Assembly (NCBI RefSeq): GCF_019112525.1
Contig: NZ_CP077800.1
Location: forward strand, 3,968,001 to 4,032,000
Direction of reading: 5' to 3'
Length of the DNA: 64,000 bases
DNA from: Modestobacter sp. L9-4
GTDB lineage: Bacteria > Actinomycetota > Actinomycetes > Mycobacteriales > Geodermatophilaceae
Shown one piece after another: positions 1-64,000 of the stretch. Position numbers and translations under genes: made by a program. Each line of letters begins with the position of its first letter. Position 1 is the first letter of the stretch. Under the pieces are notes generated by a model that was given only the letters and a program-made list of their open reading frames with translations, did not search any database and was not told the origin of the DNA.

Positions 1-2
1 TG

Positions 3-353
<351 letters not shown>

Positions 354-357
354 GGCC

Positions 358-954
358 ATGAGCAGGACTGCACGCATCGAGCGGGCCACCAAGGAGACCA
401 CCCTCGTCGTCGAGGTCGACCTGGACGGCACGGGCACCTCGGACATCGCCACCGGGGTCGGGTTCTACGACCACATGCTCACCGCGCTGAGCAAGCACAG
501 TGGCATCGACCTCACCGTGCGCGCCGACGGCGACCTGCACATCGACGCCCACCACACCGTCGAGGACGTCGCCATCGCGCTGGGCCAGGCCTTCGCCGAG
601 GCCCTCGGCGACAAGCGCGGCATCACCCGTTACGGCGACGCGACCATCCCGATGGACGAGGTGCTGGTGCAGGCCGCGGTCGACCTGTCCGGCCGGCCCT
701 ACTTCGTGCACGCCGAGCCCGAGAACATGACGCCGATGATCGGGCCGGACTACCCGACGTCGCTGACCAAGCACGTGCTCGAGTCCTTCGCGTTCAACGC
801 CAAGATCAGCCTGCACGTGCGGGTGCTCTACGCCGGCCGCGACGCCCACCACATCGTCGAGGGCCAGTTCAAGGCGCTCGCCCGGGCGCTGCGCACCGCC
901 GTCGCGCTGGACCCGCGGGTCACCGACGTCCCCTCCACCAAGGGCGCGCTGTGA
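358..954 (+). CDS. hisB: Imidazoleglycerol-phosphate dehydratase
   Basis: This 198-residue protein has the normal length of monofunctional HisB. It dehydrates imidazoleglycerol phosphate to imidazole-acetol phosphate. The two duplicated metal-binding motifs are present: [16 protein letters not shown] near residues 61-76 and [16 protein letters not shown] near residues 160-175, together with [10 protein letters not shown]. The ATG at 358 gives the family start [14 protein letters not shown]; an upstream ATG at 319 lies inside hisC and is not needed. hisC is immediately upstream, and a small membrane-protein gene overlaps its stop by four bases. Confidence 0.95.
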
Positions 955-1130
955 ACTTCGGCATCGCCCTGCTGGTGGTCGGCGGGTTCTTCCTCGGCGG
1001 TGCCTTCAGCATCTTCCGGGCCGACTCCGACACCAAGGGCCGCACCACGGCGCAGCTGGTCTTCGCCGGCATCCTGCTGGTCGCGGCCCTGCTGGCCACG
1101 GTCAGCGGCATCCTCTACCTGGCGGGCTGA
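951..1130 (+). CDS. Small two-helix membrane protein downstream of hisB
   Basis: A GTG at 951 overlaps the hisB stop (GTGA) and opens a 59-residue frame. It holds two hydrophobic helices (about residues 4-20 and 37-57) separated by a polar loop, [12 protein letters not shown]. The frame ends at TGA 1128-1130. The coupling overlap matches many other junctions in this window, and the two-helix pattern argues for a real small gene. Function is unknown; it could be an unannotated operon partner of the histidine genes. Confidence 0.7.
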
Positions 1131-1175
1131 CGGCCTCTCCGCACGGTCCACCAGCGACGTGCGAGTCGTGGACGG

Positions 1176-1526
1176 TCACCCGAGGCGGGCGGCGAAGTCC
1201 TCGGCGGTGCGCAGCTGCCGGCGCAGCGTCGCCACCCGCTCGGCGGCCTGCTCGCGGAAGGCGGCCAGCCGGGCCGGGTCGGCCCCCGGGCCGGCGTCGA
1301 GCAGGTCCAGCAGCTCGCGCATCTCCTCGAGGCTGAACCCCAGCGGCTTCATCTGCATGATCACCCGCAGCCGTTCCACGTCGTCCTCGACGTAGAGCCG
1401 GAAGCCGCCGTCCGAGCGCGCCGACGGGACGGCGAGGCCGACCTCCTCGTAGTACCGGATCGTGCGCAGCGACAGCCCGATCCGCTCGGCCACCTCACCG
1501 ATCTGCATCCGCCCGGCGGTGGTCAC
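1176..1526 (-). CDS. MerR-family transcriptional regulator
   Basis: This 116-residue regulator has an N-terminal MerR winged helix (MQIGEVAERIGLSLRTIRYY, then EEVGLAVPSARS) followed by an amphipathic dimerisation helix. There is no long effector domain and there are no metal-binding cysteines. The GTG start at 1526 overlaps the SulP stop (GTGA), so the pair is translationally coupled; an ATG six codons later (1508) is possible. Being coupled to a SulP anion transporter, it probably controls that operon. This is inferred from position; no operator was recognised. Confidence 0.85.
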   Translation of the reverse strand: MTTAGRMQIGEVAERIGLSLRTIRYYEEVGLAVPSARSDGGFRLYVEDDVERLRVIMQMKPLGFSLEEMRELLDLLDAGPGADPARLAAFREQAAERVATLRRQLRTAEDFAARLG

Positions 1527-3013
1527 TGCGCGCCGCCGAGCCTGCCGGCGAGCCGCTGGTGGTAGTGGCCGGTGACGTCGGTGAGCCCGGTGATCTCCAG
1601 GGTCTTGCCGCGGGCGGCGTACTTCTGACCCACCGCGTCGAGCACGGCGACCGACGAGGCGTCCCACACGTGCGCCGCGGAGAGGTCCAGGACGACGTGG
1701 TCGGGGTCGCCGGCGTAGTCGAAGCGGTCGACCAGCTCGTTGGCCGAGGCGAAGAACAGCGCCCCGCGGACGGCGTAGACGCGCTCGCCGTCGGGGCCGT
1801 CGGTGGGCGTGAGGGTGACCAGGTGGGCCACCCGGCGGGCGAAGAGCACGCAGGCGACGACCACACCGACCCCCACGCCGATCGCCAGGTTGCCGGTGAC
1901 CACCACGACCACGACGGTGACGACCATGACGGCGGTCTCGCTGCGCGGCATCGACCGCGCGGTGCGCAGGCTGTGCCAGTCGAAGGTGGTGAGCGCGACG
2001 AACACCATCACCGCCACCAGCGCCGCCATCGGGATGGCCGCGACGACCGGGCTGAGCACCAGGACCAGGACCAGCAGGAAGACGCCGGCGAGGAAGGTCG
2101 ACAGCCGGGTGCGGGCGCCGGCCCGGACGTTGATCATCGTCTGGCCGATCATGGCGCAGCCGCCCATCCCGCCGAAGAACCCGGCGGCCAGGTTGGCGAC
2201 GCCCTGCCCGATCGACTCGCGGGTCTTGTCCGAGGGGGAGTCGGTGAGCTCGTCGACCAGCTTGGCGGTCATCAGCGACTCCATCAGCCCGACGAAGGCG
2301 ATGGCCAGGGCGTAGGGCGCGATGATGCGCAGCGTCTCCAGGGTGAACGGGACGTCGGGCAGGCCCAGGCCGGGGAGGCTGTCGGGCAGCTCGCCCTGGT
2401 CGCCGACGGTGGGGACGTCGACGTGCGCGACGACGGTCACCACGGTCAGCACCACGATCGCGATGAGCGGCGCCGGGACGGCGGTGGTCAGCCGGGGCAG
2501 CAGCACGATCAGCGCCAGGCCGGCGGCGGCCAGCGGGTAGACCGGCCACGGGACGTCGGTGAGCTGCGGCAGCTGCGCGGTGAAGATGAGGATCGCCAGC
2601 GCGTTGACGAAGCCGACCATCACGCTGCGCGGCACGAACCGCATGACCTTCGCGACCCCGAGCAGCCCGAGGACCACCTGGAACACCCCGCCCAGCAGCA
2701 CGGCGGCGATGAGGTGCTGCAGCCCGTGGTCGCGGACCAGCGGCGCGATGACCAGCGCGACGGCGCCGGCGGCGGCCGACACCATGGCCGGGCGGCCACC
2801 GGTGAACGCGATGGTCACGGCCATCACGAAGGAGGTGAAGAGCCCGACGCGGGGGTCGAGACCGGCGATGATCGAGAACGAGATGACCTCGGGGATCAGC
2901 GCGAGGGCGGTGACCAGGCCGGCGAGCACCTCGACGCGGGCGACCCGCGGGGATGCCCAGGCGGGCCGGCGCAGGGCCGGGCGGGGGAGTCGGGCAGGCA
3001 GTGCGGTGCTCAT
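1523..3013 (-). CDS. SulP-family inorganic anion transporter with STAS domain
   Basis: This 496-residue membrane protein has the SulP layout: a core of about 10-12 helices starting near residue 25 (AGLVTALALIPEVISFSIIA, then GLDPRVGLFTS), an internal GGMGGCAMIGQTMINV segment, and a cytoplasmic STAS domain at the end (VVLDLSAAHVWDASSVAVLD). Members carry sulfate, bicarbonate or other anions with Na+ or H+; the substrate here cannot be read from sequence. The ATG at 3013 begins MSTALPARLPRP. The MerR gene is coupled downstream, and the divergent gene starts 124 bp away. Confidence 0.9.
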   Translation of the reverse strand: MSTALPARLPRPALRRPAWASPRVARVEVLAGLVTALALIPEVISFSIIAGLDPRVGLFTSFVMAVTIAFTGGRPAMVSAAAGAVALVIAPLVRDHGLQHLIAAVLLGGVFQVVLGLLGVAKVMRFVPRSVMVGFVNALAILIFTAQLPQLTDVPWPVYPLAAAGLALIVLLPRLTTAVPAPLIAIVVLTVVTVVAHVDVPTVGDQGELPDSLPGLGLPDVPFTLETLRIIAPYALAIAFVGLMESLMTAKLVDELTDSPSDKTRESIGQGVANLAAGFFGGMGGCAMIGQTMINVRAGARTRLSTFLAGVFLLVLVLVLSPVVAAIPMAALVAVMVFVALTTFDWHSLRTARSMPRSETAVMVVTVVVVVVTGNLAIGVGVGVVVACVLFARRVAHLVTLTPTDGPDGERVYAVRGALFFASANELVDRFDYAGDPDHVVLDLSAAHVWDASSVAVLDAVGQKYAARGKTLEITGLTDVTGHYHQRLAGRLGGAQ

Positions 3014-3136
3014 GGAGGCCGTTCGGTCGCGGTGGTCCGACCGCGACGCTGCGGGCTCGCCGCCGACCCTACCCTCACGTGAGAGGAGGGTTGCCGGCCG
3101 TCGGGGGCGTCGCAGGCATCGGGCAGGCTCGGGTGC

Positions 3137-3733
3137 GTGCCCACCGACGAGCAGCGGTTCCTCGACCTGGTCCTGGCCAACCCGACGGTCGCCGCGGTGC
3201 TGGAGCGGGCGCCGTCCCTGGGGGTGTCGGACTGGTGGCTGACCGCCGGCGTGCTGTTCCAGTCGGTCTGGAACGGGCTCACCGGCCGTGACCCGGGTGC
3301 CGGCGTCCGCGACGCCGACCTCTTCTACGTCGACCCGGACACCTCCTGGGAGGCCGAGGACGCCGTCATCCGCCGGGGCGGGGAGCTGTTCGCCGACCTG
3401 CCGGTGCCGGTGGAGATCCGCAACCAGGCCCGGGTCCACCTCTGGTACGCCGAGCGCTTCGGCGTCCCGGCGGCGGCGCCGTTCCGGGACTGCCGTGCGG
3501 CGATCGACGCCTTCGCCGCGGTCTGCTGCAGCTATGGGGTGACGGCCGGCGCCGACGGGCAGCCGGTGGTCTACGCGCCGTACGGCTACGCCGACCTGTT
3601 CGGCATGGTGGTGCGGCCGGGCGGCGGCCCGGCCCCCCGGGACGTCTACGAGGGCAAGGCCGCCCGCTGGCGCTCGGAGTGGCCGCAGCTCACAGTCCTG
3701 CCCTGGGAACACCCCGGGCCCCCGCGCGGCTGA
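3137..3733 (+). CDS. Nucleotidyltransferase-like protein (DUF925/PF06042 type)
   Basis: This 198-residue soluble protein matches the DUF925 nucleotidyltransferase-like family: [22 protein letters not shown] and [18 protein letters not shown] are its signature segments. The GVRDADLFY stretch supplies the acidic pair expected in this fold. Function is not established for the family. The GTG start is preceded at seven bases by CAGGCT, a weak version of the leaderless -10 motif seen elsewhere in the window. Its stop (TGA 3731-3733) lies 17 bases before the hisH start. Confidence 0.8.
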
Positions 3734-3737
3734 TGGG

Positions 3738-3743
3738 TAGCGT
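3738..3743 (+). promoter_or_regulatory. Leaderless-type -10 (TAGCGT) of hisH
   Basis: TAGCGT ends seven bases before the GTG at 3751. In actinobacteria TANNNT 6-8 bases ahead of the start codon marks a leaderless transcript. No Shine-Dalgarno sequence is present. Confidence 0.6.
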
Positions 3744-3750
3744 GGCAGCT

Positions 3751-4389
3751 GTGAAGAAGGTCGTCGTGCTGGACTACGGATCGGGCAACCTGCGGTCGGC
3801 GGAGCGTGCGCTGACCCGCGTGGGTGCCGACGTCACCGTCACCGCGGACGCCGACGCCGCGATGGAGGCCGACGGCCTCGTCGTCCCCGGTGTGGGCGCC
3901 TACGCCGCCTGCATGGACGGGCTGCGCGCCGTCGACGGACCGAAGGTGATCGGACGGCGGCTGGCCGGCGGGCGCCCGGTGCTCGGCATCTGCGTGGGCA
4001 TGCAGGTGCTGTTCGAGCGCGGCGTCGAGCACGGCCAGGACACCGAGGGCTGCGGCGAGTGGCCGGGCGTGGTGGAGAAGCTCGAGTCGCCGGTGCTGCC
4101 GCACATGGGCTGGAACACCGTCGAGGCACCCGCCGGGTCGACGCTGTTCGCGGGCCTGGACGACCAGCGCTTCTACTTCGTGCACTCCTACGGCGTGCGC
4201 CGGTTCCCGCTCGCCGAGCCGGGTGTGACCGGACGGCTCACCCCGCCGGCGGTCACCTGGGCCGAGCACGGCGACCGCTTCGTCGCCGGGGTCGAGAACG
4301 GGCCGCTGTCGGCGACCCAGTTCCACCCGGAGAAGAGCGGCGACGCCGGTGCCCAGCTGCTCACCAACTGGCTCAACACCCTGGACTGA
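3751..4389 (+). CDS. hisH: Imidazole glycerol phosphate synthase, glutamine amidotransferase subunit
   Basis: This 212-residue class I glutaminase releases ammonia from glutamine for HisF. It contains the oxyanion and nucleophile segments VVPGVGAY and [10 protein letters not shown] (catalytic Cys), and [10 protein letters not shown] with the catalytic His-Glu pair near the C-terminus. GTG 3751 ([11 protein letters not shown]) gives the family N-terminus and fits the leaderless -10 at 3738; in-frame ATG 3733 and GTG 3742 are alternatives. hisF lies about 4 kb downstream beyond other genes, so the two subunits are encoded apart. Confidence 0.93.
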
Positions 4390-4408
4390 CGACCTCCGTC
4401 ACGAGGTC

Positions 4409-4470
4409 CAGCCACCTCCGCGACCGTCCCGCCGTGCCCCGACGCGGCCTGACGGTCGCCCAGGTGGCTG
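4409..4470. terminator. Hairpin between convergent hisH and SDR genes
   Basis: CAGCCACCT + GCGACCGTC pairs exactly with GACGGTCGC + AGGTGGCTG: 18 pairs with one symmetric CC/CC internal loop and a 22-base terminal loop. It lies between two convergent stop codons and could stop transcripts from both sides. Confidence 0.7.
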
Positions 4471-4496
4471 TACCCCCGGCACGGCCGGCGCGGGCC

Positions 4497-5261
4497 TCAG
4501 CTGCGCAGGTAGCTGGCGCCGTTGACGTCGATGATCGTGCCGGTGGAGAACGCCGCCTCCGGCGAGGCCAGCCACAGCACCGCCGCGGCGACCTCCTCCG
4601 GCCGCGCCACCCGGCCGTAGGGCGACTGCGCGCGGACGGCGTCCCCGCCGGGGCCGTCGAGCACCTCGCGGGCCATCTCGGTCTGCACGAAGCCCGGCGC
4701 CACGGTCCCGACGGAGATGCCGTGCGGCGCGAGTGCCAGCGCCATCGACTGCCCGAAGGCGTTGAGCCCGGCCTTGCTCGCCCCGTAGGCGGGGTTGTTC
4801 GGCTCGCCCCGGAACGCGCCCCGGCTGGAGACGTTCACGACCGCGCCGCCGCCGGCGGCGATGAGGTGCGGCAGCGCCCGGAACGTGGCGTTGGCCGGGC
4901 CGAGCAGGTTCACCGCCAGGGTCTGCTGCCAGGCGGCCTGCCAGTCGGCGTAGTCGGTCTCCAGCGGCGGGTGGGCGGTGAAGACCCCGGCGTTGTTGAC
5001 CAGCACGTCCAGCCCGCCCAGGCCTGCCGCCGCCTCGTCGACCATCGCCCCGACGGCCTCGGGATCGGCGAGGTCGGCCTGAACGAGCACGTGCCCGGCG
5101 CCGGGGAGCTCGGCCAGCACCGCCTCGGCCCGCTCCCGCGAGCCACCGAAGTGGACCGCGACCCGGTCACCACGTGCGGCGAAGGCCAGCGCGATGGCGC
5201 GGCCGATCCCGCGGGAGGCACCGGTGACCAGGACAGCTCGGGACGTCTTCTCGTCGGGCAC
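4497..5261 (-). CDS. SDR-family NAD(P)-dependent oxidoreductase
   Basis: This 254-residue classical short-chain dehydrogenase has the Rossmann motif TGASRGIGRAIA, the NNAG motif (VLVNNAGVF), a catalytic Ser in VNVSSRGAF, and YGASK with the catalytic Tyr and Lys. The C-terminal AAAVLWLASPEAAFSTGTII is typical. An Arg or Ser after the second strand would favour NADP(H), but cofactor and substrate are not certain. The GTG at 5261 begins VPDEKTSRAVLVTGA; a longer in-frame start would run into the nitroreductase gene 16 bases upstream, with which it forms an operon. Confidence 0.9.
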   Translation of the reverse strand: MPDEKTSRAVLVTGASRGIGRAIALAFAARGDRVAVHFGGSRERAEAVLAELPGAGHVLVQADLADPEAVGAMVDEAAAGLGGLDVLVNNAGVFTAHPPLETDYADWQAAWQQTLAVNLLGPANATFRALPHLIAAGGGAVVNVSSRGAFRGEPNNPAYGASKAGLNAFGQSMALALAPHGISVGTVAPGFVQTEMAREVLDGPGGDAVRAQSPYGRVARPEEVAAAVLWLASPEAAFSTGTIIDVNGASYLRS

Positions 5262-5277
5262 GCGGGGAGTCAACCAG

Positions 5278-5877
5278 TCACCACCGACCGCGGTGCACGA
5301 CCTCCTCGACACCGCGGCGCCCGCGCTTGAGCGAGGGCGACCTCCGGTCCTCCGCGCCGGCGTAGCCGATCGACAGGCAGCCCACCGGCCGGTAGGCCCC
5401 CGGGACGCCGAACGCCGCCCGGAACCCCTCGACCCGCTCGGGCGGGACGCCGAAGAACGCCGCGGCCAGCCCCTCGTCGACCGCGGTGAGCAGCATCAGC
5501 AGCGAGGCCATGCCGGTGTCGACGTCCCAGTACGGGACCGGCCAGCGGGCCTCGTCGCGGTCGGTCCAGCCCTTGTCGGGCTCGGCGTAGCGGTCCAGGT
5601 AGGCGGCCTTGTGCGACAGCGGGACGACCAGCAGGGGAGCGCGGCGCATCCGGGTGAGCCAGCCGTCCGGCGTCCCGCCGTCGGTGGTCGCCGCCCAGAA
5701 CCGGTCGCGTTCCTCGGCGGTCTCCAGCACCAGGAACGCCCAGCCCTGGCTGAACCCGGCCGAGGGGGCACGGATCGCGTGCTCCAGCAGCCGTTCCCGC
5801 ACCTCGGCGGGCACGGGCCGGTCGGGGTCGTAGTCGCGCACCATCCGCCGGCGGCGGACGACGTCCCGGAACTCCAT
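5278..5877 (-). CDS. Nitroreductase-family FMN-binding protein
   Basis: This 199-residue protein shows the nitroreductase family pattern: MEFRDVVRRRRMVRDY with FMN-binding arginines at the N-terminus, APSAGFSQGWAFLV, GMASLLMLLTAVDEGLAAAF, and a C-terminal PVGCLSIGYAG. Members use FMN and NAD(P)H for oxidoreduction of nitro or other substrates; the physiological substrate is unknown. The ATG lies 30 bases after the stop of the TIGR03086 gene and its own stop is 16 bases before the SDR start, so all three are probably co-transcribed. Confidence 0.88.
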   Translation of the reverse strand: MEFRDVVRRRRMVRDYDPDRPVPAEVRERLLEHAIRAPSAGFSQGWAFLVLETAEERDRFWAATTDGGTPDGWLTRMRRAPLLVVPLSHKAAYLDRYAEPDKGWTDRDEARWPVPYWDVDTGMASLLMLLTAVDEGLAAAFFGVPPERVEGFRAAFGVPGAYRPVGCLSIGYAGAEDRRSPSLKRGRRGVEEVVHRGRW

Positions 5878-5907
5878 CCCGCCACCCTGTCACCCGGGTG
5901 CGACGGG

Positions 5908-6456
5908 TCAGCCGGCGCGGCCGAGCCGGGCGAGCACGCGGGTGGAGCGGGCCGCCGAGTCCGGGACCGCGAGCGCCGGGCCGCAGATGCCCTCCATGTG
6001 CAGCGCCGGTCCGAAGCCGTCGGCGCCGGCCTCGACGAGGTCCAGCTCGGCGTCGGTGAGGGCGGGGTCGGCACCGACGGCCCGGGCGAGGTCCCACCGG
6101 TGCACGACCATGTCCCAGACGTAGAACCGGGCGAACGCCTCGCCCACGGTGGTCGGCCCGAAGAAGCCGTCGAAGGCCCGGGCGGGCACGTCGTCGTCGG
6201 CGAGCGCGGCCGCCACCCGGGCGCTGTGCTCGCGCCAGGCGCCGGCCGGGTCGGCGGCGACGTCGGGCGCCTCGCCCAGGTCGACGCCGTGGGTGCCCAG
6301 GAAGTCCCGCTGGGTCGAGACCAGGTGGGCGACCACGTCGGCGGCGGTCCAGCCCGGGCAGGGTGACGGTGCGCCCCACCCCGACGGCGGGACGGCGTCC
6401 AGGAGCCGGCTCAGGGGAGCATCTGCTGTGGCGTGCAGTTCCGCGGTCGGGTTCAC
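5908..6456 (-). CDS. TIGR03086-type metal-binding protein (mycothiol maleylpyruvate isomerase N-terminal fold)
   Basis: This 182-residue protein resembles the DinB/MDMPI helical-bundle family: CPGWTAADVVAHLVS and YVWDMVVHRWDLARA carry the histidines expected to bind a divalent metal. Some relatives use mycothiol as a thiol cofactor; the reaction is not known here. GTG 6456 is chosen because TACGTT lies exactly six bases upstream, the leaderless arrangement. It is divergent from the AraC-type regulator with only 37 bp between start codons. Confidence 0.8.
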   Translation of the reverse strand: MNPTAELHATADAPLSRLLDAVPPSGWGAPSPCPGWTAADVVAHLVSTQRDFLGTHGVDLGEAPDVAADPAGAWREHSARVAAALADDDVPARAFDGFFGPTTVGEAFARFYVWDMVVHRWDLARAVGADPALTDAELDLVEAGADGFGPALHMEGICGPALAVPDSAARSTRVLARLGRAG

Positions 6457-6462
6457 GGCCAG

Positions 6463-6468
6463 AACGTA
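6463..6468 (-). promoter_or_regulatory. Leaderless-type -10 (TACGTT) of the TIGR03086 gene
   Basis: On the minus strand TACGTT is followed by six bases and GTG 6456. The divergent gene's own candidate -10 (CAGGCT, 6481-6486) is 12 bases away, so the two promoters are almost back to back. Confidence 0.55.
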
Positions 6469-6493
6469 GGAGCCTGCGGCAGGCTGGGTCTTG

Positions 6494-7333
6494 ATGAAAC
6501 CCGACAGCACCCCCTCGACCGACGCGGTCGAGCGTGCCCACCTCAAGGACCCCGGCGACGCCTCCCACGTGATGTACCGCTATCCGGCCGCCCCGGAGTT
6601 CGCCGACCTCCTCCAGCGCTTCTGGATCCCGGTGTGGTCGCTGCCGCCGGGGCAGGAGGCGCCGCAGCGGGTCCTGCAGTACCCCGTGTCGCTGATCGTG
6701 GTCGCCCACGACTACGCCCGCTTCTACGGCGTCGTCTCCGGGCTGTCGACGACCACGCTGACCGGCACCGGGTGGGCGGTCGGCGTGCTGTGCGCACCGG
6801 CCGCCGGGACGCTGCTGGCCCGCGGCTCGATGACCCGCTACACCGACCGGCACGTCGACGTCCGCGAGGTGCTGGGCCCCGCGGGGGAGGAGCTGGTCAC
6901 CCGGGTGCGCTCCGCGATGGCCCCCGCCCCGTCCGACCCGGTGGCGCACGCCGCCGCCATGGCCGCCTTCGAGGACGCGCTGCGGCCGCTGCTGCCCGTG
7001 GACGAGGAGGGGCTGCTGGTCAACCGGGTCGTGGCGTTCGTCGAGTCCGACCGGGACGTCGTCCGGGTGGCCCAGGTGTGCGCGGAGTTCGACCTGCCCG
7101 AGCGGGCGCTGCAGCGGCTGGTGCACCGCCGGCTCGGCCTGACGCCCAAGTGGCTGATCCAGCGCCGGCGGCTGCAGGAGGCCGCCGAACGGCTGCGGAC
7201 CGGCCCGGTCGACCTGGCCGAGCTCGCCGTGCAGCTGGGCTACGCCGACCAGCCGCACCTGACCCGCGACTTCGGCCAGGTGACCGGCATGACGCCCCGC
7301 CAGTTCGCCGACCGGCACGCGCCCGGGACGTGA
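6494..7333 (+). CDS. AraC-family transcriptional regulator
   Basis: This protein of 279 residues ends in an AraC/XylS DNA-binding domain with two helix-turn-helices: VRVAQVCAEFDLPERALQRL (about residues 189-208) and DLAELAVQLGYADQPHLTRD (about 237-256), followed by FGQVTGMTPRQFAD. The N-terminal 170 residues form an AraC-type sensing region of the DUF6597 kind. The ATG at 6494 is used; the preceding TTG at 6491 is also possible because CAGGCT ends six bases ahead of it. It is divergent from the three-gene oxidoreductase operon and is its likely regulator. Confidence 0.85.
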   Translation: MKPDSTPSTDAVERAHLKDPGDASHVMYRYPAAPEFADLLQRFWIPVWSLPPGQEAPQRVLQYPVSLIVVAHDYARFYGVVSGLSTTTLTGTGWAVGVLCAPAAGTLLARGSMTRYTDRHVDVREVLGPAGEELVTRVRSAMAPAPSDPVAHAAAMAAFEDALRPLLPVDEEGLLVNRVVAFVESDRDVVRVAQVCAEFDLPERALQRLVHRRLGLTPKWLIQRRRLQEAAERLRTGPVDLAELAVQLGYADQPHLTRDFGQVTGMTPRQFADRHAPGT

Positions 7334-7357
7334 CGCGGGCCGCCCCCACGCAGTCCC

Positions 7358-7363
7358 TAGGCT
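7358..7363 (+). promoter_or_regulatory. Leaderless-type -10 (TAGGCT) of priA
   Basis: TAGGCT is followed by GGTGGC and then the GTG start at 7370. Transcription would begin at or next to the start codon. Confidence 0.6.
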
Positions 7364-7369
7364 GGTGGC

Positions 7370-8101
7370 GTGCCGAAGCTGCAGCTGCTCCCCGCCGTCG
7401 ACGTCGCCGACGGCCTCGCCGTCCGCCTGGTGCAGGGGGAGGCCGGGAGCGAGACCTCCTACGGCGACCCCCTCGAGGCCGCCCTCGCCTGGCAGCGCGA
7501 CGGCGCCGAGTGGGTGCACCTGGTCGACCTCGACGCCGCGTTCGGCCGCGGCTCGAACCGCGAGCTGCTGGCGGAGGTGGTCGGGCAGCTCGACGTCGAC
7601 GTGGAGCTGTCCGGCGGCATCCGCGACGACGAGTCGCTGGCCGCCGCGCTGGCCACCGGTTGCCGCCGGGTCAACCTCGGCACCGCCGCGCTGGAGTCGC
7701 CGGAGTGGTGCGCGCGGGCGATCGCCGAGCACGGTGACCGCATCGCCGTCGGCCTGGACGTGCGCGGCACCCGGCTGGCCGCCCGCGGCTGGACCAAGGA
7801 GGGCGGCGAGCTCTACGAGACCCTCGCCCGCCTGGACGACGAGGGCTGCGCCCGCTACGTGGTCACCGACATCACCAAGGACGGCACGCTGCGCGGCCCG
7901 AACCTGGAGCTGCTGCGCGAGGTCTGCGCCGCCACCCCGCGGCCGGTGATCGCCTCCGGCGGGGTCAGCTCGCTGGAGGACATCCGGGCGCTGGCCGGGC
8001 TGGCCGGCATCGGCGTCGAGGGCGCGATCGTCGGCAAGGCGCTCTACGCCGGCCAGTTCACCCTGCCCGAGGCGCTGCAGGTCACCGAGGAGCTCGCGTG
8101 A
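7370..8101 (+). CDS. priA: Bifunctional phosphoribosyl isomerase A (HisA/TrpF)
   Basis: This 243-residue (beta/alpha)8 barrel isomerises ProFAR (histidine pathway) and, in actinobacteria, phosphoribosyl anthranilate (tryptophan pathway). The catalytic aspartates are visible as PAVDV (D11) and [10 protein letters not shown] (D167); R19, D130 and the ARGWTKEGG loop (R139, W141) match the dual-substrate PriA type rather than a HisA-only enzyme. No trpF gene occurs among the trp genes of this window, which agrees with dual use. A RidA gene overlaps the stop (GTGA), followed by hisF. Confidence 0.93.
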
Positions 8102-8493
8102 GCGTCGTGCGGCTGGGCTCGGGCGGGCCCTGGGAGGGCATCGTCGGCTACAGCCGGGTCGTCGCCGTCGGCGAGCAGGCCTGGGTGAGCGGCTGCACGG
8201 CCGCGACCGTCGAGGGCACCGTCGCGCACCCCGGGGACGCCGGGGGTCAGACCCGGGTGGCGCTGCAGACGGTCGCGCGGGCCCTGACCGACGCCGGGTT
8301 CGACCTGGGCGACGTCGTGCGCACGCGCATCTACGTGACCGACATCAGCCGCTGGGAGGAGGTCGGGCGCGCGCACGGCGAGGTCTTCAGCGAGATCCGG
8401 CCGGCCACGACGATGGTGCAGGTGGCGGCCCTGATCGACCCGACGATGCTGGTGGAGATCGAGGCCGACGCGGTCCGGGGGGCGGGGGCGTGA
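8098..8493 (+). CDS. RidA/YjgF-family enamine/imine deaminase
   Basis: This 131-residue protein has the RidA trimer fold signature: [31 protein letters not shown] and a C-terminal [16 protein letters not shown], with the substrate-binding Arg (IRPATT) and Glu (LVEIEA). RidA enzymes hydrolyse reactive enamine/imine intermediates. It sits between priA and hisF and overlaps both by four bases (GTGA at each junction), so it is made together with the histidine enzymes. A protective role near PLP-dependent steps is inference. Confidence 0.88.
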
Positions 8494-9284
8494 GCCTGTC
8501 CGTGCGGGTCATCCCGTGCCTGGACGTCGACGCCGGTCGGGTCGTCAAGGGCGTCAACTTCGTCGACCTCGTGGACGCCGGTGACCCGGTGGAGATGGCC
8601 CGGGTCTACGACGCCGAGGGCGCCGACGAGCTGACCTTCCTCGACATCACCGCGAGCTCGGGCAGCCGGGAGACCACCTACGACGTCGTCCGGCGGACGG
8701 CGGAGAGCGTGTTCATCCCGCTGACCGTCGGCGGCGGCGTGCGCAGCGTGGCCGACGTCGACAAGCTGCTCCGCGCCGGTGCGGACAAGGTCGCGGTCAA
8801 CACCGCCGCCGTCGCCCGGCCCGAGCTCATCGCCGAGATCGCCGACCGGTTCGGCAACCAGGTGCTCGTGCTGAGCCTCGACGCCCGCCGGGTCCAGGGC
8901 GGCGCGCACACCGACTCCGGCTTCGAGATCACCACGCACGGCGGGCGCCAGGGCACCGGCCGGGACGCCGTCGAGTGGGTCGTGCAGGCCGCCGCGCTCG
9001 GCGTCGGCGAGGTGCTGCTCAACTCGATGGACGCCGACGGCACGCGGGCCGGCTTCGACACCGAGCTGATCCGGGCCGTGCGCCGCGAGGTCACCGTGCC
9101 GCTGATCGCCAGCGGGGGAGCCGGCGCGGTCGACCACTTCCCGCCCGCGGTCGAGGCCGGCGCCGACGCGGTGCTCGCCGCCAGCGTCTTCCACTTCGGG
9201 CAGCTGCGCGTCGGGGACGTCAAGGCCGGGCTGGCCGCCGCCGGCGTCCCGGTCCGCCAGGAGGCCGACCGCCCGCTCGACTGA
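8490..9284 (+). CDS. hisF: Imidazole glycerol phosphate synthase, cyclase subunit
   Basis: This 264-residue (beta/alpha)8 barrel joins HisH-derived ammonia to PRFAR, yielding imidazole glycerol phosphate and AICAR. The catalytic aspartates are in [15 protein letters not shown] (about D12) and VLSLDARRV (about D130). Phosphate-binding loops LTVGGGVRS and [13 protein letters not shown] are present. The GTG start overlaps the RidA stop. This is the last gene of the run; downstream begins a separate DUF4253 gene. Confidence 0.95.
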
Positions 9285-9325
9285 GTGCCGGGGAGCGGGC
9301 CGCCGAGGGCGGGCATGATCGCCCG

Positions 9326-10138
9326 GTGATCCTCGGACGCCGCCGCCGGCCCGATGCGCCCCGGCCACTGCCCGTCCCGCCGTTCGCGCCCGACCGGCCC
9401 GTCCCGGCCCCGGCGGTCGTCCCGGCGCCCGCCGACCCGGTGGCGGCCCTGGCCGCGGCCGGTGTCGCGCTGCCCGGGAGTGGTGCCGCCGTGCAGCCCG
9501 CGCCCGGCCTGTCGGTCTGGACCGTCCCGGTGGCCGGCGCCGCCGCCCTGGAGCTGTGGAGCCGCGTGCGTGCGGCGCACCCGGCCACCGGGCTCTGGCC
9601 GGTGCTCGCCGGGCCGTCCACCGAGGAGACCGTGGCCGCCTCGCTGGAGGAGACCCCGGACCCGCCGCTGGCCTCCGACGGCGCCGCCTGGCTCACCGCA
9701 CGGGCGGCCGACCCCGAGCTCGCGCCGGCCGGGGTCACCCGCGGGCCGTACGTGCAGCGGGCGGTGGTGGAGCCGGCCGAGTTGCTGCCCGCCCTCACCG
9801 GCGGGCTCGACCGGTTGTGGCTGGTGCCCGCACCGGCCGGCTGGCTCGTGCCCGGGCTGCTGGGCTGGAGCGGTGCGGTGAACCACGACGTGCTGGGCCA
9901 CGAGCACGCCACGGTGCTGCGGCGCTGGGCCGGCGCGTGGCAGGCCGAGCTGCTCGCGCTGGAGCTCGACGTGCTCACCCTGCGGGTGCACACCCCGCCG
10001 GTCACCCCGTAGCAGGCGCTCGCGGCGGCGGTCGAGGCCTACGTCTACTGCCCCGACGCGGTCGAGCAGGGGACCGAGACCCTCGACGCGCTCGCCGAGC
10101 ACCTGACCCAGCCGGCCTGGCAGTTCTGGTGGGACTGA
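9326..10138 (+). pseudogene. DUF4253-domain gene interrupted by an in-frame TAG
   Basis: The frame from GTG 9326 runs 228 codons to TAG 10010-10012. The same frame then continues without gap as QALAAAVEAYVYCPDAVEQG to ...QPAWQFWWD and TGA 10136-10138. The FWWD ending and the TYCPD-like segment are the standard C-terminus of DUF4253 proteins, so the TAG falls inside a conserved domain. A single G-to-T change of a Glu GAG codon (TPEQAL is expected) would explain it. CATGAT lies six bases before the GTG. Genuine nonsense mutation or sequencing error; the short product would lack about 41 residues. Confidence 0.8.
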
Positions 10139-10191
10139 TCCCGCCCGCCGGGCGCTGACCCGCGAGCGGGGCCACCCGGTGCCCGGGGCGG

Positions 10192-10919
10192 TCAGCCGGG
10201 GCGGCGGGCGAGGACGACGAGCTCGCGGCCCGGCCGGTCGGGGGCGTCCCGGACCTCCTCGACGACCAGCCCGGCCGCGGTCACCGACGCGACCAGCTCG
10301 GCGCGGCTCCGGAACCTCAGCGTCGAGTCCGAGGTCAGCACCGCACCGTCGCTGCCGAAGACGAACGTCCAGCGGAAGGTGACCAGGTCCCCGCGCACGT
10401 CCAGGACGTCGACCCACGTCTGCACCGGGCCGGTCCCCGGGACGTCGGCGGTCGTGTCAGATCGCGCCCGGTCCCACTCCTCCCACGCCCGTCGCGCCGG
10501 GTCACGGCTCTCGAACACGAGTCGGCCGCCCGGCCGCAGGGCGTCGTGGGCCGCCCGCAGCACCGCGTCCCAGTCGGCGTCGGCGCAGAACACCTCGGCC
10601 ACGTTCGCGGTCATGGTGACCAGGTCCACGGCCAGCGCCGGCAGGGCCGCGACGTCGCCGACCACCCAGTCGACCAGGTCGGCGCCGGCCTTGCGGCGCG
10701 CCACCGCGATCGACGCCGCCGCCGGGTCGAGCGCCGTCACCGCGACGCCACGGCCGGCGAGCAGACAGGCGAGCGTGCCGGTGCCGCACCCGATGTCGAG
10801 CACCGCCCGCGCCCGGACTCGTCGACGAGCGCCACGTAGGGGTCGAGGTCGGAGCGGTCGGGGTCCAGTGGGTCGTACACGTCCGCGAGCCGCTGGTCGG
10901 CGTAGATCGGGTCCACCAC
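10192..10919 (-). pseudogene. SAM-dependent methyltransferase gene with a one-base frameshift
   Basis: From GTG 10919 the minus strand reads VDPIYADQRLADVYDPLDPD, then DRSDLDPYVALVDE, the usual N-terminus of a small class I methyltransferase. Near 10815 it leaves frame; the rest, VLDIGCGTGTLACLLAGRG (SAM motif I) to the end at 10192, is in the frame one base away. Restoring one base after GAG (GAG-nTC-CGG) gives DE-L-RARAVLDIGCG, joining both halves without loss. The start has a leaderless -10 (TACGGT seven bases upstream). Genuine frameshift or sequencing error; the distal part alone lacks the N-terminus. Confidence 0.8.
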
Positions 10920-10926
10920 GCGGGGG

Positions 10927-10932
10927 ACCGTA
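10927..10932 (-). promoter_or_regulatory. Leaderless-type -10 (TACGGT) of the damaged methyltransferase gene
   Basis: On the minus strand TACGGT is followed by CCCCCGC and the GTG start at 10919, supporting that start and the reading of the gene as one unit. Confidence 0.55.
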
Positions 10933-10975
10933 GGCGCCCCCGGTCCGGCTGCCCAGCCGGTCTCCCGGCCCCGGG

Positions 10976-11602
10976 TCAGTCGACGACGAGGTCGACGCAG
11001 GCGACGTCGGGGCGGCCGCTCACCCAGAGCAGCACCTCCAGCGGCGCCCCGGTCACGATCGTCGCCGGGGTGCCCTTCCGCAGCCGGCGCTCGCTGCCGG
11101 TCGACCCGTCCGGGACGTCGCTGCGCCGCACGACCAGCCCTCCGGCGGTCTCCGGCAGGCCGCCGCCGCGGGCCAACAGCGGCACGCTGGACCACAGCTG
11201 GTCCTGCACCGCGGTCGGCAGCTCGCGCGGCGACCAGTCCGGCTGGGCCCGCCGCACGTCCTCGTGGTGGACCACCATCTCCACGGTGTTGAGCAGCCGG
11301 TCCACCGCCGGCCAGGACGTGGGCACCCACGCCGGCGGGCCCGAGCGCACCTCGGCGACCAGCTCGCCGAACGGCCGCCGTGCCGTGCGGGCCGACACCT
11401 TCGCCGTCCACCCGGCGAACGGGCCGCCCAGCACGACGCCGGGCATGGTGTCGGGGCGGCGGTCCCGGACCACCAGGTGGGTGGCCAGGTCGCGGGTGGT
11501 CCAGCCCTCGCAGCGGGTGGGCTGGTCGGGACCCAGCTGCTCCAGCAGGTCGGCCAGCGCCGCTCGCTCCGACTGCGACACGGGCTGGGCGGCGGTCGGC
11601 AT
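10976..11602 (-). CDS. TIGR03085-type metal-binding protein
   Basis: This 208-residue protein belongs to the MDMPI/DinB-like helical family: CEGWTTRDLATHLVVRDRRP and VEMVVHHEDVRRAQP carry the conserved histidines, and the C-terminus resembles the TIGR03085 subgroup. Function is unknown; a metal- and thiol-dependent role is only inferred from relatives. The ATG at 11602 has TAGCCT six bases upstream, the leaderless signature. The gene upstream on the opposite strand is the ABC exporter operon. Confidence 0.82.
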   Translation of the reverse strand: MPTAAQPVSQSERAALADLLEQLGPDQPTRCEGWTTRDLATHLVVRDRRPDTMPGVVLGGPFAGWTAKVSARTARRPFGELVAEVRSGPPAWVPTSWPAVDRLLNTVEMVVHHEDVRRAQPDWSPRELPTAVQDQLWSSVPLLARGGGLPETAGGLVVRRSDVPDGSTGSERRLRKGTPATIVTGAPLEVLLWVSGRPDVACVDLVVD

Positions 11603-11608
11603 GCCCCG

Positions 11609-11614
11609 AGGCTA
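11609..11614 (-). promoter_or_regulatory. Leaderless-type -10 (TAGCCT) of the TIGR03085 gene
   Basis: On the minus strand TAGCCT, then CGGGGC, then ATG 11602. Confidence 0.55.
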
Positions 11615-11665
11615 GCCAGTCCGGCGGTGCCCGGCCGATCCGTTAGGGCGGGTAACGAGCGCGGG

Positions 11666-11671
11666 TACGCT
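11666..11671 (+). promoter_or_regulatory. Candidate -10 (TACGCT) of the ABC exporter operon
   Basis: TACGCT lies 36 bases ahead of the GTG at 11708, leaving room for a short leader carrying the GGAGG ribosome binding site at 11697-11701. A convincing -35 was not recognised. Confidence 0.4.
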
Positions 11672-11707
11672 CGGGCCACCGTCCGCACGACCACCTGGAG
11701 GACAGCT

Positions 11708-13501
11708 GTGCCGCGAGACGCCGTCGTCCGGCGCGGCCTGCGCCACGTCGTCCGGGCCATCCGTGAGCAGCCGGGCATGTTCACCCTGGCGTTCCTGGGC
11801 AGCAGCCTCTACGCGGGCATGACCGTGGCCAGCGCCTACGTCATCGGCGGCATCACCGACCGGGTGCTGCTGCCCGCCTTCGACCGGGGCGCCACCACCG
11901 CCGCCGCGCTCACCCTCGCGGCCGTGGCGATCATCGGCGTCGCCGTCCTGAAGATCCTGGGCATCATCGGCCGCCGGCTGTTCGCCGGTGTGATGGCCTA
12001 CCGGCTGCAGGCCGAGTACCGCCGCCGGGTGACGGGTCAGTACCTGCGCCTCCCGCTGTCCTGGCACCAGCGCCACCCCACCGGCCAGCTGCTGTCCAAC
12101 GCCAACAGCGACGTCGAGTCCGCCTGGTTCTTCGTCATGCCGCTGCCCTTCGCCTGCGGCGCCCTGGTGATGGTGGCCATCACCGTCGTCGCGCTGTTCC
12201 TCACCGACGCGCTGCTGGCGGTCGTCGGGGTGGTCGTCTTCCCGCTGGTGTTCGTGCTCAACGCCTTCTACAGCCAGGCTATGAGCCCGCGGATGGAGCG
12301 GGCGCAGCAGCTGCGCGCCGAGGTCAGCGAGATCGCCCACGAGAGCTTCGACGCCGCTCTGGTGGTCAAGACCCTGGGCCGGGAGACCGACGAGACCACC
12401 CGCTTCGCGGTCAAGGCCGACGAGCTGCGCGACGGCCTGGTCGCGGTGGGCCGGGTCCGCGGCCTGTTCGACCCGATGATGGAGGCGCTGCCCAACCTGG
12501 GCACCCTCGCCGTGCTGCTGATCGGCGCCGAGCGGGTCGCCTCCGGCGCCACCGAGGCCGGTGCCCTGGTCTCCATCGCCTACCTGTTCACCCTGCTGAC
12601 GCTGCCCATCCGCGCGATCGGCTGGGTGCTCGCCGACCTGCCGCGGGCGATGGCCGGCTTCGACCGCGTCACCCCGGTCCTGGAGGCCACGGGGGAGACC
12701 CCGCACGGACCCGGCACCGCCCCCGCGGGACCCGGCGGTGCCGCCGTCGCCGTCCGGGACGTCGACTTCCGGCACGACGCGGACGCCCGCCCGACCCTCT
12801 CCGGGGTCACCTTCGAGGTCACCGCCGGGCGCACGATCGCCGTCGTCGGTCCCACCGGCGCCGGCAAGTCCACCCTCGCCGGCCTGCTGGTGCGCCTGGT
12901 CGACCCGCACGACGGCTCGGTGCTGCTCGACGGCGTCGACCTGCGCACCCTGCGCGAGGGCGAGGTCAGCAGCCAGGTCGCCTTCGTCCCGCAGTCGACG
13001 TTCCTCTTCGACGACACCGTCCGCGACAACGTCACCCTCGGTGCGGACCTCAGCGACGAGCAGGTGCGCGAGGCCCTGCGCACGGCCGCCGCCGACGACT
13101 TCGTCGACCGGCTGCCGGAGGGCCTCGACACCCGGGTCGGTGAGCGCGGTGCGTCGCTGTCCGGTGGGCAGCGGCAGCGGCTCGCGCTGGCCCGCGCCGT
13201 CGTCCGGCGCCCCCGCCTCCTCGTCCTGGACGACGCCACCAGCGCCGTCGACCCCTCGGTGGAGGCCCGCATCCTCGACGCCCTGCGCGCCAGCGACCGC
13301 CCGGCCACCGTGGTCGTCGTCGCCTACCGCCAGGCCACCATCGCGCTGGCCGACGAGGTCGTCTGGATCGAGCGGGGCCGCCTCGTCGCCCGCGGCACGC
13401 ACGCCGAGCTGCTCGCCGACGTCCCCGGCTACGGGCGCCTGGTGCAGGCCTACCAGCCCCCGGAACCCGTCGCGGCCGAGCCCGTGGAGGTGCCGGCGTG
13501 A
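11708..13501 (+). CDS. ABC exporter subunit A (fused membrane and ATPase domains, degenerate site)
   Basis: This 597-residue half-transporter has six membrane helices in residues about 20-310 and an ATPase domain from about 345. Walker A is GPTGAGKS and the signature LSGGQRQRLALARA. Walker B reads LLVLDDATSAVD, with Asp where the catalytic Glu is expected, and the H-loop reads VVAYRQAT, with Tyr replacing His. So this subunit's ATP site is probably non-hydrolytic. GTG 11708 follows GGAGG at six bases. The next gene overlaps by four bases and encodes the partner. Substrate unknown; multidrug or lipid export is typical. Confidence 0.9.
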   Translation: MPRDAVVRRGLRHVVRAIREQPGMFTLAFLGSSLYAGMTVASAYVIGGITDRVLLPAFDRGATTAAALTLAAVAIIGVAVLKILGIIGRRLFAGVMAYRLQAEYRRRVTGQYLRLPLSWHQRHPTGQLLSNANSDVESAWFFVMPLPFACGALVMVAITVVALFLTDALLAVVGVVVFPLVFVLNAFYSQAMSPRMERAQQLRAEVSEIAHESFDAALVVKTLGRETDETTRFAVKADELRDGLVAVGRVRGLFDPMMEALPNLGTLAVLLIGAERVASGATEAGALVSIAYLFTLLTLPIRAIGWVLADLPRAMAGFDRVTPVLEATGETPHGPGTAPAGPGGAAVAVRDVDFRHDADARPTLSGVTFEVTAGRTIAVVGPTGAGKSTLAGLLVRLVDPHDGSVLLDGVDLRTLREGEVSSQVAFVPQSTFLFDDTVRDNVTLGADLSDEQVREALRTAAADDFVDRLPEGLDTRVGERGASLSGGQRQRLALARAVVRRPRLLVLDDATSAVDPSVEARILDALRASDRPATVVVVAYRQATIALADEVVWIERGRLVARGTHAELLADVPGYGRLVQAYQPPEPVAAEPVEVPA

Positions 13502-15306
13502 CCGACGAGCCGTTGCTGCCCGCCGACGAGCGGGAGGAGGGCGCGCTGCAGACCCTGCGCCGGGGACTGCGGATGATGCCGGAGTTCCGCCAGGGCCTGC
13601 CCGTCACGTTCCTGCTGGCGCTCATCGCCACCGCCGGCCGGGTCGTCGTCCCGATCGCCGTCCAGCAGACCCTCGACCGCGGCCTCGGCGCCCCCGGCGG
13701 CCCCGACATCGGGCTCGTCCGCACGCTCATCGCGATCAGCGCCGTCATCGTCGTGGTCACCGGCATCGCCGTCTACCGGATGAACGTCCGGCTGTTCCGC
13801 ACCACCGAGACCGCGCTGGCCAACCTCCGGGTCCGGGCCTTCCGGCACGTGCACGACCTGTCGGTGCTGCACCAGCAGGGGCAGCGCCGCGGCTCGCTGG
13901 TCTCCCGGGTCACCAGCGACGTCGACCAGCTGTCGGTCTTCATGCAGTGGGGCGGGGTGCTCGGCCTCATCAGCGTCGGCCAGCTCGTCGTCGCCACGAT
14001 CGTCATGGCCGTCTACTCCTGGCAGCTCACCCTGCTGGTGCTGGTCTGCTTCGTCCCGCTCGCGGTCGCGGTCAAGTACTTCTCCCGCAGGCTCGCCGCC
14101 GTCTACGGCGTCGTCCGCGAGCGGGTCGGTGACGTCCTGGGCGCGGTCGCCGAGTCCGTCGTCGGCGCCTCCACGGTGCGCGCCTACGGCATCCGCGGAC
14201 GGACGGCGGCGCGCATCGACACCGCCATCGACCGGCACTACCGCGCCTCGGTGCAGGCCCAGCGCACCACCGCGGCGGTCTTCGTCAGCGGTGAGCTGGT
14301 CGCCGCGATCGCCAACGCCGCGGTCGTGGTGGTCGGCGTCCTGCTGGGCATCGGTGGGCACATCTCCGCCGGCACCCTGGTCGCCTTCCTCTTCCTGGTC
14401 ACGCTCTTCGTCGCGCCGGTGCAGACGGCCAGCGAGGTGCTCAACGAGGCACAGAACGCCGTCGCCGGGTTCCGCCGGGTGCTCGACGTGCTCGACACCG
14501 CCCCCGACGTGCAGGACCCGCCGTGCGGCCGCGCCCTCCCGCCCGGCCCGCTCGACGTCGCCTTCTCGCACGTCGGCTTCGCCTACTCCGCGGGCGGCCG
14601 CAAGGCGCTCACCGACGTCGACCTGGCCATCGCCGCCCGCACCCGGGTGGCGATCGTCGGGGAGACCGGCTCGGGCAAGACGACGTTCGCCAAGCTCGTC
14701 ACCCGGCTGATGGACCCCACCGAGGGCCAGGTGCTCATCGGGGGCGTCCCGCTGGACGAGGTGTCCTTCGCCTCGCTGCGCCAGCGGGTGGTGATGGTGC
14801 CGCAGGACGGCTTCCTCTTCGACGCCTCCGTCGCCGACAACGTCCGCTACGGCAAGCCCGGCATGACCGACGCGCACGTCGCGGCGGCCTTCGACGAGCT
14901 CGGGCTCGGCGACTGGCTGGAGAGCCTGTCCGACGGCGTGGCGACCCCGGTGGGCCAGCGCGGGGAGTCGCTGTCGGCGGGGGAGCGGCAGCTGGTCGCC
15001 GTGGCCCGCGCCTACGTCGCCGACCCCGACCTGCTGGTGCTCGACGAGGCCACCAGTGCGGTCGACCCGGCCACCGAGCAGCGGCTGACCCGCGCCCTGG
15101 ACGCCCTCACCGACGGCCGGACGACGCTGACGATCGCCCACCGGCTGTCCACCGCGGAGCGGGCCGACGAGGTGCTGGTCGTCGACGCGGGCCGGGTGGT
15201 CCAGCGCGGCACGCACGCCGAGCTGGTCGACGTCGAGGGCCCCTACGGCCGGCTGCACGCCTCGTGGCGGCGCAGCTCGGGGCGGCAGGCCGAACCGGTG
15301 GCGTGA
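13498..15306 (+). CDS. ABC exporter subunit B (fused membrane and ATPase domains, catalytic site)
   Basis: This 602-residue partner has six helices followed by an ATPase domain with Walker A GETGSGKT, Walker B LLVLDEATSAVD and the normal H-loop TIAHRLSTAERADE. Its signature is LSAGERQLVAVARA rather than LSGGQ. In a heterodimer the catalytic site would combine this subunit's Walker A/B/His with the canonical LSGGQ of subunit A, while the other site pairs two altered halves. This is the asymmetric arrangement of TM287/288-type exporters. GTG start in GTGA overlap with subunit A. Confidence 0.9.
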   Translation: MTDEPLLPADEREEGALQTLRRGLRMMPEFRQGLPVTFLLALIATAGRVVVPIAVQQTLDRGLGAPGGPDIGLVRTLIAISAVIVVVTGIAVYRMNVRLFRTTETALANLRVRAFRHVHDLSVLHQQGQRRGSLVSRVTSDVDQLSVFMQWGGVLGLISVGQLVVATIVMAVYSWQLTLLVLVCFVPLAVAVKYFSRRLAAVYGVVRERVGDVLGAVAESVVGASTVRAYGIRGRTAARIDTAIDRHYRASVQAQRTTAAVFVSGELVAAIANAAVVVVGVLLGIGGHISAGTLVAFLFLVTLFVAPVQTASEVLNEAQNAVAGFRRVLDVLDTAPDVQDPPCGRALPPGPLDVAFSHVGFAYSAGGRKALTDVDLAIAARTRVAIVGETGSGKTTFAKLVTRLMDPTEGQVLIGGVPLDEVSFASLRQRVVMVPQDGFLFDASVADNVRYGKPGMTDAHVAAAFDELGLGDWLESLSDGVATPVGQRGESLSAGERQLVAVARAYVADPDLLVLDEATSAVDPATEQRLTRALDALTDGRTTLTIAHRLSTAERADEVLVVDAGRVVQRGTHAELVDVEGPYGRLHASWRRSSGRQAEPVA

Positions 15307-15348
15307 CCGAGGCCGGGTCGTGACCTGGGGGCGGCATGCTCTGCCCGC

Positions 15349-15768
15349 ATGCGCCCCTGGTCCCTCGGCCTCACTGCCGTCCTGCTCGTCGCCGGCCTCT
15401 GCGGCTGCGGTGACGGGGTGTCCGGCGGGGACTGCCTCCCGGAGCTGCCCACCGTCGAGCCGGCCGCCGTCGCGGCCGGGGCCGAGGTGACGGTCGCCTC
15501 CACCGGCTTCACCTGCGACGCCCGCTACGACGACGAGCGGCAGTACTCGCTGCAGATGGGGTTCGAGGGCCGCGCCGAGCCGGTCGACGTCGGGGACGTC
15601 GACGTCGCGGCCGACGGCTCGTTCACGGTGACCGTGACGGTGCCCTCGACCGCGTCCCCCGGGAGCTCGGCGGTGTCGATCCGCGGCAGCCGGTACGACG
15701 AGCCGTGCGACGACTCGTCCAGCTGTGCCCTGTACGGCGCGTCGTTCGTCGTCCTCCCGGCCGCCTGA
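15349..15768 (+). CDS. Small secreted lipoprotein, hypothetical
   Basis: This protein of 139 residues starts MRPWSLGLTAVLLVAGLCGC: a short charged segment, a hydrophobic core and a lipobox-like LCGC. The mature part looks like a single beta-sandwich (AGAEVTVASTGFTCDARY, then VDVAADGSFTVTVTVPSTAS) with cysteine pairs (C63, C124/C130 region) that may form disulfides. It resembles the Ig-like modules found in actinobacterial surface lipoproteins. CATGCT stands eight bases before the ATG. No specific function can be given. Confidence 0.7.
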   Translation: MRPWSLGLTAVLLVAGLCGCGDGVSGGDCLPELPTVEPAAVAAGAEVTVASTGFTCDARYDDERQYSLQMGFEGRAEPVDVGDVDVAADGSFTVTVTVPSTASPGSSAVSIRGSRYDEPCDDSSSCALYGASFVVLPAA

Positions 15769-15852
15769 GGCGGCGACCGCCCCGGTGAGGGCGAGCGCTG
15801 CGCCCCTGTCCACAGGTCCCCGCGCAGACGACCGCGGAGGCCGCCGGTTCCC

Positions 15853-15858
15853 TACGGT
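15853..15858 (+). promoter_or_regulatory. Leaderless-type -10 (TACGGT) before the 15866 gene
   Basis: TACGGT, CGCCGAC, then GTG 15866. Confidence 0.55.
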
Positions 15859-15865
15859 CGCCGAC

Positions 15866-16309
15866 GTGACCGGAGACGAGGAGCCCCTGCCGTGGTCGGC
15901 GGTGCTGGCGCTGGTGGTGGGTGGGGCCAGTGCGGTGCCGCTGCTGTTCGTCACCGCGGTGGCCTGGGCATACGCCGGTGAGCTCGCCGGCGGCCCGGTG
16001 CTCGCGGTGGTGCTCCTCGCGCTGACCGTGGCCCAGGTCGCCGGCGTGGTCCTGCTGCGCGACCGGCGGAGCTGGCAGGTGCTGGTGGGCGCGTCGCTGG
16101 GCGTCGTGGTGGCGGTGCCCGTGGCCGTCGTCGCGACCTCCGCCGGCAGCAGCGAGCCGGTGGCCGAGACCGTCGGCAGCCTGGCGTTCCTCCTGGCCGG
16201 GCCCGTCCTCACCGTGTCGCTCGCCTCCCAGCCCGGTGCGCGTCGGTGGGGGAGCCCTCCCAGGCGGCTGCCAGCAGTTCGCCAGCCGGCCCCTGGCCAG
16301 GACCCCTAA
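15866..16309 (+). CDS. Four-helix membrane protein, hypothetical
   Basis: This 147-residue protein has four hydrophobic segments (starting near residues 11, 40, 68 and 98), with short polar loops and a proline/arginine-rich C-terminal tail. I do not recognise the family. The GTG start is placed by the leaderless -10 seven bases upstream. The next membrane-protein gene begins 11 bases after its stop, with its own -10, so the two are adjacent but separately initiated. Confidence 0.65.
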   Translation: MTGDEEPLPWSAVLALVVGGASAVPLLFVTAVAWAYAGELAGGPVLAVVLLALTVAQVAGVVLLRDRRSWQVLVGASLGVVVAVPVAVVATSAGSSEPVAETVGSLAFLLAGPVLTVSLASQPGARRWGSPPRRLPAVRQPAPGQDP

Positions 16310-16312
16310 CCT
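16307..16312 (+). promoter_or_regulatory. Leaderless-type -10 (TAACCT) before the 16320 gene
   Basis: TAACCT, GCCCGGC, then ATG 16320. The hexamer overlaps the stop codon of the preceding gene. Confidence 0.55.
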
Positions 16313-16319
16313 GCCCGGC

Positions 16320-16871
16320 ATGCCGTCCACCTCCAGTCGCCGCCCGGGCGCGGCGGCGACCCAGCAGCGTCCCCGTCGTCCCCTCGGCCGCGGCTTCGCC
16401 GTCGCGCCCCCCGAGCCGGTCCGGCCCCTGCAGGCGCCGTTCGCCGCCGTCTTCGGCGGGCTCGTCGCCCTCGAGGACGCCTACCTGGGCTGGCTGCTCT
16501 GGGACGCCGACCGCAGCTGGAGCTGGTACCTGCTCGTCCCGCTGCTGCTCCTCGTCGCGGCGCTGGCCGGCGCGGTGCTCGTGCTGCGCGGGCGGTCGCT
16601 CGGCCGGGTCAGCGGTTCGGCGGTGCTGGCCTGGAGCTGTGTGCTGCCGTTGCTGGGCCTGCTCGCGCTCGCGGTCTTCTTCGCCGCGTTCGCCGACGGC
16701 GAGTCCGCGTCCATGTCGCTGGTCCTCCTCGTCGGCCCGCTCGGCGGACTGGTCCTGGCGCTGCGCGCTCCGGTGCGGGAGTGGACCCGCCGCGGCCGGG
16801 CGCGGGGCCAGGGGGCCGCGCGCGGTCTAGCGTCGGGCCGTGGGCCGACCAGGAGTGCGCGCGGACGCTGA
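16320..16871 (+). CDS. Membrane protein, hypothetical
   Basis: This protein of 183 residues has a basic N-terminus (SRRPGAAATQQRPRRPLGRG) and four predicted helices (about residues 40-57, 64-83, 96-118, 125-143), ending in an arginine-rich tail. It was not assigned to a known family. Its last 32 bases overlap the start of the FAD dehydrogenase gene in another frame. That is unusually long for this window, and the basic tail may be less constrained. The start is supported by the -10 at 16307. Confidence 0.6.
   Translation: MPSTSSRRPGAAATQQRPRRPLGRGFAVAPPEPVRPLQAPFAAVFGGLVALEDAYLGWLLWDADRSWSWYLLVPLLLLVAALAGAVLVLRGRSLGRVSGSAVLAWSCVLPLLGLLALAVFFAAFADGESASMSLVLLVGPLGGLVLALRAPVREWTRRGRARGQGAARGLASGRGPTRSARGR
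16828..16833 (+). promoter_or_regulatory. Leaderless-type -10 (TAGCGT) of the FAD dehydrogenase gene
   Basis: TAGCGT, CGGGCC, then GTG 16840. The promoter lies inside the 3' end of the preceding gene. Confidence 0.55.
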
Positions 16872-18510
16872 CGTCGTCGTGGTGGGAGCCGGCCTCGCCG
16901 GGCTGGTGGCCACCGCCGAGCTCGCCGACGCGGGCAGGCGGGTCCTGCTGCTGGACCAGGAACCGGCCGCCTCGCTGGGTGGCCAGGCGTTCTGGTCCTT
17001 CGGCGGGCTCTTCCTCATCGACTCACCCGAGCAGCGCCGGCTGCGGGTGCACGACTCCCTCGAGCTCGCCCGCCAGGACTGGGCGGGCACCGCCGGCTTC
17101 GACCGCCCCGAGGACCACTGGCCGGGGAAGTGGGCCGAGGCCTACCTGCAGTTCGCCGCGGGGGAGAAGCGCGCCTGGCTGCACGACCAGGGCGTCCGCT
17201 TCTTCCCGGTCGTCGGCTGGGCCGAGCGCGGCGGCTACACCGCCACCGGGCACGGCAACTCCGTGCCCCGCTTCCACGTCACCTGGGGCACCGGCCCCGG
17301 CCTGCTCGCCCCCTTCCTCGCCCGGGTCCGGGCGGCGGTCGACGCCGGTCTGGTCGAGGTCCGGCACCGGCACCGGGTCGACGGACTGGTCGTCACCGAC
17401 GGTGCGGTCACCGGCGTCCGGGGCGCGGTCCTCGAGCCCAGCGACGCCGAGCGGGGGGCGGCCAGCTCCCGCACGGAGGTCGGCGACTTCGAGCTCTCCG
17501 CGCAGGCCGTCGTCGTCACCGCCGGCGGCATCGGCGGCAACCACGACCTGGTGCGGCAGAACTGGCCCGCCCGGCTCGGCCCCGTACCGCAGCGGCTGCT
17601 GTCCGGCGTCCCGGCGCACGTCGACGGCCGGATGCTGCAGATCACCGCCGATGCCGGCGGGCGGGTCATCAACCCCGACCGGATGTGGCACTACACCGAG
17701 GGCATCGTGAACCACTCGCCGGTCTGGGCCCGGCACGGCATCCGGATCCTGCCCGGCCCGTCCTCGCTGTGGCTGGACGCGACCGGCACCCGGCTGCCCG
17801 CCCCGCTGTTCCCCGGGTTCGACACCCTCGGCACGCTGGCCCACATCGGCACGACCGGCCACGAGCACACCTGGTTCGTGCTGACGCAGAAGATCATCGA
17901 GAAGGAGTTCACGCTGTCGGGCTCCGAGCAGAACCCCGACCTGACGAACAAGGACCTCGGGCTGCTGCTCACCCGCGTGCGCTCCGGCGCCGCGGCACCG
18001 GTGCAGCGGTTCATGGACGACGGCGAGGACTTCGTGGTCGCCGACACCCTGCCCGAGCTCGTCGCCGGCATGAACCGCGTCACCGGCGACACACCGCACC
18101 TGGAGCTGGCCGCCGTCGAGCGCGAGGTCGTCGCCCGCGACCGCGAGATCGCGCACACGTTCAGCAAGGACCAGCAGGTCACCGCGCTGCGTCAGGCCCG
18201 CACCTTCCTCGGCGACAAGCTGATCCGGGTCGCCCGCCCGCACCGGCTGCTGGACCCCGACGCCGGCCCGCTGATCGCCGTCCGGCTCAACCTGCTCACC
18301 CGCAAGAGCCTCGGCGGGCTGGAGACCGACCTGTCCGCCCGGGTGCTGCGTCACGGCGGTGCGGCCGTCCCCGGGCTGTACGCGGCGGGGGAGGTCGCCG
18401 GGTTCGGCGGCGGCGGCATGCACGGCTACCGCTCGCTGGAGGGCACCTTCCTCGGCGGCTGCCTGTTCTCCGGCCGCGTGGCCGGCCGGGCCGTGGCGGC
18501 CGCGCTGTGA
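16840..18510 (+). CDS. FAD-binding dehydrogenase (fumarate reductase/ketosteroid dehydrogenase superfamily)
   Basis: This 556-residue flavoprotein has an N-terminal dinucleotide motif, VVVVGAGLAGLVATAELA (about residues 12-29), an SLGGQAFWSFGG segment, and a C-terminal FAD-closing region, PGLYAAGEVAGFGGGGMHGY. It falls in the family usually annotated as FAD-binding dehydrogenase, related to 3-ketosteroid and fumarate reductases; the substrate is not known. There is no signal peptide, so it is probably cytoplasmic. A proline-rich membrane-protein gene is coupled at the stop (GTGA). Confidence 0.88.
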   Translation: MGRPGVRADADVVVVGAGLAGLVATAELADAGRRVLLLDQEPAASLGGQAFWSFGGLFLIDSPEQRRLRVHDSLELARQDWAGTAGFDRPEDHWPGKWAEAYLQFAAGEKRAWLHDQGVRFFPVVGWAERGGYTATGHGNSVPRFHVTWGTGPGLLAPFLARVRAAVDAGLVEVRHRHRVDGLVVTDGAVTGVRGAVLEPSDAERGAASSRTEVGDFELSAQAVVVTAGGIGGNHDLVRQNWPARLGPVPQRLLSGVPAHVDGRMLQITADAGGRVINPDRMWHYTEGIVNHSPVWARHGIRILPGPSSLWLDATGTRLPAPLFPGFDTLGTLAHIGTTGHEHTWFVLTQKIIEKEFTLSGSEQNPDLTNKDLGLLLTRVRSGAAAPVQRFMDDGEDFVVADTLPELVAGMNRVTGDTPHLELAAVEREVVARDREIAHTFSKDQQVTALRQARTFLGDKLIRVARPHRLLDPDAGPLIAVRLNLLTRKSLGGLETDLSARVLRHGGAAVPGLYAAGEVAGFGGGGMHGYRSLEGTFLGGCLFSGRVAGRAVAAAL

Positions 18511-19238
18511 GCACCCAGGACTGGGACGCCGTCCCGTACGCCGGGCCGCCGGCCAACGGCCCGCAGCAGCCCCCGCCGTCCTGGCCGCCGGCGCAGCCGT
18601 ACGGGCAGCCCGCGCCGTACGGGCAGCCCCAGCCGTACGGGCAGCCCCAACCGTGGGGTCAGCAGCAGTGGCCGCCGCCGCAGCCGTGGGCGCCCGCGCC
18701 GGCCTGGGGCCAGCCGCCCTGGGGGCAGCCCGCGTGGGGTCTGCCGCAGCCGTGGGGTCCGCCGCCCCGGCCGCAGCGCTCCGGACTGGACGTCGCCGGC
18801 GCGGTGCTGGCGTTCGTCTCGACGCTGCTGGTGCTGATCGGGACCGTGTACGCGATGGCGTTCAGCGCCCTGCTCAGCCTGGCCCGAGGCCCCTCGTCGG
18901 GGGTCGGCGGGTGGACGGCGTTCCTCCAGCTCGCGCTGGCCGGGCTGCTGGTGGCCGGCGGGGTGCGGGTGCTGTCGGGCAGCCGGTGGTGGCTGCTGGG
19001 GGCAGCGGCCCTGCAGCTGGCGCTGAGCCTCTACTGGGTCGCCGTCCTCGACGACATCGCGCCGTCCACGATCAGCGACGGGGTGTTCGTGCTGCCGGCG
19101 CTGTTCGGCGGGCTGGCCCTGCTGGCCGGTGGGCTGCCGTTCCTGCCCGAGGTGCGGCGGTGGCTGCAGCGGCGCACCCACCGGGCGCCGGAGGGACCGC
19201 AGCCGCAGCCCGAGCCCGCCCGGCCGCCCTGGGCCTGA
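18507..19238 (+). CDS. Proline-rich membrane protein
   Basis: This protein of 243 residues begins with about 90 residues rich in Pro, Gly, Gln, Trp and Tyr, including PYGQPx repeats and PWG units. Four hydrophobic helices follow (from about 95, 130, 152 and 190), then a polar Pro/Gln tail. Such cytoplasmic proline-rich heads on small helical membrane proteins are common in actinobacteria and may mediate interactions or condensates. No specific function is assignable. GTG start overlaps the dehydrogenase stop. Confidence 0.75.
   Translation: MSTQDWDAVPYAGPPANGPQQPPPSWPPAQPYGQPAPYGQPQPYGQPQPWGQQQWPPPQPWAPAPAWGQPPWGQPAWGLPQPWGPPPRPQRSGLDVAGAVLAFVSTLLVLIGTVYAMAFSALLSLARGPSSGVGGWTAFLQLALAGLLVAGGVRVLSGSRWWLLGAAALQLALSLYWVAVLDDIAPSTISDGVFVLPALFGGLALLAGGLPFLPEVRRWLQRRTHRAPEGPQPQPEPARPPWA
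18597..18668 (+). repeat. Four 18-bp tandem repeats encoding PYGQPx
   Basis: Three near-identical units (CCGTACGGGCAGCCC plus a variable codon) and a fourth diverged unit (CCGTGGGGTCAGCAG plus CAG) lie in frame in the proline-rich protein. Unit number is likely to vary among strains by slippage. Confidence 0.8.
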
Positions 19239-19271
19239 GCCGCACCGGCGCGGGGTGGGACGATCAGGGGC

Positions 19272-19637
19272 ATGTCCGCCCCCGTCTCCCCGCTCGACCC
19301 CGCCGTCGCCGAGCTGCTGCGCCGCGACCCGGCCGGCCTGGTCGCCGCCGTCGTCCAGCAGCACGACACCGGTGAGGTGCTCATGGTCGCCTGGATGGAC
19401 GACGAGGCGCTGCACCGCACGCTGACCAGCGGCCGGGCCACCTACTGGTCGCGCAGCCGCGAGGAGTACTGGGTCAAGGGCGAGACGTCGGGGCACCGGC
19501 AGTGGGTGCGCGACGTCCGGCTGGACTGCGACGGCGACGCCCTGCTGCTGCTCGTCGACCAGGAGGGGCCGGCCTGCCACACCGGCGAGCGCAGCTGCTT
19601 CCACCGTCCGCTGGAGGCCACCCGTGCGACTCGGTGA
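19272..19637 (+). CDS. hisI: Phosphoribosyl-AMP cyclohydrolase
   Basis: This 121-residue enzyme opens the adenine ring of phosphoribosyl-AMP, the third step of histidine synthesis. The zinc ligands are visible in [10 protein letters not shown] (Cys) and [12 protein letters not shown] (two Cys, His), with [14 protein letters not shown] and [16 protein letters not shown] as family signatures. There is no fused HisE domain. The gene overlaps trpE by 14 bases, physically linking histidine and tryptophan genes. A weak NANNNT element (GACGAT) is seven bases upstream of the ATG. Confidence 0.94.
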
Positions 19638-21138
19638 GACGACCCCCTCGGCGGCGGGGTTCGCCGCGCTCGACGCCCCCGTCGTGCCGGTCACCCGCCG
19701 GCTGCTCGCCGACAGCGAGACCGCCGTCGGCATCTACCGCAAGCTCGCCGGCAACCGTCCCGGCACCGTGCTGCTGGAGTCCGCCGAGCAGGGCAAGCAG
19801 TGGTCGCGCTACAGCTTCGTCGGCGTGCGCAGCGCCGGGGTGCTGACCGAGATCGACGGCACGACGGCGTGGCTGGGCGACCCGCTGCCCGGGCTCACCG
19901 ACGACCTGCCCGCCGACCCGCTGGACGCGGTGCGCACCCTGGCCCGCCGGCTGCGCTCACCCCGCAGCGCGCTCGCCGACCCGCAGGGCCTGCCGCCGCT
20001 GACCGGTGGGCTGGTCGGGTACCTCGGCTACGACGTCGTCCGGCGGCTGGAGCGGCTGCCGCAGACCGCCACCGACGACCTGGGCATGCCCGAGCTGGCG
20101 CTGATGCTGGTCACCGACCTGGCCGTGCTCGACCACACCGACGGCACCGTGCTGCTCATCGCCAACGCACTGGACTCCAGCCCGGCGGCGTACGACGACG
20201 CGGTCACCCGCCTCGACGCGATGGCCGCTGACCTGACCAAGGCCGTGCCCCCGGGCGTGGCCACCCTGGAGACCCGCGACGCGCCGCCGGTGAGCAGCAA
20301 CATGGCGCCGGGCGTCTACGAGGACGGCGTCGAGCGGGTGCGCGAGCACGTACGCGCGGGCGACGTGTTCCAGACCGTGCTCAGCCAGCGCTTCGAGCTG
20401 GCCACCGACGTCGAGGCGCTGGACCTCTACCGGGTGCTGCGGGCGTCCAACCCCTCGCCGTACATGTACCTGCTGCGCTTCGCCGGGCGGCAGACGCCCT
20501 TCGACGTCGTCGGGTCCTCGCCCGAGGCGCTGGTCACCGTCACCGGCGACCGGGCCGTGGTGCACCCGCCGGCCGGCACCCGCCCGCGCGGGGCCACCCC
20601 CGAGGACGACGTCCGGCTCACCGAGGAGCTGCTGGCCGACCCCAAGGAGCGGGCCGAGCACGTGATGCTGGTCGACCTGGCCCGCAACGACCTGGGCCGG
20701 GTCTGCGTGCCGGGCACCGTGGAGGTCGCCGACTTCATGCGCATCGAGCGGTACAGCCACGTCATGCACATGGTCTCCACGGTGTCCGGGCAGGTCAGCC
20801 CGGGCCGCGACGCGCTCGACGTGTTCGACGCGACGTTCCCGGCGGGCACCGTCTCCGGCGCCCCGAAGCCCCGGGCGATGGAGGTCATCGAGGCGATCGA
20901 GCCCACCCGGCGCGCGCTGTACGCCGGCACCGTCGGCTACCTCGACGCCGGGGGCGACATGGACATGGCCATCGCCATCCGCACCGCCGTCCTGCACGGC
21001 GGGCGCGCCTACGTGCAGGCCGGTGCGGGGGTCGTCGCCGACAGCGACCCGGCCAGCGAGGAGGCCGAGACCCGGCACAAGGCCCGGGCGGTGCTCTCGG
21101 CCATCGCCACCGCCGAGGGGCTGCGGGAGCTGCCGTGA
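19624..21138 (+). CDS. trpE: Anthranilate synthase component I
   Basis: This 504-residue chorismate-binding enzyme makes anthranilate with ammonia supplied by a TrpG subunit that is not in the window. The N-terminal LLES element (VLLESAEQ) is the tryptophan-binding site for feedback inhibition. Catalytic segments [45 protein letters not shown] and [11 protein letters not shown] (as [12 protein letters not shown]) are present. The GTG start lies within hisI. A Trp-operon membrane protein follows with a four-base overlap. Confidence 0.95.
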
Positions 21139-21761
21139 GCGTCGCCTCCGCCCGGCGGGAGCTCACCGTCGCCGTCCTGGTGTGCGCGGCGGCCGGGGGG
21201 CTGGCACTGACGTCGTCGTCCTCGCCGTGGGCGCACGTCACGATCACCCGGCAGGCGCCGCTGCCCCCCACCGTGGAGGTCCTCACCGGCGGCCAGGCCG
21301 CGCCGCTGGTGAGCGCGTGCGGGCTGCTGCTGCTGGCCGCGGCGCTGGCGGTCATCGCGGTGCGCGGCGCCGGGCGGGTGGTCGTCGGCCTGCTGGTGGC
21401 CGTGGCCGGCGGGGTGCTCGCCTGGTCGGGGCTGCGCGGGCTGACCGGCCGGCTGGGCGTCGACCTCGCCGACGTCACCGGCACGGTGGCCCTCGGCGGT
21501 GCGCGGGTGGACACCGACGCCGCGGTGACCTGGCCGCTGCTGGCCCTGCTCGCCGGCCTGCTCGGGGTGCTCGCCGGTGCGCTGGTCGTGGTCCGCGGTC
21601 GCCGTTGGCCCGGGATGAGCCGCCGCTACGAGCGGACCCCGGTCGTCGCCGGTGCCGCCCCGGCGCCCGCGCCCGCCCGCCGGGCCCGGCCGGAGACGCC
21701 CGAGGACCGGCACCAGGCCGCCTGGAAGGCCCTCGACCGCGGGGACGACCCGACAGTGTAA
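21135..21761 (+). CDS. Trp-biosynthesis-associated membrane protein (TIGR02234)
   Basis: This 208-residue protein has four hydrophobic helices (near residues 8-26, 56-76, 80-100 and 133-155), an extracytoplasmic loop after helix 1 and a cytoplasmic C-terminal tail ending [12 protein letters not shown], typical of TIGR02234. The family always lies in actinobacterial trp clusters, but its role is unknown. It starts with GTG in overlap with trpE. A hairpin repeat begins at its stop codon. Confidence 0.85.
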
Positions 21762-21817
21762 GGACCCCGGTGCCCTCCACGACTCGCGAGCTCGTCGTGG
21801 GCCCCTGCACCGGGGCC
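21760..21817 (+). repeat. Intergenic hairpin repeat, copy A (before trpC)
   Basis: Layout: AAGGA, left arm CCCCGGTGC (21765-21773), loop with an inner stem CCACGAC/GTCGTGG, right arm GCACCGGGG (21807-21815), CC. It shares the frame AAGGACC...ACTCGC..GCTCG...GGCC with copy B, but the arms differ in a base-paired way. It could act as a terminator or mRNA-stabilising hairpin between the membrane-protein gene and trpC. Confidence 0.75.
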
Positions 21818-21919
21818 GGCCCCGGCCCCCCGGCGGAACGGGACCGGGACGTCTCTAGAGTGGCCGCAGTCGACCAGGCCGGTCCAGCGGCACGGTCTCT
21901 CGGGTTCGGAGGAGGGGTC

Positions 21920-22729
21920 ATGAGCGTCCTCGACGACATCGTCGCCGGCGTCCGGGAGGACGTCGCAGCACGCCAGGCCGCGACCCCGCTGGCCGAGGTG
22001 CAGGCGGTCGCCCGCGACACCCGCCCGGCGCTGGACGCCCTCGCCGCGCTCCGCGCCCCCGGTGTCGGCGTGATCGCCGAGGTCAAGCGGAAGAGCCCCA
22101 GCAAGGGCGCGCTGGCCGAGATCACCGATCCGGCCGCGCTCGCCGCCCAGTACGCCGCCGGTGGCGCCCGCGTGATCAGCGTGCTCACCGAGCGCCGCCG
22201 CTTCGGCGGCTCGCACGCCGACCTGGCCGCCGTCCGGGCCGCCGTCGACGTCCCGGTGCTCAACAAGGACTTCGTGGTCAGCAGCTACCAGGTGCACGAG
22301 GCTCGTGCCCACGGCGCCGACCTGGTGCTGCTCATCGTCGCCGCGCTCGACCAGCCGGTGCTCGTGGGCCTGCTGGAGCGCATCGAGTCCCTGGGCATGA
22401 CCGCCCTCGTCGAGGTGCACAGCGAGGCCGAGGCCGACCGCGCCCTGGCCGCCGGCGCCTCCGTCATCGGGGTCAACGCCCGCGACCTCACCACCCTGTC
22501 GGTCGACCGCAGCACCTTCGAGCGGATCGCCCCGGGGCTGCCCAGCGAGGTCGTCAAGATCGCCGAGTCCGGCGTCCGTGGCCCGCACGACCTGATCAGC
22601 TACGCCGGCGCGGGTGCCGACGCCGTGCTGGTGGGGGAGGGCCTGGTCACCGCGGGCGACCCGCGGCAGGCCGTCGCCGACCTGGTCACCGCCGGCTCGC
22701 ACCCCGCCACCCCGCGCACCTCCCGCTAG
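21920..22729 (+). CDS. trpC: Indole-3-glycerol phosphate synthase
   Basis: This 269-residue (beta/alpha)8 enzyme closes the indole ring from CdRP. Family motifs are [12 protein letters not shown] (catalytic Lys), [31 protein letters not shown] and [11 protein letters not shown]. There is no fused TrpF. The ATG at 21920 follows a strong GGAGGAGG at about seven bases, unlike the leaderless genes around it. Copies A and B of a hairpin repeat flank the gene, so it may be transcribed or processed as its own unit. Confidence 0.95.
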
Positions 22730-22732
22730 CAG

Positions 22733-22791
22733 AAGGACCCTCCTGCCCCCCACCACTCGCAGGCTCGCGGCGGGGGCCCTGCAGGAGGGCC
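22733..22791 (+). repeat. Intergenic hairpin repeat, copy B (after trpC)
   Basis: Same architecture as copy A: AAGGA, left arm CCCTCCTGC (22738-22746), loop with a C-run/G-run inner stem and ACTCGCAGGCTCGC, right arm GCAGGAGGG (22781-22789), CC. Both arms change together relative to copy A, keeping nine pairs. Confidence 0.75.
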
Positions 22792-22836
22792 GGGGACGGG
22801 CGGGACCTGCGGGTCGGGGGAGCGCACCGGAGTCCC

Positions 22837-22842
22837 TACCCT
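22837..22842 (+). promoter_or_regulatory. Leaderless-type -10 (TACCCT) of trpB
   Basis: TACCCT, GTAGGG, then GTG 22849, giving the trpBA-lgt unit its own promoter. Confidence 0.6.
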
Positions 22843-22848
22843 GTAGGG

Positions 22849-24236
<1,388 letters not shown>

Positions 24237-24240
<4 letters not shown>

Positions 24241-25037
24241 GCGCGCTGCAGACCGCGATCTCCGCCGCCAACGCCGAGGGGCGGGCCGCGCTGGTCGCCT
24301 ACCTGCCGGTCGGCTACCCCGACGTCGACACCTCCATCGCGGCCATGGTCGCCGCGGTCGAGGGCGGCGCGGACGTGGTCGAGATCGGCGTCCCCTACTC
24401 CGACCCGGGCATGGACGGGCCGGTGATCCAGGAGGCGGTCGAGGTCGCCGTCCAGGCCGGCGTCGGCATGCCCGACGTGCTCAAGGCGGTCGCCGCCGTC
24501 GCCGCAGCCGGGGCGGTGCCGGTGGTGATGAGCTACTGGAACCCCATCGAGCGCTACGGCGTCGACCGGTTCGCCGACGACCTGGCCGCGGCCGGGGGAG
24601 CGGGGGCCATCACCCCCGACCTGATCCCCGACGAGGCCGGTGCGTGGCTGTCGGCCAGCGAGCGGACCGGGCTGGACCGGGTCTTCCTCGTCGCGCCGTC
24701 CTCGACCGACACCCGGCTGGCCGCCACCGTCGACGCCTGCCGCGGCTTCGTCTACGCCGCCTCCACGATGGGCGTCACGGGCACCCGCGCCGTCGTGGGC
24801 GACGCCGCCGAGCGTCTCGTCGGGCGGACGCGTGAGGTCTCCGGGGAGCTGCCGGTCTGCGTCGGCCTCGGGGTCTCCACCGGGGACCAGGCCGCCGAGG
24901 TCGCCGGCTTCGCCGACGGGGTCATCGTCGGTTCCGCCTACGTGCGCCTGATGCTCGACGGCGCCGGCCCCGAGGGTGTGCGTGTCCTGTCCGAGGAGCT
25001 CGCGGCCGGCATCCGGCGTGCCAAGGTGCTCCCATGA
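24237..25037 (+). CDS. trpA: Tryptophan synthase alpha chain
   Basis: This 266-residue barrel cleaves indole-3-glycerol phosphate, passing indole to TrpB. The catalytic Glu and Asp lie in [36 protein letters not shown] and [15 protein letters not shown] are phosphate-site motifs. GTG start coupled to trpB; lgt starts in ATGA overlap at the end, so trpB-trpA-lgt form one unit. Confidence 0.95.
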
Positions 25038-26053
25038 CCGTGCTCGCCGCCCTCCCGAGCCCGACCCAGGGGGTCTGGGAGATCGGGCCCTTCCCGCTGC
25101 GTGGCTACGCGCTGTGCATCATCGCCGGCATCGTGCTGGCCTGCTGGCTCGGCGAGCGCCGCTGGGTCGCCCGCGGCGGCGCCAAGGGCGACGTGCTCGA
25201 CATCGCCGTCTGGATGGTGCCCTTCGGCATAGTCGGCGGCCGCATCTACCACGTGATCACCACCCCCGAGCCGTACTTCGGCAAGGGCGGCGACCCGGTC
25301 CGGGCCTTCGCCATCTGGGAGGGCGGGCTCGGCATCTGGGGCGCGATCGCCCTGGGTGCGGTCGGCGCCTGGATCGGCTGCCGCCGGCGCGGCATCAAGC
25401 TGCCGGCCTTCGCCGACGCGATCGCCCCGGGCATCGTGCTCGCCCAGGCCGTCGGGCGGCTGGGCAACTGGTTCAACAACGAGCTGTACGGGCGGGCCAC
25501 CGACCTGCCCTGGGCGCTGACGATCCACCGCTGGGACTCCTCCGCGGGCCGTGCGGTCACCGGCGCCGACGGCACCGCCGAGGTGCTGGGCACCTTCCAC
25601 CCGACGTTCCTCTACGAGCTGCTGTGGGACGTCGGCGTCGCCGTGCTGGTCATCTGGGCCGACCGCCGCTTCAAGCTCTCGCACGGGCGGGCCTTCGCGC
25701 TCTACGTCCTGGCCTACTGCGCCGGCCGCGGCTGGATCGAGGCGCTGCGCATCGACACCGCCGAGCACTTCCTGGGCCTGCGGCTCAACGTATTCACCTC
25801 CGTCGTCGTCGGGCTGCTGGCGCTGGCCTACCTGATCGCCCAGCGCGGCCGGCCCCGCGAGGTGGTCACCCGCGGTCGGGACGCGGCTGCGGCTGCGGCT
25901 GCGGCTGCGGCCGAGCGTCCGGCGGCACCCGCGTCGGTGTCCGCGTCGACCGAGGCCGAGGGCCCCGACGCCCCCGCGACCCCGGTCGACACGGCGGAGG
26001 CGCCCCGCACCGGCAGCACCGCCGCCGACCGGGAGCGGCCGGCCGACGGCTGA
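25034..26053 (+). CDS. lgt: Prolipoprotein diacylglyceryl transferase
   Basis: This 339-residue membrane enzyme transfers diacylglycerol to the lipobox cysteine of prolipoproteins, the first step for the several lipoproteins in this window. Seven helices are expected; the Lgt signature GRLGNWFNNELYGR is present, along with PIxLRGYALCIIAG-like (FPLRGYALCIIAG) and the HPTFLYELLWD motif. Beyond residue about 280 the protein carries a disordered Ala/Pro/Glu tail with an alanine run from a hexanucleotide repeat. The ATG overlaps the trpA stop. Confidence 0.94.
   Translation: MTVLAALPSPTQGVWEIGPFPLRGYALCIIAGIVLACWLGERRWVARGGAKGDVLDIAVWMVPFGIVGGRIYHVITTPEPYFGKGGDPVRAFAIWEGGLGIWGAIALGAVGAWIGCRRRGIKLPAFADAIAPGIVLAQAVGRLGNWFNNELYGRATDLPWALTIHRWDSSAGRAVTGADGTAEVLGTFHPTFLYELLWDVGVAVLVIWADRRFKLSHGRAFALYVLAYCAGRGWIEALRIDTAEHFLGLRLNVFTSVVVGLLALAYLIAQRGRPREVVTRGRDAAAAAAAAAAERPAAPASVSASTEAEGPDAPATPVDTAEAPRTGSTAADRERPADG
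25883..25912 (+). repeat. Five GCGGCT hexanucleotide repeats in the lgt tail
   Basis: Five perfect or near-perfect units (the last is GCGGCC) encode a ten-alanine run in the cytoplasmic tail of Lgt. Confidence 0.85.
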
Positions 26054-26458
26054 GGGCCGGGTGGCCGGCACACGCGTCCGGGCAGTCGCCGCCGACGCGC
26101 CGCCGAGACCGCGCTGAGACGTGCGCGACATGTCGCGCACGTGTCCTCGCTGTGTACGCTGACTTTCGGCCGACCAGTGATCCTGGGCCGGCCGGCGACG
26201 TCGGAACCGGGCCAGCGCTGCCCCGCGCACGACCACCTCACGGCCACCACGCCGTGGGCTGCGCGGTACCACGAGGCCTGGCTCCGCCACCGGCCCCGCT
26301 GCCCCACCCGACGGACCGCACCGTTCGACCTCCCTGCACCACCCCACCGCTCTGACCACCCGGCGGGGTCGACGTGACCCCCCGCACCAGCGCCCCCGGG
26401 CCGTCCTCGCCGACGGTCCGGACCCGGCGCCGCGGCCAGCCGACGACGGGAGTGACAC
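26054..26458 (+). other. 405-nt intergenic region / gltB leader
   Basis: No convincing gene is present; short frames here lack family features and normal starts. It holds the 24-bp palindrome at 26119-26142, a TACGCT hexamer at 26155-26160 that could be a -10, and then about 290 bases of GC-rich leader to gltB. GGGAG at 26449-26453 is the gltB ribosome binding site. I do not recognise a known riboswitch. Confidence 0.6.
26119..26142. promoter_or_regulatory. Perfect 24-bp palindrome upstream of gltB, candidate operator
   Basis: The half-site ACGTGCGCGACA is followed directly by its exact reverse complement TGTCGCGCACGT. It lies 13 bases before TACGCT (26155-26160), a candidate -10 for gltBD, a position suited to a dimeric transcription factor. 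The regulator is unknown. Confidence 0.6.
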
Positions 26459-29400
26459 ATGTCCGACCTCGCCGCCCCCACCGCAGGACAGCCGCTGCCG
26501 GCTGCCCCCTCGCCGGTCCCGTTCTCCAGCCTCCCGGCCGCCTCGGGTCTCTACGACCCGGCGCGGGAGCACGACGCCTGCGGTGTCGCCTTCGTGGCCG
26601 ACGCCCGCGGACGCCGCTCCCGGTCGATCGTGGCCGCCGGGCTGACCGCGCTGCACAACCTCGACCACCGCGGCGCCGCCGGCTCCGAGCCGAACTCCGG
26701 TGACGGCGCGGGCATCCTCACCCAGGTGCCCGACGGGCTGCTGCGGGCCAGTGTCGGCTTCGACCTGCCCCCGGCCGGCGAGTACGCCGTCGGCATCGCG
26801 TTCCTGCCGACGGACGCCGACGAGCGGGCGTCGGTCGTCGACACCGTCACCGCGATCGCCGCGGAGGAGGGGCTCACCGTCCTCGGCTGGCGCGAGCTGC
26901 CGGTCGACCCCGACGGTGCCGACCTCGGCCCCACCGCGCGCGCGGTCATGCCGCACTTCGCCCAGCTGTTCGTCGCCGAGACCACCGGCGCCCGCGCCGA
27001 CGCGGCCGCCTTCGGTGGCACCACGGCCCCGAACGGCGTCACCCGGCTGGAGCGCCGGGCGTTCGTGCTGCGCAAGCGGGTCGAGCGGGCCGCCCGCGAG
27101 GCCGGCAGCAGCTGCTACGTCGCCTCGCTGTCCTCGCGCACCCTCACCTACAAGGGCATGCTGACCACCGACCAGCTGCCGGCGTTCTTCCCCGACCTGC
27201 GAGACGAGCGCTACGAGTCGGCGATCGCCCTGGTGCACAGCCGGTTCTCCACCAACACCTTCCCGAGCTGGCCGCTGGCGCACCCGTTCCGGTTCATCGC
27301 CCACAACGGCGAGATCAACACCATCAAGGGCAACCGCAACCGCATGCGGGCCCGTGAGGCGAAGCTGGAGACCGGGCTGTTCGACGGCCCGGCCGGCCCG
27401 GCCAGCGAGCTCGGCCTGGAGCGCATCTTCCCGGTCACCGCCAGCGACTTCAGCGACTCGGCCACCTTCGACGAGGTGCTCGAGCTGCTGCACCTGTCCG
27501 GGCGTTCACTGCCGCACGCGGTGCTGATGATGATCCCGGAGGCGTGGGAGAACCACGCCGAGATGGACGCCGCCCGCCGCGCGTTCTACCGCTTCCACTC
27601 CTCGATCATGGAGCCCTGGGACGGTCCGGCCTGCGTCGCGTTCACCGACGGCACGCTGATCGGCGCCGTCCTGGACCGCAACGGCCTGCGCCCGGGCCGC
27701 TGGTGGCGCACCAAGGACGACCTGGTCGTGCTGGCCAGCGAGGCCGGGGTGCTCGACATCCCCGCCGGCGACGTCGTGGCCAAGGGCCGGCTGCAGCCGG
27801 GCCGGATGTTCCTCGTCGACACCGCCGCCGGGCGGATCGTCGGCGACGAGGAGGTCAAGGGCGACCTGGCCACCGCCGAGCCCTACGAGGACTGGCTGCA
27901 CGCCGGCCTGGTGCACCTGCCCACGCTGCCCGACCGCCGCCGCGCGCGGCCCAGCCACGAGTCCGTCGTGCGCCGGCAGCAGCTCTTCGGCTACACCGAG
28001 GAGGAGCTGCGCATCCTGGTGCAGCCGATGGCGGCCAGCGGTGCCGAGCCGATCGGCTCGATGGGCAGCGACACCCCGATCGCGTCGCTGTCGGACCGCT
28101 CCCGGCAGCTCTACGACTACTTCAGCCAGCTCTTCGCCCAGGTCACCAACCCGCCGCTGGACGCCATCCGCGAGGAGCTGGTGACCAGCCTGGGCCGCAC
28201 CTTCGGCCCGGAGCAGAGCCTGCTGGGCGCCACCCCGGCGTCCTGCCGGCAGGTGTTCCTGCCCTACCCGGTCATCGACAACGACGAGCTGGCCAAGATC
28301 CTGCACATCGACGACGACGGCGACCTGCCCGGCTTCGCCGCCGTGCGGATCACCGGCCACTTCGACGTCACCGGTGGGGGAGCGGCGCTGGCCCAGGCGA
28401 TCACCGACCTGCGCACCAAGGTCAGCAAGGCCATCGCCGCCGGTGCCCGGGTCATCGTGCTGTCCGACCGCGACAGCGACGAGAAGCGCGCGCCGATCCC
28501 GTCGCTGTTGATGACCGCCGCCGTCCACCACCACCTGGTGCGCGAGCGCACCCGGATGGAGGTCGGCCTGGTCGTGGAGACCGGCGACTGCCGCGAGGTG
28601 CACCACGTCGCGCTGCTGCTGGGCTACGGCGCGGCCGCGGTCAACCCCTACCTGGCCTTCGAGAGCGTCGAGGACCTGATCCGCACCGGCACCCTCACCG
28701 GGGTGCAGCCGGCGCAGGCCGTCCGCAACGTGGTCAAGGCCATGGGCAAGGGCGTGCTGAAGGTGATGAGCAAGATGGGCATCAGCACCGTCGGCTCGTA
28801 CACGATGGCGCAGATCTTCGAGACCGTCGGCCTGAGCAAGGCCGTCGTCGAGGAGTACTTCACCGGCACCCCGGCCACCCTGGACGGCGTCGGGCTCGAC
28901 GTCCTCGCCGAGGAGGTGGCCATGCGCCACCGCCGGGCCTGGCCGCCGAACGCCACCGAGACCGCCCACCGCCGGCTGGAGACCGGTGGGGAGTACCAGT
29001 GGCGCCGCGAGGGCGAGGTGCACCTGTTCAACCCCGAGACGGTGTTCCTGCTCCAGCACGCCACCCGGTCGCGGCAGTACGACGTCTTCCAGCGGTACAC
29101 CGAGGCCGTCGACGGGCTGTCGGCCAAGGCCGCCACGCTGCGCGGGCTGTTCGCGCTCAAGACCGGCGAGCGCCCCGCGCTGCCGATCGAGGAGGTGCAG
29201 CCGATCAGCGAGATCGTCAAGCGCTTCCAGACCGGGGCGATGAGCTACGGCTCGATCTCCGCCGAGGCACACGAGACGCTGGCCATCGCGATGAACCGGC
29301 TGGGTGGGCGGTCCAACAGCGGTGAGGGCGGCGAGGACGCGGCGCGCTTCGTCCCCGACGCCAACGGCGACCTGCGGCGCTCGGGCATCAAGCAGGTGGC

Positions 29401-31132
29401 CAGCGGCCGCTTCGGGGTGACCAGCGAGTTCCTGGTCAACGCCGACGACATCCAGATCAAGATGGCCCAGGGGGCCAAGCCCGGCGAGGGCGGCCAGCTG
29501 CCCGGCAGCAAGGTCTACCCCTGGATCGCCCGCACCCGGCACTCCACGCCCGGCGTCGGCCTGATCAGCCCGCCGCCGCACCACGACATCTACTCGATCG
29601 AGGACCTCAAGCAGCTCATCCACGACCTCAAGAACGCCAACAACGAGGCGCGGGTGCACGTCAAGCTGGTCTCGGAGTCCGGGATCGGCACGGTGGCGGC
29701 CGGGGTCAGCAAGGCCAAGGCCGACGTCGTCCTGGTCTCCGGCTTCGACGGGGGCACCGGTGCAGCACCGCTGACCTCGCTCAAGCACGCCGGCACCCCG
29801 TGGGAGATCGGCCTGGCCGAGACCCAGCAGACGCTGCTGGCCAACGGGCTGCGCGACCGGATCGTGGTGCAGGTCGACGGGCAGATGAAGACCGGCCGCG
29901 ACGTCATCGTCGCCGCGCTGCTGGGTGCCGAGGAGTTCGGCTTCGCCACCGCACCGCTGGTGGTCGAGGGCTGCGTGATGATGCGCGTCTGCCACCTCGA
30001 CACCTGCCCGGTCGGCGTCGCGACGCAGAACCCGGAGCTGCGCAAGCGGTTCACCGGGCAGCCGGAGTTCGTCGTGACGTTCTTCGAGTTCATCGCCCAG
30101 CAGGTGCGCGAGTACCTCGCGGCCCTCGGCTTCCGCTCGATCGACGAGGCCGTCGGGCACGCCGAGCTGCTCGACGTCGCCCCGGCGGTCGACCACTGGA
30201 AGGCCTCGGGCATCGACCTGAGCCCGATCGTCGCCGTCCCGGACATGCCCGAGGGCACCCCGCGGCGCAAGGTGCGCGACCAGGACCACGGGCTGGACGT
30301 CGCCCTGGACCAGACGTTGATCCAGCTCTGCGAGGGCGCGCTGCTCGACGCCCGCCCGGTGCACCTGGAGCTGCCGGTGCGCAACGTCAACCGCACCGTC
30401 GGCACGATGCTGGGCTCGATGGTCACCCGCCGCTTCGGTGGCGAGGGGCTGCCCGACGGCACGATCGACCTGACCTTCACCGGGTCGGCCGGTCAGTCCT
30501 TCGGCGCCTTCCTGCCGCGCGGGATCACCATGACCCTGGTCGGCGACGCCAACGACTACGTCGGCAAGGGGCTGTCCGGCGGGCACATCGTCGTCCGCCC
30601 GGCCCCGGAGGCGACCTTCGCCGCGGAGGACAACGTCATCGCCGGCAACGTCATCGGCTACGGCGCGACCTCCGGCGAGCTGTTCCTGCGCGGCCGGGTG
30701 GGGGAGCGGTTCTGCGTCCGCAACTCCGGTGCCCTGGCCGTCGTCGAGGGCGTGGGCGACCACGCGCTCGAGTACATGACCGGCGGGAGCGCGGTGATCC
30801 TGGGCGAGACCGGGCGCAACATCGCCGCCGGCATGTCCGGTGGCGTCGCCTACGTCCTCGACCTCGCCCACCACCGGGTCAACCGGGAGATGGTGGAGGT
30901 CGAGACGCTCGACGCCGAGGCGTCGCAGTGGCTGCGGGAGGTGCTGGTGCGCTACCGCGCGGCCACCGGCTCGACCGTGGCCAGCAGCCTGCTCGCCGAC
31001 TGGGGCCGCTGGTCCGAGCGGTTCAGCGTGATCATGCCGCGTGACTACCGGCGCGCCCTGGAGGCCCGACGGGCCGCCGAGGCCGCCGGGCACGACGTGG
31101 ACCGAGCTGTCATGGAGGCCGCACGTGGTTGA
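26459..31132 (+). CDS. gltB: Glutamate synthase (NADPH), large subunit
   Basis: At 1557 residues this is full-length GltB. It transfers the glutamine amide to 2-oxoglutarate. After a propeptide of about 40 residues comes [11 protein letters not shown], whose Cys becomes the N-terminal nucleophile of the class II glutaminase. FMN-barrel signatures include [20 protein letters not shown], and the 3Fe-4S cluster is [15 protein letters not shown] (Cys-x5-Cys-x4-Cys). The C-terminal beta-helix region ([25 protein letters not shown]) is complete. ATG 26459 has GGGAG six bases upstream. gltD overlaps the stop by eight bases. Confidence 0.96.
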
Positions 31133-32612
31133 TGCAACGGGGTTCCTGAAGTTCGACCGGCAGACGCCGCCGCGGCGCCCGGTCGACCTGCGCCTGCTGG
31201 ACTGGAAGGAGGTGTACCTCACCCGCGACACCGGGGAGGACGCCGTCTTCCCGGTGCAGGCCGTCCGCGAGCAGGCGGCGCGCTGCATGGACTGCGGCAT
31301 CCCGTTCTGCCACCACGGCTGCCCGCTGGGCAACCTGATCCCGGAGTGGAACGACCTCGCTCGCCGGGACGACTGGCGGGAGGCGATCGAGCGGCTGCAC
31401 GCGACGAACAACTTCCCGGAGTTCACCGGGAAGCTCTGCCCCGCACCCTGCGAGTCCGCGTGCGTGCTCAACCTGGACAACGCGCCGGTCACCATCAAGA
31501 ACATCGAGTGGGAGATCATCGACCAGGCCTTCGTCAACGGCTGGGTCACCCCGCAGCCGCCGGCGGAGCTCACCGGTCGCAAGGTCGCCGTCGTCGGGTC
31601 CGGGCCGGCCGGCCTGGCTGCCGCGCAGCAGCTCACCCGGGCCGGGCACGAGGTCACCGTCTTCGAGCGGGACGACCGGATCGGCGGGCTCATCCGCTAC
31701 GGCATCCCCGAGTTCAAGATGGAGAAGCGCCACCTGGACCGGCGGCTGGACCAGATGCGCGCCGAGGGCACCCGCTTCGTCACCGACGTCAACGTCGGCG
31801 GCACCGGCGAGGGCGCGGTGACCACCGAGCAGCTGCGCGAGGAGTTCGACGCCGTCGTCCTGGCCATCGGCACGCCGGTGGCGCGGGACCTGCCGCTGCC
31901 CGGCCGTGACCTGGCCGGCGTCCACTTCGCCATGGAGTTCCTGCCCGGGGGCAACCTCGAGGCACTCGGCGAGCTCGACGACCCGCCGATCAACGCCCGC
32001 GGCAAGAACGTGGTCATCATCGGCGGCGGCGACACCGGCGCGGACTGCCTCGGCACCGCGCTGCGCCAGGGCGCGGCGACGGTGGCCCAGCTGGACTACA
32101 AGCCGGCCCCGGCCGGCAGCCGTCCGCAGGACAACCCGTGGCCGACCTACGAGATGATCCTGCGGGTCTCCCCGGCCCACGAGGAGGGCGGCGACCGCCT
32201 CTTCGCGGTCAACACCGAGCGCTTCCTCGACGACGGCGAGGGCAACGTCCGCGCGCTGGAGGTCGTCGAGATCGAGGTCGTCGACGGCAAGCGGCAGCCC
32301 AGGCCGGGCAGCACCCGCGAGCTGCCGGCCGACCTGGTGCTGCTGGCGCTGGGCTACACCGGCCCGGAGACCGTGGGCCTGGTGGAGCAGCTGGGCTGCG
32401 GCGTCGACGAGCGCGGCCGGGTGGCTCGGGACGACGAGTACATGTCCACCGTCCCCGGGGTCTTCGTGGCCGGTGACATGGGCCGCGGCCAGTCGCTCAT
32501 CGTCTGGGCGATCGCCGAGGGCCGCGCCGCCGCGGGTGCGGTCGACAACTGGCTGACCGGCGACTCGATGCTGCCCCGGCCGGTCACGCCGACCGCCGCC
32601 CCGCTGTCCTGA
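31125..32612 (+). CDS. gltD: Glutamate synthase (NADPH), small subunit
   Basis: This 495-residue subunit passes electrons from NADPH through FAD and two 4Fe-4S clusters to GltB. The N-terminal cluster cysteines are seen in [14 protein letters not shown] and [13 protein letters not shown]. The FAD motif is [17 protein letters not shown] and the NADPH motif [19 protein letters not shown] 31125 starts [13 protein letters not shown] and overlaps gltB by eight bases, with GGAGG upstream. The longer frame from 31041 lies inside gltB and is not needed. Confidence 0.95.
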
Positions 32613-32614
32613 GG

Positions 32615-32672
32615 CAGGGTCCCGCCGCCCCCCGTGACGTGCTCCGCACGCCGCGACGGGCGGCGGGGTCCT
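32615..32672 (-). repeat. Intergenic hairpin repeat, copy C (after gltD, diverged, inverse orientation)
   Basis: CCCGCCGCC (32621-32629) pairs with GGCGGCGGG (32659-32667). Read on the minus strand it shows AGGACCC, arm, CGTGCGGAGCACG-like loop, arm, GGGACCC, resembling copies A and B. It follows the gltD stop by three bases and may serve as the gltBD terminator. Confidence 0.6.
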
Positions 32673-32758
32673 CCCCGCCCCTCAGGACGTCTGGAACGAC
32701 TCCCGCCCCTCCGGGGGACACGGCGGACCCGGTCCGCCGTCTCCCTCGGAGGGGCGAC

Positions 32759-32764
32759 TAGTTT
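32759..32764 (+). promoter_or_regulatory. Leaderless-type -10 (TAGTTT) of pyk
   Basis: TAGTTT, CTGCCCC, then ATG 32772. Confidence 0.6.
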
Positions 32765-32771
32765 CTGCCCC

Positions 32772-34187
32772 ATGTCACGTCGCGCGAAGATCGTCTGCAC
32801 GCTGGGCCCGGCCACCGCCTCGCTGGAGCAGATCACCGCCCTCGTCGAGGCCGGCATGGACGTCGCCCGCCTCAACTTCAGCCACGGCAAGCACGCCGAC
32901 CACGAGACGGCCTACCGCCTCGTGCGCCAGGCCAGCGACAAGGTCGGCCGCGCAGTGGCGATCCTCGCCGACCTGCAGGGCCCCAAGATCCGCCTCGGCA
33001 CCTTCGAGAACGGGCCGGTGGTCTGGGAGACCGGCAGCCGGGTCTGCGTCACCGTCGAGGACGTCCCCGGCACCGCCGAGCGCGTCTCGACCACCTACAA
33101 GGACCTGGCCAACGACGCCCGCGTCGGTGACCGGCTGCTCGTCGACGACGGCAAGATCGCCCTCACCGTCGTCGAGGTCTCCGGGCCCGACGTGTTCTGC
33201 CTGGTCCTCGAGGGCGGGCCGGTGTCGAACAACAAGGGCCTGTCGCTGCCCGGTGTCGCCGTCAGCGTCCCGGCCATGTCCGACAAGGACACCGCCGACC
33301 TGCGCTTCGCGCTCTCCCTCGGCGTCGACTTCATCGCCCTGTCCTTCGTCCGGCACGCCAAGGACGTCGAGCTGGTGCGCGAGGTCATGCGCCAGGAGGA
33401 CGTCGAGGTCCCGGTGATCGCCAAGCTGGAGAAGCCCGAGGCCATCGAGAACCTCGACGCCATCTGCGACGCGTTCGACGGCGTCATGGTCGCCCGCGGC
33501 GACCTGGGCGTGGAGCTGCCGCTCGAGCAGGTGCCGATGGTGCAGAAGCGCGCCGTCCAGGCCGCCCGCGAGCGCAACAAGCCGGTCATCGTGGCCACGC
33601 AGATGCTCGAGTCGATGATCGAGAACTCCCGGCCGACCCGCGCCGAGGCCTCCGACGTCGCCAACGCCGTCCTCGACGGTGCCGACGCGGTGATGCTGTC
33701 CGGGGAGACCTCGGTCGGCAAGTTCCCGATCGTGGCGGTCAAGACGATGGAGCGCATCATCGCCGCCGTCGAGACCGACGAGATCCTCGCCCCGCCGCTC
33801 AAGCACGCCACCCACTCCCGCCCCGGCGCCATGGTCCGCGCGGCCAAGGACGTCGGCGAGGCGCTGAACGTGGCGGCGCTCGCGGCGTTCACCTCCACCG
33901 GCCGCAGCGCGCAGCGCCTGGCGTCGGTGAAGACCCGGCTGCCGATCCTCGCCTTCACCACCGACCCGCGGGTGCGCAGCCGGCTGGCGCTGTCGTGGGG
34001 CGTGGAGACCTTCCTGGTCCCCGAGGTCACCCACACCGACGACATGGTCGGTCAGGTCGACTTCTCGCTGCTGTCCATCGGCCGGCTCAACGAGGGCGAC
34101 CAGGTCGTCATCGTCGCCGGCAGCCCGCCCAACATGGCCGGTACCACCAACCTGGTGCGGGTGCACGAGGTGGGTTCCGAGGCGTGA
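32772..34187 (+). CDS. pyk: Pyruvate kinase
   Basis: This 471-residue glycolytic enzyme makes pyruvate and ATP from phosphoenolpyruvate. Motifs: RRAKIVCTLGPAT at the start, GMDVARLNFSHG, LQGPKIRLG, the catalytic lysine segment VIAKLEKPEAIENLD, MVARGDLGVELP and the MLSGETSVGKFP loop. The C-terminal allosteric domain is present. The ATG is fixed by the leaderless -10. An acyl-CoA thioesterase gene overlaps the stop (GTGA). Confidence 0.95.
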   Translation: MSRRAKIVCTLGPATASLEQITALVEAGMDVARLNFSHGKHADHETAYRLVRQASDKVGRAVAILADLQGPKIRLGTFENGPVVWETGSRVCVTVEDVPGTAERVSTTYKDLANDARVGDRLLVDDGKIALTVVEVSGPDVFCLVLEGGPVSNNKGLSLPGVAVSVPAMSDKDTADLRFALSLGVDFIALSFVRHAKDVELVREVMRQEDVEVPVIAKLEKPEAIENLDAICDAFDGVMVARGDLGVELPLEQVPMVQKRAVQAARERNKPVIVATQMLESMIENSRPTRAEASDVANAVLDGADAVMLSGETSVGKFPIVAVKTMERIIAAVETDEILAPPLKHATHSRPGAMVRAAKDVGEALNVAALAAFTSTGRSAQRLASVKTRLPILAFTTDPRVRSRLALSWGVETFLVPEVTHTDDMVGQVDFSLLSIGRLNEGDQVVIVAGSPPNMAGTTNLVRVHEVGSEA

Positions 34188-35083
34188 CCGCCGGGGACGT
34201 GCGGGACGGCGGCGCGCCGGGGGACACCCCGGCCGCCGGGCTGATGGTGGTGCTGGACCTGGAGGAACGGGGTCCGGACCTCTACGTCGGCACCACGCCC
34301 CGCACGCCCCTGCAGCGGATCTTCGGTGGGCAGGTCGCGGCGCAGGCACTGGCCGCGGCCAACGCCACGGTGTCCGCCGAGCGGGTGGTGCACTCGCTGC
34401 ACTCCTACTTCCTGCGGCCCGGTGACCCGCACGAGGAGATCCGCTACGAGGTGGACCGGATCCGCGAGGGCCGGTCGTTCAGCACCCGGCGCGTGGTGGC
34501 CCGCCAGACCCGCAAGGGCTCCGACGTCGCCATCTTCGCGCTGACCGCGGACTTCACCGCCGGTGAGCGGCCGCTGGTCGAGCACTCGCTGCCGATGCCC
34601 GAGGTGCCCGGACCGGAGTCGCTGCCCGGGCTGGCCGAGGTCGCCGCCGCCCACCCCGAGCAGGGTGCGGTGCTCCGCGTGCTGGAGCGGGCGGTGGAGC
34701 AGCGCTACCTGGCCGACCCGTTCGACCCCCAGCCGCGGCTGCCCCCGAACACCGCCTCGCGGGTCTGGTTCCGGGTCGCCGGCCGGCTGCCCGACGACGA
34801 CGCCGTCCACGCCGCGGCGCTGACCTTCGTCAGCGACCTGACGCTGCTGTCGGCCGGGCTCGCCCGGATCGGTGGCGGCTGGAGCGGGACGACGATCGGC
34901 GCGAGCCTGGACCACGCCGTCTGGTTCCACCGGCCGGTGCGGGCCGACGAGTGGTTCCTCTACGAGACCGACAGCCCCGCGGCCGCCAGCGGCCGGGCGC
35001 TGTGCTTCGGGCAGATCTGGGCCGCCGATGGGACCCACGTGGCCACCGCCGTCCAGGAGGGGCTCATCCGCTCCCTGGAGTGA
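34184..35083 (+). CDS. tesB: Acyl-CoA thioesterase II
   Basis: This 299-residue double-hotdog protein hydrolyses acyl-CoA. N-terminal hotdog: RIFGGQVAAQALAAAN and HSLHSYFLRPGD; C-terminal hotdog: SDLTLLSAGL and ASLDHAVWFHRP, with ALCFGQIWAADG. The active-site Asp/Ser/Gln set of TesB appears consistent (ASLDHAVWFH holds the Asp). GTG 34184 overlaps pyk; an ATG at 34244 is an alternative because the conserved part starts near LDLEERG. Physiological substrate unknown. Confidence 0.9.
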   Translation: MTAGDVRDGGAPGDTPAAGLMVVLDLEERGPDLYVGTTPRTPLQRIFGGQVAAQALAAANATVSAERVVHSLHSYFLRPGDPHEEIRYEVDRIREGRSFSTRRVVARQTRKGSDVAIFALTADFTAGERPLVEHSLPMPEVPGPESLPGLAEVAAAHPEQGAVLRVLERAVEQRYLADPFDPQPRLPPNTASRVWFRVAGRLPDDDAVHAAALTFVSDLTLLSAGLARIGGGWSGTTIGASLDHAVWFHRPVRADEWFLYETDSPAAASGRALCFGQIWAADGTHVATAVQEGLIRSLE

Positions 35084-35159
35084 GCCCGGCCGAGTGCGCC
35101 GGGTGTGCGCCCAGCGGGGTCACCGGGACCCGGCGAGCCCGCTGAGGGCACGGTGGGCG

Positions 35160-37010
35160 TCAGTCCGTCTGCTGGGCCTCCGCCTGGGCCCGGGACTCGT
35201 CCCAGTCGGCGGGGGTCTCGACGGCGGGGGCCTCGAGGTGCGGGGTCTCGGCGTGCGCAGTCTCGAGATCCGGGGTCTCGGCGGCCGGGACGGGGACCTC
35301 GCTGGTGACCGTCGTCGGTGCGGGCTGGTCGGCCGACGCGGTCTGCGGTGCCGGCGTGACATCTGCGACCTCGTCGGGCTGCTCCTGACCTGCCTCGTCC
35401 GGCGCTGCCTGCTCCGGTGCCCCCTCCTGCGCCGCCTGCTCCTGCGCTGCCTGGTCCTGCGCTGCCTGCTCGCGTGCGGCCTGCTCGCGCTCCGCCCGCT
35501 CCTGCTCGGCCCGGGCGCGCTCGGCGGCCTCGGCCTCCCGCTGCTCGCGCGCCTGCTCCTCGAAGTCGTTGGCCAGCCAGTCGTGGCCCTCGCACAGCAG
35601 CGCCCACAGCCGCTCGACGTGCGCCCGGGTGGTCGCCGGGGCACCGATGGCCACCCGCAGCACCGCAGCGCCGTCGACGGTCGTGTGGGTCAGGAAGACC
35701 TCGCCGCCGTCGTTGAGCCGCTCCAGCAGCGTCATCGTGGCCACGTCGGCGTCCACGCCGCGTGCCCAGCGCGGCTGCAGGCAGACCAGCGACAGCGGGT
35801 GCGGGGCGGCGACGTCGAACCGCTCGTCCGCCGCGGCCCAGCCGGCCAGCTCCTGGGCCAGCGCGACGTGCTCGCGGATGTGCGCGCGCAGGCCCTCGGC
35901 CCCGTACCAGCGGACGACGAACCACAGCTTGAGCGCCCGGAAGCGCCGCCCCAGCTCGATCTGCCAGTCGCGGTAGTCGACGACCGCACCGGCGTCGGTG
36001 GCGGCGTTGCGGAGGTACTCGGGGAGGATCGCCAGCGCGCCGGTCAGCGCCGCCCGGTCTGCCACCCAGAACAGCGTGGCGTCGAAGCCGGTGAGCAGCC
36101 ACTTGTGCGCGTCGGTGGTGTAGCTGTCGGCCCACTCGACGCCGGCCTGCAGCTGCCGCAGCTCCGGCACCACGGCCGCGACCCCGGCGTAGGCGGCGTC
36201 GACGTGCAGCCACACGCCGTGCTCCTGGCAGATCGGGCCGATCTCGGCCAGCGGGTCGATCGCGGTGGTGGAGGTGGTGCCGACCGTGGCGCAGACCAGC
36301 ACGGGGGTGAACCCGCGGGCGACGTCGCGCTCGATCCGGGCGGCGAGCGCGCGCGGGCTCATGGCCAGGTCGGCGTCGACCTCGACGACCCGGATCGCCT
36401 CGGTGCCCAGGCCCGCGATGCGGGCGGCCTTCTCCATCGAGCTGTGGGTCTGCGCGGAGACGTAGACCGTCTGGTCCTCCGGGCGCACCCCGTGCCGCAG
36501 CGTGGCGCCCCTGCTCACCCGGTGCAGCGCGGCCAGCAGCGCGATCAGGTTCGCCCCGGAGCTGGAGTCCTGGACGACGCCGCCGCCGGTGCCGGTGGAA
36601 CGGAAGCTCGCGGGCAGGTCGAGCAGCTCGGCCAGCCAGTCCATGACCTGCTGCTCGAGCTCGGTGGCCGCGGGGCTGGTCACCCAGGACATGCCCTGCA
36701 CGCCCAGGCCCGCGCTCAGCAGGTCACCGAGGACGGAGGGCCCGGAGGTGTTGGCCGGGAAGTAGCCGAAGAACCCCGGGTGCTGCCAGTGGGTGATGCC
36801 CGGCATCACGACCCGGTCGAGGTCGGCCATGACCGCCGAGAACGGCTCGCCCTGCTCCGGCGCGGAGTCGGGCAGCGCGGCCCGCACGTCGCCGGGGGAG
36901 ACCTGCGACCGGACGGGGAACTCGCCGACGCGGCCCCAGTAGTCGGCGATCCAGTCGACGACCTCGTGGCCGTGCTGGCGGAACTCCTCGGGGGTCATGT
37001 GTCCGGTCAC
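35160..37010 (-). CDS. PLP-dependent group II decarboxylase (aromatic-L-amino-acid type) with long acidic tail
   Basis: This 616-residue protein contains a complete group II PLP decarboxylase (about residues 5-480): THWQHPGFFGYFPANTS, VQDSSSGANLIALLAA, HVDAAYAGVA and the PLP lysine in TTDAHKWLLTGFDA. It matches tryptophan/tyrosine/DOPA decarboxylases, but the true substrate cannot be read. The last 130 residues are low-complexity Ala/Gln/Glu then Pro/Thr/Glu, with AAQEQ-type repeats, and are absent from the family. GTG 37010 is chosen because TACCGT stands six bases upstream; an ATG at 36998 is the alternative. Confidence 0.88.
   Translation of the reverse strand: MTGHMTPEEFRQHGHEVVDWIADYWGRVGEFPVRSQVSPGDVRAALPDSAPEQGEPFSAVMADLDRVVMPGITHWQHPGFFGYFPANTSGPSVLGDLLSAGLGVQGMSWVTSPAATELEQQVMDWLAELLDLPASFRSTGTGGGVVQDSSSGANLIALLAALHRVSRGATLRHGVRPEDQTVYVSAQTHSSMEKAARIAGLGTEAIRVVEVDADLAMSPRALAARIERDVARGFTPVLVCATVGTTSTTAIDPLAEIGPICQEHGVWLHVDAAYAGVAAVVPELRQLQAGVEWADSYTTDAHKWLLTGFDATLFWVADRAALTGALAILPEYLRNAATDAGAVVDYRDWQIELGRRFRALKLWFVVRWYGAEGLRAHIREHVALAQELAGWAAADERFDVAAPHPLSLVCLQPRWARGVDADVATMTLLERLNDGGEVFLTHTTVDGAAVLRVAIGAPATTRAHVERLWALLCEGHDWLANDFEEQAREQREAEAAERARAEQERAEREQAAREQAAQDQAAQEQAAQEGAPEQAAPDEAGQEQPDEVADVTPAPQTASADQPAPTTVTSEVPVPAAETPDLETAHAETPHLEAPAVETPADWDESRAQAEAQQTD
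35424..35517 (-). repeat. Degenerate 15-bp repeats encoding AAQEQ/REQAA units
   Basis: Units close to GCAGCGCAGGAGCAG (minus strand) recur in the tail of the PLP decarboxylase, coding REQAAREQAAQDQAAQEQAA. The segment is predicted to be helical or disordered, not catalytic. Confidence 0.7.
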
Positions 37011-37016
37011 GCGGTC

Positions 37017-37022
37017 ACGGTA
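37017..37022 (-). promoter_or_regulatory. Leaderless-type -10 (TACCGT) of the PLP decarboxylase gene
   Basis: On the minus strand TACCGT, GACCGC, then GTG 37010. Confidence 0.55.
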
Positions 37023-37157
37023 TTGGCCGGGGGCCGAGGTCGTGGCGGTGGGGCGCCGGGCCGCGGGCCCACGTCCTCCTGCGGCACCGACGGCAGGGGC
37101 GACCCGGCCTGCACGTGCGAGGCGGCCGCTCCACGGCGGACCGCGCTCGTCCTGGGG

Positions 37158-37231
37158 TGCCCCCGGTGCGACTCGAACGCACACTGCGCGGGTTTTGAAT
37201 CCGCTCCCTCTGCCGATTGGGGTACGGGGGC
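37158..37231 (-). tRNA. tRNA-Leu(CAA), atypical short variable loop
   Basis: On the minus strand the acceptor arms GCCCCCG and CGGGGGC pair perfectly, the T arm is GTGCG/CGCAC with loop TTCGAGT, and the anticodon arm is GCGGA-TTCAAAA-CCCGC, giving anticodon CAA. There are oddities: the innermost anticodon pair is A-C, the D stem has one mismatch, and the variable loop is only five bases, while bacterial tRNA-Leu normally has a long arm. CCA is not encoded. It lies between the decarboxylase and pdtaR. It is tRNA-shaped but its charging identity is uncertain. Confidence 0.7.
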
Positions 37232-37288
37232 CGGCACGACCGGGTGAGCTGGCAGCCTATCGGGCCCTGCGCCCGGCTCGTCGGCCGA

Positions 37289-37294
37289 TAGGAT
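37289..37294 (+). promoter_or_regulatory. Leaderless-type -10 (TAGGAT) of pdtaR
   Basis: TAGGAT, CACCGC, then GTG 37301. Confidence 0.6.
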
Positions 37295-37300
37295 CACCGC

Positions 37301-37921
37301 GTGACCAACGCACCGACCAGGGTCCTCATCGCCGAGGACGAGGCTCTCATCCGTCTCGACCTCAAGGAGATGCTGGAGGAGGAGGGCTACGTCGTCGTCG
37401 CCGAGGTCGGTGACGGCCAGGCGGCCGTCGACCAGGCCCAGCAGCTGCGACCCGACCTCGTCATCCTCGACGTCCAGATGCCCGTGCTGGACGGTATCGC
37501 CGCCGCCGAGCAGATCGCCTCCGCCCGGATCGCCCCGGTGATCGTGCTGACCGCCTTCAGCCAGCGCGAGCTGGTGGAGCGCGCCCGCGACGCCGGCGCG
37601 ATGGCCTACCTCGTCAAGCCGTTCAACAAGAACGACCTCGTCCCGGCGATCGAGGTCGCCGTGGGCCGCTTCCAGGAGATGCACGCCCTCGACGCCGAGG
37701 TCACCGACCTCAAGGAGCGGCTGGAGGCGCGCAAGGTCGTCGAGCAGGCCAAGGGCCGCCTGATGGCCGAGCGCGGCATCACCGAGGCCGAGGCGTTCCG
37801 CTGGATCCAGCGCACCGCCATGAACGAGCGCACGTCGATGCGCGCGCTCTCCGAGGCGATCCTCGCCACGGAGACGCCGGCGGGCGACAGTGCGTCGGTG
37901 ACGGGTCCCGCCGGGGTCTGA
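37301..37921 (+). CDS. pdtaR: ANTAR-domain response regulator (PdtaR type)
   Basis: This 206-residue regulator has a receiver domain (acidic pocket in VLIAEDEALIRLDL, phosphorylated Asp in VILDVQMPVLDG, Lys in YLVKPFN) and a C-terminal ANTAR RNA-binding domain (ERLEARKVVEQAKGRLMAE, then the EAEAFRWIQRTAMNERTSMR region). ANTAR proteins bind paired hexaloop hairpins and block termination. The sensor kinase PdtaS is not in the window. Leaderless GTG start. Confidence 0.93.
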   Translation: MTNAPTRVLIAEDEALIRLDLKEMLEEEGYVVVAEVGDGQAAVDQAQQLRPDLVILDVQMPVLDGIAAAEQIASARIAPVIVLTAFSQRELVERARDAGAMAYLVKPFNKNDLVPAIEVAVGRFQEMHALDAEVTDLKERLEARKVVEQAKGRLMAERGITEAEAFRWIQRTAMNERTSMRALSEAILATETPAGDSASVTGPAGV

Positions 37922-37927
37922 CCGGTG

Positions 37928-37951
37928 ACGCCGGGGTGACGACCCCGGCGT
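37928..37951 (+). terminator. Terminator hairpin of pdtaR
   Basis: ACGCCGGGGT-GACG-ACCCCGGCGT: a perfect 10-bp stem with a four-base loop, six bases after the pdtaR stop, followed by GTTG rather than a T-run. Confidence 0.75.
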
Positions 37952-38149
37952 GTTGCGCCGATGTGTCGGCGTGTCCGCCGTGTGGCACCGGTGCGACGCG
38001 GAGGTCACGACCTCATCACGGTGCACACAGCAGTGCTCTCCACCCGATCGGTGGCGGTTAGGTTTCTCCCCACTGATCGGGCCCCGGCAGGCGCACCTGG
38101 CCTGCCGCGGGGCGATGGAGACGTACTCACACCCCTCGGGAGTTTCTTG

Positions 38150-39511
38150 ATGCGCACAGGCACGATCGCCCGCGCCACCGCCCTCTCCGGCGCGGCACTG
38201 CTCGCCCTGAGCGCCTGCGGCGGCAGCAGCGACGACGCGGCCGGCAGCTCCGCCGGAGCCTCCGCCGGCGGCTCGTCCGCTGCCACCGGCGGCGGGGCCA
38301 AGCAGGTCAACGTCTACGGCACCGACGGCAACATGGGCAACGCCCTCGGCGAGGACTTCCAGGCCCAGGGCGCACTGGCCGGCATGAAGGGCACCACGCC
38401 CCTCACGAAGCTCGGGCCGGACTTCACCGACCGGCTCAAGAAGGTCGACCCGAACCTCAAGGACTTCAACTACGCCGGTGAGTCCTACGACGCCGTGATG
38501 CTGATCGCCATGGCCTCGCAGTCGGCCGGCAGCACGGACGCGCGCACCTTCGGGCCCTACGTCAACGCCCTCACCGTGGGTGGCGACAAGTGCTCCGACT
38601 TCGCCGCCTGCGTGGAGATCATCAAGGCCGGCGGGAACGTCGACTACGACGGCATCTCCGGTCCGCTGAGCTTCGCCGAGGCCGGGGAGCCGGCCCAGGC
38701 CAGCTTCGGTCTGCTGCAGTTCGGCACCGACAACGCCCTCGACGACAGCAAGACCAACTTCGTCATCGCCGGTGACGAGGCCAACGCCACCACCGAGGCC
38801 GGCCCTGCGCCGGTCGCGGCGGGCGCCACCACCGACAAGCCGCTCACCATCGGCACCCTGCTGCCCGAGACCGGCAACCTCGCCTTCCTCGGCCCGCCGG
38901 AGGTCGCCGGCGTCCAGCTGGCGATCAACGACATCAACGCCGCGGGCGGTGTCCTCGGCCAGCCGATCACGCTGGTGACCGGTGACTCCGGTGACGCCTC
39001 CACCGACACCGCCACCCAGACCGTCGACCGCCTCCTGCAGTCCGGCGTCAACGCGATCGTCGGTGCCGCGTCCTCCGGTGTCAGCCTGACCGTGATCGAC
39101 ACGATCACGCAGGCCGGCGTCATGCAGATCTCCCCGGCGAACACGTCCGACCAGTTCACCGACTACGCCGACCAGGGGCTGTACTTCCGCACCGCGCCCC
39201 CGGACACCCTGCAGGCCACCGCCCTGTCGGACCTGATCCTGCAGGACGGCAACAACACCGTCGGCATCCTCGCCACCAACGACCCGTACGGCACGGGCCT
39301 GGCGGAGAACACCAAGAACAACCTGATCGCCGGTGGTCTCTCCGAGGACTCGATCCAGACGGTCATCTACGACCCGCAGGCCGCGAACTACGACGCCGAG
39401 GTCCAGCAGATGACCACCTTCGCCCCCGACGGCATCGTCGTCATCGGGTTCGAGGAGTCCTCCCGGATCATCCAGGGTCTGAACACGAACGGCGTGGGCC
39501 CGCAGCGCTGA
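38150..39511 (+). CDS. LivK-type amino-acid substrate-binding lipoprotein, apparently circularly permuted
   Basis: This 453-residue protein has a normal lipoprotein signal with lipobox LSAC (Cys23) and a Gly/Ser/Ala linker to residue 50. Then the order is reversed. Residues 51 to about 205 (KQVNVYGTDGNMGNALGEDF to LLQFGTDNALDDSKTNFV) are what normally forms the C-terminal part of LivK-like proteins. Residues 229-453 (DKPLTIGTLLPETGNLAFLG to IIQGLNTNGVGPQR) are the normal N-terminal part. In ordinary members GVGPQ is followed directly by the KQ-YxxDGN segment, so the ends are the natural cut point. A 24-residue Ala/Thr linker joins the halves. Good GGGAG site before ATG 38150; perfect terminator after. 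Confidence 0.85.
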   Translation: MRTGTIARATALSGAALLALSACGGSSDDAAGSSAGASAGGSSAATGGGAKQVNVYGTDGNMGNALGEDFQAQGALAGMKGTTPLTKLGPDFTDRLKKVDPNLKDFNYAGESYDAVMLIAMASQSAGSTDARTFGPYVNALTVGGDKCSDFAACVEIIKAGGNVDYDGISGPLSFAEAGEPAQASFGLLQFGTDNALDDSKTNFVIAGDEANATTEAGPAPVAAGATTDKPLTIGTLLPETGNLAFLGPPEVAGVQLAINDINAAGGVLGQPITLVTGDSGDASTDTATQTVDRLLQSGVNAIVGAASSGVSLTVIDTITQAGVMQISPANTSDQFTDYADQGLYFRTAPPDTLQATALSDLILQDGNNTVGILATNDPYGTGLAENTKNNLIAGGLSEDSIQTVIYDPQAANYDAEVQQMTTFAPDGIVVIGFEESSRIIQGLNTNGVGPQR

Positions 39512-39531
39512 TGCGCTGAACCCGCTCCTGG

Positions 39532-39567
39532 CTGCGGCCCGGCACCCCTCGGGGTGCCGGGCCGCAG
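39532..39567 (+). terminator. Terminator hairpin of the substrate-binding protein gene
   Basis: CTGCGGCCCGGCACCC pairs perfectly with GGGTGCCGGGCCGCAG around a CTCG loop (16 pairs), 20 bases after the stop. Confidence 0.85.
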
Positions 39568-39594
39568 TGCTGTCCAGGGGGCAGACTCGTCTCC

Positions 39595-40023
39595 GTGGAC
39601 GACCGTGCGCCCCTGCTGGCCCGCTACCGCGAGCTGGTGCTCGACGAGCTGCCCCGCCGGGCCCGCGCCGAGCGGTGGGTCGTGACCGCCGACCACTGCT
39701 TCGGGCGGATCGTGCTCGACCACGCCGTCGGGGGCCGCTGGTACGACGTCCTGGACCGCGGCCGCTCACCGGCCTTCACGCAGCTGGACGACGCGCAGCT
39801 GCGCGCGGCGGTGGACGTGGCCGAGCGGATCTCGGCCGAGGGTGACCCGCTGCTGCGCCAGCTCGACGCGCAGAGCCTGCGCTGGCGCGGCAAGGCCGCC
39901 AAGCCCGCGCCCCGCGGCACGGCCGTCGAGCAGGCCCCGCGTGGCAAGGCCGCCGGGGCGACTCCGCGCGGCACGGCCGCCGAGCAGGCCTCGCGCGGCA
40001 CGGCCGCTGAGCCGGCCCCGTGA
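39595..40023 (+). CDS. Conserved hypothetical protein with C-terminal 9-residue repeats
   Basis: This 142-residue soluble protein has about 105 conserved residues (ELVLDELPRRARAERWVVTA, DHCFGRIVLDHAVGGRWYD, QSLRWRGKAA) of an actinobacterial family I cannot name. Four nine-residue repeats follow (GTAVEQAPR, GKAAGATPR, GTAAEQASR, GTAAEPAP). The tail is basic/alanine-rich and probably disordered. GTG start with CAGACT seven bases upstream. The next gene overlaps by four bases (GTGA). Confidence 0.7.
   Translation: MDDRAPLLARYRELVLDELPRRARAERWVVTADHCFGRIVLDHAVGGRWYDVLDRGRSPAFTQLDDAQLRAAVDVAERISAEGDPLLRQLDAQSLRWRGKAAKPAPRGTAVEQAPRGKAAGATPRGTAAEQASRGTAAEPAP
39916..40020 (+). repeat. Four 27-bp tandem repeats in the 39595 gene
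   Basis: Units at 39916-39942, 39943-39969, 39970-39996 and 39997-40020 (last shortened by the stop) encode nine-residue GTAAEQAxR repeats, all in frame. Confidence 0.85.
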
Positions 40024-40451
40024 CGGTGAGCGTCGTCGCGGTGGCGCACCTGCTCCTGGTGGGCGCCTACGCGGGCTTCCAGTGGACCGTTCGGGCGCTG
40101 GTCTACCCGCAGTTCACCGCGGTCCCGGCGGACGCCTCGGCCGCCTACGAGCGCAGCCACTCCCAGCGCATCTCCCGGGTGGTCGGGCCGCTGTTCGCCG
40201 GGCAGCTGGTCACCACCGGCTGGCTGCTGCTCGACCGGCCCGAGGGAGTCCGGCTGCTGGGGGTGGTGGCCAGCGCGGTCTGCCTGGCGGCGGTGCTGGC
40301 GGTCACCGCGCTGCTGGCCGTGCCCCGGCACCGGCAGCTCACCGACGGCTTCGACGCCGCCGCCTACGCCGGGCTGCTGCGCGCCGACTCGCTGCGGGTC
40401 GCCGCGGCCACCGCCAACGCAGCCGTCAGCGCCTGGGCCGTGCTGGGCTGA
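40020..40451 (+). CDS. Four-helix membrane protein, hypothetical
   Basis: This 143-residue protein has four hydrophobic helices (about residues 4-22, 56-74, 80-100 and 125-142) and a conserved-looking motif RALVYPQFTAVPADASAAYE between the first two. I do not know a function. GTG overlaps the stop of the preceding gene, suggesting co-expression. It is convergent with the livF end of the liv operon, with a hairpin between. Confidence 0.65.
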   Translation: MTVSVVAVAHLLLVGAYAGFQWTVRALVYPQFTAVPADASAAYERSHSQRISRVVGPLFAGQLVTTGWLLLDRPEGVRLLGVVASAVCLAAVLAVTALLAVPRHRQLTDGFDAAAYAGLLRADSLRVAAATANAAVSAWAVLG

Positions 40452-40592
40452 GACCGTCCCGGCCGCCGCTGATCGGGTTGTGGACGTGGGGATGACGCCG
40501 TCCGGGCCCAGGTCGTCCGGGGTGAGGTCGTCCGGGCCAGGCGACCGGCCGAGGCCGGACCGGCTCGGGCCTCGTGTCGGGCCCGGGACGAC

Positions 40593-40628
40593 GAACGGCG
40601 TCGTCCCGGGGCAGGGACGACGCCGTTC
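40593..40628 (-). terminator. Terminator of the livHMGF operon
   Basis: GAACGGCGTCGTCCC-GGGGCA-GGGACGACGCCGTTC: a perfect 15-bp stem ending 17 bases beyond the livF stop; the sequence can also fold on the plus strand. Confidence 0.85.
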
Positions 40629-40645
40629 GAAGCGAGCGGGTGGAG

Positions 40646-41497
40646 CTACTTGGCCTTGGCCAGGGTGCCCAGGTACAGCTCGATGACCTTCGGGTCGTTC
40701 ATCAGCGACTGGCCGGTGTCGGTGTAGGCGTTGCGGCCCTGGTCCAGCACGTAGCCGCGGTCGCAGATCTGCAGGCACCGGCGGGCGTTCTGCTCGACCA
40801 TGATGATCGAGACGCCGGTGGCGTTGATCCGCCGGCAGCGGATGAACACCTCGTCCTGGTAGGCGGGGGACAGGCCCGCCGACGGCTCGTCGAGCAGCAG
40901 CACCGACGGGTCCATCATCAGCGCGCGGCCCATCGCGACCATCTGCCGCTCACCGCCGGACAGCGACCCGGCCTTGCCCTTGCGCCGCTCACCGAGCAGC
41001 GGGAACAGGTCGACGACGTAGTCGAAGCGCTCCTTGAACGACTTGGGCCGCAGGTACACGCCCATCTGCATGTTCTCCTCGATGGACAGCGAGGGGAACA
41101 CGTTGTTGTTCTGCGGCACGTAGCCCACGCCCATCGACACCAGCTGGTGCGCCGGTGCACCGGTGATCGACTCACCGCGCAGCGTCACCCCACCCGAGCG
41201 CACCGGGATGAGCCCGAACAGCGTCTTCAGCAGCGTCGACTTGCCGGCACCGTTGGGCCCGATGATGCCGACGAGCTCGCCGTCCTGCAGGTAGAAGTCA
41301 CAGCCACGCAGGATGTTGACCCCGGGCACGTAGCCGGCGACCAGGTCGTCGGCCCGCACCAGGGCGCCCTCGGCGAGCTTCAGGTGCTCCTCGCGGGTGG
41401 CGGCCTTCTCCGCGGGGGACAGCTCGCCGGTGGCGACGGTCTGCGCGCGGGTGACGTCCTCGCCGGTCTCGTCGACCTCGAACAGCGGCTCGCTCAC
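40646..41497 (-). CDS. livF: Branched-chain amino-acid ABC transporter, ATP-binding protein LivF
   Basis: This 283-residue ATPase shows Walker A GPNGAGKS (80-87), signature LSGGERQMVAMGRALM, Walker B SVLLLDEPSAGLSP and H-loop IIMVEQNARR. LivF normally has about 235 residues; here about 45 acidic residues precede the ATPase fold. It pairs with LivG to energise LivHM. GTG start overlaps the livG stop (GTGA). Last gene of the operon, followed by a strong hairpin. Confidence 0.92.
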   Translation of the reverse strand: MSEPLFEVDETGEDVTRAQTVATGELSPAEKAATREEHLKLAEGALVRADDLVAGYVPGVNILRGCDFYLQDGELVGIIGPNGAGKSTLLKTLFGLIPVRSGGVTLRGESITGAPAHQLVSMGVGYVPQNNNVFPSLSIEENMQMGVYLRPKSFKERFDYVVDLFPLLGERRKGKAGSLSGGERQMVAMGRALMMDPSVLLLDEPSAGLSPAYQDEVFIRCRRINATGVSIIMVEQNARRCLQICDRGYVLDQGRNAYTDTGQSLMNDPKVIELYLGTLAKAK

Positions 41498-42552
41498 ACC
41501 AGACCACCCTTCTCGTCACTGCGCTCGGCATTCGGGACGTGCGGTGCGCCGTGCTCCTCGCGGGCGATCTCCGCCTCCACCTCGGCGAGGACCCGGTCCT
41601 CCTCCTCGACGGTGAGCGGGGCGTCGTGGTGCGCGCCCAGGTAGGCGTCGACGACCGCCTGGTTCTGCGAGATGGACTCCGGCGGGCCCTCGGCGATGAC
41701 CTTGCCGGCGGCCATGACCACGACCCAGTCGCTGATGTCGCGGACGACGTCCATGTCGTGCTCGACGAAGATGACCGTCATGCCCTCCTCGCGGAGGTCC
41801 TTGACGTGCCCGAGCAGGCTCTGGGTCAGCGCCGGGTTCACCCCGGCCATCGGCTCGTCGAGCATGACGACCTTGGGGTCGCTCATCAGCGCGCGGGCCA
41901 TCTCCAGGAGCTTGCGCTGACCGCCGGAGAGGATGCCGGCGAAGTCGTCCTTCTTGGCGTCGAGCTTGAACCGCCGGAGCAGGTCCATCGCCTTCTCGGT
42001 GTTCTCCCTCTCCTGGGCGCGCCACCCGCCGGGCACGAGGGCCCGCAGGAAGCTCTCGCCGCGCTGGCCCTGGGCGCCGAGCAGCATGTTCTGCAGCACG
42101 GTGAGCCGGGACAGCGCCTTGGTCAGCTGGAAGGTGCGCACCACGCCGAGCCGGGCCACCTGGTGGGGGGCCAGCTTGCCGAGGTCCTTGCCGTCGAAGG
42201 ACCACGTGCCGGTGTTGGGCTGGTCGAAGCCGGTCATCAGGTTGAACAGCGTGGTCTTGCCGGCGCCGTTCGGTCCGATCAGGCCGGTGATGCCACCGCG
42301 CTGGATCTCGAGGTGGTCGACCGAGACCGCGGTGAGGCCACCGAAGACGCGGGTGACGCCGTCGACGACGATCGCCGGGTCGGGCTTGGCCACCCCGACC
42401 TGCCAGGGCAGGTCGGCGAGCGCAGCCTGGGCCAGCCGCTGGGGGGCGGGCCGGCCGGTCGTGGTGGCACCGCCGACAGCCGCGGCCTGGGCGGTGGACA
42501 GCTCCTCGGGCTTCGCTGCGTGGGCGCCGTGTGCGGACGGGTCAGCGGGCAT
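41494..42552 (-). CDS. livG: Branched-chain amino-acid ABC transporter, ATP-binding protein LivG
   Basis: This protein of 352 residues is longer than the usual 255. It carries Walker A GPNGAGKT (93-100), signature LSGGQRKLLEMARALM, Walker B VVMLDEPMAGVNP and the IFVEHDMDVV H-loop. Extra sequence is an Ala-rich N-terminal 58 residues and an acidic C-terminal 35 (EEEDRVLAEVEAEIAREEHG). The ATG overlaps the end of livM by 11 bases. Confidence 0.92.
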   Translation of the reverse strand: MPADPSAHGAHAAKPEELSTAQAAAVGGATTTGRPAPQRLAQAALADLPWQVGVAKPDPAIVVDGVTRVFGGLTAVSVDHLEIQRGGITGLIGPNGAGKTTLFNLMTGFDQPNTGTWSFDGKDLGKLAPHQVARLGVVRTFQLTKALSRLTVLQNMLLGAQGQRGESFLRALVPGGWRAQERENTEKAMDLLRRFKLDAKKDDFAGILSGGQRKLLEMARALMSDPKVVMLDEPMAGVNPALTQSLLGHVKDLREEGMTVIFVEHDMDVVRDISDWVVVMAAGKVIAEGPPESISQNQAVVDAYLGAHHDAPLTVEEEDRVLAEVEAEIAREEHGAPHVPNAERSDEKGGLV

Positions 42553-43540
42553 CGAGCATCACCTCTCGTCGGTCACCGAAGATGCCCTGCGGTCGGAACA
42601 CCAGCAACAGCATGAGCCCCAGGCCGACGAGGACGAAGCGGATCTGGGCGACGTCGGTGGAGGACAGCAGGCTCTCCGGGATGACGCCGTTGTCGATCAG
42701 CGCCCGCAGGCCCGTGTCGGCGAACTGCAGGATGAACAGCAGCAGCATCGACCCGATGACCGGGCCGAGCACGCGGGCCGCACCGCCGAGGATGAGCGCC
42801 GCGTAGGCCAGGAACGTGTTGGCGTTCTGGTACTGGTCGGGGATCGCCGACCCGGTGGCGACGGCGTAGACCATGCCGCCGAAGGCGCCGATCACACCGC
42901 CCAGCACCAGGGCCTGCATCTTGTAGGCGTAGACGTTCTTGCCCAGCGCCCGGACGGCGTCCTCGTCCTCACGGATGGCCTTGACCACCCGGCCCCAGGG
43001 GCTGCGCATGAGCTGCCAGACCAGCAGGCTGGAGAGGATCACCAGGATCCAGCCGATCAGCGCCACCCACAGCTCGCCACCGCTCCAGGACGTGCCCAGG
43101 ATCTGGTGGCGGCCGGCCGGGTCCCAGGGGGCCAGGTTGATGAAGTCGGCGTTGAAGGCCGACAGGCCCCGGGTGCCACCGGTCACCGGCGTGGCCGAGA
43201 CCGAGCGGAAGAGCAGGCGCAGGCCCTCCGCGGCGGCGATGGTGACGATGCTGAGGTAGTCCGCGCGCAACCGCAGGGTCGGCAGACCCAGCAGCAGCGC
43301 CAGGACCACGGCGGCGGCCACACCGACGATGACGCCGACCCAGAAGGGCAGGCCCCACATGCTGACGGAGATGGCGATGCCGAAGCCGCCGAGCATCGCG
43401 AAGGCGATCTGCCCGAAGTTCAGCAGCCCGGTGTAGCCGAAGTGCACGTTGATGCCGATGGCCAGCAGGGCGAAGAAGATCGCCTGGAAGCCGAAGAACG
43501 CCTTGCCGGCGATCGCGAACGCGTCGAGGAGCTCGGACAT
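42542..43540 (-). CDS. livM: Branched-chain amino-acid ABC transporter, permease LivM
   Basis: This 332-residue permease has about 8-10 helices. The LivM signatures are IGINVHFGYTGLLNFGQIAF near residue 30, SPWGRVVKAIREDEDAVRAL (the coupling loop) and LGGAARVLGPVIGSM. It ends with PQGIFGDRREV. With LivH it forms the membrane channel. ATG 43540 is four bases after the livH stop. Confidence 0.93.
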   Translation of the reverse strand: MSELLDAFAIAGKAFFGFQAIFFALLAIGINVHFGYTGLLNFGQIAFAMLGGFGIAISVSMWGLPFWVGVIVGVAAAVVLALLLGLPTLRLRADYLSIVTIAAAEGLRLLFRSVSATPVTGGTRGLSAFNADFINLAPWDPAGRHQILGTSWSGGELWVALIGWILVILSSLLVWQLMRSPWGRVVKAIREDEDAVRALGKNVYAYKMQALVLGGVIGAFGGMVYAVATGSAIPDQYQNANTFLAYAALILGGAARVLGPVIGSMLLLFILQFADTGLRALIDNGVIPESLLSSTDVAQIRFVLVGLGLMLLLVFRPQGIFGDRREVMLDAR

Positions 43541-43544
43541 GGCG

Positions 43545-44915
43545 TCAGCCGATCCGGGCCCGGCTGCCCAGGATGCCCTGGGGCCGCAGAACGAGGATGA
43601 CGATCAACAGAAGGAGCCCTCCGACGTACTTCACGTCACTGGGGATGACGAGGGTGGACATCTGCACGAACACACCGACGATGAGGCTGCCGACGAGGGC
43701 GCCGTAGGCGGTGCCGAGACCGCCGAGGGTGACGCCGGCGAACATGAGGAGCAGCAGGCGGAAGCCCATGTCCCACTGGACCTGGTCGGACAGGCCGAGC
43801 AGCACGCCACCGAGGGTGGCCAGTGCCCCGCCCATCATCCAGACCACGAGGATCACGCGGTTCACGTCGATGCCCGAGGAGGCGGCCAGGTCGCGGTTGT
43901 CCGCGACCGCCCGCATGGCCTTGCCGATCTTGGTGCGCTGCAGCATCAGGGCCACGAGCACCAGGACGACGACCGAGATGACGATCGAGGCCAGCGACCG
44001 GTTGGTCATGGTGAAGACGCCGTAGTCGACGGCCCGCTGGGTCTGGAAGTCCGCATACGGGCTGGAGAAGCCGCCGTAGACGATCTGGACCAGGTAGCGC
44101 AGCAGCATCGACAGGCCGATGGAGACGACCAGCGCCGCGACCAGGCCGGTGCCGCGGCGGCGCAGCGGCCGCCAGATGGCCAGCTCGTTGAGCGCGCCCA
44201 CGGCCGCACCGACCACCATCGCGATCAGCGTGGCCGGGATCAGCGGGACGCCGGCCTTGACGTTGACGTACCAGGCGACGACCGCGCCGATGGTGACGAG
44301 CTCACCGTGGGCGAAGTTGGTCAGGCCCGTCGTGCCGTAGATCAGCGACAGGCCGACCGCGCAGACGGCGATGAGCAGGCCGAAGCGGATGCCGTCGACG
44401 AGCAGCTGGACGGCCTCGACCGACCCGCCGCCGCCGTTGGAGGTGCCGTCGGCCAGGCCGAAGAGCACCGGCTGGGCGCGGTTGGGGCCGACGGTGACGG
44501 TCAGCGTCTCGCCCTTGGACCCCAGCTCGACGCCGTCGGGCAGGGCCTTCGGGTCGATGGAGACCTTGTAGTCGCCCGGACCGGGGACCGGGACGGCGAA
44601 GCGCCCGTTGGCGTCGGTCTCGGCGGTGTCGACCGCGGCGCCGGCGGCGGTCTCGACCGTGACCGGGACCCCGGCGATGGGCCCGCTCTTGCTCGTCTGC
44701 AGGGTGCCGGTGACCGACTCGTTCGCGGCCGAGGCGACGCCCGGCACGAGCATGGCCAGCGCCATGGTGAAGGCGGCGAGCAGCAGGGTCAGGACCAGTG
44801 GACGGCGGCCGGGGAGGCCCCGGGACCGACGTCGGCGGGTGGGGACCACCGCCTGGCCGCGGTCTGCCGTGCGGCTCTGACCGTGCTCTCGGGCGCGCTG
44901 TGGCGCGTGCGTCAC
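43545..44915 (-). CDS. livH: Branched-chain amino-acid ABC transporter, permease LivH with N-terminal extracytoplasmic domain
   Basis: This 457-residue protein is a LivH permease (from about residue 165: LIYGTTGLTNFAHGELVTIG, KIGKAMRAVADNRDLAASSG, FAGVTLGGLGTAYGA) preceded by an unusual N-terminus. A basic segment and signal-like helix (about 38-64) lead to about 85 residues of predicted beta-sandwich (SGPIAGVPVTVETAAG, ETDANGRFAVPVPGPGDYKV), like carboxypeptidase-regulatory or CNA-B folds. It would lie outside the membrane. GTG 44915 is chosen for GGGAGG four bases upstream; longer starts exist but lack this. Confidence 0.88.
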   Translation of the reverse strand: MTHAPQRAREHGQSRTADRGQAVVPTRRRRSRGLPGRRPLVLTLLLAAFTMALAMLVPGVASAANESVTGTLQTSKSGPIAGVPVTVETAAGAAVDTAETDANGRFAVPVPGPGDYKVSIDPKALPDGVELGSKGETLTVTVGPNRAQPVLFGLADGTSNGGGGSVEAVQLLVDGIRFGLLIAVCAVGLSLIYGTTGLTNFAHGELVTIGAVVAWYVNVKAGVPLIPATLIAMVVGAAVGALNELAIWRPLRRRGTGLVAALVVSIGLSMLLRYLVQIVYGGFSSPYADFQTQRAVDYGVFTMTNRSLASIVISVVVLVLVALMLQRTKIGKAMRAVADNRDLAASSGIDVNRVILVVWMMGGALATLGGVLLGLSDQVQWDMGFRLLLLMFAGVTLGGLGTAYGALVGSLIVGVFVQMSTLVIPSDVKYVGGLLLLIVILVLRPQGILGSRARIG

Positions 44916-44947
44916 TCGACCTCCCAGCCGTTGATTGAGCCGGGACA

Positions 44948-44965
44948 GTAACCCACGCCTGTTAC
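44948..44965. promoter_or_regulatory. GTAAC-N8-GTTAC inverted repeat upstream of livH
   Basis: A symmetric GTAAC/GTTAC pair lies 33-50 bases ahead of the livH start. It resembles actinobacterial nitrogen-regulator (GlnR-type) half-sites in sequence, but the spacing differs from the consensus, so the assignment is only a suggestion. Confidence 0.35.
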
Positions 44966-45045
44966 GCGGAACGACCTGCAGGGACACACCGTGACCTTTC
45001 TGCGACACGCCGACGTGCTACCGAACGGTCGTGCACGACCGGCCC

Positions 45046-45450
45046 TCAGCGGGCGGGGCGCAGCAGGCAGGTCAGCCGGACGCTGGCGGTGGGCCGGCCG
45101 GTGTCGTCGGAGACCGCGATCAGGAAGGTGGCCAGCGTCCGGCCGCGGTGCACCGGGGTGCAGACGGCGGTGACGGTGCCCGACCGCGCCGCGCCCAGGT
45201 GGCTGGCCGACAGCTCGATGCCCACGACGCCGGCCCCGGGCCCCGCGTGCAGCAGGCCGGCCACCGACCCGAGGGACTCCGCCAGGGTGCAGGTCGCCCC
45301 GCCGTGCAGGAGGCCGAAGGGCTGCTCGTTGCCGGCCACGGGCATCGTGCCGACCAGGCGGTCGGGGTCCCAGTCGACGATCTCGATGCCGAGCTTGGCG
45401 TCCAGCGGGCCGGTCAGCGGGGGCAGCCAGTCCGGGCGGGGTGTGGTCAC
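45046..45450 (-). CDS. PaaI-type hotdog thioesterase
   Basis: This 134-residue single-hotdog protein has the PaaI/YbgC-like signature PFGLLHGGATCTLAESLGS, with the HGG motif and catalytic Glu, and a C-terminal RPTASVRLTCLLRP. Such tetrameric thioesterases cleave aryl- or acyl-CoA; substrate unknown. GTG 45450 is supported by TACGGT six bases upstream. Divergent from polA with 71 bp between starts. Confidence 0.85.
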   Translation of the reverse strand: MTTPRPDWLPPLTGPLDAKLGIEIVDWDPDRLVGTMPVAGNEQPFGLLHGGATCTLAESLGSVAGLLHAGPGAGVVGIELSASHLGAARSGTVTAVCTPVHRGRTLATFLIAVSDDTGRPTASVRLTCLLRPAR

Positions 45451-45456
45451 CGGGGC

Positions 45457-45462
45457 ACCGTA
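45457..45462 (-). promoter_or_regulatory. Leaderless-type -10 (TACGGT) of the thioesterase gene
   Basis: On the minus strand TACGGT, GCCCCG, then GTG 45450. Confidence 0.55.
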
Positions 45463-45507
45463 GCCAGCGGGGGAGCGCGCGGGGTCCGGACGGTCGTACC
45501 CCGGACA

Positions 45508-45513
45508 TAGGAT
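45508..45513 (+). promoter_or_regulatory. Leaderless-type -10 (TAGGAT) of polA
   Basis: TAGGAT is followed by eight bases and ATG 45522. Confidence 0.55.
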
Positions 45514-45521
45514 CGACGGCG

Positions 45522-48263
45522 ATGTCAGCTCCGGTCGCCGCCCCCCAGTCCACCGCCGCTGCGAGCGCCGACGGCGCCCGCCCCCGGCTGCTGCTGCTCG
45601 ACGGCCACTCGCTGGCCTACCGGGCCTTCTTCGCCCTGCCGGTGGAGAACTTCTCGACCACCACCGGTCAGCCGACGAACGCCGTCTACGGCTTCACGTC
45701 GATGCTGATCAACGTGCTGCGCGACGAGCAGCCCACGCACCTCGCGGTCGCCTTCGACGTCAGCCGCAAGACCTTCCGCAGCGAGATCTTCGCGGAGTAC
45801 AAGGCGAACCGGTCCGAGAGCCCCACCGACTTCCGCGGCCAGGTCAGCCTGGTGCAGGAGGTCCTGGGCGCGCTGCACGTCCCGGTGATCACCGCGGAGA
45901 ACTACGAGGCCGACGACGTCATCGCCACCCTCACCGTGCAGGCGGTCGAGCAGGGCATGGACGTCGCGATCTGCACCGGTGACCGCGACGCGCTGCAGCT
46001 GGTCAACGACCACGTCACCGTGCTCTACCCCCGCAAGGGCGTCTCGGACCTGACCCGGTTCACCCCGGAGGAGGTCGAGACCAAGTACGGCCTGACCCCG
46101 ACGCAGTACCCGGACTTCGCCGCGCTGCGTGGCGACCCCAGCGACAACCTGCCGTCGATCCCGAGCGTGGGGGAGAAGACCGCCGCCAAGTGGATCCGGG
46201 AGTACGGGTCGCTGGACGCGCTGGTCGACCAGGTCGACACGGTCAAGGGCAAGGTCGGGGAGAAGCTGCGCGAGCACCTGTCCCAGGTGATGCAGAACCG
46301 CCGGCTCACCGAGCTGGACCGAGCAGTGCCGCTGGAGCTGGGCCCGGCCGACCTCGCCGTGCAGCCCTGGGACCGCAACGAGGTGCACACCCTCTTCGAC
46401 AACCTGCAGTTCCGGGTGCTCCGCGACCGGCTGTTCGCCACCCTGGCCACCCCGGAGCCGGAGGTGGACGGCGGCTTCGACGTCACCGCCGACGTGCTGG
46501 CCGCCGGCGGGCTGGGGGAGTGGCTGGACGCGCACGCCCGCACCGGGCACACCGGCGTGGTCTTCCGCGGCACGTGGGGCCGCGGGGTGGGCGAGCTGAC
46601 CGGCCTGGCGCTGGCCGCCGCCGACGACCACGCCACCTTCGTCGACCTGGGGCCGACACTGGACCCCGCCGACGAGCAGGCGCTGGCCGCCTGGCTGCGG
46701 GACCCGGCCCGGCCGAAGATCGTGCACGACGTCAAGGGCCCGCTGCTGGCGGTGTTCGAGCGCGGCTGGGACCTGCAGGGCATCGCCAGTGACACGGCGC
46801 TGGCCGCCTACCTGGCCGCGCCGGGTCAGCGGTCCTTCGACCTCCCCGACCTCGCCGTCCGCTACCTCAAGCGCGAGATCCGGGACCAGGAGGCGCAGCC
46901 CGCCCAGCTGACCCTGGACGGGCTCGGCCCCACCGAGGAGGACGTGGCCGCGGAGGCCGCGCACGCCGACGTCCTCAAGGCGGTCGCGGTCAACGACCTC
47001 TCCGACGCCCTGGAGCAGGTGCTCGGCCAGAAGGGCGGGGACCACCTGCTCACCGACATCGAGCTGCCGCTGACCCGGGTGCTCGCGTCGATGGAGCACC
47101 GCGGGATCGCCGTGGACCTGGCGTTCCTGCACGAGCTGCAGCAGGAGTTCGCCGCCGCGGTCGCCGACGCCGCGCAGGAGGCCTACGCGGTCATCGGCAA
47201 GGAGATCAACCTCGGCTCCCCCAAGCAGCTGCAGGCAGTGCTCTTCGACGAGCTGGGCCTGCCGAAGACGAAGAAGAACAAGACCGGCTACACCACCGAC
47301 GCCGACGCGCTGACCTCGCTGCTGGCCTCCACCGGCCACCCGTTCCTCGAGCACCTGCTGCGGCACCGCGACGTCACCCGGCTGCGCACCGTCATCGACG
47401 GGCTCATCCCGATGGTCGACGACAACAGCCGCATCCACACCACGTTCCAGCAGACGATCGCGGCGACCGGGCGGCTGTCCTCCACCGACCCGAACCTGCA
47501 GAACATCCCGATCCGCAGTGCCGAGGGCCGCCGCATCCGGCAGGCGTTCGTCGTGGGCGCCGGCCACGAGTCGCTGATGACCGCCGACTACAGCCAGATC
47601 GAGATGCGGATCATGGCCCACCTGTCCGAGGACGCCGGCCTGATCGAGGCCTTCAGCTCGGGGGAGGACCTGCACTCCTTCGTCGCGTCGCGGGCATTCG
47701 GCATCCCGATCGAGCAGGTCGACCCGGAGATGCGCCGGCGGATCAAGGCGATGAGCTACGGGCTGGCCTACGGGCTGAGCGCCTACGGGCTGTCGGGGCA
47801 GCTGAACATCTCCGTCGAGGAGGCCCGGGAGCAGATGCACGCCTACTTCGAGCGCTTCGGCGGCATCCGTGACTACCTGGACGGCGTGGTCGACGACGCC
47901 CGGCAGACCGGCTACACCGAGACGACGCTGGGGCGGCGGCGCTACCTGCCCGACCTGACCAGCGACAACGGGCAGCGGCGGCAGATGGCCGAGCGGATGG
48001 CGCTCAACGCACCGATCCAGGGCTCGGCCGCCGACATCATCAAGGTCGCCATGCTGAAGGTGGAGAAGGCGATCGAGGACGAGGGGCTCCGGTCGCGGAT
48101 GCTGCTGCAGGTCCACGACGAACTGGTGCTCGAGGTTGCCGAGGGCGAGCACGAGGCCCTGGAGACCCTGGTCCGCCGCGAGATGGCGGGTGCCGCGCAG
48201 CTGTCGGTGGCCATGGAGGTCTCCGTCGGCTTCGGGAAGACCTGGAACGACGCCGCCCACTGA
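45522..48263 (+). CDS. polA: DNA polymerase I
   Basis: This 913-residue polymerase has three domains. The 5' nuclease (about 15-310) shows LLLLDGHSLAYRAFFALP, AENYEADDVIATL and GVGEKTAAKW. The central 3'-5' exonuclease-like domain (about 320-510) lacks the acidic DxE catalytic pair, so proofreading is probably absent, as in many actinobacteria. The polymerase domain has motif A MTADYSQIEMRIMAHLS, the O-helix RRRIKAMSYGLAYG and motif C LLQVHDELVLEV. It acts in Okazaki-fragment processing and repair. ATG 45522 fits the leaderless -10; the longer frame upstream is unnecessary. Confidence 0.96.
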   Translation: MSAPVAAPQSTAAASADGARPRLLLLDGHSLAYRAFFALPVENFSTTTGQPTNAVYGFTSMLINVLRDEQPTHLAVAFDVSRKTFRSEIFAEYKANRSESPTDFRGQVSLVQEVLGALHVPVITAENYEADDVIATLTVQAVEQGMDVAICTGDRDALQLVNDHVTVLYPRKGVSDLTRFTPEEVETKYGLTPTQYPDFAALRGDPSDNLPSIPSVGEKTAAKWIREYGSLDALVDQVDTVKGKVGEKLREHLSQVMQNRRLTELDRAVPLELGPADLAVQPWDRNEVHTLFDNLQFRVLRDRLFATLATPEPEVDGGFDVTADVLAAGGLGEWLDAHARTGHTGVVFRGTWGRGVGELTGLALAAADDHATFVDLGPTLDPADEQALAAWLRDPARPKIVHDVKGPLLAVFERGWDLQGIASDTALAAYLAAPGQRSFDLPDLAVRYLKREIRDQEAQPAQLTLDGLGPTEEDVAAEAAHADVLKAVAVNDLSDALEQVLGQKGGDHLLTDIELPLTRVLASMEHRGIAVDLAFLHELQQEFAAAVADAAQEAYAVIGKEINLGSPKQLQAVLFDELGLPKTKKNKTGYTTDADALTSLLASTGHPFLEHLLRHRDVTRLRTVIDGLIPMVDDNSRIHTTFQQTIAATGRLSSTDPNLQNIPIRSAEGRRIRQAFVVGAGHESLMTADYSQIEMRIMAHLSEDAGLIEAFSSGEDLHSFVASRAFGIPIEQVDPEMRRRIKAMSYGLAYGLSAYGLSGQLNISVEEAREQMHAYFERFGGIRDYLDGVVDDARQTGYTETTLGRRRYLPDLTSDNGQRRQMAERMALNAPIQGSAADIIKVAMLKVEKAIEDEGLRSRMLLQVHDELVLEVAEGEHEALETLVRREMAGAAQLSVAMEVSVGFGKTWNDAAH

Positions 48264-48335
48264 CGGACCCGTCCGGCCTCGTCGAACAGCTCGCCCCGGG
48301 CTCGTGAGGGGGACGAGGTCCTCCGGCTGACCACC

Positions 48336-48375
48336 GTCCGTCCCACCGCTGCAGTGCTGATGCGGTGGGACGGAC
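48336..48375. terminator. Hairpin between convergent polA and IclR genes
   Basis: GTCCGTCCCACCG (48336-48348) pairs perfectly with CGGTGGGACGGAC (48363-48375) over a 14-base loop, 73 bases after polA. The remaining bases to the IclR stop are GC-rich low-complexity DNA without a recognisable gene. Confidence 0.75.
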
Positions 48376-48483
48376 ATCGGTGCGGGAGGACGACGTCGGC
48401 GGTCGGACGACGGCGGGCGACGGTCGGCGGGGCGACGACGTCAGCAGTCCGACGAGGGCGTCCGTCGACGTCGGCGCGCCGGC

Positions 48484-49311
48484 TCAGGCGGTGGCGGGGC
48501 GATCCGTGCGGCGGGCCACCTCGGTGTACGGCCGGGACTGCCACAGCGCCCACTCGGCGCTGACGTCGCCGGCGGTGCGCAGCAGCAGCGGCAGGTGGTC
48601 GGCGAGCAGGGTCTCGACGGAGGTCTCCGCGGCGTGCACGGTCACGTTCATCGCCGCCCGCACCGCACCGGTCGCATCGCGCACCGGGACCGCGACCGAC
48701 CGCACCCCCGGCGCCAGCTCCTCGTCGGCCAGCGCCCACCCGCGAGCTCGCACCTCGGTGAGCTCGGTGCCCAGCTGCTCCCTGGAGCGGCCGATGTAGG
48801 GCGGCAACCCCGACCTGCTGGGCTCGGCGAGGGCGGCGTCGAGCTCCGCCGCCGACAGCGCGGCCAGCAGCACCTTGCCCTGCGAGGTCTGCACGGCCGG
48901 GAACCGCGTCCCGATCTCGACCCGCAGCGCGATCAGCTTCGGCACCGCGACCCGGGCGACGTAGACGATGTCCGAGCCGTCCAGCTGGGCCATCGAGGAG
49001 GACTCGCCGCTGCGCGCGACGAGGGACTCCAGGTGTGGCCGGGCGATGTCCCACAGGCCCAGCGACCCGACGTAGGCCATGCCCAGGGTGAGCACCTTGG
49101 GGGTCAGCCGGAACTCCCCGCCGGAGCTGCGCACGAAGCCCAGCTCCTCCAGGGTGAGCAGCAGCCGGCGCGCGGTCGGCCGGGCCAGGTCGGCGGCCGC
49201 CGCCACGTCCGACAGCGACATCACCGGCCGCTCGGCGTCGAAGCAGGCCAGCACGTCCAGCCCGCGGGCCAGCGCCTCCACGAAGTCCGGCCCGGTTCCC
49301 CGACCCGCCAT
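48484..49311 (-). CDS. IclR-family transcriptional regulator (PcaR/PobR-like)
   Basis: This 275-residue regulator has an N-terminal winged helix (SLSDVAAAADLARPTARRLL, about 32-51) and a C-terminal effector domain (VARVAVPKLIALRVEIGTRF, PAVQTSQGKVLLAAL, GWALADEELAPGVRSVAVPV). The PcaR/PobR subfamily controls aromatic catabolism and matches the neighbouring dioxygenase genes. GGGAGGAGG lies six bases before the ATG. A terminator separates it from the amidohydrolase gene upstream, so it has its own promoter; ACGGAC half-sites there hint at autoregulation. Confidence 0.9.
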   Translation of the reverse strand: MAGRGTGPDFVEALARGLDVLACFDAERPVMSLSDVAAAADLARPTARRLLLTLEELGFVRSSGGEFRLTPKVLTLGMAYVGSLGLWDIARPHLESLVARSGESSSMAQLDGSDIVYVARVAVPKLIALRVEIGTRFPAVQTSQGKVLLAALSAAELDAALAEPSRSGLPPYIGRSREQLGTELTEVRARGWALADEELAPGVRSVAVPVRDATGAVRAAMNVTVHAAETSVETLLADHLPLLLRTAGDVSAEWALWQSRPYTEVARRTDRPATA

Positions 49312-49348
49312 GTCCGCCTCCTCCCGCCGTCCGTCGTCCGGTGCCTGC

Positions 49349-49378
49349 GTGCCGTCCCGCCCGGTGGCGGGACGGCAC
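49349..49378 (-). terminator. Terminator of the amidohydrolase gene
   Basis: GTGCCGTCCCGCC-CGGT-GGCGGGACGGCAC: a perfect 13-bp stem six bases beyond the amidohydrolase stop. Confidence 0.85.
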
Positions 49379-49383
49379 CGCGG

Positions 49384-50874
49384 TCAGCTGGTGGTGACCT
49401 CGTCGCCGAAGAGGCTGCCGCGGGCGTCGTGCGTGCTGGCCGACTTGTACTCGGTGTAGGAGTACGGGTTGTCCAGCAGCTCGTCGCTGGGCAGCTGCGG
49501 GTTCATCCCGGCCGTCCACGCCTCCTCGCCCATCGTGGACCGCAGGTGCTCGACGGTGGCGTCGACCGTGCGGCGCACGGCGGGCAGGTCGACCCCGACG
49601 AGCTGGTGGTCGCTCTTCACCACCCGGCCGTCGACCAGGACGGTGTGCACGTCGCCGCGCTGGGCCTGGAAGGCGATGTGGCCGTAGGGGTTCAGCAGCG
49701 GGAAGGACACCGGTGAGCGGTCGTTCTTGACCAGCACGACGTCGGCCTTCTTGCCGACCTCCAGGCTGCCCAGGTCGTCGCGGCCCAGCGCCGCAGCGCC
49801 GCCGCGGGTGGCCCAGTCGACGACCTGCTCGGCGCGCAGGTGCACCGAGGTGACGGTCTCGCCCTTGACGTGGGCCTCCAGGTGCTCGCGGGACCGGTCG
49901 GCGCCCAGCGTCGTCCGCATCGCGGAGAACAGGTCGCTGCTCCACCACACGCTGGTGTCCATCGACAGCGAGACCGGGATGCCGTGCCGGCGCACCTGCC
50001 AGGTGGGCGGGTAGCCCTGCCCGGCGCTCTGCTCGGACTCCGTCGACACCGAGACCGAGCCGCCGGTGGCCGCGATCCGGTGGTAGGAGTCGGTGCTGAG
50101 CGTCGCGGCGTGCACGTAGACCGTCTCGGGGGTCATGAACCCGTGCTCGTGCATCAGCCGGATGCCGTCGTCGTTGGTCGCGCCCCACACGCCGGCGTGG
50201 GTGGTGACCGGCAGGTCCAGCTCGCGGGCGGCCTCGAACGCGGCCTTCTCCGGGAACGCCGGGTCGCCGGTGACGTCGAAGGCCAGCTGCAGCCCCAGCT
50301 TGCCCTCGTCGCGCCGACGGCGGAGGAAGGCCTGGACGCCCGGGTCGGTGGCCCACTCCCAGGGGCCGGCCTGGATGTTGCCGTAGGCGAGCACGAATCG
50401 GCCGGGGACGGCGAGCAGCGCGTCGGCGGCGGCCTCGGCGTGGTCGACGGTCTGCAGCCCGTGCGACCAGTCGACGGTGGTGGTGACCCCGGCCTCCAGC
50501 GCGTCCCAGGCCGAGAGCAGGTTGCCGGCGTGCACGTCCTCGGGGCGGAAGGCCGTGCCGTGCTCGAGGTAGTACCAGACGAAGTACTGGGTCAGGGTCC
50601 AGTCGGCGCCGTAGCCGCGCATCGTGGTCTGCCACATGTGCCGGTGGGTGTCGATCATCCCGGGCATCACGATGCCGCCGGCCGCGTCGATCTCGGCGGT
50701 GCCCTCGGGGACGTCGAGCCGGTGGCCCACCGCGGCGATGCGGTCGCCCACGACCAGGACGTCGGCGTCGGTGAGGACGGTGTGCGCAGCGTCCATGGTC
50801 AGCACGGTGCCGTTGCGCAGCACGACCGCCTGGCCGGGCGCCGGGTGGCCGACGCCGTTGTCGGACTGGGACAT
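49384..50874 (-). CDS. Amidohydrolase-superfamily enzyme (ATZ/TRZ-like)
   Basis: This 496-residue metal-dependent hydrolase has the TIM-barrel metal ligands: IDTHRHMWQT (His-x-His), PVTTHAGVWG and VYVHAATLS (His), and SMDTSVWW (Asp). It resembles cytosine/8-oxoguanine deaminases and s-triazine hydrolases, which deaminate or dechlorinate N-heterocycles. No substrate can be fixed. Within a ring-cleavage cluster it may prepare a heteroaromatic compound. Divergent from the CoA-transferase operon; GAGGAG sits seven bases before the ATG. Confidence 0.88.
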   Translation of the reverse strand: MSQSDNGVGHPAPGQAVVLRNGTVLTMDAAHTVLTDADVLVVGDRIAAVGHRLDVPEGTAEIDAAGGIVMPGMIDTHRHMWQTTMRGYGADWTLTQYFVWYYLEHGTAFRPEDVHAGNLLSAWDALEAGVTTTVDWSHGLQTVDHAEAAADALLAVPGRFVLAYGNIQAGPWEWATDPGVQAFLRRRRDEGKLGLQLAFDVTGDPAFPEKAAFEAARELDLPVTTHAGVWGATNDDGIRLMHEHGFMTPETVYVHAATLSTDSYHRIAATGGSVSVSTESEQSAGQGYPPTWQVRRHGIPVSLSMDTSVWWSSDLFSAMRTTLGADRSREHLEAHVKGETVTSVHLRAEQVVDWATRGGAAALGRDDLGSLEVGKKADVVLVKNDRSPVSFPLLNPYGHIAFQAQRGDVHTVLVDGRVVKSDHQLVGVDLPAVRRTVDATVEHLRSTMGEEAWTAGMNPQLPSDELLDNPYSYTEYKSASTHDARGSLFGDEVTTS

Positions 50875-50895
50875 CGGGGATCTCCTCGGGACAGT

Positions 50896-50913
50896 GACGG
50901 ACGACTGTCCGTC
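50896..50913. promoter_or_regulatory. Palindrome 1 (ACGGAC-N4-GTCCGT), candidate IclR operator
   Basis: GACGGAC-GACT-GTCCGTC is a 7-4-7 inverted repeat 22 bases ahead of the amidohydrolase start and just downstream of its predicted transcription start. Confidence 0.65.
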
Positions 50914-50935
50914 TGGCGGCCGCGTCGCCGTCGCG

Positions 50936-50953
50936 GGTCACCCTGGAGTGACC
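50936..50953. promoter_or_regulatory. GGTCAC-N6-GTGACC inverted repeat
   Basis: An 18-bp inverted repeat overlapping the predicted -10 of the amidohydrolase promoter; a second candidate binding site distinct from the ACGGAC pair. Confidence 0.45.
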
Positions 50954-50969
50954 TGTCCCACTCTGTCAA
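50940..50969 (-). promoter_or_regulatory. Predicted promoter of the amidohydrolase gene
   Basis: On the minus strand TTGACA (50964-50969), 18 bases, CAGGGT (50940-50945). Confidence 0.5.
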
Positions 50970-51006
50970 GGGCGGAAGAGGCGGTGACCCAGTTGGCTCG
51001 AACGCC

Positions 51007-51036
51007 TTGACACGGCCGACCGGAGCGGCTGAGACT
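51007..51036 (+). promoter_or_regulatory. Predicted promoter of the CoA-transferase operon
   Basis: TTGACA (51007-51012), 18 bases, GAGACT (51031-51036), mirroring the divergent promoter. Confidence 0.5.
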
Positions 51037-51051
51037 CCCGGTCACCCAGCC

Positions 51052-51067
51052 ACGGACGCTCGTCCGT
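51052..51067. promoter_or_regulatory. Palindrome 2 (ACGGAC-N4-GTCCGT), candidate IclR operator
   Basis: ACGGAC-GCTC-GTCCGT, the same 16-bp pattern as palindrome 1, lies 27 bases before the CoA-transferase GTG and downstream of its predicted transcription start. Confidence 0.65.
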
Positions 51068-51094
51068 CGTGCGGCCCGCAGCAGGAGGAGCCCC

Positions 51095-52282
51095 GTGACC
51101 GAGTCACCACCCGCGCCGGGCGCCGAGCCCGCCGGGGGACCGCTGGCCGGCCTGCTGGTCGCCGACTTCTCCCGCATCCTCGCCGGCCCCTACGCGACCA
51201 TGCTGCTGGCCGACATGGGCGCGGAGGTGGTCAAGGTGGAGGGCCCGGCCGGTGACGACACCCGCAGCTGGCAGCCGCCGGTCCGCGGCGACGTCTCGAC
51301 CTACTACCTGGGCGTCAACCGCAACAAGCGCTCGGTCGTCCTGGACCTGAAGGACGCCGGCGACCTCGCCGCCGCCCGTGAGCTGGCCCGACGCGCCGAC
51401 GTCGTCATCGAGAACTTCAAGAGCGGCGGCCTGGCCCGCTTCGGGCTGGACTTCGACACCGTCGCCGCGACCAACCCCCGCGTCGTCTACGCCTCCATCA
51501 CCGGCTTCGGCAGCCAGCCCGGCGGCGCGGAGCTCCCCGGCTACGACCTCATCGTGCAGGCGATCTCCGGGCTGATGAGCCTCACCGGCGACCCGCACGG
51601 CGAGCCCTACCGGGCCGGCATCTCCGTGTTCGACGTGATGGCCGGGCTGCACGCCACCATCGGCGTCCTGGCCGCGCTGAGCTCCCGGCACGAGACCGGC
51701 CGCGGCCAGCACGTCGAGGTCAACCTGCTGTCCTCGGCGCTGTCCGGGCTGGTCAACCACGCCAGCGCCGTGGTCGCCGGAGGCGTCGTGCCGTTCCGGA
51801 TGGGCAACAGCCACCCGAGCCTGTTCCCCTACGAACCGCTGCCCTGCGCCGACGGCGACCTGATCATCACCGCCGGCAACAACGGCCAGTTCCGCAAGCT
51901 GGCCGAGGTGCTCGGCGTCCCCGAGCTGGCCGAGGACCCCCGCTTCGCGCGCAACGAGGACCGCACGGCCAACCGCGAGCAGCTCCGCCCGCTGCTGGTC
52001 GAGCGGCTGCAGACCCGGTCCAAGCTCGACTGGTTCACCGACATCATCGCCGCGGGCGTGCCCTGCGGGCCGATCAACACCGTCGACCAGGGCGTCGCCT
52101 TCGCCGAGGGCATCGGCCTGGACCCGGTGGTCGAGGTGGGGGAGGGCGGGACGGGGGTCCCGATGGTGCGGAACCCGATCACCTTCTCCGGGACGCCGGT
52201 CGGCTACCGGCTGCCCCCGCCCGGGCTCGACGAGCACGGTGCGGAGATCCGCCGCTGGTTGGCCACCGAGGAGCAGGCATGA
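51095..52282 (+). CDS. CaiB/BaiF-family CoA transferase
   Basis: This 395-residue class III CoA transferase shows LLVADFSRILAGPYATMLLA, VVKVEGPAGDDTR, the NRNKRSVVLDLK segment, a catalytic Asp expected in LPGYDLIVQAISGLM, and GRGQHVEVNLLSSAL. It moves CoA between carboxylic acids. GGAGG is six bases before the GTG. The citryl-CoA-lyase-like gene overlaps by four bases (ATGA), so the two probably act in sequence: activation of an acid to its CoA ester, then cleavage. Confidence 0.9.
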   Translation: MTESPPAPGAEPAGGPLAGLLVADFSRILAGPYATMLLADMGAEVVKVEGPAGDDTRSWQPPVRGDVSTYYLGVNRNKRSVVLDLKDAGDLAAARELARRADVVIENFKSGGLARFGLDFDTVAATNPRVVYASITGFGSQPGGAELPGYDLIVQAISGLMSLTGDPHGEPYRAGISVFDVMAGLHATIGVLAALSSRHETGRGQHVEVNLLSSALSGLVNHASAVVAGGVVPFRMGNSHPSLFPYEPLPCADGDLIITAGNNGQFRKLAEVLGVPELAEDPRFARNEDRTANREQLRPLLVERLQTRSKLDWFTDIIAAGVPCGPINTVDQGVAFAEGIGLDPVVEVGEGGTGVPMVRNPITFSGTPVGYRLPPPGLDEHGAEIRRWLATEEQA

Positions 52283-53112
52283 CCGAGTACCCCACCGCGC
52301 TGGGCGCCTCGAGCCGGGAGTCGATCACCCTGCTGGGCTCCGACCTCGCCCGGGACGTGATGGGCACCGTCGGCTTCGGCGAGCTCGCCTTCTGGCTGGC
52401 CACGCAGCGCCGTCCCACGCCGGGGGAGACCCGGGTGTTCGAGTCGGTGCTGGCCGCGCTGGCCGACCACGGGTTCACCCCGACCGCGATCGTCACCCGG
52501 CTGACCTACCTGTCGGCACCGGACTCGGTGCAGGGCGCGCTCGCCGCCGGTCTGCTGGGCGGGGGCAGCCGCTTCCTCGGCGTCACCGAGGACTGCGGCC
52601 GGTTCCTGCACGACGTGCTCACCGGCGTCGAGGGCGACCTGCCCACCGACGACGCCGGCTGGGACGCCCTGGCCCTGGAGACCGTCACCGCCCAGCGTGC
52701 GGCCCGCCGGTTCGTGCCGGGCCTGGGCCACCACGTGCACAAGGACGGCGACCCGCGCACCCCGCGGCTGTTCCAGATCGCCGGCGAGGAGGGCCTGGTC
52801 GGGCCGCACCTGTCGCTGTTCGCCGCGATCGGCCGGGTGCACCCGCAGGTCCTCGGCCGGACGCTGCCGCTCAACGGCGCCGGCGTCTGCGGCGCCGCAC
52901 TGGCCGACCTCGGGCTGCCGCTGGAGCTGCTGCGCGGCTTCGCGCTGCTGGCCCGCACCGCCGGGCTGATCGGCCAGCTCGCCGAGGAGATCCGGCACCC
53001 GGTCGCCAACGAGGTCTTCCTCTCCGTCGACCTCAACAACCGGTCGGTCGACCCGGACCCCTACGTCCCTCCTGCGCTGCCCGCCGAGACCACCGGAGGT
53101 CCCCATGGCTGA
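52279..53112 (+). CDS. Citryl-CoA lyase-like enzyme (short citrate synthase fold)
   Basis: This 277-residue protein matches the catalytic part of citrate synthase. GLGHHVHKDGDPRTPRLF holds the active-site His and the DPR motif; LPLNGAGVCGAALADLGLP and an Arg-rich C-terminus follow. It is much shorter than citrate synthase (about 430) and is of the type annotated as citryl-CoA lyase. The likely reaction is cleavage of a citryl/citramalyl-like CoA ester to acetyl-CoA and an oxoacid; the real substrate is unknown. The extradiol-dioxygenase gene overlaps its 3' end by eight bases. Confidence 0.82.
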   Translation: MTEYPTALGASSRESITLLGSDLARDVMGTVGFGELAFWLATQRRPTPGETRVFESVLAALADHGFTPTAIVTRLTYLSAPDSVQGALAAGLLGGGSRFLGVTEDCGRFLHDVLTGVEGDLPTDDAGWDALALETVTAQRAARRFVPGLGHHVHKDGDPRTPRLFQIAGEEGLVGPHLSLFAAIGRVHPQVLGRTLPLNGAGVCGAALADLGLPLELLRGFALLARTAGLIGQLAEEIRHPVANEVFLSVDLNNRSVDPDPYVPPALPAETTGGPHG

Positions 53113-53968
53113 ACTGGTCGCGGTCGTCGCGTCCACCCACCACCCCTTCTACTACCGCGCCAGCACCGCGACCGGTGCGGACCGGCCCCCGTTCGCCGAC
53201 GAGTGGGTGGCGAAGATCGAGCGGTTCCGGGAGACGCTGACCGCCGCGCGGCCCGACGTCCTGGTGATGGTGGGCAGCGACCACTTCCACCAGCTGTGGC
53301 TGGACAACATGCCCCAGTTCCTGGTGGGCAAGGCCCCGTTCTTCGACGCCAACTGGCACAACGAGGAGCGCGAGTTCGGGCTGCCGAAGATGACGCTGCG
53401 CGGGGAGGAGGAGCTGGCCGCGCACATCCTGCGCGACGGGCTGGACCGGGACTTCGACCTGGCCTTCAGCAACGAGCTGCGGATCGACCACAGCATCACC
53501 TGCCCGATCATCACGCTGCGGCCCGAGGCCGACCTGCCGATCGTGCCGGTCTACACCAACATCTTCGCCCCGCCGATGCCCCGGCCCCAGCGCTTCGTGC
53601 AGCTGGGTGCGGCGCTGCGGGAGATGGTGGAGTCCTGGCCCAGCGACAAGCGGGTGGCGGTCATCGGCACCGGCCACCTCTCCCTCGAGCTCGGCGGCCC
53701 CCGCCAGTTCGGTGAGCACGGGCCCGACCCGGACTTCGACCGCAAGGCCGTGGAGTGGATCGCCAACGGCGACATCGAGGGCTGCCTGGCCGAGGTGACG
53801 CTCGACAGCCTCCACCACCCGGGCAACGCCACCCACGGGTTCATGGACTTCATGCTGATGATGGGCGTGGCCGGGGCGGGGCAGAAGGCCGACCACGTCG
53901 ACACCCTGGACCTGTTCCACACCATGGAGGCCTACTTCACCTGGTACCCGCAGGGGGACCCGCGATGA
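53105..53968 (+). CDS. Class III extradiol ring-cleavage dioxygenase, catalytic (LigB-type) subunit
   Basis: This 287-residue protein has the LigB fold. AVVASTHHPFYY and VMVGSDHFHQLW give the Fe(II)-binding histidines, EFGLPKMTLRGE and LRIDHSITCPI surround the active site, and VIGTGHLSLELGGP carries the family His near the end. Such enzymes open catechol-type rings next to the hydroxyls. The start MAELVAVVASTHHP (ATG 53105, GGAGGTCCCC upstream) is unambiguous. The small subunit follows 37 bases later. Confidence 0.88.
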   Translation: MAELVAVVASTHHPFYYRASTATGADRPPFADEWVAKIERFRETLTAARPDVLVMVGSDHFHQLWLDNMPQFLVGKAPFFDANWHNEEREFGLPKMTLRGEEELAAHILRDGLDRDFDLAFSNELRIDHSITCPIITLRPEADLPIVPVYTNIFAPPMPRPQRFVQLGAALREMVESWPSDKRVAVIGTGHLSLELGGPRQFGEHGPDPDFDRKAVEWIANGDIEGCLAEVTLDSLHHPGNATHGFMDFMLMMGVAGAGQKADHVDTLDLFHTMEAYFTWYPQGDPR

Positions 53969-54005
53969 GCACGGCATGCGCGACGAGCGCCGGCGAGGAG
54001 GACTC

Positions 54006-54365
54006 GTGAGCAAGTACCTGCTGGACAAGTTCCTGTTCACCGTCGACCGGGACCCCGAGCTCACCGAGCGCTACCGCGAGGACCCGGCCGGCACGGTGAC
54101 CTGGTGGGAGGCGGAGGTGGCGAACACGCTGCTCAACTCCACCACCGCCGAGCGGACGACGTGGCTGGCCTTCACCGACGAGGAGCGCCGGGCGCTGGCC
54201 GAGCACGACCACGTCACGCTGTTCGCGATGGGCGCCCACCCTTTCCTCACGCTCACCCTGTTCATCGCCATGTTCGAGCGCGACCACGGGCCGATGGAGT
54301 ACCAGCTCGCCTACGCCCGGGCCATGGACCACGTGACCCTGCCCTACCCCGACATCACCACCTGA
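54006..54365 (+). CDS. Extradiol dioxygenase small (LigA-type) subunit
   Basis: This 119-residue helical protein starts VSKYLLDKFLFTVDRDPELT and contains FTDEERRALAEHDHVTLFAMGAHP-like segments of the LigA family, which caps the LigB active site. GTG 54006 follows GAGGAGG by four to five bases; the ATG-containing extension from 53976 lacks similarity. Its stop overlaps the ATG of the oxidoreductase gene by one base. Confidence 0.83.
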   Translation: MSKYLLDKFLFTVDRDPELTERYREDPAGTVTWWEAEVANTLLNSTTAERTTWLAFTDEERRALAEHDHVTLFAMGAHPFLTLTLFIAMFERDHGPMEYQLAYARAMDHVTLPYPDITT

Positions 54366-55369
54366 TGACGCCGCCGGCGGCCGGTGACCTGGCCGGGGCG
54401 GCATTGGTCACCGAGCCCGGGCAGCCGCCCGAGCACGCCCGGCACCCGGCTCCGGGGCCCCGGCCGGGCCGCACGCTGGTCCGGGTGACGGCCGCCCCCG
54501 TCGTCCCGCTGGACCTGCTCTGCGCCTCCGGGACGTCGTACTTCGGTCGGCCCGCCGTCCCGTACGTGCCCGGCGTGCAGGGCGTGGGGGTCGTCGCGGA
54601 CTCCGCGGCCCACCCGGTGGGCGCCCGCGTCTTCGTCGCCACCTCCGCGGGGATGGCGCCGGGGGACGGCAGTCAGGCGCAGTGATGCAGCGTGCCGGAC
54701 GCCGACGTCGTGGTCCTGGACCCCGACGACGGGCTGGCCGACGCCGCGGTCGCCGCGATCGGCCTCTCCGGGGTCGCCGCCTGGGCGGCGCTGGGCAGCC
54801 GGGCGCAGCTGCAGCCCGGCGAGTGCGTCCTGGTGCTGGGTGCTGGGGGAGCGGTCGGCCAGGCGGGCATCGGCGCGGCCCGCGCCATGGGGGCCGGCCG
54901 GGTGGTCGCGGTGTGCCGGCCCGGCGCCGCGGTGACGCGCGCACGGCAGGCCGGTGCCGACGCCGTCGTGGAGCTGGGACCGGACGCCGACGAGCTGGTC
55001 ACGCTGCTGGCCGAGGCCGTCGGCGGCGCCGCCGACGTGGTGCTCGACCCGGTGTTCGGTGCCGTGGCGACCGCCGCGAGCCGGGTGCTCGCCCCGGGCG
55101 GGCGGCTGGTCAACCTGGGCAGCGTCGCGGGGGACACCGCGGAGTTCGCCTCGGCACTGCTGCGCAGCCGGAGCGCCTCCGTGCTCGGGTACACCAACAA
55201 CGCTCTCGGCCCCGACGAGCGCGCCACCGCACTGCGCGCCGTCCTGGCCCGCGCCGCGGCCGGGGAGCTCACCGTCGCCCACGAGACGCTGCCGCTGCGC
55301 GACGTCCGGCGGGCGTGGGAACGGGCAGCGGCCGGCTCCGGCGACCGGCTCGTCCTCGTCCCCGACTGA
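54365..55369 (+). pseudogene. Zinc-type quinone oxidoreductase gene interrupted by in-frame TGA
   Basis: From ATG 54365 the frame encodes a GroES-like domain (LVRVTAAPVVPLDLLCASGT, YVPGVQGVGVV, ARVFVATSAGMAPGDGS) to TGA 54683-54685. Without any shift it continues as CSVPDADVVVLDPDDGLADA, the Rossmann motif VLVLGAGGAVGQAGIGAA, and ends at 55369. In related medium-chain reductases one aromatic residue stands before the Cys, so TGG-to-TGA is the simplest explanation. GTG 54692 might allow a separate C-terminal product. Selenocysteine is unlikely and no SECIS hairpin was recognised. Nonsense mutation or sequencing error. Confidence 0.8.
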
Positions 55370-55411
55370 GCACCCGTCCGGCTGGGCGGTGCGACTGCGT
55401 GGACGAGGAGG

Positions 55412-56281
55412 TCACACCGTCTGGCCGGGCAGGTCGCAGACCAGGACGAGCGTGCCGGGCACCAGTGCGCCGCGCTCGGGCGACCACTGGCCCCACGTCT
55501 GCGTGCGGCCCGGCGTCCACTCCGGCTCGACCAGGTCGGTGAGCACGAAGCCCGCGCCCACCACCGCGCGCACCCAGTCGCCGATCGTGCGGTGGTGCTC
55601 CACGTAGACGGTGCGGCCGCGGTCGTCGGTCTCGACGTACGGCGTCCGGTCGAAGTAGGAGGCCACCACGCGCAGGTCGTCGGGGTCGGGGGAGTCCGGC
55701 ATCGGCCAGCGCATCGGGTGGTTGACCGAGGCCACGAGGCGGCCGCCGGGCACGAGCACCCGGGCCACCTCGGTGAGCACCGCCCGGGCGTCACTGACGA
55801 AGGGCAGCCCGCCGAAGGCCGAGCAGGCCAGGTCGACGCTGGCGTCGGCCAGCGGCAGCGCCCCGGCGTCGGCCTGCAGCAGCGGGACGGCGACACCGGT
55901 GCTGCCGTTGAGCTCCGCGGCCCGGGCGAGCATCCCGCCGGAGACGTCGAGGGCGACCGGGGAGGCGCCGGCCAGCCGCAGCCAGCGGGAGCACGGCGCC
56001 GACCCGCAGCCGATCTCCAGCACCCGGCGTCCGGCGACGTCCCCGAGCAGGTGCGCGTCGGCCTCCCGCAGGCCCTCGGGGCACCACAGGAAGTCGGTGT
56101 CGCCGAGGTCGGAGCCGTGCTCGGCGAGATAGGCCGGGGCCGCGGCGTCCCACCAGCCGCGGTTGGCGCGGGCCGACTCGGCCGGGCCGGTGGGCCGCCG
56201 GGTGACGCCGCCGGCGGCCGGGTAGCCGTCCTCGGCGAGCGGCAGGACGGCCGGGGGGCGGGGGCCGGGGGTGGGGTCCAT
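55412..56281 (-). CDS. Class I SAM-dependent methyltransferase
   Basis: This 289-residue protein has motif [17 protein letters not shown] (about residue 90), the acidic strand [27 protein letters not shown], and the post-motif [19 protein letters not shown]. The last is typical of ubiquinone/menaquinone-type methyltransferases acting on small molecules. The N-terminal [20 protein letters not shown] segment is the usual lead-in for this group. Substrate unknown. It is convergent with the damaged oxidoreductase gene and divergent from rpsA. Confidence 0.85.
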
Positions 56282-56356
56282 GACCCGGCGATGGTGGCAC
56301 GCCCGGTGTCGCCGATCCGGTGCCGGACCCGGATGGACCCGCCTCCCACAGGTACG

Positions 56357-56362
56357 TACCAT
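56357..56362 (+). promoter_or_regulatory. Candidate -10 (TACCAT) of rpsA
   Basis: TACCAT lies about 140 bases ahead of the rpsA ATG, predicting a leader of about 135 nt. No clear -35 was seen. The leader has only a weak, distant GGAG, as often for rpsA, so leader-based autoregulation is possible. Confidence 0.4.
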
Positions 56363-56503
56363 GGAGGACCACGCCTGAGGTCTGTGGCGACGACCCCCTG
56401 TCCGGGGTGCTCGGCACGGCCCTCTCCCGTGATCTTCCCCGTGGTCCACCTGGGCCGCGGGTGTCCTGTCCCTTCGCATCCCCCGTCCGGAGCACTCGAC
56501 TTC

Positions 56504-57976
56504 ATGACCTCCACCCAGGTCCGTCCCGACAGCACCCCCCAGGTCGCGGTGAACGACATCGGCACCGCCGAGGACTTCCTCGCCGCCATCGACCAGACCA
56601 TCAAGTACTTCAACGACGGCGACATCGTCGAAGGCGTGATCGTCAAGGTCGACCGGGACGAGGTGCTGCTGGACATCGGCTACAAGACCGAGGGCGTCAT
56701 CCCCTCGCGTGAGCTGTCCATCAAGCACGACGTCGACCCCACCGAGGTCGTCAAGGTCGGCGACGAGGTGGAAGCCCTCGTCCTCCAGAAGGAGGACAAG
56801 GAGGGCCGGCTGATCCTGTCCAAGAAGCGCGCACAGTACGAGCGCGCCTGGGGCACGATCGAGGCCAAGAAGGAGGCCGACGAGGTCGTCACCGGCATCG
56901 TCATCGAGGTCGTCAAGGGCGGCCTCATCCTCGACATCGGCCTGCGCGGGTTCCTCCCCGCCTCGCTGGTCGAGATGCGTCGCGTCCGCGACCTGCAGCC
57001 CTACGTGGGCCGCGAGCTCGAGGCCAAGATCATCGAGCTCGACAAGAACCGCAACAACGTCGTCCTCTCCCGCCGGCAGTGGCTGGAGCAGACCCAGTCC
57101 GAGGTCCGCAGCGAGTTCCTCAACAAGCTCGCCAAGGGCCAGGTCCGCACGGGCGTCGTCTCCTCGATCGTCAACTTCGGTGCCTTCGTGGACCTGGGTG
57201 GCGTCGACGGCCTGGTGCACGTCTCCGAGCTGTCCTGGAAGCACATCGACCACCCGTCCGAGGTCGTCGAGGTCGGCCAGGAGGTCACCGTCGAGGTCCT
57301 CGACGTCGACCTGGACCGTGAGCGGGTCTCCCTGTCGCTGAAGGCGACGCAGGAGGACCCGTGGCGTCAGTTCGCCCGCACGCACCAGATCGGGCAGGTC
57401 GTGCCCGGCAAGGTCACCAAGCTGGTGCCCTTCGGTGCGTTCGTGCGCGTCGACGAGGGCATCGAGGGCCTGGTCCACATCTCCGAGCTGGCCGAGCGCC
57501 ACGTGGAGATCCCGGAGCAGGTCGTGCAGGTCGGCGACGAGATCCTGGTCAAGGTCATCGACATCGACCTGGACCGCCGCCGCATCTCGCTGTCGCTCAA
57601 GCAGGCCAACGAGGGCGTCATCGGCGACGAGGAGCAGTTCGACCCCGCCGCCTACGGCATGTCCGCGTCCTACGACGAGCAGGGCAACTACATCTACCCG
57701 GAGGGCTTCGACCCGGAGACCGGCGAGTGGCTCGAGGGCTACGACGAGGCCCGCGAGCGCTGGGAGAAGCAGTACGCCGACGCCCAGGCCCGCTTCGAGG
57801 CGCACCGCAAGCAGATCGCCGAGGCCAAGGCGGCCGACGCCGAGGCAGCTGCCGGTGGCAGCTACTCCAGCGCCGCCGAGGTCGACGACGACGAGAGCGG
57901 TGCCTCGACCGGTGGCACCCTGGCCTCCGACGAGGCGCTCGCCGCGCTGCGCGCCAAGCTCGCCGGCGGCGAGTGA
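56504..57976 (+). CDS. rpsA: 30S ribosomal protein S1
   Basis: This 490-residue protein has four S1 RNA-binding domains, seen as repeated VxG.V..I...[18 protein letters not shown] patterns ([77 protein letters not shown]). The C-terminal 130 residues are acidic and unstructured ([20 protein letters not shown]). It brings mRNA to the 30S subunit and, in actinobacteria with four domains, supports translation of leadered mRNAs. ATG 56504 gives [10 protein letters not shown]. Confidence 0.96.
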
Positions 57977-58000
57977 CCGCACCGCTGAGCTGATCAGCAC

Positions 58001-58699
58001 ATGACCGTGCGCCGTCCACCCACCCGGGTGGGCGGCGCACGGTCGTTCGTGGGGCTGGTGGGGCTGGTGGTGCTCGCGGGGTGCACCGGCAGCCCGGACG
58101 GCGCCGACGTCGCCGCGCCCAGCAGCAGTGCGCCGCCGCCGTCCACGTCGGCCCCCGCCACGACGGCGGCGCCGGCGTACCAGCTCCCGACGTCCTGCTC
58201 GGGGCTGCTGTCGCTCCGCCAGCTCGACCAGGCCCTCGGGACGGCGCTGCCCGGGCAGACCACCTACACGGTCGGCACCCCGCAGCCCGAGATCGGCCGC
58301 ACCGGCCGGATCACCTGCGGCTTCGGCGTGGTCCCGGCCACCGCCGACACCGGCGCGGGTGACCCGCTGCTGGAGCTGTCGGTCTTCACCTACACCGACG
58401 AGCAGTCCGCTGCCGACCGGGTCGACGCCACCGTCGACGCGCAGCAGGCCAAGGGGGTGCGGTTCGACGAGGCCGTCGTGCCCGGCGCCTCCGCCGTCCT
58501 GCTCACCGGGCCCGAGGAGGCGACGCTGATCGCCACGGTCGGGTCCCGCACCTACTCGCTGTCGATCGTGCCCGGCATCCTCGACGGGCCGGGCACGCTG
58601 CCGGCGCTGCAGCAGCTGATGGGTGACGTGCTCACCGCGGACACCCCCGTGCCCACGGGCACCCCGGCCGGCACGGCCACGGCCTCACCGACGGGCTGA
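58001..58699 (+). CDS. DUF3558-like secreted lipoprotein
   Basis: This 232-residue protein has a basic N-terminus, a hydrophobic core and lipobox LAGC (Cys28), then a Ser/Pro/Ala linker and a globular domain: SCSGLLSLRQLDQALGTALP and RITCGFGVVP are like the DUF3558 family of actinobacterial lipoproteins. A Pro/Thr tail ends it. The ATG at 58001 is needed because the arginines of the signal come from codons 4-14, but those codons also form the rpsA terminator hairpin. GTG 58028 is a weaker alternative start. Confidence 0.75.
   Translation: MTVRRPPTRVGGARSFVGLVGLVVLAGCTGSPDGADVAAPSSSAPPPSTSAPATTAAPAYQLPTSCSGLLSLRQLDQALGTALPGQTTYTVGTPQPEIGRTGRITCGFGVVPATADTGAGDPLLELSVFTYTDEQSAADRVDATVDAQQAKGVRFDEAVVPGASAVLLTGPEEATLIATVGSRTYSLSIVPGILDGPGTLPALQQLMGDVLTADTPVPTGTPAGTATASPTG
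58003..58044 (+). terminator. rpsA terminator hairpin overlapping the lipoprotein start
   Basis: GACCGTGCGCCGTCCACCC (58003-58021) pairs with 58026-58044 over the loop ACCC: 19 pairs, one of them G-T. It starts 27 bases after the rpsA stop and lies within codons 1-15 of the next gene. Confidence 0.8.
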
Positions 58700-58710
58700 C
58701 GCGCCGTCCA

Positions 58711-58730
58711 GCGGGCCGTGAGCGGCCCGT
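58711..58730 (+). terminator. Short hairpin after the lipoprotein gene
   Basis: CGGGCCG-TGAG-CGGCCCG, seven pairs plus a flanking G-T, 12 bases after the stop. Confidence 0.5.
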
Positions 58731-58787
58731 GCGGGACGACGGCCCACCCGGTGCCGCACGGCGGCGTCCCGGGGGTCCTGCGACGGG

Positions 58788-59045
58788 TCAGAGGCTGAGG
58801 ATGATCGCGAACGCGGTGCGCGGGCGGCCACCGGCGTTGGCAAGGAAGTCCCACGTGTGCCGGCCGGCGGAGACACTCGGCATCAGCGCGCGGAAGAGCG
58901 CGGTCCCACGGCGGGTCTGCGGCAGGCGCTCACGCACGCCGGGCAGGTCGGCCACCCGGAGGCCGGCGGGGTTCTCGATGCGGTGCCGACCGCGGGGGAG
59001 GGTGCCGACGGTCGACGGTGCGCCTTCGAGCGTGGAGCGGGTCAT
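58788..59045 (-). CDS. Small hypothetical protein
   Basis: This 85-residue frame starts MTRSTLEGAPSTVGTLPRGR and ends TAFAIILSL. It has balanced composition with both polar and hydrophobic residues and no strong signal peptide. Its reading lies between the lipoprotein and coaE, opposite to both. I do not recognise a family. The ATG at 59045 was preferred over the longer start at 59084; an AGAGGCAGG stretch precedes it. Coding status is likely but unproven. Confidence 0.55.
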   Translation of the reverse strand: MTRSTLEGAPSTVGTLPRGRHRIENPAGLRVADLPGVRERLPQTRRGTALFRALMPSVSAGRHTWDFLANAGGRPRTAFAIILSL

Positions 59046-59223
59046 GGTCGGTCCTGCCTCTCTGCTGTGGCGGGGGAGTTCCACCGGGACGAAAGGTAAG
59101 TCCTGTGACTGGTGTGACGAGCGACGACGCGCCGGGCGCGACGCGCCGTGACCTCACCGAGACGGAGGACCCCCTCGCCCGCACCTCTCGCGAGCTCGCG
59201 GCAGGGCCTGCGCGGGCCCGGTC

Positions 59224-59229
59224 TACGGT
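59224..59229 (+). promoter_or_regulatory. Leaderless-type -10 (TACGGT) of coaE
   Basis: TACGGT, CGCCGG, then GTG 59236. Confidence 0.6.
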
Positions 59230-59235
59230 CGCCGG

Positions 59236-59832
59236 GTGCTGAGGATCGGGTTGACCGGTGGGATCGGGTCGGGCAAGAGCACGGTCGCCGCGCTGCTGGC
59301 CGGGCGCGGGGCGCAGGTGGTGGACGCCGACCGGATCGCCCGCGAGGTGCTGGAGCCCGGCACACCGGGGCTGGCGGCAGTCGTCGCGGAGTTCGGGCCC
59401 GGGGTCATCGGCGCGGACGGCGCGCTGGACCGGGCCGCCCTGGCGTCGATCGTCTTCGGCGACCCCGCGGCCCGGGCGCGCCTCGACGGCATCGTCCACC
59501 CACTGGTGCGTGCCCGGGCCGCTGAGGCGGTCGCTGCCGCCCCCGCGGACGCGGTCGTGGTGCAGGACGTCCCCCTGCTCGTGGAGACCGGGCAGGCGGG
59601 CAGCTTCGACCTGGTGCTCGTGGTGGAGGCCGACGCCGGCACCCGGCTGGCGCGGCTGGTCGGCCGCGGGCTGTCCGCGGACGACGCCCGGGCACGGATG
59701 GCCAGCCAGGCGACCGACGGGCAGCGGCGGGCCGTCGCCGACGTGGTGCTGCGCAACGACGGCGACCGGGCGGCGCTGGCCGCGGCGGTGGACCGGTTCT
59801 GGGACGAGCGGGTGGCCCCGACCCTCGGCTGA
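59236..59832 (+). CDS. coaE: Dephospho-CoA kinase
   Basis: This 198-residue kinase phosphorylates dephospho-CoA in the last step of CoA synthesis. The P-loop GLTGGIGSGKSTVAALLA begins at residue 5; VVDADRIAREVLEPGTPG, HPLVRARAAEA and VVQDVPLLVETG are family motifs. It lacks the UPF0157 extension found in some actinobacterial CoaE. Leaderless GTG start. The 195 bases that follow contain no gene I recognise before the tRNA-cluster terminator. Confidence 0.93.
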   Translation: MLRIGLTGGIGSGKSTVAALLAGRGAQVVDADRIAREVLEPGTPGLAAVVAEFGPGVIGADGALDRAALASIVFGDPAARARLDGIVHPLVRARAAEAVAAAPADAVVVQDVPLLVETGQAGSFDLVLVVEADAGTRLARLVGRGLSADDARARMASQATDGQRRAVADVVLRNDGDRAALAAAVDRFWDERVAPTLG

Positions 59833-60026
59833 CCGCCGTCCGGTCCAGCAGGCGCCCGGGGCCTGTGCGCTCAGCGGGGCGTGCGCAAGCCGCCGACCCC
59901 GCCGAGCGCACAGTGGGCGAGGCAGCGGCGGCGTGCGGCGCGGTGCGCCTCGGTCGTGCGGCGGCCGCTGTGCGGCGCGGCGCGGTGCCTCAGCGGCGCG
60001 GGTGGCCGTGACCGGCTCCTGGCATG

Positions 60027-60063
60027 ACGAAGGCCCCCGGGTCGGTGACCTGGGGGCCTTCGT
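60027..60063 (-). terminator. Terminator of the Gly-Cys-Val tRNA cluster
   Basis: ACGAAGGCCCCC pairs with GGGGGCCTTCGT (12 pairs), with an inner GGTC/GACC stem. It sits one base beyond the encoded CCA of tRNA-Val and is strong enough to work in both directions. Confidence 0.85.
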
Positions 60064-60064
60064 G

Positions 60065-60139
60065 TGGTGGGCGATACTGGGATCGAACCAGTGACCTCTT
60101 CCGTGTCAGGGAAGCGCGCTACCGCTGCGCCAATCGCCC
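60065..60139 (-). tRNA. tRNA-Val(GAC)
   Basis: The minus strand gives acceptor GGGCGAT/ATCGCCC, D arm GCGC/GCGC, anticodon arm CTTCC-CTGACAC-GGAAG (anticodon GAC), T arm CTGGTTCGATCCCAG, discriminator A and encoded CCA. Last tRNA of the cluster. Confidence 0.97.
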
Positions 60140-60193
60140 GTCCCGGTCTCGCGACCGGACCCACCTCCACGCTCGTGCTCCGCGGAGGAGACG

Positions 60194-60264
60194 AGGTGGA
60201 GACGGGATTTGAACCCGTGTAGACGGCTTTGCAGGCCGTTGCCTCGCCTCTCGGCCACTCCACC
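60194..60264 (-). tRNA. tRNA-Cys(GCA)
   Basis: Acceptor GGTGGAG/CTCCACC, anticodon arm ACGGC-CTGCAAA-GCCGT (anticodon GCA), T arm ACGGGTTCAAATCCCGT, discriminator U as expected for Cys. CCA is not encoded. Confidence 0.97.
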
Positions 60265-60305
60265 GCACGCCAGGCGCCGGTCTGAGACCAGCGCCCGGGG
60301 TTCCG

Positions 60306-60377
60306 AGCGGATGACGGGATTCGAACCCGCGACCCTCACCTTGGCAAGGTGATGCTCTACCACTGAGCCACATCCGC
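60306..60377 (-). tRNA. tRNA-Gly(GCC)
   Basis: Acceptor GCGGATG/CATCCGC, D arm GCTC/GAGC, anticodon arm TCACC-TTGCCAA-GGTGA (anticodon GCC), T arm CGGGTTCGAATCCCG, discriminator U. First tRNA of the minus-strand cluster; CCA not encoded. Confidence 0.97.
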
Positions 60378-60405
60378 AGTGCCCCGCTCTCGCGGTGCGT
60401 GGAGA

Positions 60406-60435
60406 ACTCTAACCGACCCGGTTCTGGGGGTTGAA
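60406..60435 (-). promoter_or_regulatory. Promoter of the tRNA cluster
   Basis: On the minus strand TTCAAC (60430-60435), 18 bases, TAGAGT (60406-60411), 29 bases before the tRNA-Gly 5' end. Confidence 0.55.
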
Positions 60436-60509
60436 CCGGGGGGGTACCCGGGGTGTCCCCGAGGGCGTTCCTGCAGGTCAGCGGCGTACGCGGGCCTGCA
60501 GGAGGCGGT

Positions 60510-61013
60510 TCAGGCGCCCGAGGGGTCCGAGCCGCCCTGCAGCAGCGCCAGCAGCTCGTCGTCGACGCGGAGCGCCTCGCTCTCCTGTCCGACGGCCACC
60601 AGCTGCTCCGTCTCGCGCAGGAAATCGCCCACGACGGCGGCCGACAGCTCGAACAGCGCCTCGCCCGAGGGTGCACGCAGCTGCAGGAAGAGCACGTCGA
60701 GCCCACCGCGGGCCGGCCACAGCCGCACGTCGCCCTCGCCGGCCGGCCCGGTGAGCCCGGAGCGCAGCAGGTCGCGGCTCAGCAGCCACTCGACGCCGCC
60801 GTCCTCGTCCGGGCCGTCCTCCAGGCCGTGCAGGGCGCCGTCGTCCAGCCCGCGGTCGAACTCGTCCTCGCCGCCGTCGCCGAAGCGGACCCGGACGGCG
60901 AAGGGGTCCTGCGCGTCGTAGACCAGTGCCGCCGGCACCGCCGTCCACGACTGGGGGCCGACCAGGTGGAGGGTGGTCCGTGCAGTGCAACCAGAGCTCG
61001 GGTAGCGCGCCAT
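60510..61013 (-). CDS. SsgA-family sporulation/cell-division regulator
   Basis: This 167-residue protein has the SsgA/SsgB pattern: PAALVYDAQDPFAVRVRFGD, VEWLLSRDLLRSGLTGPAGE, GDVRLWPARG and APSGEALFELSAAVVGDFLR. These proteins guide septum placement or peptidoglycan turnover in morphologically complex actinobacteria. It fits a genus with a complex cell cycle. Divergent from the ECF sigma gene (173 bp between starts). An N-terminal extension GCTART precedes the usual beta strand. Confidence 0.88.
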   Translation of the reverse strand: MARYPSSGCTARTTLHLVGPQSWTAVPAALVYDAQDPFAVRVRFGDGGEDEFDRGLDDGALHGLEDGPDEDGGVEWLLSRDLLRSGLTGPAGEGDVRLWPARGGLDVLFLQLRAPSGEALFELSAAVVGDFLRETEQLVAVGQESEALRVDDELLALLQGGSDPSGA

Positions 61014-61186
61014 GTCCCTGTAACGACCCAGAACGGGCCCCGGTCACGCATGCTCTCGGCGTGTCGCGCCCCTGGCGCCTCACGAGTCACACGAGTGCAC
61101 ACCCGTCACCCGGGAGTGGGAGGTCGCCGGCCCGGTCGATGTGAGTGAACCGATCCGGGGCCACGCGCCGAACGTGTCGTGTGACC

Positions 61187-61813
61187 ATGGGCCTCGTGAC
61201 TCGACCTGCGCGCAGCACCGAGGACGGCGCTGCCGACCTCGAACTGCTGCGGCGGGTCGCTGCGGGCGACCGTGGCGCCATCGACGACCTGTACCAGCGG
61301 TTCCGCCGTCCGGCCTTCGCGCTGGCGCGCCGGGTGCTGGCCGACGACGTGCTGGCCGAGGACGTGCTGCAGGACGTGTTCCTGGGCATCTGGCGCGACC
61401 CGGGGGCCTTCGACGGCGCCCGCGGCAGCGTGGCCTCCTGGCTGCTGACGATGGTGCACCACAAGGCCGTCGACGCCGTCCGGCGCGAGGAGTCCCACCG
61501 CCGCCGCACCGCGCGCGCCGAGGACGACCTGGCGCTGTCGGCGCCGGTGCAGACCAGCGACGTCGAGGACGACGCCTGGGAGCGGATGGAGGCCGGCCGC
61601 GTGCGCAGCGCGCTGCGGGCACTGCCCGAGCCGCAGCGCGAGGCGCTGACCCTGGCCTACTACGGGGGCTACACGCAGCGGGAGGTGGCGGCGCTGACCG
61701 GCACCCCACTGGGCACCGTCAAGACCCGCATGCTCGCCGGGATGCGCCGGCTGAAGGACACGCTCGGCACCGGCATGCCCGGCATCACCCCGGCCGACGG
61801 GACGACCCGATGA
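61187..61813 (+). CDS. ECF RNA polymerase sigma factor
   Basis: This sigma-70 family factor of 208 residues has region 2 (AIDDLYQRFRRPAFALARRV, LAEDVLQDVFLGIWRDPGAF, SWLLTMVHHKAVDAVRRE) and region 4 (RALPEPQREALTLAYYGGYT, REVAALTGTPLGTVKTRM). It is of the SigK type controlled by an RskA-like membrane anti-sigma. GTG 61196 is an alternative start. The anti-sigma gene overlaps by four bases (ATGA), so the pair is co-produced and the sigma is released on an extracytoplasmic or redox signal. Confidence 0.93.
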   Translation: MGLVTRPARSTEDGAADLELLRRVAAGDRGAIDDLYQRFRRPAFALARRVLADDVLAEDVLQDVFLGIWRDPGAFDGARGSVASWLLTMVHHKAVDAVRREESHRRRTARAEDDLALSAPVQTSDVEDDAWERMEAGRVRSALRALPEPQREALTLAYYGGYTQREVAALTGTPLGTVKTRMLAGMRRLKDTLGTGMPGITPADGTTR

Positions 61814-62697
61814 CCGCCCCCGGCCAGCCCGGCCGCGAGGACGCGCACCGGACCTGGGACGAGCTCGCCGTCGGCTGGGCGCTGCACGCCCTCGAGCCCG
61901 AGGACGAGACGCTCTTCGCCGCCCACCTGCGCACCTGTGACCGCTGTGCCCAGACCGTGGCCGACACCGCCGAGGTGATGGCCGCCCTGGCCGGCGACCT
62001 GCCCCCGGCCGAGCCCTCCGACGCGCTGCGGGACCGGCTGCGGGCCGCGGTCGAGGAGACCGAGCAGGTGCCGCCCGCCGAGCTCCCCGCACCCGCTCCC
62101 GAGGTGCCGGCCACCCCGCGGGCCCTCGAGCGCCCCACCCGTGTCCCGCTGGGGGCCAGCCCCTACGGCAACCTCCGTGCACCGCTGCCGCCCCGGCACC
62201 TCGACCGGCGGCCGGCCTGGCGTCGGGTGCTGCCGACGGCCCTCGTCGCCGCGGCCCTGGCCGCGGTGCTCGCGCTCGGGGCATGGAACGTGGTGGTCAC
62301 CGGTGACCGGGACACCGCCCGCACCCAGGCGGAGGAGCAGAGCCGGGTGATCGACTCCCTGCTGCAGCCGGGCCGGGCCACCATCGCCCCGATGACCGAG
62401 AACGGGCGCGCCGTCGCCACCGTGGTCGCCCGCGACGGTCAGGTGCAGGTGCTCACCGACGGCCTGCCGGTCAACGACGCCGCCGCCCAGACCTACGTCG
62501 TGTGGGGGATGCGTGCCGACTCCCCGGTGGCCCTCGGCACCTTCGACGTGGTCACTCCCCAGATGGACCTGCGGACCGTAGGCTCGGCGGCAACCGGGCT
62601 GGACGACTACTCCGCCTACGGCATCAGCATCGAGCCCGGTCGACAGGCTCCGACGACACCGTCGGAGATCGTCGCGACCGGGCAGGTGACCAGCTGA
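61810..62697 (+). CDS. Anti-sigma factor, RskA-like with zinc-finger (ZAS) domain
   Basis: This 295-residue protein has an N-terminal anti-sigma domain with the zinc motif HLRTCDRC (His39, Cys43, Cys46), a proline-rich cytoplasmic linker, a single transmembrane helix (LPTALVAAALAAVLALGAWN, about residues 144-163) and an extracytoplasmic RskA-type domain (YVVWGMRADSPVALGTFDVV). It binds and holds the upstream sigma factor. Signal-dependent proteolysis is known for relatives, inferred here. Confidence 0.92.
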   Translation: MTAPGQPGREDAHRTWDELAVGWALHALEPEDETLFAAHLRTCDRCAQTVADTAEVMAALAGDLPPAEPSDALRDRLRAAVEETEQVPPAELPAPAPEVPATPRALERPTRVPLGASPYGNLRAPLPPRHLDRRPAWRRVLPTALVAAALAAVLALGAWNVVVTGDRDTARTQAEEQSRVIDSLLQPGRATIAPMTENGRAVATVVARDGQVQVLTDGLPVNDAAAQTYVVWGMRADSPVALGTFDVVTPQMDLRTVGSAATGLDDYSAYGISIEPGRQAPTTPSEIVATGQVTS

Positions 62698-63176
62698 GCG
62701 GACAGGACACCCGGACGGCGTCGGGGGAGCGGGCCCCCTCGGGCCGCCCGTACGACGACCGGCCCGGGCACGAGAAGGACCGCAGCCTGCGCGAGCGCGT
62801 CGCCGACAGCGGTTGGCGCCGTCGCATCGCGGCCCGCAAGAGCCTCGAGGCGCCCTACCGGCTGGGCGTGGGGCTCGTCGGCGGGCTGATCGTGGCGGTG
62901 GGCATCGTGGCGATCCCGCTGCCCGGACCGGGGTGGCTGATCGTCTTCGCCGGTCTGTTCGTGCTGGCCACGGAGTTCCTCTGGGCCGAGCGGCTCCTGG
63001 AGTACGCCCGCCGCCAGGTGCAGGGCTGGACCGACTGGCTGGGCCGCCAGCCCGTCGTCGTCCGGGTGGCGGTGGCCGTGCTGACCGCCGCGTTCGTCTA
63101 CGGCGTGGTGGTGCTGACCCTGCACGTGACGGGCGTCCCGCACTGGGTGCCGGGGTGGGTGCCGCTGTGGCACTGA
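62694..63176 (+). CDS. PGPGW-motif membrane protein (TIGR02611), probable CTG start
   Basis: This protein of about 160 residues has a charged N-terminal 60 residues, two helices around IPLPGPGWLIVFAGLFVLAT (the PGPGW motif) and a third near the C-terminus (VAVAVLTAAFVYGVVVLTLH). No ATG, GTG or TTG occurs in frame between the anti-sigma stop and the membrane part. CTG 62694 gives a four-base overlap (CTGA) with that stop and has GCAGGTG seven bases upstream. An upstream ATG at 62502 lies in the anti-sigma gene and gives an arginine-rich shadow. Function unknown. Confidence 0.75.
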   Translation: MSGQDTRTASGERAPSGRPYDDRPGHEKDRSLRERVADSGWRRRIAARKSLEAPYRLGVGLVGGLIVAVGIVAIPLPGPGWLIVFAGLFVLATEFLWAERLLEYARRQVQGWTDWLGRQPVVVRVAVAVLTAAFVYGVVVLTLHVTGVPHWVPGWVPLWH

Positions 63177-63202
63177 GCGTCTGGCACAATCGTTGTCAGC
63201 AC

Positions 63203-63274
63203 GGGCGATTGGCTCAGCGGTAGAGCGCTTCGTTCACACCGAAGAGGTCACTGGTTCGATCCCAGTATCGCCCA
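63203..63274 (+). tRNA. tRNA-Val(CAC)
   Basis: Acceptor GGGCGAT/ATCGCCC, D arm GCTC/GAGC, anticodon arm CTTCG-TTCACAC-CGAAG (anticodon CAC), T arm CTGGTTCGATCCCAG, discriminator A. CCA is not encoded (ACCG). It is nearly identical to tRNA-Val(GAC) on the opposite strand except in the anticodon and D arms. CACAAT at 63185-63190 may be its -10. Confidence 0.97.
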
Positions 63275-63369
63275 CCGTGCGCGAGGGCCAGGTCATCCCG
63301 GGAACGGGTGACCTGGCCCTCTCTGCGTTCCCGTGCCGGGCGGCCGGTACGGGCGCACCATGGACGGCG

Positions 63370-63762
63370 ATGGCACTGGACCGCGCCGCCCGCCTGCGGG
63401 CCGCCGTCGACCGCGACGGGCCCACCTGCATCTGGTGCGCCCGGGAGTTCGGCGAGCACGTCGAGCCCAGCACCGAGCACGTCGTCCCCCGGGTCAAGGG
63501 CGGGCCGTCGTGGCTGGAGAACGAGGTCGCCGCCTGCCGCCGGTGCAACTCCGACCGCGGGCACGTCGCCCCGGTGGAGTGGCTGGAGGAGTGCCTGCGC
63601 CGCGGCTGGCACCCCGACGAGCCCCGGCTGGCCCGGGTGCTGACCGCGCTGGAGGCGGCGATCGCCGAGCGCGGCGGTCAGCGCCGCGCCCGGCCGTACC
63701 TGGACGCGCAACTGCGCCGGTTGCGCCGCCGGGGCGGCGCGACCGGGCAGCAGGCGGGCTGA
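63370..63762 (+). CDS. HNH endonuclease-family protein
   Basis: This 130-residue protein has an HNH domain: CIWCAREF and CRRCNSDRG supply the two zinc Cys pairs, with STEHVVPRVKGGPSWLENEV as the His-containing core. These small HNH proteins are common single genes in actinobacteria with unknown targets. ATG 63370 starts MALDRAARLRAAVDRDG; the longer frame runs into the tRNA and is not a start. Confidence 0.85.
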   Translation: MALDRAARLRAAVDRDGPTCIWCAREFGEHVEPSTEHVVPRVKGGPSWLENEVAACRRCNSDRGHVAPVEWLEECLRRGWHPDEPRLARVLTALEAAIAERGGQRRARPYLDAQLRRLRRRGGATGQQAG

Positions 63763-63765
63763 CCC

Positions 63766-63999
63766 CTAGAGGTGCTCGAGCGGGCGGGCCCGCAGCGCTG
63801 AGATGCCGCTGACGACCGCCAGCAGCAGCAGGTAGCCGGCCGCCAGCCAGGGCGCGCCGTCGGTGGCCGCGATGAGCGCGGTGAGGATCAGCGGGGTGAA
63901 GCCGCTGGCGTAGATGCCGCCGCCCTGGAAGGCCAGCGACATCCCGGTGTAGCGGGTGCGGGTGGGGAACAGCTCGGCGAACAGGGTGGACTCCGCGCC
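63766..63999 (-). CDS. MFS transporter (metabolite:H+ symporter type), C-terminal part, truncated by window edge
   Basis: The minus strand from the window end encodes 77 residues ending at TAG 63766-63768. AESTLFAELFPTRTRYTGMS is the loop signature of the ProP/KgtP/shikimate MHS family, followed by LAFQGGGIYASGF and two helices. Substrate unknown. The N-terminal part lies beyond the window. Confidence 0.85.
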   Translation of the reverse strand, partial: GAESTLFAELFPTRTRYTGMSLAFQGGGIYASGFTPLILTALIAATDGAPWLAAGYLLLLAVVSGISALRARPLEHL

Positions 64000-64000
64000 G

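Follow-up and report, generated by a model that had tools for sequence, protein, structure and literature searches.

The gene at 38150-39511 (+) of the window, which here means the whole stretch of 64,000 nucleotides analysed from Modestobacter sp. L9-4, is best explained as encoding a functional natural circular permutant, a lipoprotein of a LivHMGF-type (HAAT) importer whose family has been permuted repeatedly at two sites, and we regard this explanation as very probably correct. The original prediction had described a LivK-type lipoprotein with swapped halves and the cut at the GPQ|KQ junction, and the swap was recovered as two reversed pieces when the protein was compared with a profile of its relatives.

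The gene encodes a lipoprotein of 453 residues, and its reading frame, which had been described as intact, is open over the whole interval. All of the sequences quoted in the original prediction were found in the order given when positions were recounted: KQVNVYGTDGN at residues 51-61, YDGISGPL at 166-173, LLQFGTDN at 188-195, IGTLLPETGNLAFLGPPEV at 234-252, and IIQGLNTNGVGPQR at 440-453, the C-terminal end of the protein. The clean ribosome site and the lipoprotein signal with a Gly/Ser linker behind the lipobox cysteine were likewise confirmed, and in the alignments of relatives the lipobox cysteine is the first mature residue in most rows. The features of the gene and of the adjoining operon are as follows.

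38138..38142, plus strand: GGGAG, likely ribosome-binding site 7 bases 5' of the ATG, from the sequence
38150..38215, plus strand: lipoprotein signal peptide, residues 1-22, preceding lipobox Cys23 (38216-38218), from the sequence
38216..38299, plus strand: disordered tether, residues 23-50 (pLDDT below 50 for mature residues 1-4 and 11-26)
38300..38764, plus strand: C-terminal family half, placed first, residues 51-205 (canonical-profile columns 214-369)
38765..38842, plus strand: joining linker, residues 206-231, compared with canonical tails and leaders
38834..39508, plus strand: N-terminal family half, placed last, residues 229-453 (Peripla_BP_6 positions 1-217; canonical-profile columns 1-219)
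39532..39567, no strand assigned: perfect hairpin of 36 bases 3' of the stop, between convergent genes, possible terminator
40646..41497, minus strand: livF, ATP-binding protein (PF00005), the convergent neighbour in relatives
41494..42552, minus strand: livG, ATP-binding protein (PF00005 and PF12399)
42542..43540, minus strand: livM, permease (PF02653)
43545..45008, minus strand: livH, permease with an N-terminal CarboxypepD_reg-like domain (PF02653 at 203-474, PF13620 at 98-152)

The stretch 39505-39585, which contains the hairpin, has a fold z of -4.91. The hairpin itself is as perfect as had been claimed, but no T run was seen after it, so that its description as a perfect terminator counts as a reading only.

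The swapped order of the halves was evident from profile matches. Pfam Peripla_BP_6 (PF13458) positions 1-217 match residues 231-451 (E 4e-34), and the score of 119.2 bits against a cut-off of 31.7 places the protein in the Peripla_BP_6 / HAAT family. With a profile of 374 columns built from 109 relatives of canonical order, columns 214-369 were matched first (173 bits) and columns 1-219 after them (338 bits), so the protein departs from the order of type I binding proteins, in which the N half precedes the C half. The first-placed C half begins with the strand VYGTDGN, at the position called site A below, and the last-placed N half terminates at GVGPQR. In the alignment of canonical proteins GIGP is followed, after four or five residues, by VYGTDGN, and the layout given in the original prediction, with GPQ running on into YGTDGN, holds for the relatives of canonical order. 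Sequence matches in the PDB sit in the N-half part, their best stretches starting at residue 220 or later among the best 60 listed, and PDB sequence and NCBIfam searches returned no permuted model. The LivK-type label proved loose: the protein is a type I binding protein of Peripla_BP_6, but it reaches just 69.4 of the 477 bits set as the cut-off of the NCBIfam LivJ/LivK model (PRK15404, NF011933). Since a canonical relative likewise fell short, with 51.6 of 477 bits, the permuted order is not the cause of the low score.

Wider searches covered 397 genomes of the order, 394 of the class and 396 of the phylum, together with the families of three other genomes. Of the 115 open reading frames (ORFs) that contained both halves in the first 117 loci, 86 were permuted and 29 canonical; the canonical ones came from Mycolicibacterium, Rhodococcus, Pseudonocardia, Gordonia, Hoyosella, Lolliginicoccus, Millisia and metagenome bins. 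At least 267 loci were collected in all, and 265 ORFs contained both halves (156 permuted, 109 canonical), every permuted ORF consisting of exactly two profile pieces. Permuted forms occur in several actinobacterial families; colinear matches to a local permuted query were found, among the matches listed, in 10 of 149 genomes for the group f41, 2 of 35 for f68 and 40 of 121 for f81. The permuted form is not peculiar to the window gene or its genus, and the idea of a curiosity confined to the Geodermatophilaceae was rejected because colinear matches turned up in other families. One ORF from an Acidimicrobiales bin (L087:6001-7176) reads out of frame after the C half, probably through a sequencing error or a frameshift in the linker.

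The permuted ORFs fall into two classes by cut site; the two sites are discrete, lie roughly 21 columns from each other and flank one C-lobe strand, and a single cut site was accordingly rejected. In site-A ORFs the N piece, placed last, stops at profile column 216-220 (117 ORFs, which include many repeated loci and represent 89 distinct rows); at site B it stops at column 239-241 in 38 of 39 ORFs, the remaining one being N-masked (again with many repeats, 35 distinct rows). On the canonical model, site A corresponds to the loop that joins helix 250-259 to strand 269-273, and site B to the one from helix 279-283 to strand 294-298. The strand between them, VYGTD (E269-273), is taken here to belong to the C-lobe on the basis of LivJ-type topology. 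Site B falls after this strand and the DGN segment, so that site-B proteins end in ...YGTDGNMGNALGENFDAG and start with the next segment.

The joining linkers suggest how the permuted order may have arisen. In every group the linker begins like a canonical C-terminal tail and finishes like the leader linker of the group's own relatives, a likeness judged by eye. The linker of the window protein consists of the end of an old C-terminal tail and then an Ala/Thr/Pro-rich stretch like a canonical leader linker, the canonical tail ...TEFVIVGETG* of L096 corresponding to ...TNFVIAGDEANA. The tail ...TEFRLAEL* of L169 corresponds to ...TEFREAEISED in L160, and canonical leaders ending in GDGT or GDGV correspond to the linkers ending in GDG in f41 and in most f81 rows. 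These linkers, together with the tandem canonical copies that face the same liv operon in L154, L268 (an f41 member) and L270, could be accounted for by duplication, fusion and trimming: a canonical gene would have been duplicated in tandem, the tail of the first copy fused in frame to the leader linker of the second, and the N half of the first copy and the C half of the second trimmed away, with the first signal peptide retained. A linker made of a tail and a leader-like linker is a direct prediction of duplication. The fused tandem gene expected as an intermediate was found in none of the 265 ORFs, each of which has one N and one C piece.

In L268 (4896-8022) two canonical ORFs that face livFGMH are arranged head to tail, with about 20 bases between their stop-to-stop frames, which is the state expected before a permutation; tandem permuted copies occur in L269. 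The alternative origin is fission and fusion, in which the halves were once separate genes and were rejoined in the other order. This is a known route to circular permutants, according to the topic page in PMC3320104, and recurrence would also follow if the halves came together only as two separate chains. Yet no separate half-genes were noticed in a search that sought ORFs with both halves, the linker carries a canonical tail followed by a leader-like linker, and intact tandem copies exist, so we consider fission and fusion improbable and prefer duplication with trimming.

How often the permutation occurred was examined with a main tree of 87 of the 265 rows, from which columns 212-244 with the cut sites were left out, as were rows sharing more than 74% identity with a retained row of their own type and the gappy canonical L091 and L237. 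Six permuted groups appear in this tree, the groups having been named in part after a first tree. At site A they are the window's group with L086 (99/96), f16 (100/100), f39 with f49 (88/94), and the permuted f41 group (100/96), which is nested inside canonical f41 (100/98). At site B they are f81 with f122 and L087 (97/90), and f68, represented by L160, which adjoins the canonical L173 and L174 (99/90). The minimum number of changes on the tree is 5 when permuted and canonical states are counted and 6 when the two sites are distinguished as three states. A single clade of all site-A rows was rejected (p-AU 0.0003), also by each half alone (N 0.001, C 0.002), as were a clade of f41 with f39/f49 (p-AU 0.005) and one of the window's group with f16 and f81 (p-AU 0.002); a single clade of all site-B rows was weakly rejected (p-AU 0.024).

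The trees of the half alignments were poorly resolved, the C half comprising 128 columns. Permuted and canonical f41 form one clade (99.7) in the N-half tree, and in the C half a tree that joins them is better than the one obtained by free search, which had missed it. Canonical f41 is the nearest relative of permuted f41 in the N half (72.6% identity) as well as in the C half (69.3%); the corresponding figures against the window's group are 56.1% and 44.0%. The rejection of a single site-A clade, the nesting of f41 and the identity figures agree, and on these sequence comparisons at least four independent permutations, and probably five or six, appear to have taken place. The number depends on the model: a single clade of the window's group and f16 was not rejected (p-AU 0.33), one of both site-B groups was rejected only weakly, and the two-state minimum of 5 could hide gains and reversals. 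A rival reading is one ancient permutation that spread by descent and transfer, with several reversions or gene conversion by canonical copies. In its favour, the two-state minimum is only 5 changes and the window's group may form one clade with f16. However, two cut sites need a second permutation, a single site-A clade is rejected by the full alignment and also by either half, and the linkers resemble the tails and leaders of local canonical relatives; moreover, canonical order is general for the fold, and any reversion must recreate it. A single ancient event is thus quite unlikely, and the same kind of event would instead have been repeated within the family, always at one of two sites flanking a single C-lobe strand.

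The gene had been placed beside livHMGF. The operon does adjoin it, at 40646-45008, and links the gene to a LivHMGF-type importer, but it lies on the opposite strand in convergent orientation, and two small overlapping ORFs (39595-40023 and 40020-40451), neither with a Pfam match, separate the binding-protein gene from livF. The gene directly upstream, at 37301-37921, encodes a response regulator that carries an ANTAR RNA-binding domain. In loci of at least 9 kb, some of which come from one genome represented in two collections, livF was found in convergent orientation for 51 of the 63 ORFs cut at site A, 5 of the 6 cut at site B and 52 of the 58 in canonical order, and this tail-to-tail place therefore holds the gene in either order. 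The site-A ORFs that lack it are nine f16 loci, L138, L139 and L052, the last on a short contig. In the f16 loci (L122-L129 and L146; presumably Micromonosporaceae) the permuted protein is on a long branch and no liv genes occur within the flanks examined; five of these loci (L122, L123 and L125-L127) have a DUF6802-like gene nearby, and L122 and L123 also have a histidine kinase together with a LytTR regulator. In L162 (4808-7784) the layout departs from the usual convergent one: the operon is upstream of the site-B permuted frame (5535-7784, stop to stop), and the 5' end of this frame overlaps livH, which is encoded on the opposite strand.

LivH of the window has about 190 extra N-terminal residues, with the CarboxypepD_reg/Ig-like domain (PF13620), ahead of its permease domain, and similar extensions are seen at many loci of either order. 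The counts did not support a link of this extension with permutation: a livH with a matching extension accompanies 36 of the 58 canonical ORFs, 49 of the 63 cut at site A and all 6 cut at site B, counts in which near relatives are favoured because the window's own extension served as the query.

Structure prediction indicated that the fold would close with the new termini. The AlphaFold2 model of the window protein (33 permuted rows) has a pLDDT of 91.6 and a pTM of 0.88, with only the tether disordered, and that of the canonical relative L092 (28 rows) a pLDDT of 90.9 and a pTM of 0.88. The top PDB matches of the permuted model are Leu-binding proteins, which is consistent with a predicted bilobed, LivJ/LivK-like fold. 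Foldseek aligned 221 columns of this model with its top PDB match (TMt 0.57), and 386 columns of the canonical model (TMt 0.82); because Foldseek aligns in chain order, the shorter coverage is expected of a permuted protein. The DGN aspartate is invariant in the permuted and canonical alignments and aligns with the GDG aspartate of Atu2422, and a Cys pair (mature C126 and C132 in the window protein, C362 and C368 in L092) is invariant in both. The aspartate of the GDG/DGN motif presumably binds the ligand. Given the predicted closed fold and these invariant residues, the product is taken to be a working LivHMGF binding protein. Its ligand is most likely an amino acid or related small solute, which would be bound in the cleft and passed to LivHM as in the canonical relatives.

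As a consequence of the swapped order, the membrane tether would sit on the C-lobe in place of the N-lobe. An adaptive reading, which we hold only tentatively and think more doubtful than not, is that at least six convergent permutations moved the tether to the same C-lobe spot and were favoured together with an extended LivH, in which the additional outward-facing domain may take part in docking. If this were true, the permutation would be an adaptation of membrane geometry and not a neutral reshuffling. A different role for the protein, as a sensor or decoy that has lost transport, might be considered for f16 and L138/L139, which lack liv neighbours within the flanks examined, and for the two f16 loci where the gene adjoins a histidine kinase and response regulator; the window's group and other groups keep the convergent liv operon, which makes loss of transport highly improbable as a general explanation and argues for the transport protein proposed here.

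The permuted order is conserved around the window genome. A full-length colinear match was found in 22 of 23 genomes of the genus, and among 112 genomes of the family 95 had a match with an E value of 1e-15 or lower, 92 of these colinear and spanning residues 16-452 or more and 3 partial, whereas 17 had none; named records with the permuted order include Modestobacter, Blastococcus, Geodermatophilus and Klenkia. Against eight relatives, dN/dS of the window gene is 0.23-0.51 overall, 0.08-0.40 for the N part and 0.28-0.57 for the C part, and both halves evolve under purifying selection; the joining linker is less constrained (0.37-1.05). Misassembly of tandem paralogues from a gene that is truly canonical, which the original prediction had named as the alternative to natural permutation and which tandem canonical copies such as those of L154, L268 and L270 make conceivable in principle, can practically be dismissed, since the window genome is one closed contig of 4,224,113 bases, the same order recurs in these separate genus and family assemblies, and the frame and both halves are conserved with overall dN/dS below 1.

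A search for a normal paralogue, proposed as a check, found one more Peripla_BP_6 gene in the window genome, canonical in order, at 3,722,374-3,723,267 by the Pfam profile; elsewhere in that genome only weak partial matches to the window protein were seen. Peripla_BP_6 matches in 22 genomes of the genus number 120, of which 21 are the permuted locus; among the remaining 99, 96 align colinearly in one piece that reaches profile position 291 or beyond and 3 are partial, so within the genus the swap is limited to the window-type locus. Three genomes of the genus (L135, L136 and L137) additionally possess a relative in canonical order, whose N half is 42-45% identical and whose gene lies downstream of a livHMGF of its own, both on one strand. 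In L138 and L139, from the window's family, a second, diverged permuted copy of Klenkia type is 64% and 62% identical to the window protein, with no liv genes within the flanks examined.

Canonical and permuted orthologues that face the same operon in related bacteria amount to a replicated natural experiment. They make it testable why permutation occurs, whether through tolerance of the fold or through a gain from the moved membrane anchor, and how it occurs, through duplication and trimming. Designers of biosensors based on binding proteins gain cut sites that nature has used, and annotators a warning that order-dependent profiles detect only half of such proteins.

Among known systems, the canonical Peripla_BP_6 lipoproteins of Actinobacteria, such as L092 from Mycolicibacterium hippocampi and L096 from Pseudonocardia, share with the window protein the lipobox, the convergent livFGMH, the Cys pair and DGN, and the best identity to such relatives is about 66% in the N half and 57% in the C half; they have the ordinary order of halves and the tether on the N-lobe, whereas the window protein has neither. 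E. coli LivJ/LivK and Atu2422 (PDB 2liv, 2lbp, 3ip5, 3ipc) share the fold and the N-half sequence, but they are canonical in order and about 20-29% identical. No earlier description of the permutation in this family was found in the searched open-access literature, where TpMglB-2 (Tp0684) was the only natural permuted binding protein, the rest being engineered sensors or unrelated.

TpMglB-2, which has been crystallised, is a type I binding lipoprotein with a natural circular permutation; its authors proposed the term 'Type Ic / Cluster Bc' for it and considered that such a topology may be suited to tethering (PMC4990184). Both proteins are permuted, membrane-tethered type I lipoproteins of ABC importers, but TpMglB-2 is a glucose-binding MglB relative with an N-lobe cut, a fourth hinge crossing and an unchanged strand order in the C-lobe (PMC4990184), whereas the window protein belongs to the HAAT family and is cut in the C-lobe before the strand VYGTD, at one of two recurrent sites. 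By that definition, the window protein is 'Type Ic' in being a circularly permuted type I binding protein, but not in the sense of an N-lobe cut with unchanged C-lobe order. More generally, circular permutation arises by duplication or fission routes, with duplication intermediates documented in DNA methyltransferases and independent rearrangements in transhydrogenases, according to PMC3320104. These proteins are permuted or rearranged like the window family, but they are enzymes and not secreted, lipid-anchored binding proteins. Natural permutation is already known; its recurrence in one family is unusual.
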